A stretch of DNA of 64,000 nt from Chryseobacterium gleum (GTDB taxonomy: Bacteria > Bacteroidota > Bacteroidia > Flavobacteriales_D > Sanyastnellaceae): contig CAMCVP010000001.1 of the NCBI GenBank assembly GCA_945881835.1, forward strand, positions 372,001 through 436,000. The letters run 5' to 3'. Within the stretch, counting starts at the first letter, position 1; every line of letters begins with the position of its first letter. Below the pieces are notes generated by a model, which was given only the letters and a program-made list of their open reading frames with translations, had not been told where the DNA came from and did not search any database. The position numbers were made by a program, and so were the translations under genes. This document shows positions 1 to 64,000 of the stretch, piece after piece.

Positions 1-544
1 CGAGGTTTAGCGTATACATAACCGCAGGTCCGAGGTACATGCGAACCCGTCCAACATCTTCACTAATGCGGTTCATTAAGTCACCTGTACGATTCACTTT
101 ATAGAAAGAAACGTCAAGTTTTTGGTAATGCGAATAGATTGAATTTTTAATGTCGAATTCCATCCATCTCGACATAACGATAAGCGTTTGTCTTTGGAAG
201 AAAAGAAAAATTCCTTTGAAGAGATAGAAGAATAAATAAAGTCCAGCGATGAGTATTGCAATATAGATGACCCAATCATTGAAGGCGCTGTTGTTTCGTA
301 CTTCAGGAATGTCGTTCGACAGTCCCAGCCAACTGCGAAAAGTGGCAAGTGTTTCAGGATAGTGTATGGTTTGAACTTTCCCTTGCGCAGCATTCAAGGC
401 TTCAGCTAAAAAGTCAACGCCTTCACCCACAACAATTGGTGCGTAAACGTTGAAGGCGGTGGACAGTACAATGAACAAAGTACCTAGGAAAAATCTTCCA
501 CGGTATTTCCAAAAAAGGTAGTTGAGTTTAAGTAGTGATTTCAA
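1..544 (-). CDS. ABC exporter (permease-ATPase half transporter), N-terminal part
   Basis: Partial gene running off the left edge; about 181 residues of the transmembrane domain are present and the ATPase domain lies outside. The reading frame begins at a TTG codon (544-542) two bases after the stop of the TonB receptor gene, with no in-frame ATG nearby, so the start is TTG. Two hydrophobic segments are visible (around residues 18-38 and 88-110), followed by the stretch FYKVNRTGDLMNRISEDV, which matches the intracellular-loop motif of type I ABC exporters such as MsbA. An export role for lipid or drug is family knowledge; the substrate cannot be read. Tight spacing suggests co-transcription with the upstream receptor gene. 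Confidence 0.85.
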   Translation of the reverse strand, partial: MKSLLKLNYLFWKYRGRFFLGTLFIVLSTAFNVYAPIVVGEGVDFLAEALNAAQGKVQTIHYPETLATFRSWLGLSNDIPEVRNNSAFNDWVIYIAILIAGLYLFFYLFKGIFLFFQRQTLIVMSRWMEFDIKNSIYSHYQKLDVSFYKVNRTGDLMNRISEDVGRVRMYLGPAVMYTLNL

Positions 545-546
545 AA

Positions 547-2961
547 TTAGAATTCAAAGTTCCAAGTTATACTTGGTAATATTGGGAACAGGCTGACTTG
601 TTTCGCTTGTATTTGGAAACCTCCGGCATCTGTCGTTTCGGTTGCGAAGTAGATGAAGTATGGATTCATGCGATTGTATAAATTATACACCGAGAAGTTC
701 CAACTGCTTTTGAATTTTCGAGGCTCTTCCACCACTTGATTAAGGGCAGCGTCGAAGCGAGATTTCGTAAGTTTTCCTTTCACATTCACAGAGAAATCGG
801 CACGATGGTAAGGCGCCATTCTGAAGCTGTTACGTTCGCCATACACTTCAACCAAATTTCCTTCGAAGAAATACCGAGATACCGGAAGGGTAATGGCATT
901 TCCAGTGGCGTAAACGAATACAAATCCTAGATCAACACGAGGAGAAACCGTGTACATTAAAACAAGATTTAAATCGTGACGTCTGTCCCAACGCGTTGGA
1001 TAAGCCTTTCCGTTATTCACTTCTTCGAAGATACGCATGGTCTTGGCCCAAGTGTAACCAACCCATCCTGAGAAATCACCCATTCGTCTTTTCAAAAAGA
1101 ATTCAGCGCCGTAGCTGTATCCTCTTCCGAATACCAAAAGATTATCTATGTTATCACCAACGGTTTGGTCAGGGCTAGAGCCTTCTTTGTAGTCGCTTTG
1201 ATTGCGCATGTCTTTGTAATAAAGCTCAACGCTCGATTCCCAGGTGTCGTCGAAAAAGTTTCGAAAATATCCAATGCTAACTTGCGAGGCAACCTGTGGC
1301 TTCAATCTGTCTGTGCTGGGTAACCAGACGTCGGTAGGAAGTGAGGAAGGTGATAAACTTGTTAAGTGAATGAATTGAAGGTTTCGCGACAGTGCCATTT
1401 TGAAACTCGAAGCTGAATTTATTTCATATCGTGCATTGAAGCGAGGTTCGAAACCAACGTAGTCTTCCACCTTTTTGTTCTTCTCGTAGACAGTGGTAAT
1501 CGGTGTTGTGGATCCGCCAACCGATGAAGTAGATACCGGAAATGTGTATCGCGTGAATGGACCTACGTGCATGAAATAGGGCATGCGCACGCCTGCGTTA
1601 AACCGCCATTTTTCATTTAAATCGAAATCGTCTTGGAAATAGGCGGCAGATTCATGCGAGAATAATTTCACCTGTTCACCTAAATCGAAATCAACTTCTC
1701 CGCTCGAGGCATAAGTGTTATTCGGTGTGAATTTGTGAAAGGTATAGTCAACGCCCCATTTCATGCGGTGAAGAGGATTCGGGAAGTAACTCCATTGAAC
1801 CTTCGTCCCGTAATCACGGATTCCACTACTTAAACCGAAAGTGAATTGGTCTTGTGACCCTTCGAATTGAAAATTATAATCGGTATACGTTAGAATGGCA
1901 TTCATGAAAAGCTTGTTTCCCGATTGGTGTGCCCATCGGATCGTTCCCGTAGTATTTCCCCACGGAATACGTGTTGAAAATCCTCCGCTTTCGCTGTTGA
2001 AGTTGAATACATCTTTTCCAGTGTACATACTTGCGAACAATTGATCGCGATTCGATAATCGATAATTGAATTTCGCATTCAAATCGTAAAAGAAATACCC
2101 AGATCCTCTGAATGCACTTTCTGGATTTACGAAGGGTTTTGCTAGAATGTCTATGTAGGTTCTTCTGCCGGAAAGAATAAAAGAAGATGTATCTTTTTTT
2201 ATGGGGCCTTCAACAGTGAATCGACTGGCGATTGTTCCGATACCGCCTGCACCGTGGTATGATTTGCTGTTTCCTTCCTTCAAATTAATATCGAGAACAG
2301 ATGATAGTCTTCCTCCGTAAGAAGCAGGTCCTCCTCCTTTTGTTATTTCAATATTCTTAACGGCATCTGCATTGAATACGCTGAAGAATCCGAAGAGGTG
2401 AGATGCGTTGTATACAGTGGAATTATCGAGAAGAATGAGGTTTTGATCTACACCACCTCCGCGAACATAGAAGCCAGCGTTTCCTTCGCCACTGCTTTGC
2501 ACACCGGGAAGAAGTGTTATGGTTTTCAAGATATCTACTTCACCGAAAATGACAGGGATTTTTTTGATTTGATCGATTCCAATTTCAATTTTCCCCATGT
2601 CGGTACTTCCAACATTGTCCTTTCTTGTTCCTTCAATAATAACAGGTCCTCCGGTAAAAGAAATGGGATTGAGTTCAAAGTCTTTGTGGAGGTGAGCTTG
2701 AAGTTTAATAGAAGTTGTGAATGTCTCGTATCCAACGCAACGAAGTTCCATTTCATAATTTCCCGACGGCAATGAAATAGAATAAAATCCGAAACTGTTG
2801 GTTACGCAGCCGCTGTTCTTACTTTTTACATAGACAGTAGCGCCAATAATGCTTTCTCCAGTTGATTGATCTCGGACTTCACCGCTAACGGCGAAATTTT
2901 GAGCGGAAGCCGCGGTTCCGAAGAACAAAAGAATAAGTATGAAGAGCCGGCTTTTTTTCAT
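547..2961 (-). CDS. TonB-dependent outer-membrane receptor with carboxypeptidase-like N-terminal domain
   Basis: 804 residues. A signal peptide (MKKSRLFILILLFFG..SAQ) is followed by a CarboxypepD_reg-like beta-sandwich (about residues 24-108), a plug domain (about 115-225) containing LPGVQSSGEGNAGFYVRGGG and LLDNSTVYN, and a long beta-barrel ending in WNFEF, a typical aromatic barrel terminus. It is the Bacteroidota type of TonB-dependent transporter, which takes up large or scarce nutrients across the outer membrane using TonB energy. No SusD partner lies next to it, so the ligand is unknown and a glycan role is not supported. The ABC exporter gene follows after two bases. Confidence 0.93.
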   Translation of the reverse strand: MKKSRLFILILLFFGTAASAQNFAVSGEVRDQSTGESIIGATVYVKSKNSGCVTNSFGFYSISLPSGNYEMELRCVGYETFTTSIKLQAHLHKDFELNPISFTGGPVIIEGTRKDNVGSTDMGKIEIGIDQIKKIPVIFGEVDILKTITLLPGVQSSGEGNAGFYVRGGGVDQNLILLDNSTVYNASHLFGFFSVFNADAVKNIEITKGGGPASYGGRLSSVLDINLKEGNSKSYHGAGGIGTIASRFTVEGPIKKDTSSFILSGRRTYIDILAKPFVNPESAFRGSGYFFYDLNAKFNYRLSNRDQLFASMYTGKDVFNFNSESGGFSTRIPWGNTTGTIRWAHQSGNKLFMNAILTYTDYNFQFEGSQDQFTFGLSSGIRDYGTKVQWSYFPNPLHRMKWGVDYTFHKFTPNNTYASSGEVDFDLGEQVKLFSHESAAYFQDDFDLNEKWRFNAGVRMPYFMHVGPFTRYTFPVSTSSVGGSTTPITTVYEKNKKVEDYVGFEPRFNARYEINSASSFKMALSRNLQFIHLTSLSPSSLPTDVWLPSTDRLKPQVASQVSIGYFRNFFDDTWESSVELYYKDMRNQSDYKEGSSPDQTVGDNIDNLLVFGRGYSYGAEFFLKRRMGDFSGWVGYTWAKTMRIFEEVNNGKAYPTRWDRRHDLNLVLMYTVSPRVDLGFVFVYATGNAITLPVSRYFFEGNLVEVYGERNSFRMAPYHRADFSVNVKGKLTKSRFDAALNQVVEEPRKFKSSWNFSVYNLYNRMNPYFIYFATETTDAGGFQIQAKQVSLFPILPSITWNFEF

Positions 2962-2977
2962 GTTGAAATATCGGGTG

Positions 2978-2985
2978 CGAAGTTA
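2978..2985 (-). promoter_or_regulatory. -7 promoter box of the TonB receptor gene
   Basis: On the minus strand the sequence reads TAACTTCG, a match to the Bacteroidota -7 element TAnnTTTG/TTCG, ending 16 nt before the ATG at 2961. No clear -33 element was assigned. Confidence 0.5.
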
Positions 2986-3035
2986 ATTCGATACATGTAG
3001 TGAGAACATTATTTTTTTCGATTTGTTCTAACGCT

Positions 3036-3043
3036 TAATTTCG
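3036..3043 (+). promoter_or_regulatory. -7 promoter box of the DUF5916 gene
   Basis: TAATTTCG ends six bases before the ATG at 3050. This would put the transcription start at or next to the start codon. Confidence 0.5.
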
Positions 3044-3049
3044 CGTCCA

Positions 3050-5521
3050 ATGAGGAATATTGCCGCCCTTCTTGTTTTACTGAATGTCTCACTTGTTGCC
3101 ATTGGACAATTGGCCAATCGCACCGCCTATGCCGTTCGAGCAGATCAGGCTCCTGTATTAGATGGCCTACTTAACGAAGCGGTTTGGGAGACGGCCCCGG
3201 TTACGGATCAGTTTTGGGGAATTCAGCCTTATCCAGGAAGACTTCAAACACACAACACCGCTGTTCGTGTGTTGTACACAAATGAGGCGCTGTACGTGGG
3301 AATCTATGCCTATGACCCCTCACCAGACAGCATACTTCAACAATTAACAGGAAGAGATGGCGACGGAAATTCAGACTATGTGGGAGTCGCTTTAAACTGC
3401 TATAAAGATGGTGTAACGGGTTACATGTTTGCAGTTTCTCCAAGAGGAGAGCAATACGACGCCAGGCAATCGGCAAATGGCGAAGACGCATCTTGGAACG
3501 CCGTTTGGGATTGTAAAACGAAGATTGTAAAAGACGGATGGATAGCGGAGTTCAAGATTCCGTATGCTGCATTGCGCTTTCCGAATTTACCTGAACAGCA
3601 TTGGCACGTGAACTTCGTTCGTGAGATTCGAAGAACGCGCATTCAAGCCAACTGGAGTTTTGTAGACCCAGCAGGTGCTGGTTTCTTGGCGCAAATGGGG
3701 CATTTGAAAGGAATTTCAGGAATTGTTCCTCCAAAACGGATTTTCTTCTACCCGTATGTTTCGACGTATAGCAAGAAAGAGCAGAACGGATCTAACGAGT
3801 TTGCCTACAATGCAGGTATGGATTTGAAAATCGGGTTGAATGAAGCGTATACGTTAGATGCCACCTTAATACCAGACTTCGGACAAACCATTAGCGATCA
3901 ATTAATCTTGAACTTAACTCCGTATGAAATTCAATTTCAAGATAACCGACCTTTTTTTAATGAAGGATTGGAATTGTATGAACGCGGAGAGATTTTTTAT
4001 TCTAGACGAATAGGTGACACTCCTTTTGGATTTAATCAAGTGTATGCAAACCTTGGGAACAATGAAGTGGTTTTATCCAATCCAGACCAACAGCAAGTTA
4101 TCAACAGCACGAAGATTGGAGGGCGTAATTCCAAAGGAATGGCTATCGGATTTCTCAATAGTTTAACCTTGGAAACGTACGCCGAAATAGAGGATACGCT
4201 TTCGGGCGTAAAACGATTGGAGCAAACGAATCCGATAACAAACTCCAACGTTTTTGTAATTGATCAGAACTTGCCGAACAATTCATTTGTTTCCTTTACG
4301 AATACCAATTTAACAAGAGCGGGTAGCCCTTATGATGCAAATGTTAGCTCTGTAGAATCGACCCTGCGCAATAAAAAAAATACATACGAACTGCATGTTC
4401 ATGGCTCATACTCTTTGAAGAGTGGCCTAGATGTTCGGAAAGAGACTCCAGATGATTTGAAGGGTGGAATGGGTGAAGTGAAATTTTCCAAAGTGAGCGG
4501 CAACTTTACCTTTCAAGTGCTTCATTATACAGAGAGTGACACCTTTGACCCGAATGACCTTGGTTATTTGCAAGCGAACAATGAACAAGTGAATTCAGCA
4601 ACCGTAGGGTATAACATTTACAAACCCTTTTGGAAGTTGAATAAAGCGTGGACGAATTTCTCCTACGCACGATCAAACTTGTATCAGCCAAGAACATTTA
4701 CTTCCAATTATTTGGAAGGAGAATTCACCGCCATTACAAATAGATTCCTCTACATAAATTTAAATTATGACGCTAACCCAACAAGAGGTTTCGATTTCTT
4801 TGAACCACGTGTAGATGGAATGAAGTTCCAAACCTATAAATACTTCAGAGGCGGAATCTATTTAAGTTCAGATTATCGCAAGAGATTAGCGATTGATGCA
4901 GGAACCGGATACGGTGCTTATGAAAACGACGGTAGATATGTATTCAATTGGCGTGTTTCTCCGCGTTTCCGTTTGAACGACAAGTGGATGTTCACCTATG
5001 TTTACAGCAAACAGCAACATTTCAACGATCTTGGATTTGCAACCTTTGATGCAGGCGCTCCTGTCTTTGGAAAACGCGATGCGATATCGCATACCAACGT
5101 GCTTACGGTTGCATTTGCTTTCAACCCTGTGAACAGCATGAACCTTCGCTTTCGCCATTATTGGGGATACTCCCGCTACCACGAATTTTACGGATTGAAG
5201 GAAGACGGCACATTGGGTTCTACCGATTACACCGGATTCAATAACGAAACGAACGATTTTTCAGCAGCGAATAGAGATTTCAATTCCTTGACTGTCGATC
5301 TTTTTTACAAATGGATTTTCAGGCCGGGAAGCGAAATGATTTTTGCCTGGAAATATGCTATTATTCATGAAGACAATCAAATAAGCGCTAATTTGATTTC
5401 TGATTTCGATCAAACGACTCAAATGCCCTTCAGCAATTCAATTTCTATTCGCATGATATACTTCCTCGATTACCGCATGCTTTCGAAGAATAGAGGGGAA
5501 GGGGTATACAAGTATCAATAA
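3050..5521 (+). CDS. DUF5916 outer-membrane protein with CBM9-like N-terminal domain
   Basis: 823 residues with a signal peptide (MRNIAALLVLLNVSLVAIGQ). Residues about 30-220 form a carbohydrate-binding family 9-like sandwich with the characteristic LDGLLNEAVWETA and EFKIPYAALRF segments. The remainder is a long predicted beta-barrel rich in alternating aromatic residues, matching the DUF5916 family of Bacteroidota. The family is outer-membrane or surface-located, without an established biochemical function. It is transcribed divergently from the TonB receptor gene, and a sigma factor gene follows after a short gap. No transporter or hydrolase partner is visible, so binding of a carbohydrate is only suggested by the CBM9-like fold. 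Confidence 0.88.
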   Translation: MRNIAALLVLLNVSLVAIGQLANRTAYAVRADQAPVLDGLLNEAVWETAPVTDQFWGIQPYPGRLQTHNTAVRVLYTNEALYVGIYAYDPSPDSILQQLTGRDGDGNSDYVGVALNCYKDGVTGYMFAVSPRGEQYDARQSANGEDASWNAVWDCKTKIVKDGWIAEFKIPYAALRFPNLPEQHWHVNFVREIRRTRIQANWSFVDPAGAGFLAQMGHLKGISGIVPPKRIFFYPYVSTYSKKEQNGSNEFAYNAGMDLKIGLNEAYTLDATLIPDFGQTISDQLILNLTPYEIQFQDNRPFFNEGLELYERGEIFYSRRIGDTPFGFNQVYANLGNNEVVLSNPDQQQVINSTKIGGRNSKGMAIGFLNSLTLETYAEIEDTLSGVKRLEQTNPITNSNVFVIDQNLPNNSFVSFTNTNLTRAGSPYDANVSSVESTLRNKKNTYELHVHGSYSLKSGLDVRKETPDDLKGGMGEVKFSKVSGNFTFQVLHYTESDTFDPNDLGYLQANNEQVNSATVGYNIYKPFWKLNKAWTNFSYARSNLYQPRTFTSNYLEGEFTAITNRFLYINLNYDANPTRGFDFFEPRVDGMKFQTYKYFRGGIYLSSDYRKRLAIDAGTGYGAYENDGRYVFNWRVSPRFRLNDKWMFTYVYSKQQHFNDLGFATFDAGAPVFGKRDAISHTNVLTVAFAFNPVNSMNLRFRHYWGYSRYHEFYGLKEDGTLGSTDYTGFNNETNDFSAANRDFNSLTVDLFYKWIFRPGSEMIFAWKYAIIHEDNQISANLISDFDQTTQMPFSNSISIRMIYFLDYRMLSKNRGEGVYKYQ

Positions 5522-5579
5522 TTTCTTTTAAATTTAGTGGTGCAACCCTTTTTGAGGGGAGTTGGTCTATGCTATAACA

Positions 5580-6134
5580 ATGGAAGAAAAGGCACTCATA
5601 CAATCATGTGTTCGCGGCGATAAATCGGCGCAGCACTTATTGTACAAGAAGTTTTCTTCATTGGTTTATGGTATATGCCTGCGTTACGCCAAGAATAAGA
5701 TGGAGGCGGAAGATTCTATGCAAGAGGCTTTCGTGAAAATTTACAAGCACCTTAAAGACTATCAGTCTGCAGGGAGTTTTGAAGGATGGGTGAGAAGAAT
5801 TGCTGTGAATACCGCTATTACCGGTTACAGAAAGGCATTGAAGGGTAGGTTGGAAGATGAAATCGATGACCGCTCAGAATATGCGACTAGCCTCGTTGAA
5901 CACCATGATGTGGAATACACCATGGAAGAATTGATGTTGTGTGTGCAAGCTCTTCCAAGCGGATATCGCACGGTATTCAACTTGTATGCGGTGGAAGGAT
6001 ACAAGCACAAAGAAATCGCCGAGATGTTGGAAATAGATGTCAATACATCGAAGTCTCAATTTTCAAGAGCGAAAGGACATTTACAAAAGGCGTTACTCGA
6101 TTTGAGTGCGCGAAAAATAGCATTAGAAGTATAA
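5580..6134 (+). CDS. ECF-type RNA polymerase sigma-70 factor
   Basis: 184 residues from the ATG at 5580. A TTG 18 bases upstream is in frame, but its extra residues are not sigma-like. Region 2 lies at about residues 8-80 (core-binding and -10 recognition, including EAEDSMQEAFVKIY). Region 4 lies at about 118-172, a helix-turn-helix with GYKHKEIAEMLEIDVNTSKSQ. Such factors redirect RNA polymerase in response to envelope or stress signals and are usually held by a membrane anti-sigma factor. The next gene, four bases downstream, is a single-pass membrane protein suited to that role, followed by a beta-barrel and a T9SS protein that may be targets. Confidence 0.92.
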   Translation: MEEKALIQSCVRGDKSAQHLLYKKFSSLVYGICLRYAKNKMEAEDSMQEAFVKIYKHLKDYQSAGSFEGWVRRIAVNTAITGYRKALKGRLEDEIDDRSEYATSLVEHHDVEYTMEELMLCVQALPSGYRTVFNLYAVEGYKHKEIAEMLEIDVNTSKSQFSRAKGHLQKALLDLSARKIALEV

Positions 6135-6138
6135 GCGT

Positions 6139-6702
6139 ATGGAAAATTTAATGAATAAGATCGCAGGCGATCTAAAGAATTTCGCTCCTGAAGCTCCAAT
6201 AGGAATGGAGGAACGTATTCAATCAGCGTTGTCGAAGAAGAAGTCTTTTTGGGCGTTTTCTTGGTACACCATGAATGTATACGTTGTAGCATTAGTGGGT
6301 GCAGGTGTTTTGGCTTTGGTCTTTTCGAATCGTGGCGAAAGCAGTGTTGTTGCGCAAAGCGCAGCCCCTGCTGCAACTGAAGTAAAGACAACTCCTGCGG
6401 TTGTTGCTGATTTGAATGCGAATAGTCCTGTGATTTTGAATGAAGAGAAGGAATCGAAATCGACTCCAGTAAAAACAACAAGAGAACGAAAGAGTGTTCA
6501 AGTAGAAACCAGCGCATCTGCCTTGGTGGTTGAAAATTGTCAAACTACTGTAATTGCAGAACCTGCTGTTGTAGAGGTAGCAGAAACTGTTGAAGTTCAG
6601 AGAATGTCAGAGGAAATTCAAGTGCCAAAACCAAAGTCAGTTAGTGAGGTCGTTAAACCCAAAGGAAGATCCTTGAGGTTGACAAGACTTACAGGAAAGT
6701 GA
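6139..6702 (+). CDS. Putative anti-sigma factor, single-pass membrane protein
   Basis: 187 residues. A short polar N-terminal part (1-36) is followed by one transmembrane helix (about 37-63) and a low-complexity region rich in Ala, Val, Thr, Glu and Lys up to the C-terminus. I do not recognise a named domain. Its position four bases after an ECF sigma gene, and the cytoplasmic-helix plus periplasmic-tail layout, resemble Bacteroidota anti-sigma factors. The N-terminal segment before the helix is shorter than a classical zinc-binding anti-sigma domain, and no His-X3-Cys-X2-Cys motif is visible. The role is inferred from context only. Confidence 0.55.
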   Translation: MENLMNKIAGDLKNFAPEAPIGMEERIQSALSKKKSFWAFSWYTMNVYVVALVGAGVLALVFSNRGESSVVAQSAAPAATEVKTTPAVVADLNANSPVILNEEKESKSTPVKTTRERKSVQVETSASALVVENCQTTVIAEPAVVEVAETVEVQRMSEEIQVPKPKSVSEVVKPKGRSLRLTRLTGK

Positions 6703-6707
6703 TTTCT

Positions 6708-6715
6708 TACATTCG
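6708..6715 (+). promoter_or_regulatory. -7 promoter box before the 6720 gene
   Basis: TACATTCG ends four bases before the ATG at 6720. It supports that ATG over the upstream in-frame GTG at 6699, and suggests an internal promoter within the sigma operon. Confidence 0.5.
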
Positions 6716-6719
6716 CGGC

Positions 6720-7652
6720 ATGAAGCGATATTTTTGGTTAATAGGTTTGTTTGTGATTTTAGCCCAAGAGTCTTGGGCTTTTGTCGTTTCAGACACCCTT
6801 ATAATCGACGGTGAAACGATTTACATTGAAGAGCGACACACTCCCATTTCAGACTCTTTAAATAATTCTCGAAAGAATGATTTTAAAGAAAAAAAGAAGC
6901 CTGTCATTTGGGGAGCCGATGCTGCTTATGGAATGCAAATGACCGACTTCTCCATTTCGAATTTCAACAACCAAGAACTTGTTAGCGTTAACGAATTTTC
7001 AGGTGTTTCGAATAGTATGTTTTATCATTCCGGATTTTCCGTAGGGGGTTATTTACGAGTTCATCGAAACATTGAGATTGGAACTTCCATAAACATTTTC
7101 GGAGGCGGAGTGTCTGAATCAACGGCCGTTATAAATACATCTAGCGCATCTGTTTCCTTTTATCTAGACGAAGATCGAATTCAGCATGTTTTTCAAACTG
7201 AAGTTCAGCCTCAGGTATTTGAATTGGATACGGCTACTGTAAACACATTCACAAACGTATTTAATCTTTCATCTTTTCAAATCCCTTTGAAATTTCGATT
7301 TTATGTGAATGAATTTACTTCGAAGTCGAAATGGAAAGCCTACGGTGAAATTTCGCCGGTCTATCGATCGTTTAAACTGAAAAGCAATTCGTCAGAAGTG
7401 CCCCAAATGTTCTTCATAAACGCTTCAGGAGATTTTGAATATCTGAATTTAGTTGATCAGCGTTTTCAAAGTTTCGGAGTTCTTGTTGGAGCAGGGTCAG
7501 AGTTTCAATTGACTAAAAAGTTGAACACATTTGTTCAAGCGAATTGGAGTTTTCCCCCCATAAGTTCTTCAGATAATAATGGAGCGAATTATTTCGCGCA
7601 ATACAGCAATGTTTTTCTTGGAATTCGAGTATTAATAAACGATGGCAAATAA
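6720..7652 (+). CDS. Predicted outer-membrane beta-barrel protein
   Basis: 310 residues from the ATG at 6720. The upstream in-frame GTG (6699) would overlap the preceding gene and spoil the signal peptide MKRYFWLIGLFVILAQESWA. The mature part has alternating hydrophobic strands with turns, for example GFSVGGYLRVHRNIEIGTSI and VLVGAGSEFQLTKKLNTFVQ, and ends in FLGIRVLINDGK, as in PorT/OmpA-like barrels. No catalytic motif is seen. It follows the sigma/anti-sigma pair and overlaps the region upstream of a T9SS type B gene. It may be part of the same envelope-stress regulon, which is an inference. Confidence 0.72.
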   Translation: MKRYFWLIGLFVILAQESWAFVVSDTLIIDGETIYIEERHTPISDSLNNSRKNDFKEKKKPVIWGADAAYGMQMTDFSISNFNNQELVSVNEFSGVSNSMFYHSGFSVGGYLRVHRNIEIGTSINIFGGGVSESTAVINTSSASVSFYLDEDRIQHVFQTEVQPQVFELDTATVNTFTNVFNLSSFQIPLKFRFYVNEFTSKSKWKAYGEISPVYRSFKLKSNSSEVPQMFFINASGDFEYLNLVDQRFQSFGVLVGAGSEFQLTKKLNTFVQANWSFPPISSSDNNGANYFAQYSNVFLGIRVLINDGK

Positions 7653-7668
7653 AATGAAGGCTTTGACT

Positions 7669-7676
7669 TATATTCG
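7669..7676 (+). promoter_or_regulatory. -7 promoter box before the T9SS type B gene
   Basis: TATATTCG ends four bases before the ATG at 7681 and supports that start rather than the ATG at 7642, which lies within the preceding gene. Confidence 0.5.
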
Positions 7677-7680
7677 TGTT

Positions 7681-8694
7681 ATGCGAAATTACTTTTTACT
7701 TGTTTTTGTGGCTACGTCATTTTCAGCGTACGCACAATTTCCAAATTCGAGTTTCGAGCAAAACACCGCTATGCCTCAACTGCTTGGAGAGTGGAATAAG
7801 CTAGTTGGCTGGACCAATGCAGGAAGTGATCTTGCCGGTCCTGATTATTTTAAAGTTGGAGCCAGCGCTTCATGCGATTTACCGGAGACTCCGTTTGCTA
7901 TATTGAATGCTCAAAACGGGAATGCACTTGTTGGGATTCAATTGTGTGGAAGGAAGTATACCAACAAAAGAACATATCTCCAATGCCAGCTTCAAAGTCC
8001 TTTAATTCGAGGAAAGAAATACAAGTTTTCTTTTTATCTATCGAATGGAAGATTAACCCCATCGAGCAATGCAGGATTAGCCATAGACCGAATAGGAGTT
8101 TACATCTCTTCATTTGCGCCGATTCAAACTGGTTATGATCCTTTGTATTTCGAACCACAATTCGCAATTGATACTGTCTTCTACTCAGAAACATGGAAGA
8201 AAATCAGTTTCGAGTATGTGCCTTTGATCGACGATGAGAAGTTTATTACGTTAGGTGTTTTTGGTTCCGATTCTGATCGAGAGATTATTATTGAAGGCTC
8301 TGGAAATCCTGAGGTGGGTTATTATTTCGTAGATAATTTTTCTTGTATTGAAATAGACGGAGACAATGTTCCAGATGAGAATCTCATTGATAAGGGCCCT
8401 GCTCCTAGCAAAGTAACCTACGTATTTGTTCCGAATTCATTCACACCAAATGGCGATGGGCAGAATGATGTGTTTATGCCTGTTGGTGAAGCTGGAAATA
8501 TTATTAGTGTCGAGGTCTTTTCTCGTTGGGGAGAAATACTCTTTCAATCGAAAAACAATCCGAATCCAATGTGGGATGGGACCAACGGCAAGAATATTTG
8601 TCCAGATGGAACATACTACTACGTTGTGAAATACAGTATTCCGAGGTTGGGAGAAGAGGGAACCCAGACGGGATATGTAACACTTATGCGCTAG
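7681..8694 (+). CDS. Secreted protein with T9SS type B (CHU_C) sorting domain
   Basis: 337 residues from the ATG at 7681. An ATG at 7642 is in frame, but adds 13 residues before a good signal peptide (MRNYFLLVFVATSFSAYAQ). Residues about 20-235 look like a jelly-roll carbohydrate-binding-like domain with FPNSSFEQN at its start. The C-terminal 90 residues are a gliding-motility-associated CHU_C domain: VPNSFTPNGDGQNDVF, VFSRWGEILFQS and WDGT..GKNICPDGTYYYVV. The protein should be exported by the Sec system and then by type IX secretion to the cell surface. Its ligand is unknown. Confidence 0.88.
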   Translation: MRNYFLLVFVATSFSAYAQFPNSSFEQNTAMPQLLGEWNKLVGWTNAGSDLAGPDYFKVGASASCDLPETPFAILNAQNGNALVGIQLCGRKYTNKRTYLQCQLQSPLIRGKKYKFSFYLSNGRLTPSSNAGLAIDRIGVYISSFAPIQTGYDPLYFEPQFAIDTVFYSETWKKISFEYVPLIDDEKFITLGVFGSDSDREIIIEGSGNPEVGYYFVDNFSCIEIDGDNVPDENLIDKGPAPSKVTYVFVPNSFTPNGDGQNDVFMPVGEAGNIISVEVFSRWGEILFQSKNNPNPMWDGTNGKNICPDGTYYYVVKYSIPRLGEEGTQTGYVTLMR

Positions 8695-8700
8695 TCGCAG

Positions 8701-8708
8701 TACCTTCG
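8701..8708 (+). promoter_or_regulatory. -7 promoter box of bshC
   Basis: TACCTTCG ends four bases before the bshC ATG at 8713. It lies only seven bases after the stop codon of the preceding gene. Confidence 0.5.
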
Positions 8709-8712
8709 CAAC

Positions 8713-10278
8713 ATGAAGGTTATTCAAGAAGTTCCGCTTAAAGTTTCTCCGTTGGTTCAAGATTTATTGAATCAATCGGAACAAGTGAGAACGTTTGTCT
8801 CAGATTTTTTCTCGAAAGAGAATTGCATTTCAGCTGCAAGCAACAGATCGTTTCCAAAGGAAAGTCGCGACGTTTTAGTTGCGCAATTGAATGCGCAATA
8901 TGCCAGTGATTTCACTTCGGAAGAAGTGAAAAACAATATTCTATCGCTTCAATCTGAATCGAGTTTTACTGTGGTTACGGGACATCAGATTTGTTCTGCG
9001 GGTGGTCCGCTTTATCTGATTTACAAAATATTTTCAGCCATTCGGATTACGCAAGAATTGAATGCTTCGCAAAGCGAGTTTCACTTTGTTCCAGTCTACT
9101 GGATGGCTACAGAAGATCACGACATTGAAGAGATTCGTCATTTTTATTGGGGTCAAGAGAAGATTGAATTGGCCTCTGCGTTTGAAGGTATTGCGGGAGA
9201 ACTTCCAACCGAAGATTTTCTTTCTTGGTTGAATGAAAAAAGAGTTGAAGGAAAATTCAATGACATTGGATTGAGTGAACTATTCATACAGGCTTATTCG
9301 AAGAAGAACTTTGCTGATGCCACGCGCTATTGGGTGAATGAATTGCTGGGTGAATACGGAGTGGTGTGTATAGATGGAAATGACAGCGCGCTGAAAGCAT
9401 TGGCAAGTGATCTTTTCGGAAAAGAGATTCAAGAAAAATTCGTTTTTTCGGAAGTGTCGAAAACCAATTTGGAAATAGAGAATTCCGGATACAATCCGAA
9501 TATTCAACCAAGAAATTTCAACTTGTTTTGGCTGAACAACGAGTCCGGTCACATCGCAAGAAAACGCATCGATTTGAAGGACGACGTTTTTCAAACGAGT
9601 GATGCCTTGCAACACTTTACTTCGGAAGAGCTCATGCAAATTCGAAGTGAACTCAGTCCGAATGTTTTGCTGCGTCCGCTTTACCAAGAAACCATTCTTC
9701 CGAACATTGTTTACATTGGAGGTCCTTCCGAATTGAGCTATTGGCTTCAGTTGAAGAATGCTTTTGATGCTGCAGAACTTCAAATGCCGTTGTTGGCTCA
9801 TCGTCTGTCAATGGTGCTTGTTCGTAAGCGTGATTTGGAATTCGTTTCGAAAAATAATTTGAATATCGCGGAACTAGTGCAAGAAAAATTGCACGATGCG
9901 CAAAAGAAAATGTTGGGTGCGATGAATGTGAAGTCTTTTGAAAATGAAATTTCAACGACTTCAGAAAACTTCAACAAATTGCGCAGTTATATTTCGGAAG
10001 TAGACGCATCGCTGATGGGGTGGTTGAGCGCTGAAGAGAAGAGACAACTGGATCAGTGGAGCAACATTGAACAGAAAATTAAAAAGGCAATCAAGAGCAA
10101 AGAGGAAGTGAAATTCAATCAACTTGAAAAATTCTTTGCGTTTACACATCCCAACCATATTCAACAAGAGCGTGTCTTTTCACTTTTGTATGCAACAGAA
10201 ATCGTAGGGTGGAAGGAGCTAAAGGAAGTTCTTGAACAGTTAGATCCGTTTAAGCATTCAAGTACAATTGCAGGATAA
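8713..10278 (+). CDS. bshC: Bacillithiol synthase, cysteine-adding enzyme
   Basis: 521 residues, full length for BshC. This enzyme joins cysteine to glucosaminyl-malate in the last step of bacillithiol synthesis, the low-molecular-weight thiol of Firmicutes and many Bacteroidota. Visible family signatures are VVTGHQICSAGGPLYLIYKI (about residues 88-107), VPVYWMATEDHDIEEI (about 128-143) and NIVYIGGPSELSYWLQ near the C-terminal half. The C-terminal third is a coiled-coil-like helix region. The gene ends inside the 3' end of ruvX on the other strand, a 29-base tail-to-tail overlap. bshA and bshB are not in this window. Confidence 0.95.
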   Translation: MKVIQEVPLKVSPLVQDLLNQSEQVRTFVSDFFSKENCISAASNRSFPKESRDVLVAQLNAQYASDFTSEEVKNNILSLQSESSFTVVTGHQICSAGGPLYLIYKIFSAIRITQELNASQSEFHFVPVYWMATEDHDIEEIRHFYWGQEKIELASAFEGIAGELPTEDFLSWLNEKRVEGKFNDIGLSELFIQAYSKKNFADATRYWVNELLGEYGVVCIDGNDSALKALASDLFGKEIQEKFVFSEVSKTNLEIENSGYNPNIQPRNFNLFWLNNESGHIARKRIDLKDDVFQTSDALQHFTSEELMQIRSELSPNVLLRPLYQETILPNIVYIGGPSELSYWLQLKNAFDAAELQMPLLAHRLSMVLVRKRDLEFVSKNNLNIAELVQEKLHDAQKKMLGAMNVKSFENEISTTSENFNKLRSYISEVDASLMGWLSAEEKRQLDQWSNIEQKIKKAIKSKEEVKFNQLEKFFAFTHPNHIQQERVFSLLYATEIVGWKELKEVLEQLDPFKHSSTIAG

Positions 10279-10657
10279 TCGCTGCGCTTACTTTATCTAA
10301 GTTTTCTTTTTTCTGACGTTGACTTTTACGCATACCACCTTGGTAAAGCGCTTCTGCAGCGAGTTGGCTAGTGTTTCTCTCGTCAATACGAACCAATTCG
10401 ATCAACGGAAATTGTTTCTTCAGCCAATCTGCAAATTCATTTTGTTTAATGGTAATTGGTGCTTCTGTATCATCGGCGTGACGCGCTTCTCCCAAAACCA
10501 ACGTGGTTATTTTTTCTTTCGGAACAAGCAGAATCAAATGCGCTTTTAGTTTGTCGGTTGGAATGGTTTCCAAAGGGGAAGCCACTATGCGAAGACTGTC
10601 TGTAATGGCAAGCCCTGTTCTTTTTTCACCGTAATCTATTCCCAAGGCCTTTGACAT
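10250..10657 (-). CDS. ruvX: RuvX/YqgF-type Holliday junction resolvase homologue
   Basis: 135 residues, normal for the family. The RNase H-like fold is shown by ALGIDYGEKRTGLAI at the N-terminus (Asp8), VLGEARH (Glu) and RIDERNTSQLA, with a final Asp in NLDKVSAAIIL. In E. coli YqgF is essential and acts in 16S rRNA 5'-end processing; a Holliday-junction resolvase role is also described for the family. The gene is divergent from dapD, with 36 bases between the start codons, and its 3' end overlaps bshC. Confidence 0.93.
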   Translation of the reverse strand: MSKALGIDYGEKRTGLAITDSLRIVASPLETIPTDKLKAHLILLVPKEKITTLVLGEARHADDTEAPITIKQNEFADWLKKQFPLIELVRIDERNTSQLAAEALYQGGMRKSQRQKKENLDKVSAAIILQLYLNA

Positions 10658-10666
10658 GTTTTCGCT

Positions 10667-10674
10667 TATTTTTG
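10667..10674 (+). promoter_or_regulatory. -7 promoter box of dapD
   Basis: TATTTTTG ends 19 bases before the dapD ATG at 10694, in the 36-bp divergent region shared with ruvX. Confidence 0.45.
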
Positions 10675-10675
10675 A

Positions 10676-10683
10676 CGAAATTA
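10676..10683 (-). promoter_or_regulatory. -7 promoter box of ruvX
   Basis: The minus strand reads TAATTTCG, ending 18 bases before the ruvX ATG at 10657. It lies side by side with the opposite-strand dapD box, so the two promoters probably interfere. Confidence 0.42.
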
Positions 10684-10693
10684 TAGTAAAAGC

Positions 10694-11512
10694 ATGTTAC
10701 AGCACAAAGAGACTATCGAATTAGCGTGGGAGAACAGAGAATTGTTGAAGGAGGAAAACACACGCGCCGCCATTCGTGAGATAATTGAAGCGTTAGATAA
10801 AGGGAAATTGAGAGTGGCGGAGCCGTTGGAAAATGGCAACTGGCAAGTAAACGATTGGGTGAAGAAGGCTGTGATCCTGTATTTCCCAATTCAAGAAATG
10901 AAAACCATTGAGGTGGGTCCGTTTGAATTTCACGATAAAATGGAATTGAAGAGAGACTACGCTGCACAAGGCGTTCGCGTGGTTCCTCACGCAGTTGCGC
11001 GTTACGGTGCGCACTTGGAAGCAGGTGTTATCATGATGCCTTCTTACGTAAACATTGGTGCGTATGTGGGTGCTGGGACTATGGTTGACACATGGGCAAC
11101 TGTGGGGTCATGTGCGCAGATTGGAAAGAACGTTCACCTGAGTGGTGGTGTTGGAATAGGCGGAGTGTTGGAACCTGTTCAAGCGGCTCCTGTGATTATT
11201 GAAGACGACTGCTTCATAGGCTCTCGCTGTATTGTGGTGGAAGGTGTGCGTGTTAGAAAAGAGGCAGTACTTGGAGCGAATGTAGTTCTTACCCAATCGA
11301 CAAAAATTATTGATGTAACAGGAAACGAGCCGATCATATACATTGGTGAAGTGCCTGAGCGCTCTGTGGTTATTCCTGGAAGTTATTCAAAGCAGTTTCC
11401 CGCAGGAGAATTTCAAGTTCCATGTGCATTAATCATTGGGAAAAGAAAAGAAAGTACAGATTTGAAAACCTCACTCAACGCGGCATTGAGAGAGTATAGC
11501 GTAGCCGTATAA
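10694..11512 (+). CDS. dapD: 2,3,4,5-tetrahydropyridine-2,6-dicarboxylate N-succinyltransferase
   Basis: 272 residues, normal length. DapD transfers succinyl from succinyl-CoA to tetrahydrodipicolinate in the succinylase branch of meso-diaminopimelate and lysine synthesis. The N-terminal helical domain (1-100) is followed by a left-handed parallel beta-helix of hexapeptide repeats (about 100-240). These include MMPSYVNIGAYVGAGTMVDT and GGVGIGGVLEPVQAAPVIIE, the latter in the region that binds acyl-CoA. Two other DAP-pathway genes, dapF and dapA, lie elsewhere in the window as separate units. Confidence 0.96.
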   Translation: MLQHKETIELAWENRELLKEENTRAAIREIIEALDKGKLRVAEPLENGNWQVNDWVKKAVILYFPIQEMKTIEVGPFEFHDKMELKRDYAAQGVRVVPHAVARYGAHLEAGVIMMPSYVNIGAYVGAGTMVDTWATVGSCAQIGKNVHLSGGVGIGGVLEPVQAAPVIIEDDCFIGSRCIVVEGVRVRKEAVLGANVVLTQSTKIIDVTGNEPIIYIGEVPERSVVIPGSYSKQFPAGEFQVPCALIIGKRKESTDLKTSLNAALREYSVAV

Positions 11513-11530
11513 TTTTAATATAAATTCAAC

Positions 11531-12196
11531 ATGAAAAAAAACTTCCTCGTTTTATTTGCATCGATATTGTCGGTTGCAACATTTGCTCAGCGCTCTGCAA
11601 TTGATAAGGTGGCCAACGCTGCTTGCGAATGCATTAATGCTACAGAGTTAAACAATGATATGACCTCTATGGACGCTGAGCTAATGCTTGGACAGTGCAT
11701 GGCTCCTTCAATTATGGAGAACATGGACGCGCTGATGAAGGAAATGAAATTGAAGGAATTTAATCAAGAAACCGGCTACCAAATTGGAATTGAAGTAGGA
11801 AAGAAATTAGGCGCAATGTGTCCGAAATTTATTGAGCTTTCCATTATTCTAGCACACAATGCGAATACTGAAGAGGAGACCACAGAAGAGTATAATGAAC
11901 CTGAGCAAATGGAAGGGGAGTATTCTGAAGAAGATTCTGAAATAGGGGTGATTACTGGAAGATATGTTAGAGAAGAGGGTGGTGCACAACGATACATTGT
12001 TGTTAACGTAAACGGTGTTGAAGAGAAACTACTTTGGCTTTATTGGTTCGATGGATCAGATGATATTTTGGCTGATCCTTCGTTTTATTTGAACAAGGAA
12101 GTTTATGTTGAATATGTAAATTTGGAAATGTTCGACGGTATCTCAAGATCATATGTTCCAGTTAAAGTATTGGTTAGCCTTTTAGGAAACGAATAA
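11531..12196 (+). CDS. Secreted protein of unknown function
   Basis: 221 residues with a clear signal peptide (MKKNFLVLFASILSVATFAQ). The next 90 residues are helical and contain spaced cysteines (ANAACECINA, LGQCMAPS, GAMCPKFI), possibly disulphide-bonded. An acidic Glu-rich linker around residues 115-140 leads to a C-terminal beta-rich region of about 80 residues. I recognise no named family. It lies 18 bases after dapD and two bases before a glycosyltransferase gene, so it is probably co-transcribed with them, but the neighbours do not indicate a function. Confidence 0.75.
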   Translation: MKKNFLVLFASILSVATFAQRSAIDKVANAACECINATELNNDMTSMDAELMLGQCMAPSIMENMDALMKEMKLKEFNQETGYQIGIEVGKKLGAMCPKFIELSIILAHNANTEEETTEEYNEPEQMEGEYSEEDSEIGVITGRYVREEGGAQRYIVVNVNGVEEKLLWLYWFDGSDDILADPSFYLNKEVYVEYVNLEMFDGISRSYVPVKVLVSLLGNE

Positions 12197-12198
12197 GC

Positions 12199-13173
12199 AT
12201 GAAGTTTCTCATTATTCAAACCGCGTTTATTGGCGATGTAGTCTTGGCAACGCCTATGGCTGAAGCGCTTGCGCAATTGGATAATGCAGAAATTCATTTT
12301 TTAGTTCGAAAGGGAAACGAGTCCTTGTTGGAAAACAATCCGTTCGTCGATCGAGTTTGGATATGGAACAAGCAACAAAATAAACTTCGGAATTTATTTC
12401 AATTAGGAAAGGAAATTCAAAAAGAGAAATTCGATTGTGTAATTAATTTGCAGCGCTTTGCTTCAACAGGATTTCTTACTTGGCGGAGCGGAGCGACAAA
12501 AAGAATAGGATTTGAAGAGAATCCTTTTTCATTTTGTTTCAGTTCGAAGTTTAAGCATGAAGTCAACAATGGACTTCATGAGGTAAACCGAAATCTAGAG
12601 CTGCTTAGTGAATTTGTTCACGGCGATTTTCCACCAAGATTATTTCCCTCGGTTAAGAATTTTGAAAAAGTTGCAGCATTCAAGAATCTGCCTTATGTGT
12701 GCGTGGCTCCTTCTTCGGTGTGGTTTACCAAGCAATGGCCAAAGGAGAATTATATTCAATTGGTTTCTGAATTAACAAAGAAGTACCATGTTTTTCTTCT
12801 GGGGGCAAAGTCTGATTTTGCTTTGTGTGAAGAGGTAATTGGAGAGAATACTTCTATGTCAACGAACCTCTGTGGTCAATTGAATTTCCTGGAATCTGCT
12901 GCGCTAATGCGCGATGCTGCAATGAATTTTGTTAACGACAGTGCACCGATGCATTTTGCTTCGGCTATGAATGCGCCAACGACTGCTTTCTTTTGTTCCA
13001 CCATTCCTGAATTCGGATTTGGCCCGCTTTCAGAACGTTCCAGAGTTGTTGTGTCAAATGAAGAGTTGTCTTGCAGACCATGCGGCTTGCATGGCAAGAA
13101 AGCTTGTCCACTTGGACATTTCAAATGTGGTGAAATTTCTTTTGAGCAAATTGAAATCCTTTCCAAATGCTAA
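12199..13173 (+). CDS. Glycosyltransferase family 9 (heptosyltransferase-like)
   Basis: 324 residues. The start MKFLIIQTAFIGDVVLATPM is the typical GT9 N-terminus (compare WaaC/WaaF). Later segments VCVAPSSVWFTKQWP and DSAPMHFASAMNAPTTAFF form the nucleotide-sugar binding half of the GT-B fold. Family members add heptose or related sugars to the lipopolysaccharide inner core at the cytoplasmic face of the inner membrane. A cysteine-rich C-terminal part (CRPCGLHGKKACPLGHFKC) is also seen in some GT9 proteins. The exact sugar is not predictable. The gene overlaps the next one by seven bases, indicating translational coupling. Confidence 0.9.
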   Translation: MKFLIIQTAFIGDVVLATPMAEALAQLDNAEIHFLVRKGNESLLENNPFVDRVWIWNKQQNKLRNLFQLGKEIQKEKFDCVINLQRFASTGFLTWRSGATKRIGFEENPFSFCFSSKFKHEVNNGLHEVNRNLELLSEFVHGDFPPRLFPSVKNFEKVAAFKNLPYVCVAPSSVWFTKQWPKENYIQLVSELTKKYHVFLLGAKSDFALCEEVIGENTSMSTNLCGQLNFLESAALMRDAAMNFVNDSAPMHFASAMNAPTTAFFCSTIPEFGFGPLSERSRVVVSNEELSCRPCGLHGKKACPLGHFKCGEISFEQIEILSKC

Positions 13174-13928
13174 ATCTCTTTGAGAATTGGAAACGCCCGG
13201 AAGGAAAGGGTATCGTGTTGATTGGCTCTTGTTTTTCTGATAACTTAAAGCCGTTCCTCGAAAGGGAAGGATATACGGTAACCTCCAATATCTTCGGAAC
13301 ACTGTTTCATCCTATACCCATTTTTAATTGGTTGAAGTATGCCTGTGCAAATTCAATTTCACACAGTGAAATGCAACTTGTTTTTCATGAAGACATATGG
13401 AAGTCATTGGCAGGGGGTAAGGTGTTACGAGCAGATACTGAAGTTGAATTGAATCAAGTGGTTCAAACGAATTTGTCTATTCTACACGAAGCCCTTAAAG
13501 CGGCTAATACCGTAGTTATAACGCTGGGAACAGCGCATGGCTGGATACACAAAGACCAGGGTTTAGTGGGAAATTGTCAGCGCCTGCCGCAGCAAGACTT
13601 CAAGCAAGAGATAGTTTCGTTGAGCGCGATGAATGGGAGTGGATTTGAAACAATTCGATTGCTTCAACAATTTAATCCGAATTTGAAAATAGTGTTTACG
13701 GTTTCCCCTGTTAAACATTGGCGAATGGGTATTGTAGAGAATTCAAGGACCAAAGCGCGTTGCATTGAGTTGGTGTCTTCTTTGTGTAAAGAATTTTCGT
13801 TGACTTATTTTCCTTCGTATGAATATGTGACAGACGTTTTGCGGAATGATGAGTATTTTGAATATGACCGATGTCGTCCGAATGAACTTGCAATTCAGAA
13901 AGTGGCAGAGTCTTTTTGTTCACAGTAA
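13167..13928 (+). CDS. GSCFA-domain protein
   Basis: 253 residues. The family-defining motif appears as LIGSCFSDNL near residue 20, followed by a GTLFHPIPIFNWL segment and TVSPVKHWRMG near residue 180. The domain is related to the SGNH/GDSL hydrolase group. It is somewhat shorter than many GSCFA proteins (about 300 residues or more), the difference being at the C-terminus. Its start lies inside the GT9 gene, with a seven-base overlap, so the two are coupled and it may modify surface sugars. That role is an inference, as the family has no firmly known substrate. Confidence 0.85.
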   Translation: MLNLFENWKRPEGKGIVLIGSCFSDNLKPFLEREGYTVTSNIFGTLFHPIPIFNWLKYACANSISHSEMQLVFHEDIWKSLAGGKVLRADTEVELNQVVQTNLSILHEALKAANTVVITLGTAHGWIHKDQGLVGNCQRLPQQDFKQEIVSLSAMNGSGFETIRLLQQFNPNLKIVFTVSPVKHWRMGIVENSRTKARCIELVSSLCKEFSLTYFPSYEYVTDVLRNDEYFEYDRCRPNELAIQKVAESFCSQ

Positions 13929-13969
13929 TAGGATAGATTTTAATTAAAAGGAATAAAACAATAACTATC

Positions 13970-13989
13970 TAACATTCACATAACATTCA
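13970..13989 (+). promoter_or_regulatory. Candidate Pho-box-like direct repeat before the phosphate uptake operon
   Basis: TAACATTCA occurs twice with an 11-bp period (13970-13978 and 13981-13989), starting 53 bp before the DUF47 ATG and about where a -33 element would lie. PhoP and PhoB boxes in other bacteria are direct repeats with a period of 11 bp, and B. subtilis PhoP boxes contain TTAACA-like units. Regulation by phosphate is therefore plausible but inferred. A possible -7 element, TGTGTTCG, follows at 14001-14008. Confidence 0.5.
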
Positions 13990-14022
13990 TGAGCGAGGTT
14001 TGTGTTCGTAAAATAAATAATT

Positions 14023-14670
14023 ATGAAAATTTCGGATATATTTTCTTTCATGGTTCGCAAGAACTCCTTATTTTTTGATTTATTTGCTGAAGACACCGCC
14101 AATCTGTTGGTTCAAGCAAGAGTGTTCCATCAGATGTTTCAATTGACGGATCATGAGCAAATTTTAAATTGCATTCGAGAAATTAAAGACTTGGAGCAAA
14201 AAGGTGATGAGATAACACACCAAATTTTCATGGAGCTTTCTGAAAATTTCATTACACCATTCGATCGTGAAGATATTCATGCTTTAGCAACAAGCATAGA
14301 CGATATTGCGGACAACATTAACGGATGCGCCTCACGCATTCAATTGTATAATGTTCGAGAGTTTTCGAAGACCATGGAATTAATGAGTGAAGTCTTATTG
14401 AGACAAGTTGTGGAAATTGACGCTGCCCTGAAGGATATGCAAAACATGAAAAACGAGAAGCGCGTGCGTGAAGCAATTGTTCGCATTAACACCATGGAAA
14501 ATCATGCCGATGACTTGTTTGAAGAAAGCATCGCGCGTTTGTTTGCGGAAGCTTCAGATCCATTAGAACTTATTAAAGTAAAGGAAGTGTTGAGCAGTAT
14601 AGAAGTAGCCACCGACAAGTGCGAGGATGTTTCTAATGTGCTGGAATCAATTTTAGTTAAAAACTCTTAA
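14023..14670 (+). CDS. DUF47 (PhoU-like) phosphate transport regulator
   Basis: 215 residues of almost entirely helical protein, with the PhoU-like pattern of acidic and hydroxyl residues: DLEQKGDEITHQIFMELSEN, TPFDREDIHALATSIDDIAD and NHADDLFEESIARLF. DUF47 proteins are cytoplasmic or peripheral regulators encoded next to PiT transporters, and are thought to act with them in phosphate or divalent-cation-dependent uptake. The pit gene follows after ten bases, confirming the usual pairing. Confidence 0.93.
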   Translation: MKISDIFSFMVRKNSLFFDLFAEDTANLLVQARVFHQMFQLTDHEQILNCIREIKDLEQKGDEITHQIFMELSENFITPFDREDIHALATSIDDIADNINGCASRIQLYNVREFSKTMELMSEVLLRQVVEIDAALKDMQNMKNEKRVREAIVRINTMENHADDLFEESIARLFAEASDPLELIKVKEVLSSIEVATDKCEDVSNVLESILVKNS

Positions 14671-14680
14671 TCTCACTAGA

Positions 14681-15946
14681 ATGGATTATTCATTCTTACT
14701 CATAGCGGTTATTGCCTTAGCCTTGATATTCGATTTTATTAACGGATTTCATGACGCTGCCAATTCCATAGCCACTATTGTATCTACCAAAGTACTAACA
14801 CCCCTTCAAGCGGTGATTTGGGCGGCAATGTTTAATTTTTTGGCTTTCTTTATTTTTAAAGATCACGCGGTTGCCAATACAATTGCGAAGACTGTTGATG
14901 TGCAATACACAACAGATATTTCTGCGCTTCCTTTGATAATGGCTGGACTACTTTCCGCAATTATTTGGAGTCTTCTTACCTGGTACTACGGTATCCCTTC
15001 TTCATCGTCTCACACGTTAATTGGAGGGTTTGGTGGAGCGTTCTTGGCAGCCTACGGAATGGGCGCAATAAACATGGGGATAGTCCTTGCAACGGCAATT
15101 TTTATTGTCCTTGCACCAATTGCGGGTATGATCATGTCTTACTTAATTTCTGTATGGCTTCTTAACGCATTCAGAAAAGAGTTGTACATGAAGGTTATTA
15201 CATTAACAATTATTTTCGGGGCGTGTTATCTTGTTGGAAATTCTCTGGAAACTAATATGTCCAAAGTAAACGCGGGTGGAAGTCTTGGTATAGATTGGTT
15301 AGACATTGCCATGTACGGAGCTAATTTTAAATGGATTTTATTAGGTTTCTTGGTTGTAGTTCTTGGTTCTTGCGCGCTTGTTTTAAGTGCTTTGAACAAT
15401 TCCGAATCTACCAAATTGTTTAAGAAATTGCAGTTGGTTTCTAGTGCAGCATTCAGCATTGGTCATGGTGGTAATGACGCTCAAAAAGTAATGGGAATTA
15501 TTTCAGTGGCTCTTTTAGCTTCGAATAAAATTGGAAGTATACAGGAAATGCCAGATTGGGTGCCTATTTCATGTTACAGTGCAATTGCCTTGGGCACATT
15601 AAGCGGTGGATGGAAAATTGTAAAGACAATGGGAAATAAGATAACAAAGGTGAATCCTTTCGAAGGAGTTGCAGCGGAATCAGCAGGTGCGATAACCTTG
15701 TTTTTTACAGAAGGACTTAAGTTTCCATGGAAACTTGCAGGTGATGAAATTCACGGGGTGCCGGTTTCAACTACCCACACCATTACAGGATCTATAATTG
15801 GTGTTGGAATTACAAAACGTATTTCTGCTGTTAAATGGGGTGTAACAGGCAAACTACTCGTTGCTTGGATAATTACAATTCCTATTTCGGCCGCTTTGGG
15901 AGCGTTCTTCTTTTATGTGATGCACCTGTTCGGAGTAAACTCATAA
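14681..15946 (+). CDS. pit: PiT-family inorganic phosphate permease
   Basis: 421 residues with about ten membrane helices. The two inverted PiT signatures are visible: FINGFHDAANSIATIVSTKV near the N-terminus and GVPVSTTHTITGSIIGVG near residue 365. The transporter brings phosphate in by proton (or sodium) symport across the inner membrane as a low-affinity, constitutive-type system. It forms a two-gene operon with the DUF47 gene and is followed by a strong rho-independent terminator. Confidence 0.95.
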   Translation: MDYSFLLIAVIALALIFDFINGFHDAANSIATIVSTKVLTPLQAVIWAAMFNFLAFFIFKDHAVANTIAKTVDVQYTTDISALPLIMAGLLSAIIWSLLTWYYGIPSSSSHTLIGGFGGAFLAAYGMGAINMGIVLATAIFIVLAPIAGMIMSYLISVWLLNAFRKELYMKVITLTIIFGACYLVGNSLETNMSKVNAGGSLGIDWLDIAMYGANFKWILLGFLVVVLGSCALVLSALNNSESTKLFKKLQLVSSAAFSIGHGGNDAQKVMGIISVALLASNKIGSIQEMPDWVPISCYSAIALGTLSGGWKIVKTMGNKITKVNPFEGVAAESAGAITLFFTEGLKFPWKLAGDEIHGVPVSTTHTITGSIIGVGITKRISAVKWGVTGKLLVAWIITIPISAALGAFFFYVMHLFGVNS

Positions 15947-15967
15947 TTGAACAAAAGAACAATTATT

Positions 15968-15999
15968 TTAAAAGCAGCGGAAGCTGCTTTTAATTTTTT
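15968..15999 (+). terminator. Rho-independent terminator after pit
   Basis: An 11-bp stem with core AAAAGCAGC / GCTGCTTTT and a GGAA loop (15979-15982) is followed by a T-rich tail. It starts 22 bases after the pit stop codon. Confidence 0.9.
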
Positions 16000-16009
16000 A
16001 GATATCGCA

Positions 16010-16017
16010 TATCTTTG
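16010..16017 (+). promoter_or_regulatory. -7 promoter box of the histidine kinase gene
   Basis: TATCTTTG, a near-perfect TAnnTTTG element, ends five bases before the ATG at 16023. Confidence 0.55.
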
Positions 16018-16022
16018 ATTGA

Positions 16023-17612
16023 ATGCAATTCTTAAAATCAAATCAGTTTATTTGGGATAGCACGAAACACGATTTTCTGAAGGGAAGACTTGTGGCTGAT
16101 TTGCAGGATTTATTTGTTTTCAAAGAAGCTCTTAGAACTAAATTTCAGGAATCCTTTTGGTTCATGAACCGAACTGTTCTTGTGGATTCGGAGAACAATT
16201 GGGTGTGTATCAAGCGAAGTGAAGAAATTGACATTCTCGAAGTGGAATCCTCTTCGTACTTCTATCAAAACGCAGAGAAATTCGATCTTGTAAAAAGCGC
16301 TTCTTCTGTTGAATGGATATACATACAAGAAAACGGAACAGTTGCGGCATCTTTCGTTCATGCATTGGATCATCCCCTGCATCAAATGCGTGAAGTAATT
16401 ATGCGGTTTTCAAGTCAGAACGTAGATTTATCTCAGATTTCGCAAAAACTAACCGAGCTGGAAGTTATGCAAGGAGAGACAGGCGGAATAAAATCGATTA
16501 CCTACAGAGGTGTAGTATTAGAGTATCAATACCATCGATTGTCTGATACACAGAACAGCATCAAGGGAGAGATTATTTATTTCAGTTTAAAGAATGTACA
16601 ACGTCCATTTGAGAAATTTTCAGCCGATTTTTATAAGGTAGTATTAAACTCAGCGGCGGTGGATATAGCTGTTTTCGATTTAGAACAGCGCTATATGCTA
16701 ATCAATGAATTTGCAGTTAAAAATAAGGAAGTTCGAAATTGGCTCATTGGAAGAACCGACTTTGATTATTGCGAGTTTAAGGGCACCGACGACTCAATGG
16801 CGAAGATTAGAAAAGAATTTTTCGAGCAGTCCAAAAGTGAGAGGCGGATGGTTGAAATGGAAGAGAAAATTATAGATGCCGAAGGTAAGGTGAGGTACTC
16901 GCTGAAAAGATTTAAGCCCATTGTTGTGCAAGATGAGATCAAGTACATGATGGGTTTTGGTATGGATGTTACCGCCGTTATTGAAGCGCAAGAGTTGCTT
17001 CAAAAATCACTGCTCGAGAAAGAGGCTTTACTAGGTGAAATTCACCACCGTGTGAAAAATAACCTTACGATAGTATATTCATTGTTAGAGCTGCAGGCCA
17101 TACAAGAAAAGAATGCAGATATTGCATTTGCATACAGAGAGTCGCAATCTCGGATAAAGGCAATGGCACTTGTACATGAAATGCTTTATAAATCTCATTC
17201 TTTTGAGGCGATTGAGTTATTTGCTTATTTGAAAAATTTAGCTGAACATCTTCAACATCTTCTTTCAGTAGATAAAACAGTTGATCTTAAATTTATAGGT
17301 AATCCTGTAGAACTGAATATTAGTAAGGCCGTTACTTGCGGGTTATTTGCGAACGAGATATTGACGAACTCCTATAAATACGCTATTCCCTTTGTTGATA
17401 ATCCGGAAATATATATTCGATTAGAAGAAGTCAACGAGTTTGTAGAAATGGAAATCTCTGACAACGGACCGGGGCTAAATGAAGATTTTGAAGAAGGAAA
17501 AAATGCATCGTTAGGATTCAAACTCATGCGTACATTTGCTTCACAACTGAAGGGTGAGTTAGAGATAAAGTCGGAAGATGGATTGAAGTACCTTCTCAAA
17601 TTTTTAAAGTAA
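16023..17612 (+). CDS. HisKA_2-type sensor histidine kinase with PAS domain
   Basis: 529 residues with no signal peptide or membrane helix, so probably cytoplasmic. The N-terminal 200 residues are an unrecognised sensory region. A PAS-like domain lies at about 205-320 (AVDIAVFDLEQRYMLINEFA). The dimerisation and phosphoacceptor region is LLGEIHHRVKNNLTIVYSLL, with His341/His342. The ATPase part has the N-box NEILTNSYKYA and G1 box DNGPGL. The HHRVKNN motif is that of the HisKA_2 family, which often pairs with receiver-only or PhyR-like regulators. The stop codon overlaps the start of the downstream regulator gene (TAATG). Confidence 0.9.
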   Translation: MQFLKSNQFIWDSTKHDFLKGRLVADLQDLFVFKEALRTKFQESFWFMNRTVLVDSENNWVCIKRSEEIDILEVESSSYFYQNAEKFDLVKSASSVEWIYIQENGTVAASFVHALDHPLHQMREVIMRFSSQNVDLSQISQKLTELEVMQGETGGIKSITYRGVVLEYQYHRLSDTQNSIKGEIIYFSLKNVQRPFEKFSADFYKVVLNSAAVDIAVFDLEQRYMLINEFAVKNKEVRNWLIGRTDFDYCEFKGTDDSMAKIRKEFFEQSKSERRMVEMEEKIIDAEGKVRYSLKRFKPIVVQDEIKYMMGFGMDVTAVIEAQELLQKSLLEKEALLGEIHHRVKNNLTIVYSLLELQAIQEKNADIAFAYRESQSRIKAMALVHEMLYKSHSFEAIELFAYLKNLAEHLQHLLSVDKTVDLKFIGNPVELNISKAVTCGLFANEILTNSYKYAIPFVDNPEIYIRLEEVNEFVEMEISDNGPGLNEDFEEGKNASLGFKLMRTFASQLKGELEIKSEDGLKYLLKFLK

Positions 17613-17956
17613 TGCGAGTACTTTTAGTAGACGACGATCAGCTCATTCGCTTTGTGCACCAGATGTTCATTGAACGTGCAGGGCATGAGGTAATAGGTGT
17701 TGCTGAAGAGGAAGCGCAAGCTGTTGAATTAGCACTTGAATTGAAGCCAGACATTATCGTAATGGATATACGTTTAGAAAATGGATCAAACGGAATTCAT
17801 GCAATGAAGACCATTCAAGAAACGTTAGATATACCAGCGATTTATATTTCAGGAAACTCCGATAACAAAACATTAGAAGAGGCTGAACAAACATCAATGA
17901 AGGCCTTTTTAGTAAAGCCAGTCACACAAGACGAGATTGCTAAGGCACTTGTCTAA
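17612..17956 (+). CDS. Receiver-only response regulator
   Basis: 114 residues, a complete CheY-like receiver and nothing else. The acidic pocket is Asp7-Asp8-Asp9, the phosphoacceptor is Asp52 in IIVMDIRLE, the switch Ser80 lies in IYISGNSD, and the conserved Lys102 in FLVKPV. With no output domain it must act by protein contact or in a phosphorelay. It overlaps the kinase gene by one base and is surely its partner. It ends one base before the convergent DUF5777 gene begins. Confidence 0.93.
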   Translation: MRVLLVDDDQLIRFVHQMFIERAGHEVIGVAEEEAQAVELALELKPDIIVMDIRLENGSNGIHAMKTIQETLDIPAIYISGNSDNKTLEEAEQTSMKAFLVKPVTQDEIAKALV

Positions 17957-18898
17957 TTAGTCTTCCGGATTGGGGCGTTTGTCTTTAACAGTAAAGACGC
18001 GAGAGACGTTAAATCCGAAATGAATTCCTCCGTTTTTCCATTGACCAACAGATTCGGTTATGAATCCAGGTTCCAACATCGATGTTGAATTCGTAAGGTG
18101 CAATTGGAAAACGTGACCGCCCGTCTCAATGTCAACACCTAAAGATAGCGAGTTGTAATAAGTCGAGGTTATCTGATTCGGCAGCACGTAAATGTATTCT
18201 CCATTTACTGAAAAGCGTTGCGTAAGTTTATATCTTCCGCCAAAGCCCATCGCTAGAATATCGTTCTTGTCTTGCAAGGTAGGGACAAGGTTTTTGTGCA
18301 CGAGCGTTGGAGTCAACTGAAGTGATAAGTCGTTATTGAATTTGCGAGCAATAAGCAGTTGGTGTGTATACTGCAAGCGAGATGAAAAATAATTGTCTCT
18401 GTTCGGATCAGCCCACTTCACCGTATTACAAACGGCAGAGGCAAAGTAAGAGACAGAAAGAGGCACATTGCGTTTACCGCTTCCTTGACGAATGAGTTTA
18501 TATTTCAAGAATGAATCGTAGGCCTTATTTACATTGCTTCTTCCCATTCCTACCATAAGGCGGTCTGTAATTCCGTACTCCAATCCGAAACGCATCAACG
18601 CTTGGTCTAATCCGAATAAATCATATGCTCCAGTATTGATAAAACCAAAACGGTGCGATATGCGAAAATCCATAACTCCCGCTGCAGCATTCTCCACGCT
18701 ATGCATGTTAATGATGCGAGTGGTCTTGAAAGTAGCAGAGGTATAGGTTTGCTCTTCCTCATCTCCAAGCAATGAAAGTAAGTCGGTATCACCTATAGTT
18801 ACCTGCGTGCTATCGCCAGGTTGCGCGAAACCAATGGCCTGAAAGAAAAGCAAAAGAGCTAATGAAATTAGCCCTTTTGAAATAATGCGTTGATTCAT
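17957..18898 (-). CDS. DUF5777 beta-barrel protein
   Basis: 313 residues with a signal peptide (LISLALLLFFQAIGFAQ). The body is a predicted beta-barrel with repeated aromatic and amphipathic strands, such as MDFRISHRFGFINTGAYDLF, FGLEYGITDRLMVGMGRSN and GIHFGFNVSRVF. It matches the DUF5777 family, found in Bacteroidota near YceI and cytochrome genes, as here. It probably sits in the outer membrane. The YceI gene lies five bases upstream in the same operon. No enzymatic motif is present. Confidence 0.85.
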   Translation of the reverse strand: MNQRIISKGLISLALLLFFQAIGFAQPGDSTQVTIGDTDLLSLLGDEEEQTYTSATFKTTRIINMHSVENAAAGVMDFRISHRFGFINTGAYDLFGLDQALMRFGLEYGITDRLMVGMGRSNVNKAYDSFLKYKLIRQGSGKRNVPLSVSYFASAVCNTVKWADPNRDNYFSSRLQYTHQLLIARKFNNDLSLQLTPTLVHKNLVPTLQDKNDILAMGFGGRYKLTQRFSVNGEYIYVLPNQITSTYYNSLSLGVDIETGGHVFQLHLTNSTSMLEPGFITESVGQWKNGGIHFGFNVSRVFTVKDKRPNPED

Positions 18899-18903
18899 AG
18901 AAT

Positions 18904-19449
18904 TTATTTAAGGGGTTGAAGTGTTGCCTTTACGGTTACTTCGATTTTATCAGAAATTTGACCTTTTACAACATCAGGAATTTGAACATTGTAGTCACGC
19001 GGATTAACATAAAACTTCGTGCTTCCGTCGATCTTTCCACCTGCAATTTTAATAGTCGCAATTGCACTCACATCCTTCGTTGCTCCGTGCATGGTCATTT
19101 GACCAGCAACATTCACCGAGTAATTTCCATCTGCAGCGAAATTCACTTTTGAGAAATCTCCCTTCCCTTTGAAATTAGCTTTTGGATATTTATCACTTTC
19201 CAAATAATTTTCATTGAAGTGTTCTTGCATCAACGCTTTTTCAAATTCGAAACTCTTGATCAAAGTCTCTACCTGAACAGCACCTGTAGCTTGGTCAATG
19301 ATGATAGTAGACTTGTAATTGTCCGCCTTAATATCTTCAGCACTCGTGTGTGAGAAGAATTTTATATGTGCGGTTTTTGAGAAGTAACGCTGCGCTGTAG
19401 CTCCGAAACTGATGGCAACTAATGCTGTTGCTAAGATTAATTTTTTCAT
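18904..19449 (-). CDS. YceI-family periplasmic lipocalin-like protein
   Basis: 181 residues with a signal peptide (MKKLILATALVAISFGATAQ). The mature part is an eight-stranded lipocalin-like barrel that binds isoprenoid chains in characterised homologues. ESDKYPKANFKGKGDF, GQMTMHGATKDVSAIATIK and GSTKFYVNPRDYNVQIPD match the family. YceI proteins are periplasmic and linked to isoprenoid quinone handling. Its position beside cytochrome-like lipoproteins and a DUF5777 barrel fits an electron-transfer or quinone-related role, though this is an inference. Confidence 0.92.
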   Translation of the reverse strand: MKKLILATALVAISFGATAQRYFSKTAHIKFFSHTSAEDIKADNYKSTIIIDQATGAVQVETLIKSFEFEKALMQEHFNENYLESDKYPKANFKGKGDFSKVNFAADGNYSVNVAGQMTMHGATKDVSAIATIKIAGGKIDGSTKFYVNPRDYNVQIPDVVKGQISDKIEVTVKATLQPLK

Positions 19450-19486
19450 AGTATTATTTTTTTGAAGTGAGGCATTTATTGTACCA

Positions 19487-19909
19487 CTATTTCATTCTAG
19501 CGCATTTAGTCATTTGAACACCGTCCATCATTAAGTAGCCGGTGCAAAAACCTTTGATTACAACTAAATCACCTTTGTTTGCCGTTGCTTTATCTGTAGA
19601 ATTGAAATAGCAATTTATAGGATAATCTGGGGTAGATGTTTTTAAGCGAATAACACTTTCGTTTCCTTCATTTGTGAAAGAAGTATCTACAATGCCTTGA
19701 ATTTCGAGGGCTACAGAGTCTTTAACAAATTTGGCATTAGCGGCATCTTCATTTCTAGCGAATGCTGCGCCAAGCGAATCAGCAGGTAAGATGTAGTTTG
19801 GCTTTACATCAGCTGCATTTGTTTTCGGCTTGTTCCACATGTAATAGGCAACCCCACCGCCAATGGCAATAATGGAGAGAAGCACAATAATGATTACTTT
19901 TTTATTCAT
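19487..19909 (-). CDS. Membrane-anchored OB-fold (tRNA_anti-like) protein
   Basis: 140 residues from the ATG at 19909. A longer frame starts at 19954, but overlaps the preceding gene and delays the anchor. One transmembrane helix (about residues 3-22, KKVIIIVLLSIIAIGGGVAY) is followed by a periplasmic part. The last 75 residues (ALEIQGIVDTSFTNEGN to CTGYLMMDGVQMTKC) look like the tRNA_anti-like OB-fold domain found in Bacteroidota membrane proteins. That fold name does not imply tRNA binding. The gene is flanked by cytochrome-like lipoproteins and YceI in one operon. Confidence 0.78.
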   Translation of the reverse strand: MNKKVIIIVLLSIIAIGGGVAYYMWNKPKTNAADVKPNYILPADSLGAAFARNEDAANAKFVKDSVALEIQGIVDTSFTNEGNESVIRLKTSTPDYPINCYFNSTDKATANKGDLVVIKGFCTGYLMMDGVQMTKCARMK

Positions 19910-19919
19910 GTTTTGTTCG

Positions 19920-20294
19920 TTAATTATTTGGAGCGCCTGCAGTAATCCAAGCATTCACAGCAGTTTTGTCGCAAGTACTTAATCCAGATGTCCCCTTCGG
20001 CATGATTGAATAACCGTTGCTTCCATCCAATGACCCTGCGAATCCGCCGTTGTCTACGATCGCTTTGATTTCATCATATGTTGTTAATGATAACCCCGCG
20101 CTAGGGTTAGCACCTTCGTGACACCCGCTGGCGCATTGCTGCGCAACAAGTGGAGCAATTCTGCTGGTGAAAGTAAAAGTATTGTCGCAAGGTGTTGTTG
20201 AATATAAATACTCTTCATTGTCGTAGTAGCACGAGTTAAATAGCGCTGCAGTGAAGAGCAGCAATAGGCTATACTTAGTTATTGAGCGCACCAT
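19920..20294 (-). CDS. Cytochrome c-like lipoprotein with CX3CH motif
   Basis: 124 residues. The N-terminus is a lipoprotein signal with Cys22 (LFTAALFNSC). The only heme-type motif is Cys54-Ala-Ser-Gly-Cys58-His59, spaced one residue wider than CXXCH. YSIMPKGT may supply the distal Met ligand. The domain is clearly homologous to the second half of the neighbouring 226-residue protein, sharing IMPK/MMPK, LSLT.Y and W(I).AGA/DGA positions. It overlaps that gene by 20 bases. Covalent heme attachment at CX3CH is possible but less certain than at CXXCH. Confidence 0.8.
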   Translation of the reverse strand: MVRSITKYSLLLLFTAALFNSCYYDNEEYLYSTTPCDNTFTFTSRIAPLVAQQCASGCHEGANPSAGLSLTTYDEIKAIVDNGGFAGSLDGSNGYSIMPKGTSGLSTCDKTAVNAWITAGAPNN

Positions 20295-20955
20295 CGTTGA
20301 TCCATTTTTGAATTTGAGTAATCTTACAACTTTGAAGGCCAGTAGTGTTTTTAGGCATCATGGAATAGCCTCCGGTTGCAAGTAAAGAGTGCATAAGAGA
20401 ACCATCATTTACAGTGCTTACAATTTGAGCATAATTTGTTAAACTCAAATTAGCATCCGGACTACCACCGCTATGACAGCCCGTGCAATTGGTTTGAATA
20501 ATCGGTAGGATATAGGCGTTGAAGGTGTAATTAACAGTGTCACAACCGACACAATTGTTGAATTTCGCTCCTTGATTTATCCAAGTCCGAATAGCGTTAA
20601 TTTGATCAGCAGTAAGCGCCGAACTAGGCGGTGGCGGCATTATTTTATCGGGGTCTGACTCAGTGATAACTTCCATTAATTCACTGTTGTTTGCATTCCC
20701 AAGATCAATAATGTCTGAATTCATAAGAGAGTAGTAGTCAGTTACAACAATTCCTTCTTCATGTGAAGCTTCATCGTGACATCCAGACATACCACAGTTC
20801 GAAACCAATAAAGGTAGAATGGTGTTTCCAAAATAAACGGTGTCGGGATCACAATCCTCCGCCCATGTTCCATCTAAATCAGGTGGAGGCTCGTGCTTAC
20901 AAGAAACAAGGGTAAGGAGAGTTAAACCAACGAAGAATGGAAAGATTTTTTTCAT
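20275..20955 (-). CDS. Two-domain cytochrome c-like lipoprotein
   Basis: 226 residues from the ATG at 20955; the upstream in-frame GTG (20961) adds only two residues and lies in the promoter box. Lipobox cysteine is Cys19 (LLTLVSC). The first domain has Cys54-Gly-Met-Ser-Gly-Cys59-His60 (CX4CH) with a Met in DKIMPPPP. The second has Cys157-Thr-Gly-Cys160-His161 (canonical CXXCH) with YSMMPK. A separate CVGC pair lies at 135-138 without a histidine. It is probably a diheme electron carrier anchored in a membrane facing the periplasm. Confidence 0.82.
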   Translation of the reverse strand: MKKIFPFFVGLTLLTLVSCKHEPPPDLDGTWAEDCDPDTVYFGNTILPLLVSNCGMSGCHDEASHEEGIVVTDYYSLMNSDIIDLGNANNSELMEVITESDPDKIMPPPPSSALTADQINAIRTWINQGAKFNNCVGCDTVNYTFNAYILPIIQTNCTGCHSGGSPDANLSLTNYAQIVSTVNDGSLMHSLLATGGYSMMPKNTTGLQSCKITQIQKWINDGALNN

Positions 20956-20960
20956 TCTCA

Positions 20961-20968
20961 CAAATTTA
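20961..20968 (-). promoter_or_regulatory. -7 promoter box of the cytochrome-OB-YceI-DUF5777 operon
   Basis: The minus strand reads TAAATTTG, a perfect TAnnTTTG, ending five bases before the ATG at 20955. It probably drives the five-gene run down to 17957. Confidence 0.55.
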
Positions 20969-21021
20969 CAACTTTTAATTTGCTAGGATGAAACAATTAT
21001 CAGTTGAATCCAATTTTGAAA

Positions 21022-21300
21022 TTAAATATCCCAAGTAATTGTCAGTTCTTCACTTGTAGGATGCGCTTGACAGGCCAAAATGTAACCTTGTTCAACTTCT
21101 TTTGGGGTTAATGCGTGATTAGCATCCATGCGTGCTGAACCTGATAAAACTTTGCATTGGCATGTTGTGCAAACTCCTCCTTGACAAGAGTATGGTGCGT
21201 CTAGACCAGCGTCAATAGCCGCGTTCAAGATGGTTTCTCCATCTGGATTTATTTCTAATTCAATCGTTTTTTTGTCTAGGGTGATCGATACTTTACTCAT
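21022..21300 (-). CDS. [2Fe-2S] plant-type ferredoxin
   Basis: 92 residues. Cluster ligands are Cys39, Cys44, Cys47 and Cys77 in SCQGGVCTTCQCK and YILACQAHP, the plant-type ferredoxin pattern. The sequence resembles the C-terminal ferredoxin domain of PaaE/HMP-type reductases but here stands alone, without a flavin or NAD domain. It should be a cytoplasmic one-electron carrier. It lies four bases after the TlpA-like gene, in an operon that starts with the E1 dehydrogenase. The redox partner is unknown. Confidence 0.93.
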   Translation of the reverse strand: MSKVSITLDKKTIELEINPDGETILNAAIDAGLDAPYSCQGGVCTTCQCKVLSGSARMDANHALTPKEVEQGYILACQAHPTSEELTITWDI

Positions 21301-21304
21301 CTTG

Positions 21305-21817
21305 TTATTTGATTAATGTTGAAATTTCATTTTTTAAATTCTCTTCGCTCCAATTCCAGCTTCCTAAATCACTTTTCACAATCACATGTTTTTCATTCAG
21401 TAAGTAAGTTACAGGTATGGAGTAAACATTGGCATCTTTCAGTTTGTTCACGCGGTAGATTGTGAATCCATAACGGTCGTGAAATGTCTTAACCTGATCT
21501 TCTCTGTCTTCTGTAATGAATACGAAGTTAATTTGCTTTCCTAGTGGAGTCTCCATAAAAGCTTTTATTTCTGGAAGTTCTCGAAGGCATGGTCCACACC
21601 AAGAGGCATAAAAGTGAACAACAGTTGCTCCGCTGGTAAGCTCCGCTAGCTTGTGCTGACCCCCCGCGCTATCAATAACTACAAGAGAGTCTTGTTCAAG
21701 AGTAGGTACGGTTTTGTATCTGAAATACATAAAAACTCCCGCACAGATTAGGGCTACCCAAAGAATTCTTTCAATAGATAAAATGCGAACGAACTTTCTT
21801 GAATACCAATTACTCAT
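21305..21817 (-). CDS. TlpA/ResA-like membrane-anchored thioredoxin
   Basis: 170 residues from the ATG at 21817; an in-frame TTG nine bases upstream is less likely. An N-terminal membrane anchor (about residues 17-33, RILWVALICAGVFMYF) is followed by a thioredoxin fold with active site Cys74-Gly-Pro-Cys77 in FYASWCGPCLREL and a cis-Pro segment SIPVTYLL. Proteins of this type reduce disulphides in the periplasm, for instance apocytochromes during c-type maturation. That would fit the nearby cytochrome lipoproteins, but the operon also carries unrelated genes. Confidence 0.9.
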   Translation of the reverse strand: MSNWYSRKFVRILSIERILWVALICAGVFMYFRYKTVPTLEQDSLVVIDSAGGQHKLAELTSGATVVHFYASWCGPCLRELPEIKAFMETPLGKQINFVFITEDREDQVKTFHDRYGFTIYRVNKLKDANVYSIPVTYLLNEKHVIVKSDLGSWNWSEENLKNEISTLIK

Positions 21818-21827
21818 GTATTTCAAA

Positions 21828-22514
21828 TTATTCTACCTCAGGATTTTCTAATTCTATTTCAAGTTCTCCGAGCGCGGCTAAATACTCTTGAAATTCAGTC
21901 ATGGACATGGGTTTGTATTCCTGAGGCGCAGCGAAGATCTCCGGATTTAATTTCCTGGATTTAATTTCAACCAATTCCCAAAAGGTATTTTTGTCCTGCT
22001 GAATGGAAACAATCAGTCCAGGAGCAGTGGCTGTTTCAAACTGAAACGGAATTGCAGCGTAAGACGTTGTATACCAGACAGAGGTAGTATCTGTTTTTTG
22101 ATCTTCTAATTGGTTTAGTATAAGCCCTGAATTGCATTGAAGTCCAGCAATGGTAAGCCTTTTCGAGCTTGCCTCTGGTAGGAAGGTGCTTGTTTTTTCA
22201 ATTTGAAAAAAACTTTCATTTATAGCTACAGCCATTTTGGTGTTTGAAATATTAGCCAAAATGGTAGCTTCTTTCGATTTTAAATTCACAAGGAGTGAAT
22301 AATTAACCGGCGCATTTGTGTCTTCATTTCCAACTAGCTCAGCCCGCCACAAATTTCCTTTAATCGAGTATTTGATTTGTGAGATGCTGCTCGATTTTTC
22401 TTCGCCATTGTATGTGTGAAGCTCATAAATTAAAACGCCCTCGAATTCCGGGCTCTGTCCGAACGAGCATAGCTGAAGGGATAAGAAAGCGAAAAACAGC
22501 GTGATTCGTTTCAT
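21828..22514 (-). CDS. Secreted DUF4412-like protein
   Basis: 228 residues with a signal peptide (MKRITLFFAFLSLQLCSFGQ). The mature part starts FEGVLIYELHTYNGEE and has IKYSIKGNLWRAEL and SSKRLTIAGLQCNSGLI. This layout resembles DUF4412 or GLPGLI-type secreted proteins of Bacteroidota, which carry a beta-rich lipoprotein-like fold of unknown function. The start overlaps the stop of the E1 gene by one base, so the two are translationally coupled. A TlpA-like gene follows. The family assignment is by pattern and moderately sure; no active site can be named. Confidence 0.65.
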   Translation of the reverse strand: MKRITLFFAFLSLQLCSFGQSPEFEGVLIYELHTYNGEEKSSSISQIKYSIKGNLWRAELVGNEDTNAPVNYSLLVNLKSKEATILANISNTKMAVAINESFFQIEKTSTFLPEASSKRLTIAGLQCNSGLILNQLEDQKTDTTSVWYTTSYAAIPFQFETATAPGLIVSIQQDKNTFWELVEIKSRKLNPEIFAAPQEYKPMSMTEFQEYLAALGELEIELENPEVE

Positions 22515-24562
22515 TAATAATTTAAAATGTCAGAAATAACAGCACTAACTTTTTCAGCATTCGGAAGCAATGCGGCTTCTAAATCACTGTTCAAAGGAAT
22601 AGCTGGAGTAGGAGCACTTCCGTATGTTTTTACCGGTGCGTCTAGATATTCGAAACAGTTCTCTGCAATCTTTCCTGCGAGCGCTTGTGCGAAACTATTC
22701 ATGGCCGGTTCTTCCGTAAGAACGAGGCAACGACCGCATTTCTTCACTGCTTCAAACACCGCATTTTCATCAAGCGGCATAAGCGTGCGCAAATCAATAA
22801 TTTCAACTTGTCCGACGAAGTTTTTTGCAGCATTCAACGCCCAGTGAACTCCCATTCCGTAGGTGATTACAGCAATTGATTTTGCGTTGTTGGAAGAAAG
22901 AACGGTGTTCGCTTTTCCAAGTGGGACAATGTAATCTTCTGAAGGCTCTATCGTTCGAGCCATATCGGTGCCTTTCACTTTCGACCAATAAAGTCCTTTG
23001 TGCTCTAGCATGACAACCGGATTCGGATCGTAGAACGCGGCTTTCAACAGCCCTTTTAAGTCAGCGCCGTTGCTAGGATAAACAACTTTAATTCCGCGAA
23101 TGTTGCACAGCACACTTTCCACACTGCTACTGTGGTAAGGACCGCCGCTGCCGTATGCGCCAATGGGCACACGCACAAGGGCTTGAACATTCCATTTTCC
23201 ATTCGTTAAATAATAACTGCGAGCAGCTTCCGTAAACAATTGATTTAGACCAGGCCAGATGTAATCGGCGAATTGAACTTCCACAATAGGCTTCAATCCG
23301 GCAACGCTCATTCCCACCGTACTTCCAATAATAAATGCTTCTTGAATGGGTGTGTTGAAGACACGATTGTCTCCGAATTTTTCAGCCAAAGTTGCTGCTT
23401 CACGAAATACTCCTCCTAAACGCTTACCCACGTCTTGTCCGTACAGCAAGGCTTCTGGATGTTTCGCCAAAATTTCTTGCATGGCAAAAAGCGCGCAGTC
23501 TACCATGACAGTCGCTTCCTTTCCTTGTGGCGCGCGTTCTCCTTTTTCTTCCGTAATTGGAGATGGCGCATAAGCGTGATCCATTAACGAAGAAGGAGAA
23601 GGGTCTTCTGCATTCGCAGCACGATCGTAATCGCGCAAAATATTTTCACCTGCTTTCTTCCATACATCTTCCAATGTGCTATCAGAAAAACCGAAATTGT
23701 TTAATTGCTTTTTGAATTTTGGAAGTGGATCTCTTTTTTCAGCTTCTTCCAAATCGTGACGGTACCACTCCTTGCGAACACCTGAAGTGTGGTGTCCCAA
23801 CAAAGGAACTTTGCAATGCAACAACCAAGGCTTGCGCGACTTGCGCATGCTGGTCAAGATTTCTTGAATGGTGTTGAAGCTCTGCACGAAATCAGTTCCG
23901 TCGATGCTCTTCACACGAATATTCGGATAGGCCTTCGCCAAATTCGTTGCGTCGCCATAACGAATTTCTGAAGCGTGCGCACTGATGTCCCATTCGTTGT
24001 CTTGAACAAAGAACAAAACAGGAAGCTGCTTCAAATTGGCCATGTGAAGAGCCTCTGTCACCTCACCTTCGGTCATGGCCGCATCTCCGATAGAACAAAC
24101 CACCACCGAAGGAATATCGGTGTCGTTCAATCCTTGAAGCTCTTTGTACTGAACGCCCATGGCTACTCCAACTGTTGGAATGGCCTGCATTCCGGTTGCG
24201 GAAGATTGATGAGGAATCTTCGGCATGTCTGGACGATTCAATGAAGGGTGGCTGTAATAGGTTCTTCCTCCACTGAACGGATCGTCTTTCTTTGCGAACA
24301 ACTGAAGCATGAGCTCATACGGAGTCATTCCAATGCTCAATAAAATACTGTCGTCTCTGTAATACGCAGACAAGTAGTCGTCTTTCGTCAATTGAAGTCC
24401 AAGCGCAATCTGGCAAGCCTCATGTCCGCGCGAAGTAGCGTGCACATATTTCGAGGTCACTTTTGCGTTCGTTTCGTATAAATCAGACAGCTGGCGAGCC
24501 GTGGCCATTTTTTCATAAGCCAAGAGCAAAGTGTCGCTATTCAAGTTCAGTTCGTTTTCCAT
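22514..24562 (-). CDS. 2-oxoacid dehydrogenase E1, fused alpha and beta subunits
   Basis: 682 residues. The alpha part (about 1-330) has the thiamine-diphosphate motif starting GDAAMTEGE at 159 and ending near QDNEW at 187-191. The beta part (about 345-682) has LYGQDVGKRLGGVFREA, EVQFADYIWPGLNQL and the transketolase C-domain EEPAMNSFAQALAGKI. The enzyme decarboxylates a 2-oxoacid and passes the acyl group to lipoamide of an E2. Fused E1 proteins of this size are common in Bacteroidota and usually act on branched-chain 2-oxoacids. No E2 or E3 gene is adjacent, so substrate is uncertain between branched-chain and pyruvate types. Confidence 0.92.
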   Translation of the reverse strand: MENELNLNSDTLLLAYEKMATARQLSDLYETNAKVTSKYVHATSRGHEACQIALGLQLTKDDYLSAYYRDDSILLSIGMTPYELMLQLFAKKDDPFSGGRTYYSHPSLNRPDMPKIPHQSSATGMQAIPTVGVAMGVQYKELQGLNDTDIPSVVVCSIGDAAMTEGEVTEALHMANLKQLPVLFFVQDNEWDISAHASEIRYGDATNLAKAYPNIRVKSIDGTDFVQSFNTIQEILTSMRKSRKPWLLHCKVPLLGHHTSGVRKEWYRHDLEEAEKRDPLPKFKKQLNNFGFSDSTLEDVWKKAGENILRDYDRAANAEDPSPSSLMDHAYAPSPITEEKGERAPQGKEATVMVDCALFAMQEILAKHPEALLYGQDVGKRLGGVFREAATLAEKFGDNRVFNTPIQEAFIIGSTVGMSVAGLKPIVEVQFADYIWPGLNQLFTEAARSYYLTNGKWNVQALVRVPIGAYGSGGPYHSSSVESVLCNIRGIKVVYPSNGADLKGLLKAAFYDPNPVVMLEHKGLYWSKVKGTDMARTIEPSEDYIVPLGKANTVLSSNNAKSIAVITYGMGVHWALNAAKNFVGQVEIIDLRTLMPLDENAVFEAVKKCGRCLVLTEEPAMNSFAQALAGKIAENCFEYLDAPVKTYGSAPTPAIPLNSDLEAALLPNAEKVSAVISDILNY

Positions 24563-24618
24563 GAAATTTTCTTTCGGACTGCAAGTTACAACAACGTGGT
24601 ATATGAAGGAAACCGTTT

Positions 24619-24626
24619 TACCTTTG
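24619..24626 (+). promoter_or_regulatory. -7 promoter box of dapF
   Basis: TACCTTTG ends four bases before the dapF ATG at 24631, in the 68-bp divergent region shared with the E1 gene. Confidence 0.55.
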
Positions 24627-24630
24627 GGAC

Positions 24631-25398
24631 ATGCAATTTTTCAAATACCACGGCACGGGTAACGATTTCATTATGGTCGATAATCGTGAAAATTTTTGGC
24701 AGCCTACTTCTGAGGAAGTTGCCGAGCTCTGCGACAGGCACTTCGGTATAGGAGCAGACGGATTAATTCTGATTGAAGGAGACGAGGAGACCGAGTTCTA
24801 CATGAATTATTATAACTCTGACGGTTCGCAGTCTTTTTGTGGAAATGGAAGCCGCTGCGCGGTGGCCTTCGCGAAGCTTTTGGGAATGTTGGAAAAGGAA
24901 GAGGCTTCGTTCAGAGCAATTGATGGATATCACGAAGCGAAGATCAACGGAGATGAAATCTCCATTCGAATGACCGATGTTTCGGAAGTTATTGTTCGGA
25001 ATGAAAATGAATATTTTGTCAATACAGGTTCTCCGCATGTTGTGCGCATGGTGGAAGATTTGAACCTCGATGTTATGCAACTTGGAAGTGAAATTCGCTA
25101 TAGCGAAGAATTTGAGAGTGAAGGCACAAACGTGAATTTCTTAACCTTGCTGAACGATGATGAGTCTATGGTTCGCACCTACGAAAGAGGGGTAGAGGGT
25201 GAAACACTTTCTTGCGGGACAGGCGTTACAGCTTGCGCCATTGTTATGAATCATTTGTCGAATAGCCCTGCCCAAAAAGAAATTCACGCATTGGGCGGAG
25301 ATTTAATTGTTCGTTTCGACAGAACGGCTAAGGGATATGAAAATATTTGGTTGTGCGGACCTGCAGAACTTGTCTTTAAAGGAGAATGGATGTCATGA
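24631..25398 (+). CDS. dapF: Diaminopimelate epimerase
   Basis: 255 residues, normal length. DapF interconverts LL- and meso-diaminopimelate without a cofactor, using two cysteines as acid and base. Here they are Cys70 in SFCGNGSRCAVAF and Cys195 in ETLSCGTGVTAC. The N-terminus KYHGTGNDFIMVD is diagnostic. The product feeds peptidoglycan and lysine synthesis in the cytoplasm. The stop codon overlaps the start of the DUF4105 gene (ATGA). Confidence 0.97.
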   Translation: MQFFKYHGTGNDFIMVDNRENFWQPTSEEVAELCDRHFGIGADGLILIEGDEETEFYMNYYNSDGSQSFCGNGSRCAVAFAKLLGMLEKEEASFRAIDGYHEAKINGDEISIRMTDVSEVIVRNENEYFVNTGSPHVVRMVEDLNLDVMQLGSEIRYSEEFESEGTNVNFLTLLNDDESMVRTYERGVEGETLSCGTGVTACAIVMNHLSNSPAQKEIHALGGDLIVRFDRTAKGYENIWLCGPAELVFKGEWMS

Positions 25399-26579
25399 AA
25401 AGAATAATTGCTTGTTTCATTTTTATAACGCTTGCTTTAGGCGTGAAAGCGACTGTAAATAATCACGTCGGAGAACTTCCGCGAATGTCTCTTTTGACGT
25501 GCTCTCCCGGCGAAGAGTTGTATTCGTGCTTTGGTCACAGCGCCATTCGATACACAGATACTTTGAATGGGGAATGGGTTGATTTTGTTTTCAATTACGG
25601 AACCTTTGAATTCTCGGAAGGATTCTATTTGAAATTCGCCAGAGGGAAGCTGAACTATATGTTAAGCGTGGAAGAGTTCGGCGGATTTCAACAATCCTAT
25701 TTGTACGGCGGAAGAGGAATTCTTGAGAATGAATTTAAATTGAACGCAGATCAAATAAGATACTTAGGAGCTTTACTTATTGAAAATGCAAAGAATGAAA
25801 ACAAGTATTTTCAATACGATTTCTTTTACGACAATTGCGCTACGCGCGTTCGAGACATCGTGTTGAAAGCACTTCCTGAAATTCAACAAAACGAAAAAAA
25901 ATATTCGAATCGCCCAACGTTCAGAGACGATATAGATCATTATTTGATGCATCAGTATTGGGCCGATTTCGGAATTGATTTGGTGTTAGGAAAACCATGC
26001 GATAAAACTCCCGATCAGGGACAAACATCCTTCCTTCCGGACAGTCTTCAGTCAAACATGATGGCTTGGACCATCGATGGAAAGAAAGTGTTAGGAAGAA
26101 CAGAAGAATTACTTCCCATCGATGATTCATTGTTTGAAAAACAATCACCTTCTGCGAAACCAATTTTGTACGTCACGATATCGGCGTTGCTATTCGCAGG
26201 ATTCAGTATTTATTTGTGGTGGAAGAAAAGAGGTTGGAACTTATCTGAACGTTTGTTCCTCGGATTTTTCGGAGTACTTGGAATTGTGTTGTTCGTGATG
26301 TGGTTCCTAACCGATCACACCACAACCAAATGGAACTTCAATATACTCTGGGCAAACCCAATGCTGTTTGCTTTAGCCTTTGCGCGCATGTACGCAGTTA
26401 AGGCTTGGGTTAGAAAGTACGCTTTCATTCAAATGGGCTTGTCGGCATACGTGCTCTTAGCGGTATTTATTCCTACTATTGGAATTCAAACATTCCCCAA
26501 TGAAATAGGAGCTTGGTTGGTAGCACAATTGGTTTTAATTTATCGATTCACACGAATCACAAAACCTGTTCAAGGATAG
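25395..26579 (+). CDS. DUF4105 / Lnb-type membrane protein (possible lipoprotein N-acyltransferase)
   Basis: 394 residues from the ATG at 25395, which forms an ATGA overlap with dapF; an ATG nine bases earlier is also possible. A signal peptide (MKRIIACFIFITLALGVKA) precedes a periplasmic domain (about 22-255) with CSPGEELYSCFGHSAIRYTD and YDFFYDNCATRVRDIV. This supplies the conserved Cys/His pairs of the papain-like Lnb_N domain. Four or more membrane helices follow (about 258-385). In Bacteroides a protein of this family N-acylates lipoproteins. That function here is inferred from the family. Confidence 0.8.
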   Translation: MKRIIACFIFITLALGVKATVNNHVGELPRMSLLTCSPGEELYSCFGHSAIRYTDTLNGEWVDFVFNYGTFEFSEGFYLKFARGKLNYMLSVEEFGGFQQSYLYGGRGILENEFKLNADQIRYLGALLIENAKNENKYFQYDFFYDNCATRVRDIVLKALPEIQQNEKKYSNRPTFRDDIDHYLMHQYWADFGIDLVLGKPCDKTPDQGQTSFLPDSLQSNMMAWTIDGKKVLGRTEELLPIDDSLFEKQSPSAKPILYVTISALLFAGFSIYLWWKKRGWNLSERLFLGFFGVLGIVLFVMWFLTDHTTTKWNFNILWANPMLFALAFARMYAVKAWVRKYAFIQMGLSAYVLLAVFIPTIGIQTFPNEIGAWLVAQLVLIYRFTRITKPVQG

Positions 26580-26581
26580 AT

Positions 26582-26589
26582 TATATTTG
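26582..26589 (+). promoter_or_regulatory. -7 promoter box of the 26595 lipoprotein gene
   Basis: TATATTTG ends five bases before the ATG at 26595 and begins just after the stop of the DUF4105 gene, marking a new transcription unit. Confidence 0.55.
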
Positions 26590-26594
26590 ATACC

Positions 26595-28157
26595 ATGCAC
26601 TATAGAATATACGCTTGTTTAATAGTCTGTATTTCCCTCCTTTCTTCTTGCAAGAAAGATGAACCTACATCGTGGGAATCGAATTGGGTGGCACCTGTGG
26701 CTCATGGAAGATTGACACTTTCCGATTTGACTGCTGACAACGGATACACAGACAACGCAGGTATCTATCATTTGTATTTCGAAAAAATAATATCAGGATT
26801 TGGAACGAGCGATTTGACTCAGATTCCAGACACCAATATCTCACAGAAGTTTGTAGTGCCTTTATCAGGTGGACCTTTTCAAATTCCAGGAAACACCGCA
26901 ATCATTACACAGAATCAGAACTATTCCGTTGAAACGAACGGCACCGGTTTGCGCATGGTGAAAGTGAAGTCAGGACAAATGATTGTCCATGTGAAGTCAT
27001 ACGTAAATGCCTACTTGCATCCGACCTTCACGCTTTACAATGTTTCAGAGGTTTATGGAAACAATACTGATATTGATTTCGCATTAACTCCCGGTAGCGC
27101 TGCTGCGCCAACGGAAGGATATTACACGGTAGACATGTCGAACAAATATGTTGTTCTTTCGGGAACATCAGGATTCGATTACAACAAGCTTTCAACGCAT
27201 CTTGAAATCAGAACAGAACAAAACACCACTGCGGATCAAAACACCATTTACGGACAAGATTCGGTGCGATTTGAATTGATCATGTCGGATCTCGTAATCG
27301 ATTACGCGAAAGGTTATTTTGGAAATGACACCTACTCTTTCAATGAGACGTTCAACTTAGCTGAAAGCGCAAACATGCCAACAGGATTGCTAGCGTTGGA
27401 TCAGGCTTCGTTTGGATTTCATGTAACACACAAAATGGGATTTGATGGTAAGTTGAAGATTGACAACGTTATGGGATTAAACACCTACATGAATACCGGT
27501 GTTCAGCTAACAGGAGGGAATTTGTACAATCCATTTTTTATCACACGCTCCATTGACAATAGCGGAACCGCTTCCGTTTCTAACTACGAAATTAATTTAA
27601 ACGAAGGGAACAGTAACATTACTTCATTTATGGGAAGTTTGCCATACTCTGTTCTTTTTACAGGAAGTTTACAATTGAATCCGTTTGGAAACGTAAGCGA
27701 TGGAAACGATTTCTTTTACTCGGATCAATTGACCGAAGCGAAATTGGTTGTTGATGTTCCAATGCGATTGGCGGCCAGCGATCTCACACTGCGAGATACG
27801 TTGAATGTGGAAGTGACCACAGACGCGGTGCGCGTGAGTTCTTTAACATTGGACATTCAGAATGCATTTCCTATGGAATGGAAATTAAATTTGACTTCGC
27901 TGGGTGGAGTAGTTGTAGCCTCGGATTTAAATGTGCCAAACGGAAACAGCATTGATGCATTGGCACTTGCAACTTCAAGCACACTGGTGATTCCTATTTC
28001 GGAAGCGCAATGGAACACGATTAAGTCGGAAGGAAAATTAATTCTGCAAGTCGTTTCAAACACACCTTCATTCCCTCAGTTGGTGAATCTATACAGTTCA
28101 TATTTCATAGATGTTCGTGTGAAAGCAGGCGTTGTACTTAATGCTGAAGTGGAATGA
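26595..28157 (+). CDS. Large lipoprotein of unknown function
   Basis: 520 residues. The N-terminus MHYRIYACLIVCISLLSSC ends in a lipobox cysteine followed by KKDEP, so it is an acylated lipoprotein. The rest is beta-strand-rich with many Asn, Thr and Gly turns, for example LRMVKVKSGQMIVHVKS and LTLDIQNAFPMEWKLNL. No named domain is recognised. The stop overlaps the start of the DUF5723 barrel gene by four bases. The two products are therefore probably made together and may form an outer-membrane lipoprotein-barrel pair, an inference from coupling only. Confidence 0.78.
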   Translation: MHYRIYACLIVCISLLSSCKKDEPTSWESNWVAPVAHGRLTLSDLTADNGYTDNAGIYHLYFEKIISGFGTSDLTQIPDTNISQKFVVPLSGGPFQIPGNTAIITQNQNYSVETNGTGLRMVKVKSGQMIVHVKSYVNAYLHPTFTLYNVSEVYGNNTDIDFALTPGSAAAPTEGYYTVDMSNKYVVLSGTSGFDYNKLSTHLEIRTEQNTTADQNTIYGQDSVRFELIMSDLVIDYAKGYFGNDTYSFNETFNLAESANMPTGLLALDQASFGFHVTHKMGFDGKLKIDNVMGLNTYMNTGVQLTGGNLYNPFFITRSIDNSGTASVSNYEINLNEGNSNITSFMGSLPYSVLFTGSLQLNPFGNVSDGNDFFYSDQLTEAKLVVDVPMRLAASDLTLRDTLNVEVTTDAVRVSSLTLDIQNAFPMEWKLNLTSLGGVVVASDLNVPNGNSIDALALATSSTLVIPISEAQWNTIKSEGKLILQVVSNTPSFPQLVNLYSSYFIDVRVKAGVVLNAEVE

Positions 28158-29422
28158 AAAAGATTCTAATTGTTTTTGTTTTCGCGCTTGCGAGTGCAAT
28201 GTCTTTCGCACAGACGTCTTACCTGTGGTTAACACGATCAGACAGCACTGGAAAGGCCTTTAGAGGTATTATAGATATTCAAGGAAATGCCGCAGCAGGA
28301 AGTACATTCTTGACGAAAGAGTTGGTAAAGCCATTTGTGGTTGGAGGAACAGTCACTGCTGAAGCGAGAAATTCCGCCATCGATGGAATGACTGATCTTG
28401 GCGTGTTTGGTGGGAATGCAAATGTCCGCGCACGCTACTACGGCGGAAGAGATAGTTTGTTCGGAAGTGAAATGCTCGATTTGTATATTCAAGTTGGAAA
28501 AGGATATTTTGGAAGTGGAAGAATTTCGAAAGAGGCATTTGGCTTAATTGCGAATGGCAATGTCAATTACCAAGGCGTGCGTGTTCCATTGACTTCAATT
28601 CAAGGAGAGGCGCAAGGATTTCAATCGATTGGATTTGGAATTTACGACAAGCGAACATTCAGTTCGATTGGAATATCTATGGTGAACGGATTAACCTATC
28701 AGCAGTTCAGCTTGTTTCCACCATCATCGTTTTACACTTCACCGAATGCAGACACCTTGCAACTCGATTATTCAGGAGAGTACGTGCATTCGGCTAATCC
28801 GCGTCCGAATGGAAACGGCATTGGTTTCAGCATCGATGGCGAATACAATTTCGTTCGCGACAGAGGCATTGACAAGAAGGAAGTTTGGAATTCTCTTGGG
28901 GTGCGCAATTTAGGTTGGGTGAATTGGAACGGACAAAGTCAAGTGGTGAGTTTTGATTCAACACTAACATGGACGGGTGTTGATTTGAATGCCATTTTCA
29001 ATGGAGACTCATTGTTGAATGGCGCATCTGGATTTGCAGACACGTTGGTCACCACTTCTCAGAATGTTTCTTTTTGGAGACCATTACGCGGTTCATTTTA
29101 TGTGCGCTCCGTTTATCGTTGGAATGAAAAGCTTCGCTTGACAGCAGGATTGGAAATGTTTGCCGCACCTTTGAAACCATTGGCAACAGTGGGATTCATG
29201 TATATGCCGAAGAGTAATTTCATAGCTTCCATGAATGTTTCTAATGGCGGATATGGCAACTGGAAATTAGGAATGGGCGTGCAATGGCTTATCGCCAATC
29301 AGTTTTATTTAGGAGTTCAAACTTCGAATTTGCCGGGATACTTTTTCAAGAACACCCGCGAGATGCAAGCTTCGATTCAATTAAGTTATTTATTCAAAAC
29401 AAAAAAGAAAGACAATGAATAG
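28154..29422 (+). CDS. DUF5723 outer-membrane protein
   Basis: 422 residues with a signal peptide (MKKILIVFVFALASAMSFAQ). The body resembles the DUF5723 family: beta-barrel strands such as VGKGYFGSGRISKEAFGLIA and LRLTAGLEMFAAPLKPLATV, ending ASIQLSYLFKTKKKD like a barrel terminus. The family is Bacteroidota-specific and not biochemically characterised. It overlaps the upstream lipoprotein gene by four bases and kdsA by eight bases, so it sits in the middle of a coupled operon. Confidence 0.8.
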   Translation: MKKILIVFVFALASAMSFAQTSYLWLTRSDSTGKAFRGIIDIQGNAAAGSTFLTKELVKPFVVGGTVTAEARNSAIDGMTDLGVFGGNANVRARYYGGRDSLFGSEMLDLYIQVGKGYFGSGRISKEAFGLIANGNVNYQGVRVPLTSIQGEAQGFQSIGFGIYDKRTFSSIGISMVNGLTYQQFSLFPPSSFYTSPNADTLQLDYSGEYVHSANPRPNGNGIGFSIDGEYNFVRDRGIDKKEVWNSLGVRNLGWVNWNGQSQVVSFDSTLTWTGVDLNAIFNGDSLLNGASGFADTLVTTSQNVSFWRPLRGSFYVRSVYRWNEKLRLTAGLEMFAAPLKPLATVGFMYMPKSNFIASMNVSNGGYGNWKLGMGVQWLIANQFYLGVQTSNLPGYFFKNTREMQASIQLSYLFKTKKKDNE

Positions 29423-30224
29423 TGTAGATGTAATGAAAATGGCGCAAACCAAATCGTTGGTTTTATTGGCCGGTCCGTGTGTAGTTGAAGGCGAAGATTT
29501 GGTAATGGAAGTTGCTGGTCGTGTTAAAGAGATTGCAGATAAATTGGGGATGCCTTATGTGTTCAAGGCTTCATACAGAAAAGCGAATCGCTCACGTGTT
29601 GATTCCTTCACGGGGTTAGGCGATCAAATCGGATTAGAACTGATTCAGAAAGTTGGAAAGACATACGGCATTCCAACTGTAACAGATATTCATGCTGCAG
29701 ACGAAGCGGCAATGGCTGCGGCCTATGTAGATGTTTTGCAGATTCCTGCTTTCTTGTGTAGACAAACAGATTTGCTTCAAGCAGCAGCTGCGACAGGGAA
29801 GGTGGTGAACATTAAAAAAGGACAATTCCTTTCTGCTGAGTCTATGAAGCACGCTGTGAATAAGGTGAAGGAGGCGGGTAACAACAACGTATGGTTAACC
29901 GAGCGCGGCACTATGTTCGGATATCAAGATCTTGTAGTCGATTACCGCGGTATTCCTGTTATGCAAGAATATGCACCTGCCATTATGGACTGCACGCATT
30001 CTTTGCAGCAGCCAAATCAAAGTAGCGGTGTTACAGGTGGAAAACCAGAACTCATTGGAACCATTGCGAAAGCTGCTGTTGCAGTTGGGGTAGACGGATT
30101 GTTCATTGAAACACACCCGAATCCTGCGGTTGCTTTAAGCGACGGAGCAAACATGCTTCAATTAAATAAATTGGAAGAACTGCTTGAACAAGTCATGGAA
30201 ATTCGCGCAGTGATAAAAAAATAA
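29415..30224 (+). CDS. kdsA: 3-deoxy-8-phosphooctulonate (KDO-8-P) synthase
   Basis: 269 residues. The enzyme condenses phosphoenolpyruvate with arabinose-5-phosphate, the first committed step of KDO synthesis for lipopolysaccharide. Diagnostic segments are LAGPCVVEGEDLVMEVA at the N-terminus, FKASYRKANRSR, KGQFLSAESMKHAVNKV and MDCTHSLQQPN. Start codon choice is open: ATG at 29415 overlaps the DUF5723 gene by eight bases, and ATGs at 29433 and 29439 also precede the conserved core. A T9SS cargo gene follows after three bases. Confidence 0.96.
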   Translation: MNSVDVMKMAQTKSLVLLAGPCVVEGEDLVMEVAGRVKEIADKLGMPYVFKASYRKANRSRVDSFTGLGDQIGLELIQKVGKTYGIPTVTDIHAADEAAMAAAYVDVLQIPAFLCRQTDLLQAAAATGKVVNIKKGQFLSAESMKHAVNKVKEAGNNNVWLTERGTMFGYQDLVVDYRGIPVMQEYAPAIMDCTHSLQQPNQSSGVTGGKPELIGTIAKAAVAVGVDGLFIETHPNPAVALSDGANMLQLNKLEELLEQVMEIRAVIKK

Positions 30225-30227
30225 TTC

Positions 30228-31637
30228 ATGAAGAAATTCAATTTCATCTGTTTGTTCGTTTCGCTTGCACTGGCTCAAATTTGCATGGCGCAACCTGTTG
30301 TGCACAATTACGGAAGTGCGGGTTCTGACGAATATGCTTCTATCGTTGCTCACCCCGATGGAGGATTCGTCGCAGCAGGAACAACAGGCGGTGAAGTGGG
30401 TTCGCAAACCGATGTGTACCTGTCGAAATTGAATGCATCGCTCGATTGCGAATGGACTTTCAACATTGGTGGAATTGGAATTGAGCGCGGAAATGATGTT
30501 GCTGTTGCGCAAGATGGAAGCATTTATTTCTGCGGAATGATTCTGAGTAATTCGGTTACAGGTTACAAGAATTTAGTTGGAAAGGTAGATGCGAATGGAA
30601 ATGTAGTGTGGTCGAAAGAATTTGGTGAAGGTGTTTGGGATGAAGCGCGGAATATGGCTATTGACGATGCAGGAAATATTTGGGTCGCTACGAATTCATT
30701 TTTTCCAAATGGAGATGAGTTGGTAGTTTTGTATTCCTTAATTGAATCAGGCGGAATTTCCTCGCCCATTATTCTTGAATCTACAGGAGCGAACAGCAAT
30801 GCAGCGTTGGAATATTACAACAACGAATTGTATGTATTGAATAATCGCAATGAGGGTATTTACGCGAATTACAGAGTACGCAAATTAGATGCCTCAGGAA
30901 GTGTGGTTCAGTCATATTTCCTTCCTGGGATGGGAGTTCACGCGCACGATTTGCAAGTGTCGAGTTACGGAGTTTTTGTAGCTGGAGAGTTTTTAAATGG
31001 AGACCTTCGAAATCCTTATACCTGCGCTTTCAACTTAGACGGAACTGTCAATACAGAAACCTACAACGTGTTTAATTTTAACATGTGGTACAAAGCTGCA
31101 CACTCCAATTCGGAAGGGTATACGTTAGCCGGAGAGACAACAGACTTTGGATTTGGCGAGCAGGAATGGGTATTGCACCGCGCGAATGTTTTGGGTCAAT
31201 ATGCAGGCGGAGGAACTGTCGGAACAAACAAGTTCGAGGTGTGCAAAGATTTGCTTGTCGTAAACGATACGGTTTATTTGGTTGGAAGTTCAAACGGATT
31301 CCAGTTGAACAAGCAACAACAAGCGACGGTATACAGAAATGAATCTGTGGTTCTTTCAGCATTAGATCCGACGAGTGTAAACAACGATTGTTTTTATGTC
31401 GGCACAGAAGATTTAGTAGCAGAGGAATGCCTTTCGTTTAATGCAATTGGAAACAACTTCTTTCAATCTTCAACACAGGTGAACAATCTGAATGTGCAGG
31501 TCTATAGCATTGACGGTAAATTGACCTTCAGTCATGCAGGGTCAAATGAATTCCAAGTGAATGCTTCACCGGGAATTTATTTTCTTGTTTTTCAATCTGA
31601 AAAACAATCGGGCGTTCAGAAAATTAGTATTCGTTAA
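30228..31637 (+). CDS. Secreted T9SS type A cargo protein
   Basis: 469 residues with a signal peptide (MKKFNFICLFVSLALAQICM). Residues about 20-390 form a beta-propeller-like repeat region with recurring GGFVAAGTTGG, GIGIERGNDVAVAQDGSIY and DDAGNIWVATNS segments. The C-terminal 75 residues are a type A sorting domain (VQVYSIDGKLTFSHAG, SPGIYFLVFQSE, VQKISIR). This domain directs export by the type IX system and attachment to the cell surface. No catalytic residues are evident. The gene overlaps the end of dnaE, which is convergent, by four bases. Confidence 0.87.
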   Translation: MKKFNFICLFVSLALAQICMAQPVVHNYGSAGSDEYASIVAHPDGGFVAAGTTGGEVGSQTDVYLSKLNASLDCEWTFNIGGIGIERGNDVAVAQDGSIYFCGMILSNSVTGYKNLVGKVDANGNVVWSKEFGEGVWDEARNMAIDDAGNIWVATNSFFPNGDELVVLYSLIESGGISSPIILESTGANSNAALEYYNNELYVLNNRNEGIYANYRVRKLDASGSVVQSYFLPGMGVHAHDLQVSSYGVFVAGEFLNGDLRNPYTCAFNLDGTVNTETYNVFNFNMWYKAAHSNSEGYTLAGETTDFGFGEQEWVLHRANVLGQYAGGGTVGTNKFEVCKDLLVVNDTVYLVGSSNGFQLNKQQQATVYRNESVVLSALDPTSVNNDCFYVGTEDLVAEECLSFNAIGNNFFQSSTQVNNLNVQVYSIDGKLTFSHAGSNEFQVNASPGIYFLVFQSEKQSGVQKISIR

Positions 31638-34600
31638 CGCGAAGAAAGCGCAATAGAGTACACTCCGGGAATGGCTTCTATTTCGGTTTGAATTTCTTTC
31701 GTTACTGCGATTTTATTTCTTTCGGAAGAAGGAAGAATTACGCGGTCTTCTCCATTTTTCAATTCAATGCGAAGTTGCGCGTGTCCTGTGTTTTTTACCA
31801 AAAGATCATCGAGCTTTTGAATGGATTGTTCGGTCAATAATTCAGAGTCTATTCCGATAGTCAAATATCTTCCAAGTTTTTCTTTTACCTCAGCGAGTAG
31901 TGTAATTTCTACAATTTGAAATTCAGTTTTTTCTTCCGTGTTTTGGCCATAGCGACGTTTCTGGAAACGTCCGCGTACATACAAAAAGAAGTTGTCTTGC
32001 ATGTATGCTTTGAAGTTCATGTAGTCTTTGCGGAACAGTCGGAAGTCGTGCGAACCTTCTCCGTTTTCAAGGGTGAAACTTCCGTAAGGATTGCCTTGCT
32101 GCGACATGCGATGCTGCACGTTTTTCACAATGCCAGCAAAGGCTATTTCGCGTCCATTGTTTGGTTCAGGATTTTCGAGCGCCTCCATGGAATTTGAATG
32201 ACAGAACGCTTCAATCTCCAAAGCGAAATCGTCGAGCGGATGTCCAGAGATGAACATACCCACCAATTCTTTTTCCTTAGACAATTCAGTTAGGGCGTCC
32301 CACGGTTCAACTTTCGGAATAGCTGGCGGCTGTATCTCAACACCCGAATCTTCTCCGAATAGTGACGCCTGTGATGAGTTCTTGCCACCGCGCGCTGCAC
32401 GTGCGTATTTCACAAGTGTGTCTATGAATCCTTCGCCCTTGTTATCTGTTCCGAAATAGGCAGATCGTGTAATTCCGAATCGGTCAAATGCTCCGCACAT
32501 GGCTAAGCTTTCAAGCACACGTTTGTTTGTGGCTTTGTCGTCTACGCGCTCAAGGAAATCGAATACCGTTTCAAACGGTTTCGTTTCTCTTTCACGAATC
32601 ATACTTTCTACGGCGTTCTCACCAACCGCTTTTACAGCAGCCAATCCAAAGCGAATAGCGCCTTCTTTGTTTACAGAGAAAAGCGAAAGCGATTCATTCA
32701 CATCCGGCGAAAGAACAGGAATGCGCATGCGCTTGCATTCTTCCATGAAGAAGGTAACGCCTTTGATGTCGCTCATAGAGTTACTCAGGGTAGCAGCCAT
32801 AAATTCAGCCGGGTAGTGTGCTTTCAAATACGCCGTTTGATAAGCGATCCAAGCATAACATGTCGAGTGTGATTTGTTGAAAGCGTAACTCGCAAATTTC
32901 TCCCAGTCGGCCCAAATCTTTTCAAGTTTATCTGCAGGATGTCCGTTTGCAATGGCACCTTCCATGAATAAACTTTTCATCTTGTTCAGTTCTTCAATGA
33001 GTTTTTTACCCATTGCTTTACGCAAGACATCGGCCTGACCTTTGGTGAAGTTGGCAAGTCTCTGAGACAGCAACATTACTTGTTCTTGGTACACGGTAAT
33101 GCCGTAGGTCTCTTTCAAGTTGTCTTCCATTTCTGGAAGATCGTATTCAATTTTTTCGAGTCCGTGTTTACGACGAATGAACTGAGGAATGTACTCCATA
33201 GGACCTGGACGGTACAAGGCGTTCATGGCAATTAAATCGGCGAATACGGTAGGTTTCAGGTCGCGCATGTGTTTGCGCATACCTTCGCTTTCATATTGGA
33301 AAATGGCAACTGTTTCACCGCGTTGGAAAAGCTCGTAGGTCTTTTCATCGTCGATGGGAATGTTGTCAATATCAATATCAATGTTGTGAGAGAGCTTAAT
33401 GAGTTTGATCGCGTTTTTAATAATGCTCAAGGTCTTCAATCCCAAGAAGTCCATTTTTAACAGACCTGCTTTTTCTACAACGGAGTTGTCGAATTGCGTG
33501 CACCACATGTCGCTGTCCTTCACGGTTGCAACAGGAACGAAGTTCGTGATGTCCGTTGGAGTGATAATGACGCCGCAGGCGTGCGTTCCCGTGTTGCGAA
33601 TGGACCCTTCTAAAATTTTCGCCATTCGCAACACTTTACCTTCCGGTGTTGTGCTCGTCGAAATAAGACGCATGCGCTGCATGCGCTCGAATTCTTCACT
33701 CGAGAAGTCGTCTTTCAGCTGCTTCTCTTCTTTGTTGAAGATGTCTGAAAGCGATGCGCGATCGGGAATTAATTTCGTCAATTGTTCCGACTCGCTAATG
33801 GATAAGTCGAATACCCGCGCAGCATCTTTCACGGCCGACTTGGCGGCCATGGTACCGTAGGTAATGATTTGCGCAACTGCGTTGCGCGAGTATTTATTTC
33901 GAACGTACTCAATAACTTTTTCTCGTCCTTCATCCTCGAAGTCGATATCCATATCGGGCATAGACACACGATCCGGATTCAAGAAACGCTCAAAGAGGAG
34001 ATCGTACTTAATCGGATCCACATCTGTTATTCGAAGGCAATAGGCCACCGCAGATCCAGCGGCAGAACCACGTCCTGGACCCACAGACACATCCATGCTT
34101 CGAGCTTCTCGACAGAAGTCTTCAACAATAAGCAAGTAACCCGGGTATCCAGCCTTTTCAATTACCGAAAGCTCGAAGTGCAGTCGCTCACGAATCGATT
34201 CGTCGAAATCGCCGTAGCGGTATTTCGCTCCTTCAAATGTTAGATGCTCTAAATATGCAGATTGTTCGGCAATCGTCTTTAGTTTTTCTTTTTCTTGCGC
34301 AATGCGCTCTTCGTCGTATCCGTCGGCATTCCACTTCTCAATGCGCTGAGATATTAAACGATCATGAGAAGCAGTAATTTCAGTTTGAAAATCCGTGATG
34401 AATGATTCAGCAATGTCAAACTTCGGTAAAAGAATTTCTCTATCAAGTTTGTATCCATCGCATTTCTCTGCAATTTCCAACGTTGTTTCCAACGCTCCTG
34501 GATATGCCGAAAATGCTTGAGCCATTTCTTGAACATCTTTCACATAGAATTCGTTGTTCGGGAATCCGAAGCGAAACTCTCTTCCTTTTTTACCAATGTA

Positions 34601-35998
34601 TTTTGAAGGCGTACTTACTTTCTCTCCATCCTTCACACAAAGCAAAGCATCTTGTGCTTCGGCGTCACTTTTTTCAGTGTAGAAGGTGTTGTTCGCAGCG
34701 AAGTATTTGACGTTGTGCTTTTCGCAAAACCGAACAAGCGTTCGGTTTACCACTTGCTCTTCTTCCAAGCCGTGGTTATTCAACTCAGCATAGAAATCTT
34801 CTCCGAATTGTTCCTTCCAGAAAATAAAAAGTTCTTCCGCTTTCTCTTCGCCAATATTCAAAATGGTTGAAGGAATTTCACCCCAAAGTGAACCGGTGCA
34901 AAGGATAAGTCCTTCTTTGTATTCAAGCAAAAGATCACGGCTAATGCGCGGTACGTAGTAAAATCCTTCCGTGTAAGCAATGGAAGAAAGCTTAGCAAGG
35001 TTTTGATAGCCTTTGAAGTTTTTCGCGATTAACACAACCGGATAACCATCGTCTTTCGCAGAGCGATCGGTGTGATTCCGACACATGTTTAATTCTGCAC
35101 CAACAATGGGTTTGATTCCCTTCTTGTGCGCAGCACTGACAAAGTGGAACGCCCCCATCATATTTCCAGCGTCCGTAACGGCAACAGCTGGAGATCCCAT
35201 GGCGATTGATTTTTTAATCAATGCGTCAATTGTCGTTGTACTTTGAAGAATACTGTATTGCGAGTGAACGTGCAGGTGAACAAACTTTTGATTTTCATCA
35301 ACTTCAACGGTCTGTGAAGTTTGTTCGGGAGTAAGGTCGCTTGATTTTTCCGATTTGAAATTGCTGTCTTCAAGTTGTGGTGCTTCGTAAATCACATCAC
35401 CCTTCGCAACACCGTTCGCGCTTGGTATAACTCCAATTCGAATTAACTCGAAAAAGCATTTCCCTGTTGCGGCAACATCGTATGCCGCGTCGTGCGCCTC
35501 TTCAAACTTAACTTGAAATAATTTTTCGTGAAGTTCAGTCAACGTTGGCCACTTGAACTTTCCGCCACGTCCGCCCGGAATAGCACAGAAGTCTGTTCCG
35601 AACTCTTTGGTATCCATGCTCGAGATTTGCTCAAGCACGTTGGTTCTTCCTTTACGCAAGAATTCACAACCAACAATATTCAAATCGAATTCAATGTTGT
35701 GTCCAGCCACGAACTGCGCTTGAGAAACAGCAGTTTCGAATTGATCCAGGCAATCGCTTAATGCGATACCTTCTTTGTTCGCACGCTCCGTTGAAATTCC
35801 GTGAATTTTTTCTGAAGAGTAGGGAATGGAAAAACCATTCGGCTGAACGATAATACTGCCTTGCGAAATCAAATTTCCTTTTTCACCGTGTAGCTGCCAA
35901 GCCAATTGCACCAAGCGTGGCCAATTGTTAAAATCGGTCAGTGGCGCATTGTAGTTTTGAGGAAGGCCGGTGGTTTCGGTGTCGAAAATTAAATACAT
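31634..35998 (-). CDS. dnaE: DNA polymerase III alpha subunit with N-terminal proofreading exonuclease
   Basis: 1454 residues. Residues 1-185 are a DnaQ-like DEDDh 3'-5' exonuclease: FDTETTGLP at the N-terminus, VAGHNIEFDLNIVG, and HDAAYDVAAT near 167. A PHP domain follows from about residue 240 (FVHLHVHSQYSILQ). The polymerase core has the catalytic aspartates in MPDMDIDFEDEGR, near VGPGRGSAAGSAVAYCLRI. Helix-hairpin-helix and OB-fold regions lie in the last 400 residues. It is the replicative polymerase. Having proofreading in the same chain means a separate epsilon subunit may not be needed. The fused layout is typical of Flavobacteria-like Bacteroidota. Confidence 0.97.
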   Translation of the reverse strand: MYLIFDTETTGLPQNYNAPLTDFNNWPRLVQLAWQLHGEKGNLISQGSIIVQPNGFSIPYSSEKIHGISTERANKEGIALSDCLDQFETAVSQAQFVAGHNIEFDLNIVGCEFLRKGRTNVLEQISSMDTKEFGTDFCAIPGGRGGKFKWPTLTELHEKLFQVKFEEAHDAAYDVAATGKCFFELIRIGVIPSANGVAKGDVIYEAPQLEDSNFKSEKSSDLTPEQTSQTVEVDENQKFVHLHVHSQYSILQSTTTIDALIKKSIAMGSPAVAVTDAGNMMGAFHFVSAAHKKGIKPIVGAELNMCRNHTDRSAKDDGYPVVLIAKNFKGYQNLAKLSSIAYTEGFYYVPRISRDLLLEYKEGLILCTGSLWGEIPSTILNIGEEKAEELFIFWKEQFGEDFYAELNNHGLEEEQVVNRTLVRFCEKHNVKYFAANNTFYTEKSDAEAQDALLCVKDGEKVSTPSKYIGKKGREFRFGFPNNEFYVKDVQEMAQAFSAYPGALETTLEIAEKCDGYKLDREILLPKFDIAESFITDFQTEITASHDRLISQRIEKWNADGYDEERIAQEKEKLKTIAEQSAYLEHLTFEGAKYRYGDFDESIRERLHFELSVIEKAGYPGYLLIVEDFCREARSMDVSVGPGRGSAAGSAVAYCLRITDVDPIKYDLLFERFLNPDRVSMPDMDIDFEDEGREKVIEYVRNKYSRNAVAQIITYGTMAAKSAVKDAARVFDLSISESEQLTKLIPDRASLSDIFNKEEKQLKDDFSSEEFERMQRMRLISTSTTPEGKVLRMAKILEGSIRNTGTHACGVIITPTDITNFVPVATVKDSDMWCTQFDNSVVEKAGLLKMDFLGLKTLSIIKNAIKLIKLSHNIDIDIDNIPIDDEKTYELFQRGETVAIFQYESEGMRKHMRDLKPTVFADLIAMNALYRPGPMEYIPQFIRRKHGLEKIEYDLPEMEDNLKETYGITVYQEQVMLLSQRLANFTKGQADVLRKAMGKKLIEELNKMKSLFMEGAIANGHPADKLEKIWADWEKFASYAFNKSHSTCYAWIAYQTAYLKAHYPAEFMAATLSNSMSDIKGVTFFMEECKRMRIPVLSPDVNESLSLFSVNKEGAIRFGLAAVKAVGENAVESMIRERETKPFETVFDFLERVDDKATNKRVLESLAMCGAFDRFGITRSAYFGTDNKGEGFIDTLVKYARAARGGKNSSQASLFGEDSGVEIQPPAIPKVEPWDALTELSKEKELVGMFISGHPLDDFALEIEAFCHSNSMEALENPEPNNGREIAFAGIVKNVQHRMSQQGNPYGSFTLENGEGSHDFRLFRKDYMNFKAYMQDNFFLYVRGRFQKRRYGQNTEEKTEFQIVEITLLAEVKEKLGRYLTIGIDSELLTEQSIQKLDDLLVKNTGHAQLRIELKNGEDRVILPSSERNKIAVTKEIQTEIEAIPGVYSIALSSR

Positions 35999-36047
35999 GG
36001 AAGTTGTTCAGATAGGAGCATAAAATTACTGCTACCCTTCCGAATAA

Positions 36048-37415
36048 TTAGCCATTGTGGAAATCTTTCGGACTACTTTTTTTGAACCATCGGGTATTTC
36101 TGAACACCAACAATGAGAAGAGCCCAAGCCCAAGAAAATAAACGTAGTCAGCCGTCCAAATAATGGAAACATCGGCATTCGTGTGAAAGGAAATATAGTA
36201 GGCGTAAGTGAGGTATAATACGGTTGTTCCCAATTCTATGAAGAAACCTTGAATGGTTTTGCCTGCTCCTTCAACAGCCGCTAGTAATATGCTCGTGAAA
36301 GCAAAAATGGAAATGGCAGGAAGTACAATGTACATGCTTTTCACAGTTAGTCGTGTAGTCTCGGCATTCGCATTGAAGAGATGTGCAATGTTTTCCGGGT
36401 AGAGCCACAGCCCATGGGTTAGAATGGCTATGAATGAAAAGTTCAGAAACGCTAACCTGCGAATAACATGAAAGATTTCACCACTTCTTTTTTCAGCAAG
36501 TAGTCCGGATACGTAGGTTTTCGTGGTGCTCGAGAATCCCATGACGCTAACCCAAGCAAGCATATACATGTTTCGAACAATAAATGCACTTTGAAATGAG
36601 TCGTCTCCTTTCTTTTCAATGAAAGCGAAGAAGATAATCCAGATGCTTAATGCCACGAGCATTTGAAGCATAATAGGAACACCTAAACGAAGGATTTCTT
36701 TGGTGTAATGAAAGGGAACGCGATAAAGATTTCGAAAGAGTCTCACCTCTTTATATTTCGCGTGAAAGACGGTATAGAGGAACATTACAAATGCTGCAGC
36801 GCCCTCACCAATGTTAGTGGCTATAGCAGCTCCATGAACTTCAAGTCGAGGGAAATTGAAATTTCCGAATATCAATAAATAATCGAAAACGATTGTGAAA
36901 ATTGCGACCGTGACGGTGGAATAGATCATGCTACGTGTGAGCGCTATTCCAGACCAAAACGATTGAAGTACTTGTATGAACGTGAAGAAAATAAATCCGT
37001 ACGCACGTGTTTCAGCAAACGTTTTCATGTAGTTCCTTGTCTCTTCATCTTCGATGCTTCGATCAAGAAATGAAGGGATGAAAAATGCGAGTACAATAAA
37101 TTGAATCAGGACAATGAATGCCCCAATGAAAAGTGCGTTGGCGAATACAGTCGGAATCTCTTCGCTTCGTCCTTCACCTCTTTTTCGGGCAATAAGAATT
37201 TGCGAGGCGTTGGCTAATCCTGCCGATAGCATGGAAAGCGCAATGTAAATGAGTCCAACGAAACTCACCGCGCTCATGGCTTTTCCGTTCAATTGTGCAA
37301 CGAAAAAATTATCGACGAGCACAACAATAAATTGCACGAATGCACCCATGCACAAGGGGAGGGCCATTTGTAAAAGGGCTCTGTTGTTTGTGCTTAGTGC
37401 AATTTTTTCAGACAT
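36048..37415 (-). CDS. MATE-family efflux transporter
   Basis: 455 residues from the ATG at 37415; the longer frame (37481) starts inside trmH and its extra residues are not membrane-like. Twelve hydrophobic segments are visible, beginning with LLQMALPLCMGAFVQFIVVLVDNFF. Family-like segments include ALSMLSAGLANASQILIARKRG and TNIGEGAAAFVMFLYTVF. MATE proteins expel cationic drugs or metabolites in exchange for Na+ or H+. The substrate cannot be predicted. The start lies eight bases inside the end of trmH, so the two are coupled. Confidence 0.92.
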   Translation of the reverse strand: MSEKIALSTNNRALLQMALPLCMGAFVQFIVVLVDNFFVAQLNGKAMSAVSFVGLIYIALSMLSAGLANASQILIARKRGEGRSEEIPTVFANALFIGAFIVLIQFIVLAFFIPSFLDRSIEDEETRNYMKTFAETRAYGFIFFTFIQVLQSFWSGIALTRSMIYSTVTVAIFTIVFDYLLIFGNFNFPRLEVHGAAIATNIGEGAAAFVMFLYTVFHAKYKEVRLFRNLYRVPFHYTKEILRLGVPIMLQMLVALSIWIIFFAFIEKKGDDSFQSAFIVRNMYMLAWVSVMGFSSTTKTYVSGLLAEKRSGEIFHVIRRLAFLNFSFIAILTHGLWLYPENIAHLFNANAETTRLTVKSMYIVLPAISIFAFTSILLAAVEGAGKTIQGFFIELGTTVLYLTYAYYISFHTNADVSIIWTADYVYFLGLGLFSLLVFRNTRWFKKSSPKDFHNG

Positions 37416-38079
37416 GTTTTTTGTTGTGCCATTCGGCTTCAATGTGCTTCCACCAATGAATGCTGTGACGCGCCCATTCAAGTTTTAGCTCCAATTTTTC
37501 TTCTTCGCTCAATTGCCAATCAAGAGAACTGCCGCGCAAGTTAGTGGTTAAATGCTGCAACGCAATGCTGGTAGCGGCAGAGACGTTAAGGCTTTCGGTA
37601 AAGCCTTGCATGGGAATGTGCACGAGCACATCGGCTTGTTCGACCATGTAGTCACTTGCGCCAGAAAGTTCTGTGCCCATGACCAATGCTGTTTTTTGTG
37701 AAAGGTCTAATTCAGAAAGAGGAATGGAATTTCCATGTAAGTGAGTTACTGCTAAACGGTATCCTTTGTTTTTTAAATCGCGAACACACTCGGCAGTATT
37801 GCTGCGCGTAGAATTGTATCTGTGAAGGGTAAGCCATTTTCCTGCTCCTTTCGAAATACGTTGAAGGTGTTGAAACGGATTGGTATTCTCAATCAAATAC
37901 CCGTCTTGAATTCCGAACGATTCCATGCTACGAAGAATAGCGCTGGTGTTGTGTGATTGATAGAGATCTTCGAGCACAACGGTTAAGTATCTTGTGCGCA
38001 AATTAACGACCTCGTCGAAACGCTGTTGTTTGAATGGCGTCAGCGCCTCACAGAATAGATCGTATAATTCTTGACTCAT
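37408..38079 (-). CDS. trmH: TrmH-type tRNA (guanosine-2'-O-)-methyltransferase
   Basis: 223 residues from the ATG at 38079; an upstream in-frame TTG (38088) lies inside the promoter box. The SpoU/SPOUT motifs are all present: HNTSAILRSMESFGI (motif 1), ALVMGTELSGAS (motif 2) and IPMQGFTESLNVSAATSIAL (motif 3, forming the knot that binds S-adenosylmethionine). TrmH methylates the 2'-OH of G18 in tRNA. Related rRNA methyltransferases share these motifs, but the length and ends fit TrmH. The gene begins just inside the terminator of the HU gene. Confidence 0.9.
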   Translation of the reverse strand: MSQELYDLFCEALTPFKQQRFDEVVNLRTRYLTVVLEDLYQSHNTSAILRSMESFGIQDGYLIENTNPFQHLQRISKGAGKWLTLHRYNSTRSNTAECVRDLKNKGYRLAVTHLHGNSIPLSELDLSQKTALVMGTELSGASDYMVEQADVLVHIPMQGFTESLNVSAATSIALQHLTTNLRGSSLDWQLSEEEKLELKLEWARHSIHWWKHIEAEWHNKKHV

Positions 38080-38085
38080 GGTTTG

Positions 38086-38093
38086 CAAAAATA
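38086..38093 (-). promoter_or_regulatory. -7 promoter box of trmH
   Basis: The minus strand reads TATTTTTG, ending six bases before the ATG at 38079. It shares bases with the T-tract of the HU terminator. Confidence 0.55.
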
Positions 38094-38116
38094 AAAAGGG
38101 CTGCCGAAGCAGCCCT
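38091..38116 (-). terminator. Rho-independent terminator of the HU gene
   Basis: On the minus strand an 8-bp stem AGGGCTGC / GCAGCCCT with a TTCG tetraloop is followed by a T-rich tail. It starts 22 bases after the HU stop codon. On the other strand the same hairpin has a weaker T-rich flank. Confidence 0.9.
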
Positions 38117-38137
38117 CATATTTTTCGAGACCGAAAA

Positions 38138-38410
38138 TTACTTCACTTTAGAAGATAACTCAGTACCAGCTTTGAACTTAACTACTTTCTTAGCTTTGAT
38201 AGTGATTTCTTTACCAGTTTGTGGGTTACGTCCTTTACGAGCCGCACGCTTTGAAGTAGAGAAAGAACCGAAACCAACTAGGGCAACACGGTCGTCTTTT
38301 TTCAACGCTTTAGTAGTTACTTCGATGAATGCATCTAATGCACGCTTCGAATCAGCTTTAGAAAGCTTAGAAGAAGCTGCGATAGCTTCAATCAATTCTG
38401 CTTTGTTCAT
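38138..38410 (-). CDS. HU-family DNA-binding protein
   Basis: 90 residues from the ATG at 38410, the normal HU length; the longer frame to 38491 runs through the promoter. MNKAELIEAIAASSKLSKAD is the dimerisation region. VALVGFGSFSTSKRAARKGR and NPQTGKEITI form the beta-arm that enters the minor groove, with the conserved NPQTG turn. HU bends and compacts chromosomal DNA. It is a single-gene unit with its own strong promoter (38452-38483) and terminator, consistent with high expression. Confidence 0.97.
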   Translation of the reverse strand: MNKAELIEAIAASSKLSKADSKRALDAFIEVTTKALKKDDRVALVGFGSFSTSKRAARKGRNPQTGKEITIKAKKVVKFKAGTELSSKVK

Positions 38411-38451
38411 TTTGTTTTGGTTTTTATTAATTAAACATTTGTTTGTTATCC

Positions 38452-38483
38452 CAAATGTAAAAGAAGCATTTTCTAATTCGCAA
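38452..38483 (-). promoter_or_regulatory. Promoter of the HU gene (-33 TTG and -7 TACATTTG)
   Basis: On the minus strand TTG (38483-38481) is followed after 21 bases by TACATTTG (38459-38452). The leader to the ATG at 38410 is about 40 bases, unusually long for this window. The rest of the 222-bp gap 38411-38632 holds only the permease terminator. Confidence 0.6.
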
Positions 38484-38589
38484 GTAAACATTGAGAATTT
38501 TTGTCATTTTGTTGAAAAAAGCGCGTAGTTGTTCATAACCATAAGGTTTTCTTTCTGAAACGCCTTGATTTGCTAGCGTTTAGCGCATG

Positions 38590-38615
38590 AATAAGCCCAC
38601 CGAAGTGGGCTTATT
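38590..38615 (-). terminator. Terminator hairpin after the APC permease gene
   Basis: A perfect 11-bp stem, AATAAGCCCAC / GTGGGCTTATT, with a CGAA loop (38601-38604) starts 17 bases after the permease stop codon. It lacks a long T-tract but is followed by TTATT on the minus strand. Confidence 0.75.
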
Positions 38616-38632
38616 AGACGAATTAGCTTCAA

Positions 38633-39949
38633 TTATTTTGATTTCATTTTTCCATAAATGAAGTAAACGATGGCTCCAATTGGAATTACCATGAGTCCGA
38701 AGTATGCTGCTGGATCATCGCTCAATGCGTTTTTCACAATGAACCACGCCACGACAGCAATGAACAATACAGGTAGAACAGGATAAAGTGGCGACTTGAA
38801 AATGCCATCTGTTTGTCCCATCTTTTTCATTCTAAAAACAAATATTCCAGAGCAGGCCATAGCTAAGAAGAACCACTCTGTTATGGTAACGTAGGTGTAG
38901 AGCGCTTCGAATTTTCCCCAAACAAAAATGAGTGCGATTGCCCATGCCGATTGTAAAAGAATCGCGTTTACAGGAACTCCGAATTTCGGATGTGATTTTC
39001 CGAACGCTTCAAAGAACAATCCTTCATTCGACATTTGCTGCACAATGCGCGGAGTGGCAAGAACGTATAGCCCTGCGCATCCGAATACAGAAAGTGCAAT
39101 AAGAATTGAAACTGCGAATGATCCGCCTGGAATAATTTTTTCCATGGCATCTGCTGCTAACGTTTTGCTGTTTTGAATTTCTTCAATACTCAACACGCTC
39201 ATGTAACCTATGCTTACGAGCACGTATGAAAGAGTTACGACCAATGTTCCAAGGATAAGTGCTAGAGGAACGTTTCGCTTTGGGTTTTCGGCTTCGTTCG
39301 TTACGAAGCTTGCATAATGCCATCCCGTGTATGACCACAACACTCCAACAAATGCTTTGGCCCAACCAAAACCTTGTGCTTTTTCATTTGTGAAAATTTC
39401 TGAAACTGAGATGCTATTGTCGAAGATGTTATTCGTTCCCAAAAAGAGAAGAAGAATAAGCAAGCCATAAATGCCAATAATTTTCAAAACTGTGGAGACA
39501 TTGGCAAACCATTTCGAACTGTCTAAACTAAACATGTTGAACAAGGTGAGCACAACAATAGATCCTGCCGCAACGACAGGAATAAGTTGATCGGAAAAAC
39601 CGACAATCTTCTGAGAATAGTCGGCGAATACAACAATTAGCGCAGCAATGGTTCCGGATGATACTACCGTGAGCAAACACCATCCATATAAAAATGCTGG
39701 AAGCGGTCCGAACGCTTCCTTCAAATAAGTATATATTCCGCCGCCTTTAGGGAATCGTCCGCCCATTTCGGCATACACTAAAGCACCTATCATGGAAACA
39801 ACCCCACCTGCTATCCAAAGCACAATCATCCACATGGAATCTGGTACTGCTTGCGCAATGCTGGTAGGGGTTTTGAAGATTCCAGATCCAATGGTACTTC
39901 CAATGGCAATCATGGTTAAAGCGAAAAGCGAGAGTCCTTTTTTGTTCAT
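38633..39949 (-). CDS. APC-superfamily amino acid permease
   Basis: 438 residues with twelve hydrophobic segments. The N-terminus LFALTMIAIGSTIGSGIFKTP carries the GSGIF motif of amino acid-polyamine-organocation transporters. FPKGGGIYTYLKEAFGPLPAFLYGW is the typical second conserved region, and SYTGWHYASFVTNEAENPKRN the helix 6 region. The protein carries amino acids across the inner membrane, but the substrate (for example serine or a neutral amino acid) cannot be fixed. It is a single-gene unit with a hairpin terminator. An AAAATTCG sequence just before the ATG may be a weak -7 box. Confidence 0.92.
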   Translation of the reverse strand: MNKKGLSLFALTMIAIGSTIGSGIFKTPTSIAQAVPDSMWMIVLWIAGGVVSMIGALVYAEMGGRFPKGGGIYTYLKEAFGPLPAFLYGWCLLTVVSSGTIAALIVVFADYSQKIVGFSDQLIPVVAAGSIVVLTLFNMFSLDSSKWFANVSTVLKIIGIYGLLILLLFLGTNNIFDNSISVSEIFTNEKAQGFGWAKAFVGVLWSYTGWHYASFVTNEAENPKRNVPLALILGTLVVTLSYVLVSIGYMSVLSIEEIQNSKTLAADAMEKIIPGGSFAVSILIALSVFGCAGLYVLATPRIVQQMSNEGLFFEAFGKSHPKFGVPVNAILLQSAWAIALIFVWGKFEALYTYVTITEWFFLAMACSGIFVFRMKKMGQTDGIFKSPLYPVLPVLFIAVVAWFIVKNALSDDPAAYFGLMVIPIGAIVYFIYGKMKSK

Positions 39950-40020
39950 ATCGAATTTTGAATAGCTTCAAATATATTTCGCTTTTCAGGAATGCCGTTC
40001 GAAATATAGATAAGTGTTCG

Positions 40021-40028
40021 TAAATTTG
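40021..40028 (+). promoter_or_regulatory. -7 promoter box of the DUF6913-dapA operon
   Basis: TAAATTTG, a perfect TAnnTTTG, ends five bases before the ATG at 40034. Confidence 0.55.
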
Positions 40029-40033
40029 TCGTA

Positions 40034-40588
40034 ATGAAGTTCGTAGAGAATATAAAATTATCTGCCGGCAGAAGAGCATTAGGTAAAATGGAAGAGCCAC
40101 GTCGTCAACGTGCCGGCTCAAATTTTCACGATGCGCAATCGGTTGGTATTCTTTACGCGGATTCCGATGAGCGCTATTTCAATAAGATAAAAGCATTCGC
40201 AAAATATTTGAAAGATAAGTTCGGCGTTCGTCACATAAAGTGTGTCGGTTTCGTTAATGAGTCGAGCAAGAATTTACCCATTTGGCAATCGATGAAATTG
40301 GAGTTTGAATACTTCACCAAAGATGATTTGAATTGGTATTTACGTCCCGTTCAAAACGTTTCAAAATTCATCAAAGAAGATTTTGATATTCTTATAGACC
40401 TCACAAACGGAGATTATATTCCTTTGAATTTCATCTTCAAGGAAAGTAAAGCCAAAATGAAAGTTGGTCTCAGAGATTCACTCGCAGCGCGTCAGTGCGA
40501 CTTAATGATTGACTTAGGAGATAATCCTACAATCGATAAATACCTGCAGAATCTCGACATGTATTTAAGTAATCCACAAATAAAATAA
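40034..40588 (+). CDS. DUF6913-like cytoplasmic protein
   Basis: 184 residues without signal peptide or membrane helix. Segments such as QSVGILYADSDERYFNKIKA, DFDILIDLTNGDYIPLNFIF and SLAARQCDLMIDLGDNPT suggest an alpha/beta fold with alternating strands and helices. I match it, with moderate certainty, to the DUF6913 family often encoded next to dapA in Flavobacteriales. The function is unknown. It is separated from dapA by two bases and is surely co-transcribed with it. That hints at a link to diaminopimelate or cell wall precursor synthesis, but nothing in the sequence shows catalysis. Confidence 0.75.
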   Translation: MKFVENIKLSAGRRALGKMEEPRRQRAGSNFHDAQSVGILYADSDERYFNKIKAFAKYLKDKFGVRHIKCVGFVNESSKNLPIWQSMKLEFEYFTKDDLNWYLRPVQNVSKFIKEDFDILIDLTNGDYIPLNFIFKESKAKMKVGLRDSLAARQCDLMIDLGDNPTIDKYLQNLDMYLSNPQIK

Positions 40589-40590
40589 CA

Positions 40591-41481
40591 ATGAGAGAGA
40601 AGTTGAAAGGATTAGGTGTGGCAATGGTTACTCCTTTTCGCAAAGATGGTTCAGTGGATTTCGCTGGACTGAAAAAGTTAACGGCGCATTTAATTGAAGG
40701 TGGAGCCGATTATTTAGTTGTTCAAGGAACAACGGGCGAGTCAGTAACATTGACGAAAGAAGAAAAGCAAGAAGTTTTAGATGCGGTTCTGGAGGCAAAC
40801 AATGGCACTAAGCCAATCGTTTTAGGTCTAGGTGGAAACAACACCTACGAATTGGTTCAGCAATTAAGCAGATTAGATACAGACGGAATAGATGCAATCC
40901 TTTCCGTTACCCCATATTACAACAAGCCAACACAAAACGGATTGGTTGAGCATTATAAGGCACTTAGCGAAGCAAGTAAAATTCCTATTGTGTTATACAA
41001 TGTTCCAGGAAGAACAGCTGTAAACATGTTACCCGATACAGTGGCTCGCATTGCATTTGAATGCAAGAACATCATTGGTATCAAAGAGGCGAGTGGAAGC
41101 GTTGAACAAATCATGAATGTCATCAATGTTACTCCGAAAGAGTTCATGGTTATCAGCGGCGACGATGCGTTGACATTACCACTTTTATCTGCTGGATGTG
41201 ATGGAGTTATCTCTGTTGTTGGAAACGCCTTTCCGAAGGAGTTTTCTCAAATGATTCACGCTGCCTTGAGCAACAATTACGAAGAGGCGAGAGCCATTCA
41301 TTACAAACTTTTAGATTTAATTCATTTGTTGTTTGCGGAAGGAAATCCTGCAGGTATCAAGGAAGTTTTGGCTCATCTCGACATCTGCGAAAATTACTTG
41401 CGTCTGCCGCTTGTTCCTGTTTCTGAAAAATTGAGTGATAAGATTCGGAAGTACTTGGTCGAGGAAGATTTTCTTGGTTAA
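40591..41481 (+). CDS. dapA: 4-hydroxy-tetrahydrodipicolinate synthase
   Basis: 296 residues, a TIM-barrel aldolase of normal length. The Schiff-base lysine is Lys165 in IIGIKEASG. The catalytic tyrosine is Tyr136 in VLYNVPGRT, with substrate-binding Arg141. GTTGESVTLT and SVTPYYNKPTQNG are family signatures. DapA condenses pyruvate with aspartate semialdehyde, the entry to the diaminopimelate and lysine pathway, and is commonly feedback-inhibited by lysine. The 3' end overlaps smpB, which is convergent, by four bases. Confidence 0.97.
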   Translation: MREKLKGLGVAMVTPFRKDGSVDFAGLKKLTAHLIEGGADYLVVQGTTGESVTLTKEEKQEVLDAVLEANNGTKPIVLGLGGNNTYELVQQLSRLDTDGIDAILSVTPYYNKPTQNGLVEHYKALSEASKIPIVLYNVPGRTAVNMLPDTVARIAFECKNIIGIKEASGSVEQIMNVINVTPKEFMVISGDDALTLPLLSAGCDGVISVVGNAFPKEFSQMIHAALSNNYEEARAIHYKLLDLIHLLFAEGNPAGIKEVLAHLDICENYLRLPLVPVSEKLSDKIRKYLVEEDFLG

Positions 41482-41921
41482 CGCAACTTAGCTCTGTCCG
41501 CTTCGCGTTTCAGGTCTTTATCTTTAACATCGGCGCGTTTGTCTCCAACGTTTTTACCTTTTGCTAAAGCGATATCCAATTTAGCCCAGCCTTTTTCTGA
41601 AATGAATAAGCGCATAGGAACAATGGTCATACCCGTGTCTTTCAACTTGCGCTTCAATCTGTCTATTTCTGTTTGTTGAAGAAGGAGCGTTTTCACACGT
41701 CGTTCTTCGTGTTGCGCGTATCCAGCATTGCCGTAATGCGCAATGTTCATATTCAGAATAATCAGAGAATTTCCATTCAACTTACAATAGGCCTCAGCAA
41801 TGTTTGCTTTACCCGCGCGAATGCTCTTGATTTCACTTCCAGTTAAAACAATACCAGCAGTGAACTCTTCCAAAATGAAATATTGAAAGAGCGCTTTTTT
41901 ATTTTTGATTTCCACTGCCAT
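41478..41921 (-). CDS. smpB: SsrA-binding protein SmpB
   Basis: 147 residues, normal length. The oligonucleotide-binding barrel contains NKKALFQYFILEEFTAGIVL, GSEIKSIRAGKANIAEAYC and NIAHYGNAGYAQHEERRVKT. The basic C-terminal tail (GKNVGDKRADVKDKDLKR) enters the mRNA channel. SmpB brings tmRNA to stalled ribosomes so the stuck peptide is tagged and the mRNA released. No tmRNA gene was seen in this window. The gene is preceded by a close -7 box. Confidence 0.96.
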   Translation of the reverse strand: MAVEIKNKKALFQYFILEEFTAGIVLTGSEIKSIRAGKANIAEAYCKLNGNSLIILNMNIAHYGNAGYAQHEERRVKTLLLQQTEIDRLKRKLKDTGMTIVPMRLFISEKGWAKLDIALAKGKNVGDKRADVKDKDLKREADRAKLR

Positions 41922-41925
41922 GCCG

Positions 41926-41933
41926 CGAATTTA
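41926..41933 (-). promoter_or_regulatory. -7 promoter box of smpB
   Basis: The minus strand reads TAAATTCG, ending four bases before the ATG at 41921. Confidence 0.55.
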
Positions 41934-41964
41934 CAACGGAAAGAGAGGAAAGAGATTGAACGGC

Positions 41965-42672
41965 TTATTTATCGGAAAGAAATTGTGCGATTGCGCGAAC
42001 TTCTTCGGCATTTGCACGAAGGTATTCCTTCGGCATAACGCCTAATTCGCCTGCATGGACAATCTCAGAAGCGCTGGTGTGATAGCTTGAAAAGCATTCG
42101 TCATACACTTGCGCAATGTTCGAACTGCGAAGTCCCGAGCCTGGCATAATCTCCATGGTGTTCGCCAGTGATGCGTAGCGTTTCAAATTATCAATTCCTT
42201 CAACACATGTCATTTTTTTTCCTGAAGAAAGTAATCGCTTGCATCCAGCACTTTCCAATTGCGCAATGGCTTCATCGCCATTGGTGCAAACATCGAAGGC
42301 GCGTTGAAAGGCGACGTCTATGCCATTTGCAGCTTTTACAAATCGCTCCAATGCTCTGAAATCTATTGTTCCATCGGCATTCAAAGCGCCCACCACAACG
42401 GCTTTAATTCCTTTGTCCTTTGAACGACGAATGTCGTTGCACATTATTTTAATTTCTTCTTCCGAATAAACAAACGACCCTTCACGCAAGCGAATGAGTG
42501 CCGCTACATCGCATGAGGTATATTCAACAGCGTATTCTATCAATGACAATGCAGGTGTTAATCCTCCGATTTGTAATGCTGAACATACTTCCAAACGCGT
42601 TGCTCCGTTCTCGTTTGCAATTAAACACGACTCAGGATTTGTCGCTATTATTTCCAAATGAATTTTTGACAT
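41965..42672 (-). CDS. cutC: CutC-family protein
   Basis: 235 residues from the ATG at 42672; a longer frame to 42708 runs into the divergent patatin gene. It is a TIM-barrel protein with the family segments EIIATNPESCLIANENGATR, EVCSALQIGGLTPALSLIEY, VAFQRAFDVC and MPGSGLRSSNI. CutC was first linked to copper tolerance in E. coli, but later work questions this, so the role is uncertain. The gene is divergent from the patatin gene with only 18 bases between start codons. Confidence 0.93.
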   Translation of the reverse strand: MSKIHLEIIATNPESCLIANENGATRLEVCSALQIGGLTPALSLIEYAVEYTSCDVAALIRLREGSFVYSEEEIKIMCNDIRRSKDKGIKAVVVGALNADGTIDFRALERFVKAANGIDVAFQRAFDVCTNGDEAIAQLESAGCKRLLSSGKKMTCVEGIDNLKRYASLANTMEIMPGSGLRSSNIAQVYDECFSSYHTSASEIVHAGELGVMPKEYLRANAEEVRAIAQFLSDK

Positions 42673-42678
42673 TCTATG

Positions 42679-42686
42679 TAATTTTG
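42679..42686 (+). promoter_or_regulatory. -7 promoter box of the patatin gene
   Basis: TAATTTTG ends four bases before the ATG at 42691. Any -33 element would lie within the start of cutC. Confidence 0.5.
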
Positions 42687-42690
42687 AATT

Positions 42691-43767
42691 ATGCTTCAAA
42701 GTAAACACCTCTTTATATTATTCGCACTTTTTTTCAGTTCAAATTTTTTAAGTGCACAAGCTGAACCGCCGCACGTCATGGCACAGATGGAGCGTCAGTA
42801 CAGACTCGCTCATGCGCATTTCGAAAATCTTGTTTTCGAAGGCGGCGGTATTCGTGGGGTTGCTTATTGCGGTGCACTTATGGAAATGGATTCGCGCGGT
42901 TACTTGAAAGACATTCGTCGCGTTGCCGGCGCATCTTCAGGAGCGATCACCTCATGTCTGCTGGCGGTGGGATATACTCCAACAGAAATTTCAGTGATTA
43001 TTGGTGGAATGAATTTCGGTAAACTAAACGATGGTGGCGGATTGTTTATTGGAGGGATTCACCGATTGCGCAAGCGCATGGGGTACTACCGCGGAGAGCG
43101 TTTTTTGAGATGGATGGAAGAGCTAGTCGCTGCAAAAACAGGAAACAAGGACATCACATTTATGGAGTTGAAGAAACTCGCTGATAAAGATTCGACCTAC
43201 CGCGAATTGGTGGTTACGGCAACGTGCATGAATCATCAAAAGGCAGAGTATTTCGATTATTATCGTTATCCGAATATGCGCATTGTAGACGGCGTTCGTG
43301 CAAGCATGGCGGTTCCGTTGTACTACGAACCTTTCGTAATGAATAACGAAGGACATCGTGTAGATGTTCGTCATTATGCAGACAGCGATCACGTGTGTTT
43401 GGACGGTGGATTTCTTTCCAACTATCCGATCTGGGTGTTCGATCAAGCACCTTATGTGCAAGATCCGATGATTACCCTCGGCTTCCGCATAGACAGTGAA
43501 TATCAGATTACCGTAGATCGTACCAAGACGAAAACAGATCCGTATTATCCTATTCACAGCACGAAGGATTTAGTGGGAAGTGTTTACTATATCATGAAGG
43601 AAAACCTGAATCGGTTTATGCTAACCGAACTCGATTGGGAGCGCACCATCAGCATCAGCGACGCTGGCATTGGCCCGAAGGTGAAGAAGCTTTCACAAGA
43701 ACAAAAGGAGTTATTTCTGAATGAAGGGAAGAGAGGGGTGAGGAGGTATTTTGAGGAAGGATACTGA
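42691..43767 (+). CDS. Secreted patatin-like phospholipase
   Basis: 358 residues with a signal peptide (ILFALFFSSNFLSAQ). Patatin-fold signatures are the oxyanion loop EGGGIRGVAYCG (50-61), the nucleophile Ser82 in GASSG (80-84) and the partner Asp238 in LDGGFLSNYP. These form the Ser-Asp dyad of lipid acyl hydrolases. The enzyme is probably periplasmic or exported, acting on phospholipids. No sorting domain or outer-membrane barrel is fused to it. Its stop codon is separated by one base from the first hairpin of the repeat array. Confidence 0.92.
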   Translation: MLQSKHLFILFALFFSSNFLSAQAEPPHVMAQMERQYRLAHAHFENLVFEGGGIRGVAYCGALMEMDSRGYLKDIRRVAGASSGAITSCLLAVGYTPTEISVIIGGMNFGKLNDGGGLFIGGIHRLRKRMGYYRGERFLRWMEELVAAKTGNKDITFMELKKLADKDSTYRELVVTATCMNHQKAEYFDYYRYPNMRIVDGVRASMAVPLYYEPFVMNNEGHRVDVRHYADSDHVCLDGGFLSNYPIWVFDQAPYVQDPMITLGFRIDSEYQITVDRTKTKTDPYYPIHSTKDLVGSVYYIMKENLNRFMLTELDWERTISISDAGIGPKVKKLSQEQKELFLNEGKRGVRRYFEEGY

Positions 43768-43768
43768 T

Positions 43769-43858
43769 GTGGCGGAGCCACTAATGTTGCGAAGCAACGA
43801 ATGCCGGAGGCGAATGTTCTTCGAACGAATGCCTGCGGCTAATGTGTAAACACGTATG
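43769..43858 (+). repeat. Left array of six short hairpins with a GAAT linker
   Basis: Six consecutive small palindromes are joined by four-base linkers GAAT, TAAT or, once, GTAT. Stems (loops) from left to right are GTGGC(GGA)GCCAC, GTTGC(GAA)GCAAC, GCC(GGA)GGC, GTTC(TTC)GAAC, GCC(TGC)GGC and GTGT(AA)ACAC. Each stem begins with G and ends with C, and stem sequences vary while pairing is kept. The array reads toward the four-helix-bundle gene. The remaining stretch 43859-43989 holds a possible promoter only. Confidence 0.9.
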
Positions 43859-43965
43859 TTATGCTGCGAAAAAATATGCAAAAAGCCTTGAATACATTGC
43901 GTTTCAGCGTTTCGTGAGAATTGTTATGAGAATATGGGTTTCTTTTTTTTCGTGAAGTGACACAA

Positions 43966-43973
43966 CATCTTTG
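43966..43973 (+). promoter_or_regulatory. Possible -7 box of the four-helix-bundle gene
   Basis: CATCTTTG, identical to the dnaX box and one base off TAnnTTTG, ends 16 bases before the ATG at 43990. Confidence 0.35.
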
Positions 43974-43989
43974 TCGAAAAATTACAACT

Positions 43990-44358
43990 ATGATTCCAAT
44001 TCATCAAACAGCAAAGGACTTTGCCGTAACAGCAGTTAAATTAGGCAAGCGATTGCAAACCCAAGAAAGAGAGTTCAACATTTCCAATCAACTTATTCGA
44101 AGTGCCACTTCAATAAGCGCGAATCTTCATGAAGCTCGAAGTGCAGAGTCTTTGAAAGATTATACCCACAAGGTTTTTATTGCATTCAAAGAAGCCAGCG
44201 AAACAAAATACTGGATTAACCTCTTGCATGAAACAGAGTACATTCCTACGGAAGAGTTCAATGAATTAAACAAGCAAATCCGCGCCATTGGTGCAACTCT
44301 CTACGCACTATCAACTGCCATGCGGAAAAAACTACAAAACGAAAAGAATTCAAAGTAA
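43990..44358 (+). CDS. Four-helix-bundle protein of the S23 / 23S-rRNA-IVS family
   Basis: 122 residues from the ATG at 43990; a frame extends to 43957 but the conserved region starts at IPIHQTAKDFAV. The protein is fully helical with QLIRSATSISANLHEARSA, DYTHKVFIAFKEASETKYWI and a basic C-terminal helix, as in the S23 family first seen inside 23S rRNA intervening sequences. The Avd accessory protein of diversity-generating retroelements has the same fold. The function of stand-alone members is unknown; RNA or DNA binding is plausible from the basic surface. It is not in an rRNA gene here but lies between two hairpin arrays. Confidence 0.85.
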   Translation: MIPIHQTAKDFAVTAVKLGKRLQTQEREFNISNQLIRSATSISANLHEARSAESLKDYTHKVFIAFKEASETKYWINLLHETEYIPTEEFNELNKQIRAIGATLYALSTAMRKKLQNEKNSK

Positions 44359-44369
44359 TAAACTCTAGC

Positions 44370-44504
44370 GTCGAAGACATTCGCCAACGGCATTCGCAGC
44401 TCTGCTGCATTCGTGCTTTAGCACATTCGCCTTCGGCATTCGTTGCTCTGCCACATTCGTGCTTGCACATTCGTCCTTCGGACATTCGTGGCTATGCCAC
44501 ATTC
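44370..44504 (-). repeat. Right array of nine short hairpins with an ATTC (GAAT complement) linker
   Basis: Nine hairpins are joined by ATTC. Left to right, stems (loops) are GTC(GAA)GAC, GCC(AAC)GGC, GCAGC(TCT)GCTGC, GTGCT(TT)AGCAC, GCC(TTC)GGC, GTTGC(TCT)GCCAC with one mismatch, GTGC(TT)GCAC, GTCC(TTC)GGAC and GTGGC(TAT)GCCAC. The linker is the complement of that in the left array, so the arrays point at each other. The last hairpin overlaps the stop codon of the AGCS gene. Confidence 0.9.
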
Positions 44505-46273
44505 TTTCTCTCCGTCCAATACTTCTGAAGTTCCCGCTTCACCTCATCCTTCAACACCCACAATCCAATGAGGTTCGGGAAGGCCATGCCTAAGATCATC
44601 ATGTCGGAAAAGTCTACCACTGCGCCGAAGCTGCTAACGGTTCCGAGTACCGTGCAGAATAAGAATAGGAGGTTGAACGATTGCTTGATCCACCACTTTT
44701 CGCCGAACAAGTAAGCCCAACTTTTCATTCCGTAATAAGACCAAGAGATCATGGTTGCGTAGGCGAAGAGTACAATGCAAATCAAAAGGATCCAATCGGT
44801 CCAAGGGAAGACAGAACGAAAAGCCGCTGCTGTTAAAGCGCTTCCATTTAGTCCGTGAGTGTCTGTTGCGAATCCAGTGAACACCAACACCAATGCGGTC
44901 ATGGTGCAAACGACAACGGTGTCGATAAACGGTTCCAACAAGGAAACCATGCCTTCTGTAACAGGTTTGTTTGTTTTCGAAGTAGAGTGTGCAATACTTG
45001 CAGATCCAATTCCAGCTTCATTGCTGAACGCCGCTCTGCGGAAGCCCATCATCATAACGCCAATGAATCCGCCTTTCATTCCATCTGGAGAAAAGGCGCC
45101 GTTAAATATCAACGAAGTAGCTTCGCCAATGTGCGAAATATTCATTCCAATAATCACTAATGCGAATCCGCAGTAGACAACAACCAATGCGGGAATCATC
45201 TTGTCTGTCACACGCGCAATGCTTTTAATTCCACCTACAATGACAAATCCTACAGAGATTGCGAACGCTACACCTATCCAAAGCGCGTATTCTTCAGAAC
45301 CTGGAATGGTGGTTTTCACCATATCAAACGCCTGATTCGCTTGAACCATGTTTCCTCCTCCAAGCGTTCCGCCAACACACATAATGGCGAAAATAACAGC
45401 CAATATTTTTCCGCTTCGCTGCCATCCTTTCTTCGCTAATCCAGCACTCAAATAGTACATTGGTCCGCCGCTGACTTCGCCGGTTGCAGAGATTTTTCTG
45501 TACTTCACACCAAGTGTGCATTCAACGAACTTGGTGGTCATTCCGAACAGACCAGCAACGATAATCCAAAATGTAGCTCCCGGTCCTCCAACCGCAATGG
45601 CCACAGCAACCAACGAAATGTTTCCTAATCCCAATGTTCCACTTAAGGCAGCAGATAAGGCTTGGAAAGGTGTAACTTCCCCTTCATCGGTCTTCTTCGT
45701 GAATTGTCCAAATGTGATTTTCCACGCATGTCCGAATGCGCGGACATTTATAAATCGAAAGTAGAAGGTGAAATAAACCGCACTTCCAATTAACAAAACA
45801 ACGACCAACCAGATTTCCGATTTCACGGGGTTGCCGTTCGGATGCTTTATGAGTTTTCCTTCATTGTCATACAAAAACGGATCGTATAAATTCAATGCCG
45901 CGAAAGGATCATAGAATAGCACCACTCCAAAGGCATCAACAATAGGTACAAAGAACGAATTCATTTTTTCTTCGCTGGAAACAGCTGGAATAGCAAACGT
46001 CTGTTCTTGAACATTGCCATTCGCAAAGGTCACTTGAACAGTATAGTTGATTCCTTCTTTCAGTCCTGAAGCTGCTATAGAATCAACACTCTGAAGGTTC
46101 GACCAATGCGCATTTACAATGCTGTCAGAACTTAGTACAGATGCTTCACCGTCGCCGATGTTGTGCGTATTCGGATTTAGTTGTATTTGGAAATTTTGTG
46201 CGTGAAGTGTCGCAAACGACAGGACAATTGCTAAAACACCCACTGATTTCAGGAAAGGTTGAATCAATCTCAT
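44492..46273 (-). CDS. AGCS-family sodium:amino acid symporter with a secreted N-terminal domain
   Basis: 593 residues. The symporter core begins near residue 150 (EIWLVVVLLIGSAVYFTFYF) and has the family signature FQALSAALSGTLGLGNISLV, then GATFWIIVAGLFGMTTKFVE and FSNEAGIGSASIAHS. It imports alanine or glycine with Na+. Unusually, the chain starts with a signal peptide (SVGVLAIVLSFATLHAQ) and about 85 residues of beta-rich sequence before the first core helix. The C-terminal residues Asn-Val-Ala and the stop codon are encoded by the outermost hairpin of the repeat array, so the gene's natural end may have been altered. Confidence 0.92.
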   Translation of the reverse strand: MRLIQPFLKSVGVLAIVLSFATLHAQNFQIQLNPNTHNIGDGEASVLSSDSIVNAHWSNLQSVDSIAASGLKEGINYTVQVTFANGNVQEQTFAIPAVSSEEKMNSFFVPIVDAFGVVLFYDPFAALNLYDPFLYDNEGKLIKHPNGNPVKSEIWLVVVLLIGSAVYFTFYFRFINVRAFGHAWKITFGQFTKKTDEGEVTPFQALSAALSGTLGLGNISLVAVAIAVGGPGATFWIIVAGLFGMTTKFVECTLGVKYRKISATGEVSGGPMYYLSAGLAKKGWQRSGKILAVIFAIMCVGGTLGGGNMVQANQAFDMVKTTIPGSEEYALWIGVAFAISVGFVIVGGIKSIARVTDKMIPALVVVYCGFALVIIGMNISHIGEATSLIFNGAFSPDGMKGGFIGVMMMGFRRAAFSNEAGIGSASIAHSTSKTNKPVTEGMVSLLEPFIDTVVVCTMTALVLVFTGFATDTHGLNGSALTAAAFRSVFPWTDWILLICIVLFAYATMISWSYYGMKSWAYLFGEKWWIKQSFNLLFLFCTVLGTVSSFGAVVDFSDMMILGMAFPNLIGLWVLKDEVKRELQKYWTERKNVA

Positions 46274-46336
46274 CGGCTAAAAATAGACTATTTCAGTTAG
46301 TTAGCCTAAGATGTGAATAGGTTGTGAATATTTGAA

Positions 46337-46368
46337 TTGAAACAAACATGAATTTTTCTTCATCTTTG
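46337..46368 (+). promoter_or_regulatory. Promoter of dnaX (-33 TTG and -7 CATCTTTG)
   Basis: TTG at 46337-46339 is followed after 21 bases by CATCTTTG (46361-46368), which ends seven bases before the dnaX ATG at 46376. Confidence 0.45.
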
Positions 46369-46375
46369 TATCGCT

Positions 46376-47458
46376 ATGGCAGAAAATTTCATCGTTTCAG
46401 CAAGGAAGTATCGCCCAGATAACTGGGATTCAGTGGTTGGACAAAAGTCCATTACCACCACCTTGCGCAATGCCATTGAAACCAATCAGATTGCTCAAGC
46501 TTATTTGTTTACCGGCTCTCGTGGAGTAGGTAAAACTTCTTGTGCGCGCATCTTCGCGAAGGCCATTAATAACATGCTAGATGCAACTCCTGAAGATTTG
46601 GCTTTCACCATCTTCGAATTGGATGCTGCCTCAAACAATGGAGTAGAAGACATTCGCGCAATTGTAGATACCGTGCGCATCCCACCACAAGTTGGTAAGT
46701 ACAAGGTGTATGTAATAGATGAGGTTCACATGCTTTCTGCGAGTGCGTTTAACGCGTTTTTGAAAACGTTGGAAGAACCACCTCCACACGCAATCTTCAT
46801 ATTAGCCACAACAGAGAAACACAAGATTATTCCGACCATATTAAGTCGCTGTCAAATCTTTGATTTCAATCGAATCAAGGTGAAAGACATGACCGAGCAT
46901 TTGCAACACATTTGCAAGCAAGAAGGAATTGAAGCGGAAGAAGATGCTTTGCATGTCATTGCCACAAAAGCAGACGGAGCCATGCGCGACGCATTGTCAA
47001 TCTTTGACCAAGTGGTAGCTTTTTGTGGAAGGAAATTAACATATGATTTAGTTATTCAAAATTTGAATGTTCTCGATTACGAGTACTACTTCAAATTAAC
47101 CGATTTGTTTTTCAAGGAAGATATTCCAAGCGCCTTAATGGTGTTGAATGAAGTGGTTGAAAAAGGATTCGATGTGCATCACTTCGTAACTGGTCTAGGA
47201 GCTCATTTCAGAAATCTATTGGTTTGTCGCGATGCTCAGACTCTTTCGTTAATGGAAGTGACAGAGGGTGTTGCCGCGAAATACAAAGACCAAGCGGCTG
47301 CTAGCGATTTACGTTTCTTAATTCAAGGAATTGATTTAGTGAACGACACCGATTACCACTACAAATCTTCACGTCACCCACGTTTGTTGGTTGAACTTCT
47401 TCTAATGAAACTTTGTAGCGTTCCGCAAAACTTGCGCGAGGGTGAAAAAAAAAAGTGA
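46376..47458 (+). CDS. dnaX: DNA polymerase III gamma (clamp-loader ATPase), short product of dnaX
   Basis: 360 residues. Walker A is GSRGVGKTS at 47-55, the Walker B/DExx region is YVIDEVHMLS, and sensor 1 lies in ILATTEKHKIIPTILSRCQ. The AAA+ domains and the oligomerisation domain III are complete. The zinc-binding cysteines of E. coli DnaX are absent, as in other Bacteroidota. The frame ends LREGEKKK and then TGA directly after ten A residues (47445-47454). The tau-specific C-terminal part continues in the -1 frame. The stop product corresponds to a gamma subunit. Confidence 0.93.
   Translation: MAENFIVSARKYRPDNWDSVVGQKSITTTLRNAIETNQIAQAYLFTGSRGVGKTSCARIFAKAINNMLDATPEDLAFTIFELDAASNNGVEDIRAIVDTVRIPPQVGKYKVYVIDEVHMLSASAFNAFLKTLEEPPPHAIFILATTEKHKIIPTILSRCQIFDFNRIKVKDMTEHLQHICKQEGIEAEEDALHVIATKADGAMRDALSIFDQVVAFCGRKLTYDLVIQNLNVLDYEYYFKLTDLFFKEDIPSALMVLNEVVEKGFDVHHFVTGLGAHFRNLLVCRDAQTLSLMEVTEGVAAKYKDQAAASDLRFLIQGIDLVNDTDYHYKSSRHPRLLVELLLMKLCSVPQNLREGEKKK
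47445..47454 (+). other. A10 slippery run in dnaX
   Basis: Ten consecutive A bases are read as GAA-AAA-AAA-AAG and followed at once by the TGA stop. Slippage by -1 on the ribosome, or one extra A added by RNA polymerase, would join the frame that runs to 48111. No obvious stem-loop was identified just downstream. An assembly error in the homopolymer is the alternative. Confidence 0.6.
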
Positions 47459-48111
47459 AGATCCTAGCGTTTCGCGGAGCTGAAAAATTCATTGGAACGC
47501 CTCAGGCAAGAACTTCATCTCCTTCTTCCGCATCTGCGAATAAACCAGACAATGAAATTGTAATTGAAACAGATGAGGCGCCCCCGACCGCCTTCAATAA
47601 CGATAAACCTCTTCCGAATAAAACAACGTTAGATCCTGAAAAAAGAAAATTAGCTGGATTGTCTCCCGACAATATTTCAATTCGATACAACCCGCAAATT
47701 CAAATTGAAGCGGCGGCAGATGAGCCAGAAGTAGAGGAGAAAGCAGAACGTATTTATACAGAAGAAGAAATTCAGACAGCATGGATGGGTTATGCGGAAG
47801 AGCTCATGGATTTCAATTCACAAGCGGCTTCCGCGTTGAAGGTTACGAAGCTTGTTGTTCTTCCAGATAATGAGCTGCATGTCATTTTTCCAGGAACTAC
47901 TCAATCGGAATATTTCAACGAAGAGCGTTCACCATTAATGGGATTTTTACGCAAAAAGGGAATCGTGGGATTGAAGTTGAAATTGGAAATTGCTCAAAAC
48001 AATTCAGCAGCTAGAGAAATCGTAACTGACCGTGCGCGTTTCGAAAAAATGATGGGGAAAAATCCTGCTGTGAAAATACTCTGGGAACGTTTCAAATTGG
48101 TAATCGATTAA
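47455..48111 (+). CDS. dnaX: DnaX tau-specific C-terminal region (reached by slippage)
   Basis: About 218 codons in the -1 frame relative to the gamma frame; the first codon GTG would be read as valine within tau, not as a start. After a low-complexity Ser/Pro/Asn linker (to about residue 75) comes a folded domain: IYTEEEIQTAWMGYAEELMD, NELHVIFPGTTQSEYFNEER and KNPAVKILWERFKLVID. This matches the C-terminal domain of Bacteroidota DnaX proteins. Tau links the clamp loader to DNA polymerase III and helicase. Together with the gamma frame the full product would be about 578 residues. It is not expected to be translated alone. Confidence 0.75.
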   Translation: MKILAFRGAEKFIGTPQARTSSPSSASANKPDNEIVIETDEAPPTAFNNDKPLPNKTTLDPEKRKLAGLSPDNISIRYNPQIQIEAAADEPEVEEKAERIYTEEEIQTAWMGYAEELMDFNSQAASALKVTKLVVLPDNELHVIFPGTTQSEYFNEERSPLMGFLRKKGIVGLKLKLEIAQNNSAAREIVTDRARFEKMMGKNPAVKILWERFKLVID

Positions 48112-48114
48112 TTC

Positions 48115-48507
48115 ATGCGCGTAGATAAATACTTGTGGTGTATTCGCGTTTTTAAGACACGCTCCATCTCCACCGCTGCGTGTAAAGCAGAGAAAGTATG
48201 GGTGAACGGTGAATTTGTAAAAGCTTCTCGAGAATTGAAATTGAAAGATGTTGTTCGCGTGCGCAAAGGCCCCATTCATTTTCAATTTGAAGTCATCGAT
48301 TTTCCGAAAAGCAGATTGGGAGCGAAGTTAGTCACAACGGTTACAAAGGATGTCACTGATCCCGAAGAATTAGCGAAGTTGGAACGCATTCAACTTCAAA
48401 TGAAAGCCACGCCTTACTTTGGCGTAGGAAGACCTACGAAGAAAGACCGCCGCCAGCTCGACGACTTTATGTATTACGAAGATCTCGAACAAGATGATAG
48501 CCAGTAA
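48115..48507 (+). CDS. S4-domain RNA-binding protein, Hsp15-like
   Basis: 130 residues. The N-terminal S4 RNA-binding fold MRVDKYLWCIRVFKTRSIST and CKAEKVWVNGEFVKASRELK is the usual one for HslR/Hsp15. Hsp15 rescues stalled 50S subunits carrying nascent chains in E. coli. It follows dnaX by three bases and overlaps the downstream GNAT gene by 14 bases. The C-terminal tail is acidic (YEDLEQDDSQ). Confidence 0.92.
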   Translation: MRVDKYLWCIRVFKTRSISTAACKAEKVWVNGEFVKASRELKLKDVVRVRKGPIHFQFEVIDFPKSRLGAKLVTTVTKDVTDPEELAKLERIQLQMKATPYFGVGRPTKKDRRQLDDFMYYEDLEQDDSQ

Positions 48508-48949
48508 AGCTCTGCAACTTCAGCCTGAAGAAATTCAGGAATTGCGCAATGAAGTGCTATGGCCGCACAAGTCTTTTGAGCAATGTGTATTAGAAACAGA
48601 TCATCTTCCTTCAACGTTTCATTTCGGTGTGAAGGTGGAAGGACTTGCGGTTGCGACGGTTACTCTTCAGCAAGAAAAAAACCAAAGACTTCAAGAAGAA
48701 AAACAGTACAGACTCCGCGCAATGGCAGTGCGTGAAGGGTACAGAGGACAAGGGTTTGGAGATGCTATTGTTGAATCCGGATTAAATCATTTGAGAGAAT
48801 TAGGTGTTGAAGTGGTTTGGTGCGATGCACGTGTTGCTGCACTTAATTTTTATCGTCGACTTCATTTCAATGAATTGGAAGAGGAATATGAAATTCCAAT
48901 TATAGGCATGCACCGGTTTATGTGGAAAGTATTAAGTTCGCAAGTATGA
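48494..48949 (+). CDS. GNAT-family N-acetyltransferase
   Basis: 151 residues. The acetyl-CoA binding loop is YRLRAMAVREGYRGQGFGDA (motif A, R/Q-x-x-G-x-G/A), followed by AIVESGLNHLRELGVEVVWC and the motif B segment AALNFYRRLHFNEL. GNAT enzymes transfer acetyl from acetyl-CoA to amines; the acceptor is unknown. The gene overlaps both neighbours: the S4 gene at its 5' end and the DUF2079 gene at its 3' end (ATGA). Confidence 0.92.
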   Translation: MIASKALQLQPEEIQELRNEVLWPHKSFEQCVLETDHLPSTFHFGVKVEGLAVATVTLQQEKNQRLQEEKQYRLRAMAVREGYRGQGFGDAIVESGLNHLRELGVEVVWCDARVAALNFYRRLHFNELEEEYEIPIIGMHRFMWKVLSSQV

Positions 48950-50409
48950 ATGCCATCCTGAATTCATTTCGCGTGCACAGTTCAGCGTGGTTAACGGCGC
49001 TGTTTGCATTCGCGTTGTTCGCGGTGGTGTCTTTCACGAACCATATTTTTTTTAGGACTTATGCGCTAGATCTGGGCTTGTATACAAACGCACTTTACGA
49101 CTACGCACACTTTCGTTTTGCAGACACTTCTCTTTTCCTTCCGGAAAATAAAAACCTGTTAGCCGATCACTTCGACTTGTATCTCATGTTGTTCTCTCCA
49201 CTTTCGTGGATTTTCAGATCGTATACGTTACTCGTTGTCCAATGTGTGGCAGTGATCATTGGTGGATTCGGAATTTATTTTTTGTTGAATGAGAACGAAG
49301 GAACACGTCCCTATAGAATTTGGGGAATGGCCATGTTCTATTTGTTTTTCGGAACACTCGCAGCATTGGCGTACGACTATCACAGCAATGTGATTTCGGC
49401 CATGGCGCTTCCTTTTTTCTTTCTCATGGTGAATCGGAAGGCATGGTTGAAAGCCTTTGCCTTGCTGGTGTTTATGTGTTTAGGAAAAGAGAATGTTTCG
49501 CTCTTTTTGTTCTTTGTCTCACTGGGTTTATTCTGGAAATATTTCAAGGCGAAAGAGAGTCGGAAATACATTCTGCTTTTCGCTGGTTTTAGTGTCGTGT
49601 ATTTCTTGTTTATGGTGAAGTGGGTTATGCCGACCATTGCTGGAGAAAAAGATTTTGTTCACTTCGGAAAGTATCCTGTTTTAGGCGGAGACATGACTGC
49701 GGCAATCAAATTCATGATCATGCATCCACTCGAATTCATTCGACTGTTGTTCGTGAATCACATGCCTGAAGACCCAACCTACAACAATGAAAAGGTGTTC
49801 TTCTATTTGGTGTTGTTCGTTGCTGGCGGATGGGCGCTGTTCGTTCGTCCATGGTATTTCGTGATGATACTTCCAATTATTATTCAAAAGGAATTAACGA
49901 ATCAACCGAGCACTTGGGGATGTGTTTATCAATACAGCATTGAGTTTGCTCCAGTAGTTGTTGTCGCGGTAATGGAAGTAGTTTCTAGGTGGAAATTCAA
50001 TGCGAATAGAGTAGGATCCGTTCTCATTTTCTTCACCCTGTCAAGCACGGTTTACGGTTTAGTTGAACGCTCGAAGGCGTGGGAAAAAGAACGCTTTATC
50101 TTCTGGCAAAAGCCTCATTTCAAGCCTCATTATGATTTGACCGATGTGAAGGCGCTTATGGAAAAGATTCCCGCTAGTGCTGCTGTCATGGCCAATTCGG
50201 CTTATGTTGGTCAATTGGCCTATCGCGACAAATGCTACACGTTGCCTTTTGTGAAGGATGCTGAATTTATTTTAATCAGTTCAACTGAATCAACGTATCC
50301 GTTAAGTGTTGATCAGACGAACGAATTCATTCAAGCCATTCAAGTAGATAGCACTTGGAATTTAGTTGAGCAGCGTGGACACGTTTATTTGTTTCAACGC
50401 AAACCGTAG
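48946..50409 (+). CDS. DUF2079 multi-pass membrane protein
   Basis: 487 residues from the ATG at 48946 (ATGA overlap with the GNAT stop); a GTG at 48922 is also in frame but lies inside that gene. There are ten or more hydrophobic segments. The N-terminal part has LGLYTNALYDYAHFRF and ADHFDLYLMLFSPLSWIF, the DUF2079 signature with conserved Asp-His residues. The family resembles GT-C-fold glycosyltransferases of the inner membrane. The acceptor and donor are unknown. A sequence AGTTCG just before the ATG may be a weak -7 box. The end overlaps the convergent GNAT gene by 16 bases. Confidence 0.85.
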   Translation: MNAILNSFRVHSSAWLTALFAFALFAVVSFTNHIFFRTYALDLGLYTNALYDYAHFRFADTSLFLPENKNLLADHFDLYLMLFSPLSWIFRSYTLLVVQCVAVIIGGFGIYFLLNENEGTRPYRIWGMAMFYLFFGTLAALAYDYHSNVISAMALPFFFLMVNRKAWLKAFALLVFMCLGKENVSLFLFFVSLGLFWKYFKAKESRKYILLFAGFSVVYFLFMVKWVMPTIAGEKDFVHFGKYPVLGGDMTAAIKFMIMHPLEFIRLLFVNHMPEDPTYNNEKVFFYLVLFVAGGWALFVRPWYFVMILPIIIQKELTNQPSTWGCVYQYSIEFAPVVVVAVMEVVSRWKFNANRVGSVLIFFTLSSTVYGLVERSKAWEKERFIFWQKPHFKPHYDLTDVKALMEKIPASAAVMANSAYVGQLAYRDKCYTLPFVKDAEFILISSTESTYPLSVDQTNEFIQAIQVDSTWNLVEQRGHVYLFQRKP

Positions 50410-50936
50410 TTCCAATACAAAGGGGTAGTAGGAGTTTCAGGAGATTGAATAGTCTTTTCCATCCACAATACATCGTGCCATTGATTCAATTTGAATCCTA
50501 CGTTTTTGTAAGTAGCGAATTTCTCAAATCCCATCTTGTTGTGAAATCCAACACTGGCATCATTCGGAAGGGCAATCACTGCGAAGGCTTTGCAAATGTG
50601 AATGCGTTCGAGTTCACTGAAGAGTTGGGTGTATAGCGAAGTTGCAACGCCAGATTTTTTGTTTTGATCTTCAACGTAAATAGAGACTTCCACATTCCAT
50701 TGGTAGGCTGCGCGATCGCGATAGGCTGAAGCGTACGCATAGCCGATTACGTTTCCGTTTTCTTCAGCAACCAAATAAGGAAAGCGTTTGGAAATAGTGT
50801 CTATTCGCATTGAAAATTCTTCAAGAGAAGGTGCTTCCAATTCAAAAGAGACAGCTGACCCTACAACGTACTTCGAGTATAGGCTTAAACAGAAGTCTGC
50901 GTCAGAAATTTTAACAGGACGAATGCTTATGCTCAT
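50394..50936 (-). CDS. Phosphinothricin-acetyltransferase-like GNAT protein
   Basis: 180 residues. The layout SISIRPVKISDADFCLSLYS, VIGYAYASAYRDRAAYQWNV and VSIYVEDQNKKSGVATSLYT follows the Pat/Bar subgroup of GNAT acetyltransferases. These acetylate phosphinothricin or, more often, methionine derivatives and other amines. AVIALPNDASVGFHNKMGFE is motif B. The natural substrate cannot be told. The start overlaps the stop of the pentaheme gene by four bases, so the two are coupled. The coupling is odd, because one product is cytoplasmic and the other secreted. Confidence 0.92.
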   Translation of the reverse strand: MSISIRPVKISDADFCLSLYSKYVVGSAVSFELEAPSLEEFSMRIDTISKRFPYLVAEENGNVIGYAYASAYRDRAAYQWNVEVSIYVEDQNKKSGVATSLYTQLFSELERIHICKAFAVIALPNDASVGFHNKMGFEKFATYKNVGFKLNQWHDVLWMEKTIQSPETPTTPLYWNYGLR

Positions 50937-52924
50937 CTGCGAATCACACGTTCAAGTGTTCTTCCTCTTGAAGAATTTATTTCAACGAAATAAGTTCCGC
51001 GAGTTTCAGGCAGTTGAATGCGAGCGACAACACTTCCAATTTTTCTTCGCTCAATGAATCTTCCATCTATGGAATAGATTGCAATTTCATCTACAATTGC
51101 TCCATTCGATGTAAGATTCACCCAACCGTCTGAAGTTGGATTTGGGAACAACAAGAAAGTAGGAATACGAATCTCTTCAACCCCAATAATGGTACTCATA
51201 AGTGATTGCGCCCCTACTTGCACAGGATCTGCGCCTTCTGCATCGTACATAGATCGGAAAGAGTTAATGGCTTCATTGTCGAAGGTGAACATTTCTTCAA
51301 GATACTTTGGAGGGACAGTCTGATACATCAAACGAGCAGTCACGTGTAAGTTTCCAGAGAAACCGTTCAAAGGAATGTGAACTCGAATTTGATCGGTTCC
51401 GCTTCCTTCGTTGCCGTTCGGAAAGTGATTGAAGTTCGGATCGTACAAAGCGTCACCCACAATCTTGGTGGTGTCGTAAGAAGCATGATTCACAGAGAAT
51501 CCAATAGGAGTAAGACGGTTGTCTTTGAGCATCACATCGGCACGTTCAAGAACCGTAGTTCTATTTCCATTAACATCCCCCATGACCATTTCATAAATCT
51601 GAACTTGGTCTTGAGAAGTAATGAGGTCGTAGTGAGGTTCCCAGGTGTTGTCTTCTCCTACAATGCGATATTGATTGTCCATTTTTCCAGAATGGAAGAC
51701 TTCATTTCCAGCATCGTCAACCGCAATAATTTCAACATATGCGCGTCTTGATGGATATCCGCTTGGGAATTTGTGACCTGCCAAATTTGAAAGTTTAATA
51801 GAATATTTCGCGGTATCGTTTTCAATCCCCGTTTCCGTTAGGGTAACGAGAGCAGTTTCATTTTGAAGAAGGTTAGTTGTGCGTTCGATAGCGGTGTTGA
51901 AGTGTTCTTCGGTTGCTGTTACCCCTAAGATTGCTGCATTGTTTTTCAGAAGGCCAAGCATGAACGTATTTCCGCCTACTAACCAGTGTTGACCATAGGG
52001 TTGGCGTTGCGGAAGGAAAAGGTATCCGGAAGCGATTACCACACCTTCGCCTGCTTCGGGCATGTGGCAACCCTGACATTCTTGTTGTAGTCCAGGTGTG
52101 TCGTTGTAAGAAGAGTTCAGCCATTCGTGATAGGTGGCTTGTTCAATGAAATCGTTGCCGGTGTAATTACCATCTAGGTCAGCAGTGTGTGTAGATAAAC
52201 TATGACATCCTGCACAAGTCTCCGATTGGCGCATTTTAGCGTGTCCAAGAGGGCGGTAACCTACGAAGCTTTGCATCATAGCCTCGAAAATTGGTGTCTG
52301 TTGTTCTTCTGTAATGAACGGTCCGTAAATAGTATCTCTGTGGTAAAAGAGTTCACCGCTAAAGTGTTTTCCAACTCCTTGTGGACCATCCATTTTTTGT
52401 TGGTGACATGCACCACAGTTAACGCCATCACGCGCCAGTGAATCCAAAGCGAGTTCTTCGAGTGTGTAGTTAGGATTGTTGAGTTCAAGAAGGTTTGTGA
52501 AACGGCCAACAGGCGCGTGACACGAAGTACATTTGTTTACGAGTTCTTGAGAATGCGCAGGATTGACTAAAATCTCATGATTTACTTTGGCTTTCCAGAA
52601 GGGATCTTTAGCAGAGTTGGCCATCATGGTTCCTCTCCAATTGGTTGCTGGACTTACATCAGAACCTTCAGAATTGATATTGGCGAAATCAATAGGATCA
52701 TCTCCGTGACATCCTCCGCAACGTCCAGACCCAGTGAAAAAACCATTGTCACCAACAGGAAGATTGGTTTGGGTTAACAGCTTTACCATTTCCACGCTTC
52801 CGTGATGTCCTTTTTTAGGTTTTTCATCGGACCATGAAATGTTGAATAAAGAAACTACCGTTAACAGCGCCAAAAGGGCGGTTATTGATTTGTTCTTAGC
52901 GCAGAGTGTTGGGATTCTCGACAT
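50933..52924 (-). CDS. Secreted pentaheme cytochrome with T9SS type A sorting domain
   Basis: 663 residues. A signal sequence (KSITALLALLTVVSLFNISW) precedes five CXXCH motifs at Cys69 (CGGCH), Cys132 (CTSCH), Cys170 (CGACH), Cys237 (CAGCH) and Cys283 (CQGCH). These are consistent with covalent c-type hemes, and extra histidines such as MANSAKDPFWKAKVNHEI could serve as distal ligands. The region 300-580 is beta-rich. The last 75 residues (IYSIDGRFIERRKIGSVVAR ... TYFVEINSSRGR) are a type A sorting domain. A multiheme protein exported to the surface by T9SS could carry electrons outside the outer membrane. That role is inferred. Confidence 0.88.
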   Translation of the reverse strand: MSRIPTLCAKNKSITALLALLTVVSLFNISWSDEKPKKGHHGSVEMVKLLTQTNLPVGDNGFFTGSGRCGGCHGDDPIDFANINSEGSDVSPATNWRGTMMANSAKDPFWKAKVNHEILVNPAHSQELVNKCTSCHAPVGRFTNLLELNNPNYTLEELALDSLARDGVNCGACHQQKMDGPQGVGKHFSGELFYHRDTIYGPFITEEQQTPIFEAMMQSFVGYRPLGHAKMRQSETCAGCHSLSTHTADLDGNYTGNDFIEQATYHEWLNSSYNDTPGLQQECQGCHMPEAGEGVVIASGYLFLPQRQPYGQHWLVGGNTFMLGLLKNNAAILGVTATEEHFNTAIERTTNLLQNETALVTLTETGIENDTAKYSIKLSNLAGHKFPSGYPSRRAYVEIIAVDDAGNEVFHSGKMDNQYRIVGEDNTWEPHYDLITSQDQVQIYEMVMGDVNGNRTTVLERADVMLKDNRLTPIGFSVNHASYDTTKIVGDALYDPNFNHFPNGNEGSGTDQIRVHIPLNGFSGNLHVTARLMYQTVPPKYLEEMFTFDNEAINSFRSMYDAEGADPVQVGAQSLMSTIIGVEEIRIPTFLLFPNPTSDGWVNLTSNGAIVDEIAIYSIDGRFIERRKIGSVVARIQLPETRGTYFVEINSSRGRTLERVIRR

Positions 52925-53011
52925 ACGTTTTTTTCTGTAGGCGAAAGATACATTTCATTCGCGTTAAGCAAAAAAAAATAATTCAAGGAATATTGGAAAA
53001 TCTGCGAATTG

Positions 53012-53302
53012 TCAGGAAAAGACAATCTCCATTAAAGGCGGCTCGCTGAATTGATCATTGATTGCCTTGAGTAAATCTGTGCGCGATTGGAAAAGCTCGG
53101 CGCGTAAGGGGGCCGATTCGAAATGTAAATGAAGTTGGTTCCCCTTGATGGTTATCTGCTTAGTCTTTTTGTAGAGAATTGGACCAACGGCTTTTTCATA
53201 GGCTTCAATAATCTGAAGCTCATTTAATTTGCGTTGAAGAGGAGACCTTTTGATCCACTCGCCAATGGCGTCTTTCAAGGAAAATTCATTTCTCGTGCTC
53301 AT
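53012..53302 (-). CDS. DUF721 protein
   Basis: 96 residues, matching the small DUF721 (DciA-like) family. MSTRNEFSLKDAIGEWIKRS and GPILYKKTKQITIKGNQLHL form the short KH-like domain. In many bacteria DciA proteins help load the replicative helicase DnaB, though the short Bacteroidota forms are less well studied. The gene overlaps recF by four bases, which supports a role in replication or repair. Confidence 0.85.
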   Translation of the reverse strand: MSTRNEFSLKDAIGEWIKRSPLQRKLNELQIIEAYEKAVGPILYKKTKQITIKGNQLHLHFESAPLRAELFQSRTDLLKAINDQFSEPPLMEIVFS

Positions 53303-54426
53303 GGTTGGTGGGTTTCTTCAGGAAGGATAAAATTGTTTTGAAGGGAAATGGTTTCGAATTCCATTTCAACTTCTGCTAATAAGCGCGGAGTTTTTTCTAG
53401 GTCAGTATCTGAAAGGAAAATTTGCGACTGCGTATTGTCATTCAACCAGCGTAACAAAGATCGAAGACGATTGTCGTCGAGTTTCTCTGAGATGTCATCG
53501 AGAATAAGCAAAGGCGACTTGTTAAGTAGACCCCTTGTGTATTCCAACTGCGCCAATTTAAGGGCGAGCAGGAAAGTTTTTTGCTGACCTTGTGAAGCGA
53601 ATTTTTTCAGCATTTTCCCTTGCAATTCGAAAACGATATCGTCTTTCTGAATTCCTTTGGTGGTGCGTTCTGCGTGAATGTCTCGCTCGAGACTTACTTC
53701 CAACAGCGATAAATAATTTTCTTCGTTTACTTCAGACTCATAGCGCAAAACGGGTAGTTCCTCAACTTGAGAAATTTCGTTGTAAATAGATTCGAAGACC
53801 GGAGAGAAACTCTCGAAAAAACTTTTTCGAGCCAAGTGAATTTGGGTTCCCGTGAAATTCAATTGCTCGTTGTAGATTGAAATAATTTCAGCCAATTCAG
53901 ACTTGCCAAATCTGTTGTTTTTGAGGACAGCATTTCGCTGGTCAAGTGTGTGGTTGAACTGAATGAGCAATCGAAGATATTCTGAAGAAGTTTGGGACAA
54001 GGTTTGGTCGAGCCATCTGCGACGAACATCGCTCGCCTCGCGAATCAGGTCAATGTCATTCGGAGTAACCATAACCAATGGAAGAACACCAATGTGTTCC
54101 GACAATCGATCATAGGCCTTCCCATTTTTACTTACCTGCTTCTTTTTGTCTCGAAAGAGTGCGTAAGAAATTTTCGCGGGTTCATCTTCGATTTCATACT
54201 CGCCATTGGCCGCACCTTGTTCTTTCCCGTCTTGAATGGAAAAGCTGTCGGTATGAGAAAAGTAGCTTTTGCAAAAGCTCAGGCTGTAAATAGCATCAAG
54301 GATGTTGGTCTTCCCAATCCCGTTTTTCCCCAATAAACAATTCACTCGGGGACCAAAGCGGGCCTCGAATGCGTCGTAGTTCTTAAACTGAAACAGCTGG
54401 AGTTTATGGAGGGTAATTCTTGACAT
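53299..54426 (-). CDS. recF: DNA replication and repair protein RecF
   Basis: 375 residues, normal length. It is an SMC-like ATPase with Walker A GKNGIGKT at 33-40, the ABC signature region FASQGQQKTFLLALKLAQLE and Walker B LLILDDISEKLDDNR. RecF binds single-strand gaps near duplex junctions and loads RecA via RecOR. It forms a coupled pair with the DUF721 gene and is divergent from the TPR-ribH operon. Confidence 0.96.
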   Translation of the reverse strand: MSRITLHKLQLFQFKNYDAFEARFGPRVNCLLGKNGIGKTNILDAIYSLSFCKSYFSHTDSFSIQDGKEQGAANGEYEIEDEPAKISYALFRDKKKQVSKNGKAYDRLSEHIGVLPLVMVTPNDIDLIREASDVRRRWLDQTLSQTSSEYLRLLIQFNHTLDQRNAVLKNNRFGKSELAEIISIYNEQLNFTGTQIHLARKSFFESFSPVFESIYNEISQVEELPVLRYESEVNEENYLSLLEVSLERDIHAERTTKGIQKDDIVFELQGKMLKKFASQGQQKTFLLALKLAQLEYTRGLLNKSPLLILDDISEKLDDNRLRSLLRWLNDNTQSQIFLSDTDLEKTPRLLAEVEMEFETISLQNNFILPEETHQP

Positions 54427-54460
54427 ACAATTAGAAGTGTCAAAATTATTCGGAATTTAG

Positions 54461-54468
54461 TATATTCG
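54461..54468 (+). promoter_or_regulatory. -7 promoter box of the TPR-ribH operon
   Basis: TATATTCG ends 17 bases before the ATG at 54486, in the 59-bp divergent region shared with recF. Confidence 0.5.
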
Positions 54469-54485
54469 CACCTCAATTTACGCAC

Positions 54486-55184
54486 ATGTCAAAGAAAAAT
54501 ATCGCAGACCAAGAAGTGAGTTCTAATGAAGTGAATGCTTCAAACACCACTTCAAACTTTTTCGAAAATTACAGAAAGCCTCTAATGGCTGTAGGTATAG
54601 CATTGGTAGTTGGAGTAGGCGGTTACTTCGCATACGATGCAATGGTTGCTACTCCGCGCGAACAAGAAGCTTCAAATGCTTTGTGGAAAGCGCAATACCA
54701 CTTGTCTATCGATAGTATCGATTGGGCATTGAACGGACATGAAGATGCGCCAGGTTTCCAAAGCGTAATTGATAACTACGAAGGAACAGATGCTGCTGAA
54801 TTAGCGCATTACGGTGCTGCTATTTGTTTCCGTACAAAAGGAGATTTCGGAAATGCATTGGCTCACTTCAAAGAAGTAAACGTTGACGATCAAGCTGTAT
54901 CTGTTTATGTACTTGGAAACATCGGAGACATGAATGTAGAGTTGGGTCAATTAGACGAAGCTGTGAAATACTTCGAGAAAGCTGCTGCACAATCGAAATC
55001 AAACGGAACACGCGACGCATTAGCAGGAGAGTACTTGTTGAAAGCTGCTCGTGTATACATTGAGCAAGGCAACAAAGACAAAGCGAAAGAGACATTAGAA
55101 AAGGCAATGGAAGGTATCGACAATCGTTCTGCAACTTATATTGAGGCAGACAAAATGTTGAACTACTTGAAAGCGCAAGGATAA
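54486..55184 (+). CDS. Membrane-anchored TPR protein (YfgM-like)
   Basis: 232 residues. A short polar N-terminus is followed by one transmembrane helix (about 33-54, MAVGIALVVGVGGYFAYDAM) and then tetratricopeptide-like helical hairpins. These are FQSVIDNYEGTDAAELAHYG, NALAHFKEVNVDDQAVSVYV, GQLDEAVKYFEKAAAQSKSN and GNKDKAKETLEKAMEGIDNR. The layout resembles YfgM, which works with periplasmic chaperones near SecYEG. The stop overlaps the ribH start by one base. The pairing with ribH next to recF is familiar in Bacteroidota, but the functional link is unknown. Confidence 0.85.
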   Translation: MSKKNIADQEVSSNEVNASNTTSNFFENYRKPLMAVGIALVVGVGGYFAYDAMVATPREQEASNALWKAQYHLSIDSIDWALNGHEDAPGFQSVIDNYEGTDAAELAHYGAAICFRTKGDFGNALAHFKEVNVDDQAVSVYVLGNIGDMNVELGQLDEAVKYFEKAAAQSKSNGTRDALAGEYLLKAARVYIEQGNKDKAKETLEKAMEGIDNRSATYIEADKMLNYLKAQG

Positions 55185-55672
55185 TGGCAACAGTTAATCT
55201 TTCAGAAGAAAGAGCAATTGTTCTTCCTGAAATTCAAAATCACCGCGTGATTATTTTGGTTTCTCGTTGGAATGAAGAAGTAACAGAGAATTTATACAAC
55301 GGAGCATTGGAAACATTGCTCCGTCTTGGTTTTCAAGAGTCTCAGATTGAAAAGGAATATGTTCCCGGAAGTTTCGAATTACCTCTTGGTGCCAAATGGG
55401 CGACTGAAAAGCCAGGTGTGACTGGTGTTATAGCATTAGGCTGCATTATTCGCGGAGAAACCCCACATTTTGAATATGTATCTATGGCCACGGCTCAAGG
55501 CATTCAAGATATTGGTTTGCATTCAGGTAAGCCTGTGGTGTTCGGTATTCTTACCGATGATCACATTGAACAAAGCCGCGCTCGTAGCGGAGGAGTTCTT
55601 GGAAACAAAGGTGTCGACTGCGCGCAAGCACTGGTTGAGATGCTTGCTCTACAAGCGAAGTTGAAGTCGTAA
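55184..55672 (+). CDS. ribH: 6,7-dimethyl-8-ribityllumazine synthase
   Basis: 162 residues, normal length. The enzyme joins 5-amino-6-ribitylaminouracil with 3,4-dihydroxy-2-butanone 4-phosphate to give lumazine, the penultimate step of riboflavin synthesis. Visible signatures are VSRWNEEVTENLYNGALETL, YVPGSFELPLGAKW and ALGCIIRGETPHFEYVS, with catalytic His in the last. VFGILTDDHIEQSRARSGG follows. The start is coupled to the upstream TPR gene. Confidence 0.96.
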   Translation: MATVNLSEERAIVLPEIQNHRVIILVSRWNEEVTENLYNGALETLLRLGFQESQIEKEYVPGSFELPLGAKWATEKPGVTGVIALGCIIRGETPHFEYVSMATAQGIQDIGLHSGKPVVFGILTDDHIEQSRARSGGVLGNKGVDCAQALVEMLALQAKLKS

Positions 55673-55689
55673 AATCACAAACTTTTTAC

Positions 55690-55697
55690 TAAATTCG
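55690..55697 (+). promoter_or_regulatory. -7 promoter box of the 55702 T9SS gene
   Basis: TAAATTCG ends four bases before the ATG at 55702. Confidence 0.55.
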
Positions 55698-55701
55698 TTC
55701 A

Positions 55702-58700
55702 ATGCGCAAAATTTTTTTCATTGGATGTTTAAGCCTGTTGGTTCAACTCGGACTGGCGCAGGTAGTTCATTTCATTGAGAACAAAGGTCAATGGCCTTCG
55801 CAAGTGAAGTTCAGTGCAGCAACAGAAAACGGCAGAACGTTTTTTGAAAACAACGCCTTCACTCATCACTTCTTCGATTTATCAGAAATAGCGAAAGCCC
55901 ATGCAGGAAAGGAGTTTGAGCCTGTTATTCGTGGACATGTGTTTCGTCAAGTGTTTCGAAATGCGCACCCTGAAAAGGTTACAGCAGATGCCTTTCAACA
56001 AACACGATACAATTATTTTTTAGGAAATGATCCGTCGAAGTGGGGAAGAGATTGCCGCGAGGCGAAAGGATTTCGTTATCAAAATTTTTATTCAGGCATT
56101 CATCTGCACGTTTATCAAAACGACTTCTTCATGAAGTACGATTGGGAAGTGCAGGGCGGTGCTTCGCCTGCGCAAATTCAATGGACTTACGAAGGAACCG
56201 ACGATGTTCGTGTGGAAGATGGAAGGCTTATTGTTCGCACTGCATTAGGTGAAATCGTTGAGCAAATCCCCATTGCCTATCAAATGATTCCCATGGAAGG
56301 CGAGGCCGCGGGAAACAATCCGCCATGGAAGACACGCGTAGAATGCGCATTCGTGAAAAACGGAAATACCATTTCTTTTCGAGTTGGAAAGTACAACCCG
56401 AGATATGCTTTAATTATTGATCCCGAGCTCATCTTTTCTTCCTACAGCGGAAGCTTCGACGATAACTTCGGGTATACCGCAACCTATGACAGTCAAGGAA
56501 ATTTAATTTCTGGAAGCAGTGCTTTTGGACAGGGATATCCGACGACAATCGGCGCATATCAAACGACGTGGGGCGGAGGAGATGGACAAGGAACTTTGGC
56601 TGGAACTGATATGGCTATTTCGAAATACGACGTGTCCGGAACCTTTATGCAATGGAGTACATTTCTTGGAGGTGCTCATGATGATCTTCCACACAGTCTC
56701 ATCTGCAATAGCAACGACGAACTGATTGTTTTAGGAACGACTTCAAGCGGAAATTTCCCGGTAACATCCAATGCCTTTGATAATTCATTTAACGGCGGTG
56801 CGAACTTCGCTCCATTCGGCGTAGGTGTGCAATATGTAAACGGTAGCGATATCATAGTTGCGAAATTAAATGTGAATGGAAATACGCTTGAGGCTTCCAC
56901 CTTTGTGGGTGGAACAGGTAACGACGGTGTGAATACTGCCGCAGGATTGAAGTTCAATTACGCCGATGAGTTTCGAGGTGAAGTAGATCTTGATGCAAAT
57001 GACAACGTCTATGTCGCGAGTTCAACCTACTCAATCAATTTTCCAACAGTGAATGCATTTCAATCGAGCATAGGTGGATTGCAAGATGCTTGCGTCTTTC
57101 AACTTTCAAGTGATTTGTCGCAAATGAATTGGAGTACGTATTTAGGTGGAAGCGATGACGACAGCGGATTCAGTTTGGCCGAAGACAACGCAGGAAATGT
57201 TTTCGTTTGTGGCGGAACTCAATCGGTTGATTTTCCTCTTGCTGGAAATGGATACGGACAAGTTTTTAATGGTGGAAATAGTGACGGATGGATAGCGAAA
57301 TTGAATCCTTCAGGTACGTCGCTGCTAACTTCAACTTATTTCGGAAGCAACGTTTTTGATCAATTGTATTTTATTGAAACGGATAACGTAGATGATGTTT
57401 TTGTATACGGACAAACGCGTGCTGCGAGTTCAACCTTTGTTGTGAATGCCGCATTCAGTCAGCCAAACAGCGGTATGCTCGTCACGAAATTTCCCAATGA
57501 TTTATCGTCGATTGTTTGGAGCACCGTATTCGGAACGGGTGGTGGAGAGCCTAATCTTTCTCCAACGGCATTTTTAGTTGATGTGTGTGGAAAGATTTAC
57601 CTCAGCGGATGGGGAGGTGCAGTGAACGAATACTCCACCACAGAAGCAGGATTTACGACAGGATTGCTCACTACTCCAGATGCATATCAAACCACCACAG
57701 ACGGAAGTGATTTTTATTTATTGGTTTTGGAAGCCGATGCGAGCGCTGTGACTTACGCTTCTTTTTTCGGTGGAAACATCAGTGCCGAACACGTAGACGG
57801 AGGAACGAGTCGCTTCGATCGAAAGGGAATTATTTATCAAAGTGTTTGCGCGGGTTGTGGTGGAAATAGTGACTTCCCAATTTTCCCTCCGAATGCTGTT
57901 TCAGCAATCAATAACAACAGTTGCAACAACGGTGTTTTTAAATACGATTTCCAACTGCCGCTTACTGTTGCGAATTTCAATGCACCACCTTTGTTGTGCG
58001 AAGGTTCGACCATTCAGTTGGTAAGCACTTCGTCTTTAGCAGCCTCAGTTCAATGGCATTTCAGCGATGATAACTCTACCGTATTTGGAAACAGCGTGGT
58101 TCACACCTTCAATACGCCTGGAACCTATACGATAACGTTAACAGCGCAGAATCCTGTAACGTGCAATGCTGTGGATACATTGTCTCGAACCATAACCGTC
58201 GTAGCGCCAATTGTTGAAACGCTTGCCGATGTCACGGTCTGTAGCGGAATTCCTGTTCAGTTGGGGCAAGTGAGTGCTGATCCGAATGCGGTTTATACCT
58301 GGTCACCAAACGACGGAAATTTGAGTGATGTGAACGGCCCACTTCCGATTTTCACAGGAAGTGCAAACGCATCTTACCAGTTGTTGGTGCAACACGATGT
58401 TTGCACAGATACGCTCACGCAAAACGTTATCGTTCCGCAATTGGAATTAACACTTCCAAACGACACGGCACTGTGTGTTCCAGACAATATAGATCTTAAC
58501 GCAGTAATTAGTCCTTCAACTGGAGGCTTGATTTGGAGCGCCTCTCCGGACTTTTCGAATCCATTAAACAGCAATACGCAAGACCTCTCAATCAATGTTT
58601 TTGTAAACGGAATGCAAACGTATTTCGCGCAATTGACCAATCAAGGTTGCACCGTTGAAGACAGTGTCTCCGTTTTCATGGTTGGTGATCAAGCAACTAT

Positions 58701-59454
58701 TCAAGGCGATTTTACAGCTTGTTATGGAGACACGGTTTCATTGTCTGTGTTGAATCCAAATCCGACATTTAATTACCAGTGGCAATCAAATGCGCAGTTG
58801 TTAAGCGGGCAGGGAACTTCATCGGTTGAGTTTATAATTACAGCTGGCACAACAGTGTCTGTTTCTGCTGCAACGCCAAGCGGTTGCTTCGCCCAAGACA
58901 CTGTTCAAGTTGCGGTGAGTGCATTGAATGCTTCCACTATCAATGCGATAGCCACACCAGCAGTTGTTTTAGTAGGTACGAATGTTCAGTTGAATGCGAG
59001 TCCTGTGAATGCTGGGTATAATTATAGTTGGACACCCAATTTAGGATTGAGCAATGCCAATATTCACAATCCAAATGCTTTTATTGAAACGACTACAACA
59101 TACTACGTAACAGTTGCCGATGGAGACTGCGTTCAGCAAGACAGTGTAACGGTGCGTGTGGTAGATTTTATATGTGGAAGGCCAACCGTGTACGTTCCAA
59201 ACGCGTTCACTCCGAATCTCGATCAAGCAAACGAATGGCTTTATGTGAGAGGAAATTTTATTACTGAATTGGACTTTAAATTGTATGATCGTTGGGGTGA
59301 ATTGGTTTTCGAAACACAAGATCAAAGTGTTGGTTGGAATGGCTATTTCAAAGGGAAGAAAGTAGATCCTGCTGTTTTTGTTTACTACATGCGCGTGGTC
59401 TGTGAAGGTGGTGAAATTTATTTCGAAGAGGGAAATATTACGGTGCTTGAATAA
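55702..59454 (+). CDS. Large T9SS type B surface protein with SBBP repeats and PKD domain
   Basis: 1250 residues with a signal peptide (IFFIGCLSLLVQLGLAQ). The first 240 residues are the DUF7948-type domain (HFIENKGQWPSQVKFSA). Next comes a stretch of SBBP-type beta-propeller repeats (about 250-720) with DANDNVYVASSTYSINFP and EDNAGNVFVCGGTQSVDFP. A PKD-like domain lies near 760-840 (VQWHFSDDNSTVFGN, VHTFNTPGTYTITLTA), followed by further Ig-like modules and a C-terminal CHU_C type B sorting domain (VPNAFTPNLDQANEWLYV, YDRWGELVFETQ). It is an adhesin-like surface protein. The following PorP/SprF gene probably helps its secretion or anchoring. Confidence 0.92.
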   Translation: MRKIFFIGCLSLLVQLGLAQVVHFIENKGQWPSQVKFSAATENGRTFFENNAFTHHFFDLSEIAKAHAGKEFEPVIRGHVFRQVFRNAHPEKVTADAFQQTRYNYFLGNDPSKWGRDCREAKGFRYQNFYSGIHLHVYQNDFFMKYDWEVQGGASPAQIQWTYEGTDDVRVEDGRLIVRTALGEIVEQIPIAYQMIPMEGEAAGNNPPWKTRVECAFVKNGNTISFRVGKYNPRYALIIDPELIFSSYSGSFDDNFGYTATYDSQGNLISGSSAFGQGYPTTIGAYQTTWGGGDGQGTLAGTDMAISKYDVSGTFMQWSTFLGGAHDDLPHSLICNSNDELIVLGTTSSGNFPVTSNAFDNSFNGGANFAPFGVGVQYVNGSDIIVAKLNVNGNTLEASTFVGGTGNDGVNTAAGLKFNYADEFRGEVDLDANDNVYVASSTYSINFPTVNAFQSSIGGLQDACVFQLSSDLSQMNWSTYLGGSDDDSGFSLAEDNAGNVFVCGGTQSVDFPLAGNGYGQVFNGGNSDGWIAKLNPSGTSLLTSTYFGSNVFDQLYFIETDNVDDVFVYGQTRAASSTFVVNAAFSQPNSGMLVTKFPNDLSSIVWSTVFGTGGGEPNLSPTAFLVDVCGKIYLSGWGGAVNEYSTTEAGFTTGLLTTPDAYQTTTDGSDFYLLVLEADASAVTYASFFGGNISAEHVDGGTSRFDRKGIIYQSVCAGCGGNSDFPIFPPNAVSAINNNSCNNGVFKYDFQLPLTVANFNAPPLLCEGSTIQLVSTSSLAASVQWHFSDDNSTVFGNSVVHTFNTPGTYTITLTAQNPVTCNAVDTLSRTITVVAPIVETLADVTVCSGIPVQLGQVSADPNAVYTWSPNDGNLSDVNGPLPIFTGSANASYQLLVQHDVCTDTLTQNVIVPQLELTLPNDTALCVPDNIDLNAVISPSTGGLIWSASPDFSNPLNSNTQDLSINVFVNGMQTYFAQLTNQGCTVEDSVSVFMVGDQATIQGDFTACYGDTVSLSVLNPNPTFNYQWQSNAQLLSGQGTSSVEFIITAGTTVSVSAATPSGCFAQDTVQVAVSALNASTINAIATPAVVLVGTNVQLNASPVNAGYNYSWTPNLGLSNANIHNPNAFIETTTTYYVTVADGDCVQQDSVTVRVVDFICGRPTVYVPNAFTPNLDQANEWLYVRGNFITELDFKLYDRWGELVFETQDQSVGWNGYFKGKKVDPAVFVYYMRVVCEGGEIYFEEGNITVLE

Positions 59455-59491
59455 GATTAGAATGATAGAAAGAATTAGAAACGGAAAGAGA

Positions 59492-60496
59492 ATGAGAAAG
59501 AGTAAGCTCGCGTGCTTGTTCGCCTTATTCGTTTTTTGCTCTCGCTCTATTGCCCAAGATATTCACTTCAGTCAGTTCGACCAGGCCATGCTTTGGCAGA
59601 ATAGTGCACAAGTTGGTGCTTTCAATGGACAGTTTCGTTTTGCTGCGAATCAACGAAACCAATGGCGAAGTGTTACAACTCCCTATCAGACGTTCGGTTT
59701 TTCCGCTGAAGCGAAAGAGTTCAATGCAAAGCCTTGGTCTTTCGGCTTGAATGCGGGAAGCGATGCTGCAGGAGATTCTCGTTTCAGGACATCGCAAATG
59801 CATTTGCACGCGGCGCATACATTTTATAAGCCAAATGACAGCCTAGAAATTAGAGGCGGTGGTTCATTTGGAATTACTTCTCGCGGATTCGATCCGAGTG
59901 CTTTGGTTTATGATTCGCAATGGAATGGATTGAGTTTCGATCCAAATCTTTCCAACAATGAAACTTTCGCCACTACTACGAGAGTTTATCCTTCTGTTGG
60001 ATTGGCTGTTTTCATTCAGAAACAAGAAAATAAATTTCGCTGGAATGCGGGATATTCGTTGAACAACATCACGCGTCCGAAACAAAGTTTCATGGATAAC
60101 GATGCTGTCGTATTGGATATGCGCCATGCTATTCAAGTGAGTGCCCGAATGCCAATCAATCAATTGTATGAAGTTGAAGTAGTTTCGGTTTTTCAGCGAC
60201 AAGGTAAAATGAAAGAATTGGTTTTTGGTCCACGCGTGTACTACAAACTTCCTTCAGAGAAGTGGGAGAACCAACGCGTATTTGCCGGAATTCACGGGCG
60301 TTTTCGCGATGCTGCATGGATTGAAATGGGAGTGGAATACAACGAGTGGCGAGTGGGAGTGTCTTATGATTTAAACACGTCAACCTTACGTCCAGCAAGC
60401 ACTGGAAGAGGAGGTTTGGAATTTTCCATTGTTTATATCGTTCCCCCAAAGTTGAAGCACGGCACCTTAAAAAAGGTGTGTGTGCCATATTACTAA
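59492..60496 (+). CDS. PorP/SprF-family type IX secretion outer-membrane protein
   Basis: 334 residues from the ATG at 59492, which gives a clean signal peptide (KLACLFALFVFCSRSIAQ). An ATG at 59462 adds ten residues and is also possible; frames farther upstream run inside the preceding gene. The mature start QDIHFSQFDQAMLWQNSAQV is the PorP/SprF pattern. The rest is a beta-barrel ending GRGGLEFSIVYIVPP. SprF-like proteins are needed for surface attachment of type B T9SS cargo, and the gene follows directly after such a cargo gene. The pair is therefore probably cargo and dedicated anchor. Confidence 0.9.
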   Translation: MRKSKLACLFALFVFCSRSIAQDIHFSQFDQAMLWQNSAQVGAFNGQFRFAANQRNQWRSVTTPYQTFGFSAEAKEFNAKPWSFGLNAGSDAAGDSRFRTSQMHLHAAHTFYKPNDSLEIRGGGSFGITSRGFDPSALVYDSQWNGLSFDPNLSNNETFATTTRVYPSVGLAVFIQKQENKFRWNAGYSLNNITRPKQSFMDNDAVVLDMRHAIQVSARMPINQLYEVEVVSVFQRQGKMKELVFGPRVYYKLPSEKWENQRVFAGIHGRFRDAAWIEMGVEYNEWRVGVSYDLNTSTLRPASTGRGGLEFSIVYIVPPKLKHGTLKKVCVPYY

Positions 60497-60505
60497 AAAC
60501 AATTG

Positions 60506-60513
60506 TATTTTTG
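60506..60513 (+). promoter_or_regulatory. -7 promoter box of oxyR
   Basis: TATTTTTG ends 18 bases before the ATG at 60532. The intervening GTAGGTATAGATTTTACCTA holds an imperfect palindrome, GGTATAGATTTTACC, which could be an operator for autoregulation. Confidence 0.45.
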
Positions 60514-60531
60514 TAGGTATAGATTTTACCT

Positions 60532-61419
60532 ATGAACTTTCAGCAGCTCGAATACATTGTCGCTTTAGAGAAACACAAGAATTTTGTTGCCGCAGCAGCG
60601 GCTTGTTTTGTTAGTCAGCCAACTCTTTCCATGATGGTTAAGAAGTTGGAAGAAGAGCTTGAAATAGTCATTGTTCGAAGAGGCGCACAACCTCTGGAAT
60701 TTACTGAAGAGGGATCGTTGTTGTTGAATCAAGCCAAACGAATTTTAGCCGAACAACAGATGATGCGCGAGATTTCGAAGGAGATTTCGAAAGGGCTCGA
60801 TGGAGAAATTCGTATTTCAGTTATTCCTTCATTGGCTTCGACTGTGGTTCCCCATTTCATCAAAAATATTGAAAGAGGAGATCATGATTTGAAAATTAGT
60901 ATTCAGGAACTTCCAACAGAAAAAGCTTTGGTAGCCCTGACGCAAGGAGAGATTGATCTCGCAATTCTTGCAACGGAAAGTGATCCTTCCCTTTATACAT
61001 CGCACCCCATTTACGAAGAAGAGTTTGTAGCGTATGTTTCTCCATTGGAAAAAATGCCAGCTAGAAAATTCATTCAACCCAAGCACATCGCTTCCGAGAA
61101 ATTGTGGTTCCTGTCGGAAGAACACTGCTTTCGCGAACAGGCCTTGGAAGTTTGTAGTTTCAAAAAGAAAAAGAAAGCGAAGATCAGTTACGATGCAGGA
61201 AGTATTCAAACGCTCATTCGATTGGTCGATGAAAATGGTGGAATGACTTTGGTTCCAGCAGCATCCATACAATTCTTGTCTGCAAAGCAACGTGCCAATG
61301 TGCGTGAGTTTGCGCCGCCTGTGCCTATGCGCTTGGTGCAATTGACAAGTTTGAAAGACTATCCTCGAAAGCGCGTGGTGTCCTTTGTAGTAGAAGCCTT
61401 AAATCCGTCTGTGAAATGA
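60532..61419 (+). CDS. oxyR: OxyR-type hydrogen peroxide regulator (LysR family)
   Basis: 295 residues. The N-terminal winged helix-turn-helix is MNFQQLEYIVALEKHKNFVA to about residue 60, with SQPTLSMMVKKLEEEL as the recognition helix. The regulatory domain carries Cys199 and Cys208 in EEHCFREQALEVC. This aligns in sequence, and even in number, with the peroxide-sensing Cys199 and Cys208 of E. coli OxyR (GHCLRDQAMGFC). Peroxide should form a disulphide between them and activate antioxidant genes. The stop overlaps the selO start (ATGA), so both are translated from one mRNA. Confidence 0.93.
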   Translation: MNFQQLEYIVALEKHKNFVAAAAACFVSQPTLSMMVKKLEEELEIVIVRRGAQPLEFTEEGSLLLNQAKRILAEQQMMREISKEISKGLDGEIRISVIPSLASTVVPHFIKNIERGDHDLKISIQELPTEKALVALTQGEIDLAILATESDPSLYTSHPIYEEEFVAYVSPLEKMPARKFIQPKHIASEKLWFLSEEHCFREQALEVCSFKKKKKAKISYDAGSIQTLIRLVDENGGMTLVPAASIQFLSAKQRANVREFAPPVPMRLVQLTSLKDYPRKRVVSFVVEALNPSVK

Positions 61420-62810
61420 AATTGAATTATTCGAAACTGCCAACCGATTTTTATTCGGAAGTGTCACCGGCGAAATTTGAAAAGGCTAACCTTGTTTTTT
61501 GGAATGAAGGGTTTGCTTCTGAATTTAAAAATGGATTTTCATCGAACGAATTTCTGTCAATGGTACGTGGAGAGAATTCTTGGTTGAAGGAAACGCTTGC
61601 AATGGCATATGCTGGACATCAGTTCGGTCACTTCAATATCTTAGGTGATGGAAGAGCAGCCTTGGTAGATGAATGGAAGAATGAAGAAGGAAAACTTTTC
61701 GATGTTCATTTAAAAGGAAGTGGCGAAACAATCTATTCGCGCCGAGGAGATGGGAGAGCAACGCTGAAGGCTATGCTGCGTGAGGCCATAATGAGCGAAG
61801 CCATTCACGCTTTGGGAATTCGAACAACAAGAACATTGGCAGTTGTGGATACAGGAGATTTTATTCATCGAAATGGAATGGATAAGGGTGGAATGTTAGC
61901 GCGCATGGCATCGAGTCACTTGCGTGTGGGGACATTTGAGTATGCGCTTTTTCAAGACGACTTAGGTAAGTTGAAAGCGTTGGCCGATTATACCATTGCT
62001 CGACATTATCCGCAATGTGCGAGTCTAGAAAATCCGTATTTAGAATTGTTGAAGGAAGTTGTTCGTGTGCAGATTGAATTGATTGTTGAATGGATGCGTG
62101 TTGGATTTATTCACGGAGTGATGAATACCGATAACATGAGTATTGCCGGAGAAACGATTGATTATGGTCCATGTGCGTTTATGAATGTATACAAAGCCAA
62201 CACTTGTTTCAGTTCCATAGATACTCAAAGAAGATATGCGTTTGCCAATCAGCCTGGCATTGCGCAATGGAATTTGTGGGTGTTCGCGAATAGTCTAATG
62301 CCTTTGATTCATGAAAACGCCAAGGTGGCCAAGGAAATGGCCATTGAAGTGATCGATGCTTTTTCAACTCAGTTTGGAAATGCCTATTATTCCATGATGG
62401 GAAGAAAATTAGGTGTTGAAATTTCAACTCAGGAAGGAAGAGAGTGGGTGGAAGAATTGTTGGAGATCATGGAAGAAACGCAATCGGATTACACCAATTC
62501 ATTTTTGTTTTTGGAAGGGAAGGAAGTGAGAGAAGTTCACCTGTCTAAGAGTCCACGCTTTGAAAATTGGCTTTCACGAAAAGATAGTTTTTCAAAAGCT
62601 GAAATTGGAAATTCAAATCCAATTGTCATTCCTCGCAATGAATGGGTGGAGCGCGTTTTGAATGAAGCCGTGGAAAGCGACAGGTGGAAGTTGTTCAACG
62701 AATACCAAGAACGACTCCAGTGTCCGTATGAATCATCATCTGAAGAAGATATTTTGTCAACCTTCAATCCGAAAAATGATTTGAGTTTTAAAACGTTTTG
62801 CGGGACGTGA
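61416..62810 (+). CDS. selO: SelO/YdiU protein adenylyltransferase
   Basis: 464 residues, close to E. coli YdiU (478). It has a pseudokinase fold that transfers AMP from ATP to proteins. Signatures are AYAGHQFGHFNILGDGRAAL and HLKGSGETIYSRRGDGRATL, then LREAIMSEAIHALGIRTTRT, and the metal site region GVMNTDNMSIAGETIDYGP. A cysteine three residues from the C-terminus (FCGT) is placed like the redox-active C-terminal Cys of E. coli SelO. SelO takes part in the redox-stress response. Its coupling to oxyR here fits that role. Confidence 0.93.
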   Translation: MKLNYSKLPTDFYSEVSPAKFEKANLVFWNEGFASEFKNGFSSNEFLSMVRGENSWLKETLAMAYAGHQFGHFNILGDGRAALVDEWKNEEGKLFDVHLKGSGETIYSRRGDGRATLKAMLREAIMSEAIHALGIRTTRTLAVVDTGDFIHRNGMDKGGMLARMASSHLRVGTFEYALFQDDLGKLKALADYTIARHYPQCASLENPYLELLKEVVRVQIELIVEWMRVGFIHGVMNTDNMSIAGETIDYGPCAFMNVYKANTCFSSIDTQRRYAFANQPGIAQWNLWVFANSLMPLIHENAKVAKEMAIEVIDAFSTQFGNAYYSMMGRKLGVEISTQEGREWVEELLEIMEETQSDYTNSFLFLEGKEVREVHLSKSPRFENWLSRKDSFSKAEIGNSNPIVIPRNEWVERVLNEAVESDRWKLFNEYQERLQCPYESSSEEDILSTFNPKNDLSFKTFCGT

Positions 62811-62812
62811 TA

Positions 62813-63541
62813 CTACCCTCCAAAAACCTTCTTCAATAATTCTGAAGTGCGTGCAATCGGATCTTTGCGAATCAGTAATTCTTCTTCCGCAACCTTAACG
62901 AACAAGCCGTCAATGGCGCGTTCGGTGGCGAATTGAACCAAGTCTGGATTCACCTTTTCAATCAGTGGGATCTTGTTGTAACGCGTAATCACGAATTCCC
63001 AATTCTTTGTCGCTCCTACTTTATCGAGTGATGTTTTGATGATCGGTTTGAATGCTTCAACCAAGGCAGCGCGTGTTTTCGATTTTAGATATTCTGTACC
63101 TGCGTTTTCTCCACCTTTCACAATATTAATCGCATCGGTGATTGTCATGTCTGAAATAGCGCGGATGAAAATGTCTTTCGCTGCGCTGCCGGCATCTTCT
63201 GCAGCGCGATTAAGTGAAAGAATTACGTCGTCGCATTCTTTATTCAATCCGAGGCTTCGCAATTTGTCTTCAACCTTTTTGGCGTCTGGAGGAAAAGGAA
63301 TTTTAATTTTCGGATTCCCGAAGTAACCATCGGTTTTTGAAACCAACTCCGTTCCTTTTGTCGCCCCTTTGCTCAACGCTTCTTTCAGTGCTTTACCAGC
63401 CTCTTCCTCTGTAAAGCCAGAAACGGTGCTTGTTTGCTGGAGTTTTTGCTCGGCTTGCTTTTTTAGATCCTTCAAAGATTGTGCGCAAGAAGTTGTTGAG
63501 AACGCGACAGCGATCAGGAGTAAGGGAAGTGCTTTTTTCAT
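62813..63541 (-). CDS. DUF4197 secreted protein
   Basis: 242 residues with a signal peptide (LPLLLIAVAFSTTSC). The Cys at about position 19 could be a lipobox, as LPLLLIAVAFSTTSC-AQ fits a loose type II site. The mature helical protein has GFTEEEAGKALKEALSKGAT, GYFGNPKIKIPFPPDAKKVE and SDMTITDAINIVKGGENAGT, the DUF4197 signature. The function is unknown. It ends two bases from the convergent selo stop codon. Confidence 0.88.
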   Translation of the reverse strand: MKKALPLLLIAVAFSTTSCAQSLKDLKKQAEQKLQQTSTVSGFTEEEAGKALKEALSKGATKGTELVSKTDGYFGNPKIKIPFPPDAKKVEDKLRSLGLNKECDDVILSLNRAAEDAGSAAKDIFIRAISDMTITDAINIVKGGENAGTEYLKSKTRAALVEAFKPIIKTSLDKVGATKNWEFVITRYNKIPLIEKVNPDLVQFATERAIDGLFVKVAEEELLIRKDPIARTSELLKKVFGG

Positions 63542-63567
63542 TTTGGAATTTCTTTATTCGAAGATAC

Positions 63568-63624
63568 ATGAGATTGGTTGCCGCCTTTATTTTATTATCC
63601 GTATTTTCGTGGAAACTATTCTAA
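63568..63624 (+). CDS. Possible 18-residue hydrophobic leader peptide
   Basis: An 18-codon ORF, MRLVAAFILLSVFSWKLF followed by TAA, begins seven bases after a TTTATTCG sequence (63553-63560) that resembles a -7 box. It ends directly before the ATG of the next gene, in the same frame. It could be a signal-peptide remnant cut off by a stop codon, a translated leader, or chance. Confidence 0.3.
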   Translation: MRLVAAFILLSVFSWKLF

Positions 63625-64000
63625 ATGAAAGAAGTTACTGAAACTACAAATTTAGTTTCTCGTGCGGAAGAAGTTATACCCCACCAAGGAATTAAGGCAG
63701 CCGTTTTGCTGCCGCAAGCAGATTCGAATTTAAACTCGATGGAGTCGAAATTTCATCCGATGTCCGACAAGAATATTCCATTCCGAAATCTGAAAAGTGC
63801 GGAGTCGAAGAGAAGAAGTTTACATAAGATCATTCGGAAGTTAGATGTAAAGAACAGCTTGCGTTATCAGCGGACACCGGAAGATACCTATTGCAATGTG
63901 TATTCTTTCGATTATTGCTTTCATGCAAAAGTTTATTTGCCAACGGTTTGGTGGACAGATGAAGCCATTGAACGACTGAAGAAAGGAGAGGATGTTACAC
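63625..64000 (+). CDS. Unidentified protein, N-terminal part (runs off the right edge)
   Basis: At least 125 codons are open from the ATG at 63625 to the end of the window. The product begins MKEVTETTNLVSRAEEVIPH, then a basic stretch (ESKRRSLHKIIRKLDVKNSL), then TPEDTYCNVYSFDYCFHAKV and LPTVWWTDEAIERLKKGEDV. No signal peptide is present at this start. The TYCNV..FDY segment loosely recalls the catalytic Cys region of CHAP-type or phage cell-wall hydrolases, but the match is weak and the rest of the gene is not visible. The family is unknown. Confidence 0.6.
   Translation, partial: MKEVTETTNLVSRAEEVIPHQGIKAAVLLPQADSNLNSMESKFHPMSDKNIPFRNLKSAESKRRSLHKIIRKLDVKNSLRYQRTPEDTYCNVYSFDYCFHAKVYLPTVWWTDEAIERLKKGEDVT

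Follow-up and report, generated by a model that had tools for sequence, protein, structure and literature searches.

An S23-family gene enclosed by inverted arrays of mini-hairpins, a probable non-ribosomal element of the intervening-sequence type

The S23 gene and its two arrays

Within the window, which is the whole stretch of 64,000 nucleotides that was analyzed, a gene for a patatin-like phospholipase (42691..43767, + strand; ORF and PF01734) is followed by an array of six mini-hairpins (43769..43857, +), a leader (43858..43989, +), an S23 gene (43990..44358, +), an inverted array of nine mini-hairpins (44370..44504, −), and a gene for a sodium:alanine symporter (44492..46273, −; ORF and PF01235). 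The patatin stop codon occupies 43765-43767 and the left array begins one base later. At the other side, the right array's first hairpin contains the symporter stop codon (44492-44494). These contacts with stop codons are absent from the preliminary description of this DNA. The leader, which runs from the left array to the S23 start codon, is kept along with the gene in relatives (BLAST of locus L001 against L146, 95% over 1265-1987).

The left array, recognized by sequence reading, by an array scan, and by its complementarity to the right array, reads GTGGCGGAGCCAC TAAT GTTGCGAAGCAAC GAAT GCCGGAGGC GAAT GTTCTTCGAAC GAAT GCCTGCGGC TAAT GTGTAAACAC GTAT, with GAAT linkers three times, TAAT twice, and GTAT once at the end. 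In the right array, identified from its sequence and array scans, ATTC linkers join the nine hairpins; this is GAAT on the − strand, and the two arrays are thus inverted relative to one another. Units at the locus measure 13-17 nt, and their stems of 3-5 bp follow a G...C form. The only imperfect hairpin of the right array is GTTGCTCTGCCAC, which carries one mismatched pair. Re-reading the sequence reproduced exactly the hairpin counts and linkers given previously, as well as the opposed orientation and the pairing retained in all units but one.

In five shuffled windows, chains of at least three perfect hairpins sharing a linker of 3-5 nt were absent, and one chain with a 2-nt linker was found. 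Because shuffled windows are almost devoid of such chains, those at the locus exceed chance expectation. Taken as wholes, the left and right arrays are complementary to each other (42 nt, 86%), and the minimum-energy structure predicted for RNA spanning 43768-44504 (z=-5.5) pairs one array with the other. No Rfam family, including any rRNA family, matched positions 43600-44700 up to E=1, and the reading of the locus as a known structured RNA was rejected on this ground. The arrays also lack the identical 20-50 nt repeats and unrelated spacers of CRISPR, having instead 4-nt linkers and palindromic spacers, in agreement with the initial impression that they are of another kind.

The S23 family is widespread but unexplained, and is familiar from insertions by which ribosomal RNA is fragmented. 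The ORF in the window starts with ATG at 43990, its stop codon ends at 44358, and its 122-amino-acid product is a four-helix bundle that belongs to the S23 / 23S_rRNA_IVP family by two profiles that score above their curated cut-offs: PF05635 (E=4e-24; 85.2 bits against 33.8) and TIGR02436 (E=4e-26; 91.4 bits against 24). The closest solved structure is PDB 2RLD (E=3.5e-33); another solved S23 protein, PDB 2GSC, is XCC0516 of a Xanthomonas. S23 genes of the genus are under strong purifying selection, with dN/dS of 0-0.13 where dS is measurable, and close orthologues of the window's gene differ by 0-3 nonsynonymous versus 13-23 synonymous changes.

Hairpin pairing and the dispersal of array dialects

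Pairing was assessed in 93 GAAT arrays with 334 units, taken from the genome of the window (G000) and from two of its relatives in the genus (G001 and G004, among relatives G001-G006 plus G007 and G008). Pairing is perfect in 318 units. Overall, 98.7% of stem positions are paired, compared to 77.9% (maximum 79.8%) after shuffling 3′ arms among units of equal length. This pairing extends across 26 stems and 128 distinct hairpins, which supports the earlier proposal that structure rather than sequence is kept. The constancy of pairing supports either selection that acts on the shape of the hairpins or mutation of a kind that restores palindromes, and the data would fit both. The many different stems with perfect pairing constitute a natural experiment on hairpin-shape selection or template-switch mutation.

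One possibility is that the process is purely mutational, wherein replication slippage expands the repeats and template switching perfects the hairpins and generates inverted copies, with no element or protein involved. Template switching alone would yield both compensatory stems and inverted arrays. However, such a process leaves unexplained why S23 genes sit between inverted copies in several phyla, and why array type agrees with S23 lineage (see below). We therefore consider a purely mutational origin improbable.

The distribution of arrays in the window's genome was established by pattern searches. A pattern of three CGAATG linkers and 6-14 nt spacers matched this genome 44 times, at 28 places, and did not match a reversed control. 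The same pattern gave 46 matches in G001, 61 in G003, 64 in G004, 73 in G006, 5 in G002, 12 in G005, and 0 in both G007 and G008, and it is nearly absent outside the genus. A generic scan for hairpin chains with stems of at least 4 bp missed the arrays, which a fixed-linker scan detected. When any fixed linker was permitted, further dialects emerged: ATGA, whose hairpins have the form C..G; TCAA, whose hairpins have the form T..A; GAGG; AGA; and GTTGG. The ATGA pattern has 153 matches in the window's genome compared to 3 in the control. In 304 kb that had not been chosen for arrays, 13 arrays of at least three units were found, two of which correspond to the right array of this locus.

Head-to-head ATGA arrays repeatedly lie exactly 13 bases apart around a constant center. 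Such centers occur in the window's genome (C2:58558-58572, C12:53106-53120, and C12:60706-60720), in G001 (C16:7613-7627, C58:55918-55932, and C67:36073-36087), and in G004 (C62:4298-4312). They resemble fold-back products, a point in favor of the mutational explanation.

A tetranucleotide beside a hairpin is the design of REP sequences. It might thus be supposed that a Y1 (HUH) transposase recognizes hairpins beside the GAAT tetranucleotide and spreads them, as in REP/RAYT systems. The layout fits, and the window's genome has two Y1_Tnp genes. However, the array-rich genomes G002, G003 (96% complete), and G005 have no Y1_Tnp gene, the hairpin ends of the Y1 genes themselves differ from the arrays, and the arrays comprise 26 stems with a GAAT linker rather than one conserved palindrome with a GTAG/CGTC tag. 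We rejected this mechanism as the main cause on account of the missing Y1_Tnp genes and regard it as highly improbable, in accord with the preliminary judgment that the arrays are not REP. The two Y1 genes (IS200-like/RAYT-like; L090:1414-1893 and L091:1420-1860) have hairpin ends of their own, and one of them has inserted immediately downstream from a GAAT array.

Most GAAT arrays have no adjoining S23 gene and are located at the 3′ ends of genes. The nearest upstream gene is in the sense orientation for 67 of the 93 arrays, and in 55 of these 67 cases the array overlaps that gene's stop codon or begins no more than 34 nt from it. Thus, the arrays are not private to the S23 gene, a point on which the preliminary interpretation is not supported as it stood: most of the 28 places with the GAAT dialect in the window's genome have no S23 neighbor. 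The concern that arrays might be scattered at random places without any link to S23 is thus half borne out: this majority is unlinked, but its sites are not random, and S23 genes are themselves strongly linked to arrays.

These sites bring in another explanation, in which the arrays are host-owned 3′-end elements of the flanking genes, such as mRNA stabilizers or sites for RNA binding or processing, and S23 is a passenger between convergent genes. Because the arrays are found mostly at gene 3′ ends without S23, they could be host 3′-UTR elements that include S23 among them by chance. Likewise, both arrays at the locus begin at stop codons.

Complementary flanks and rearrangements at S23 loci

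To score flanks independently of dialect, each gene's 450 upstream bases were aligned to its 450 downstream bases in reverse complement. Twelve 20-kb genome stretches supplied 172 background ORFs, whose scores have a 99th percentile of 28. The S23 locus in the window scores 58. Among 28 S23 loci of the genus, which are not independent but represent about nine S23 lineages, each with at least one positive locus, 26 score 44-150, whereas one of the 172 background ORFs reaches 30. The two low-scoring loci are L004, which is cut by a contig end, and L150 (score 28). Random genes, many of which lie beside gene ends, therefore almost never have complementary flanks, and this argues against the arrays being host-owned 3′-end elements.

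By a strict scan, hairpin arrays flank three of the five S23 genes in the window's genome: the one described here (GAAT) and those at L004 and L005 (both ATGA). Reading the flanks of all 28 loci revealed that the remaining S23 loci of the genus also bear inverted repeat arrays, in other dialects and in some cases without hairpins. An early reading that arrays are unlinked to S23, made when one of five S23 genes was found near GAAT arrays, was dropped once these other dialects emerged.

The only background positive is an ORF6N-domain gene (L154:5407-6615, equivalent to G000:C1:545407-546615), which lies between TCAA/TTGA hairpin arrays and scores 71. Therefore, genes other than S23 can occupy such sites. 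A small gene (MNTNDVRWKQRFENFKNARKQF...) at L058:3378-3788 and L127:1070-1498 also has array-complementary flanks, with scores of 41 and 90; by eye, it looks like a nucleotidyltransferase substrate-binding protein.

A narrow alignment search for S23 in the genome contigs gave matches confined to members of the genus. Scores of at least 40 were also obtained for 10 of 22 S23 loci from other families of the order (shuffle maximum 30). A phylum-wide sample gave 10 of 29 loci at or above this score, compared to 1 of 36 neighboring ORFs, and clear arms are absent at most S23 genes (17/29) in this sample. On plasmids, 15 of 17 S23 genes score at least 40 versus 0 of 28 neighbors; the 17 genes derive from Nostoc, Dolichospermum, Anabaena, Euhalothece, Planktothrix, Aulosira, Bernardetia, Treponema, Monoglobus, and Chlorohelix. 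The association of S23 genes with inverted arrays that was suspected from the single locus is thus real, and it is far above background in the genus and on plasmids.

In S23 arms from beyond the genus, the usual form is a plain array of heptamers, with a period of 7/14, for example GCAAGTC / GACTTGC and AATTCGT / ACGAATT. Hairpins therefore do not define the element, and the hairpin units that had appeared to be its hallmark are a local feature of the genus. That arms at S23 loci in other families and phyla are unrelated heptamers is a further argument against host-owned 3′-end elements.

Among the plasmid copies, S23 genes with inverted heptamer-like arms are located between cas2 and cas1 in Anabaena cylindrica pANACY.01 (L211) and in Nostoc sp. 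TCL26-01 pTCL26-01_B (L221). Other copies are neighbors of restriction or DISARM genes (L217), and one, which is without arms, lies between hsdS and hsdR (L219).

Array dialect follows S23 lineage within the genus. GAAT arrays flank the window's S23 gene (lineage A) in G000, G001, G003, G004, and G006. In G002 and G005, its orthologue is 66% identical and again lies between patatin and symporter, and the flanking arrays are of the GAGG dialect. Genome-wide GAGG counts are 18, 10, 14, 10, and 11 in the first five genomes and 63 and 41 in G002 and G005, such that the abundances of GAAT and GAGG split in the same way as the flanks of the lineage A orthologues. Lineage B is found with TCAA and lineage C with ATGA, and other lineages have AGA, GTTTG, or purine-rich repeats. 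A match between dialect and lineage would be expected if protein and repeats co-evolve. However, shared descent of two clades would yield the same result, and part of the agreement is due to such descent. The difference in dialect between orthologous loci speaks against host-owned 3′-end elements.

Gain or loss is evident for another S23 copy. The genes on either side are the same (88% and 87%) at loci L005 (G000) and L107 (G004). The former contains lineage C S23 with its ATGA arrays, and the latter has neither, merely a shorter spacer with other arrays. The check for empty sites recommended in the preliminary description thus produced an occupied and unoccupied pair, and the joint gain or loss of this gene and its own arrays again disagrees with host ownership. 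Given these four lines of evidence, we view the arrays as unlikely to be host 3′-end elements with S23 as a passenger. No empty site was found for the window's own locus, for which G007 and G008 lack an intact patatin gene. Two nearly identical copies of lineage C S23 with ATGA arrays are present in the window's genome, at different loci with different upstream flanks. Lineage A S23 is at one locus throughout the genus, with no sign of recent transposition, and comparison of the loci defined no target-site duplication or exact element end.

Rearrangements are also apparent. In G003, the S23 gene of the DUF177-accB locus has the opposite orientation, with respect to both flanks, to that in G006 and G008, and lineage D S23 in G005 is inverted as compared with G004 and G006. 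At the window's locus in G001 and G004, dapA now adjoins the arrays. Between patatin and S23, G003 (L133), G004 (L102), and G006 (L142) have an additional gene that is itself bordered on each side by GAAT arrays and is absent in four genomes; it is possibly a cassette gained or lost through array recombination. Inverted arrays are good substrates for such inversions and rearrangements.

Beside the same sugar-reductase-like gene, the neighboring intergenic site holds different S23 lineages in G000 (L057:2004-2666) and G004 (L135:1483-1908), as if this site were reused.

A proposed S23 element and its relation to known systems

We consider it probable that the locus is a non-ribosomal S23 element of the intervening-sequence (IVS) type, consisting of an S23 gene bounded by inverted short-repeat arrays, and that it acts as proposed below. 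Its two arms are complementary to each other, similar arms accompany S23 genes in many lineages, S23 and its arms are present or absent together at one site, S23 is flipped at two loci, and gene order has changed at the edges of arrays. In RNA, the arms would form a long stem, a row of hairpins, or both, which RNase III might cut. As for IVSs in rRNA, such cutting would make insertion at a gene's 3′ end or between genes nearly harmless. We speculate that S23, a basic four-helix bundle related to Avd, recognizes the structured arms that carry its own dialect and helps them to spread and to become homogeneous; this action on its own dialect is the weakest part of the S23-element reading. Arrays at gene ends that lack S23 would be remnants or non-autonomous copies. 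Within the genus, the unit of the arrays has become a mini-hairpin with a fixed linker, such that structure is kept instead of sequence.

More tentatively, S23 genes of Bacteroidota, Cyanobacteria, Chloroflexota, and Spirochaetota might constitute one large class of mobile elements whose ends are inverted short-repeat arrays. Each S23 would propagate the dialect that it recognizes (in this genus by hairpin shape rather than sequence), and rRNA IVSs and the dispersed heptamer arrays of cyanobacteria and Bacteroidota would be members or remnants. S23 genes bounded by inverted arrays in many bacteria point to a little-recognized kind of selfish element. Perhaps three old puzzles are one: the function of S23, the origin of IVS placement in rRNA, and the spread of heptamer arrays (STRR, TAACTGA, GGGAATC) in cyanobacteria, Bacteroidota, and xanthomonads. 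The link between S23 and lineage-specific inverted arrays makes all three testable by binding, deletion, and RNA experiments.

The arrays resemble REP/BIME and REPIN sequences with RAYT in that many extragenic palindromes occur with a tetranucleotide beside the hairpin, but RAYT is not co-distributed and the palindrome sequence is not conserved. Likewise, the S23 protein shares a related four-helix bundle fold with Avd of diversity-generating retroelements, a similarity mentioned previously (PMC10053308), but its score with the Avd profile NF033474 (E=9e-5, 22.8 bits) is far under the equivalog cut-off of 80 bits.

Heptamer arrays are also intergenic short direct repeats, and in Xanthomonas they often form inverted pairs. 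TAACTGA arrays occur in Beggiatoaceae, cyanobacteria, and Bacteroidota (PMC4679880) and GGGAATC arrays in Xanthomonas (PMC4692102); neither has a known means of spread, and neither report mentions S23. Outside the genus, S23 arms are heptamers like STRR-type arrays, whereas the 13-17 nt hairpin units at this locus do not have a 7-nt direct repeat period. In the openly accessible journal articles that were searched, a link between S23 and these arrays was found nowhere except in the heptamers of the Coxiella IVS.

The nearest parallel in layout is the S23-bearing 23S rRNA IVS of Coxiella and Leptospira, in which an S23 ORF likewise lies between complementary termini. The IVS of Coxiella burnetii has an S23 ORF and 28-bp complementary ends, is excised by RNase III, and carries two or three tandem GACAGAT heptamers upstream of the ORF (PMC4990558). 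Unlike these IVSs, the locus described here is located between two convergent protein genes rather than inside a 23S rRNA gene, its arms are built of mini-hairpins with 4-nt linkers, and its dialect is dispersed over the genome.
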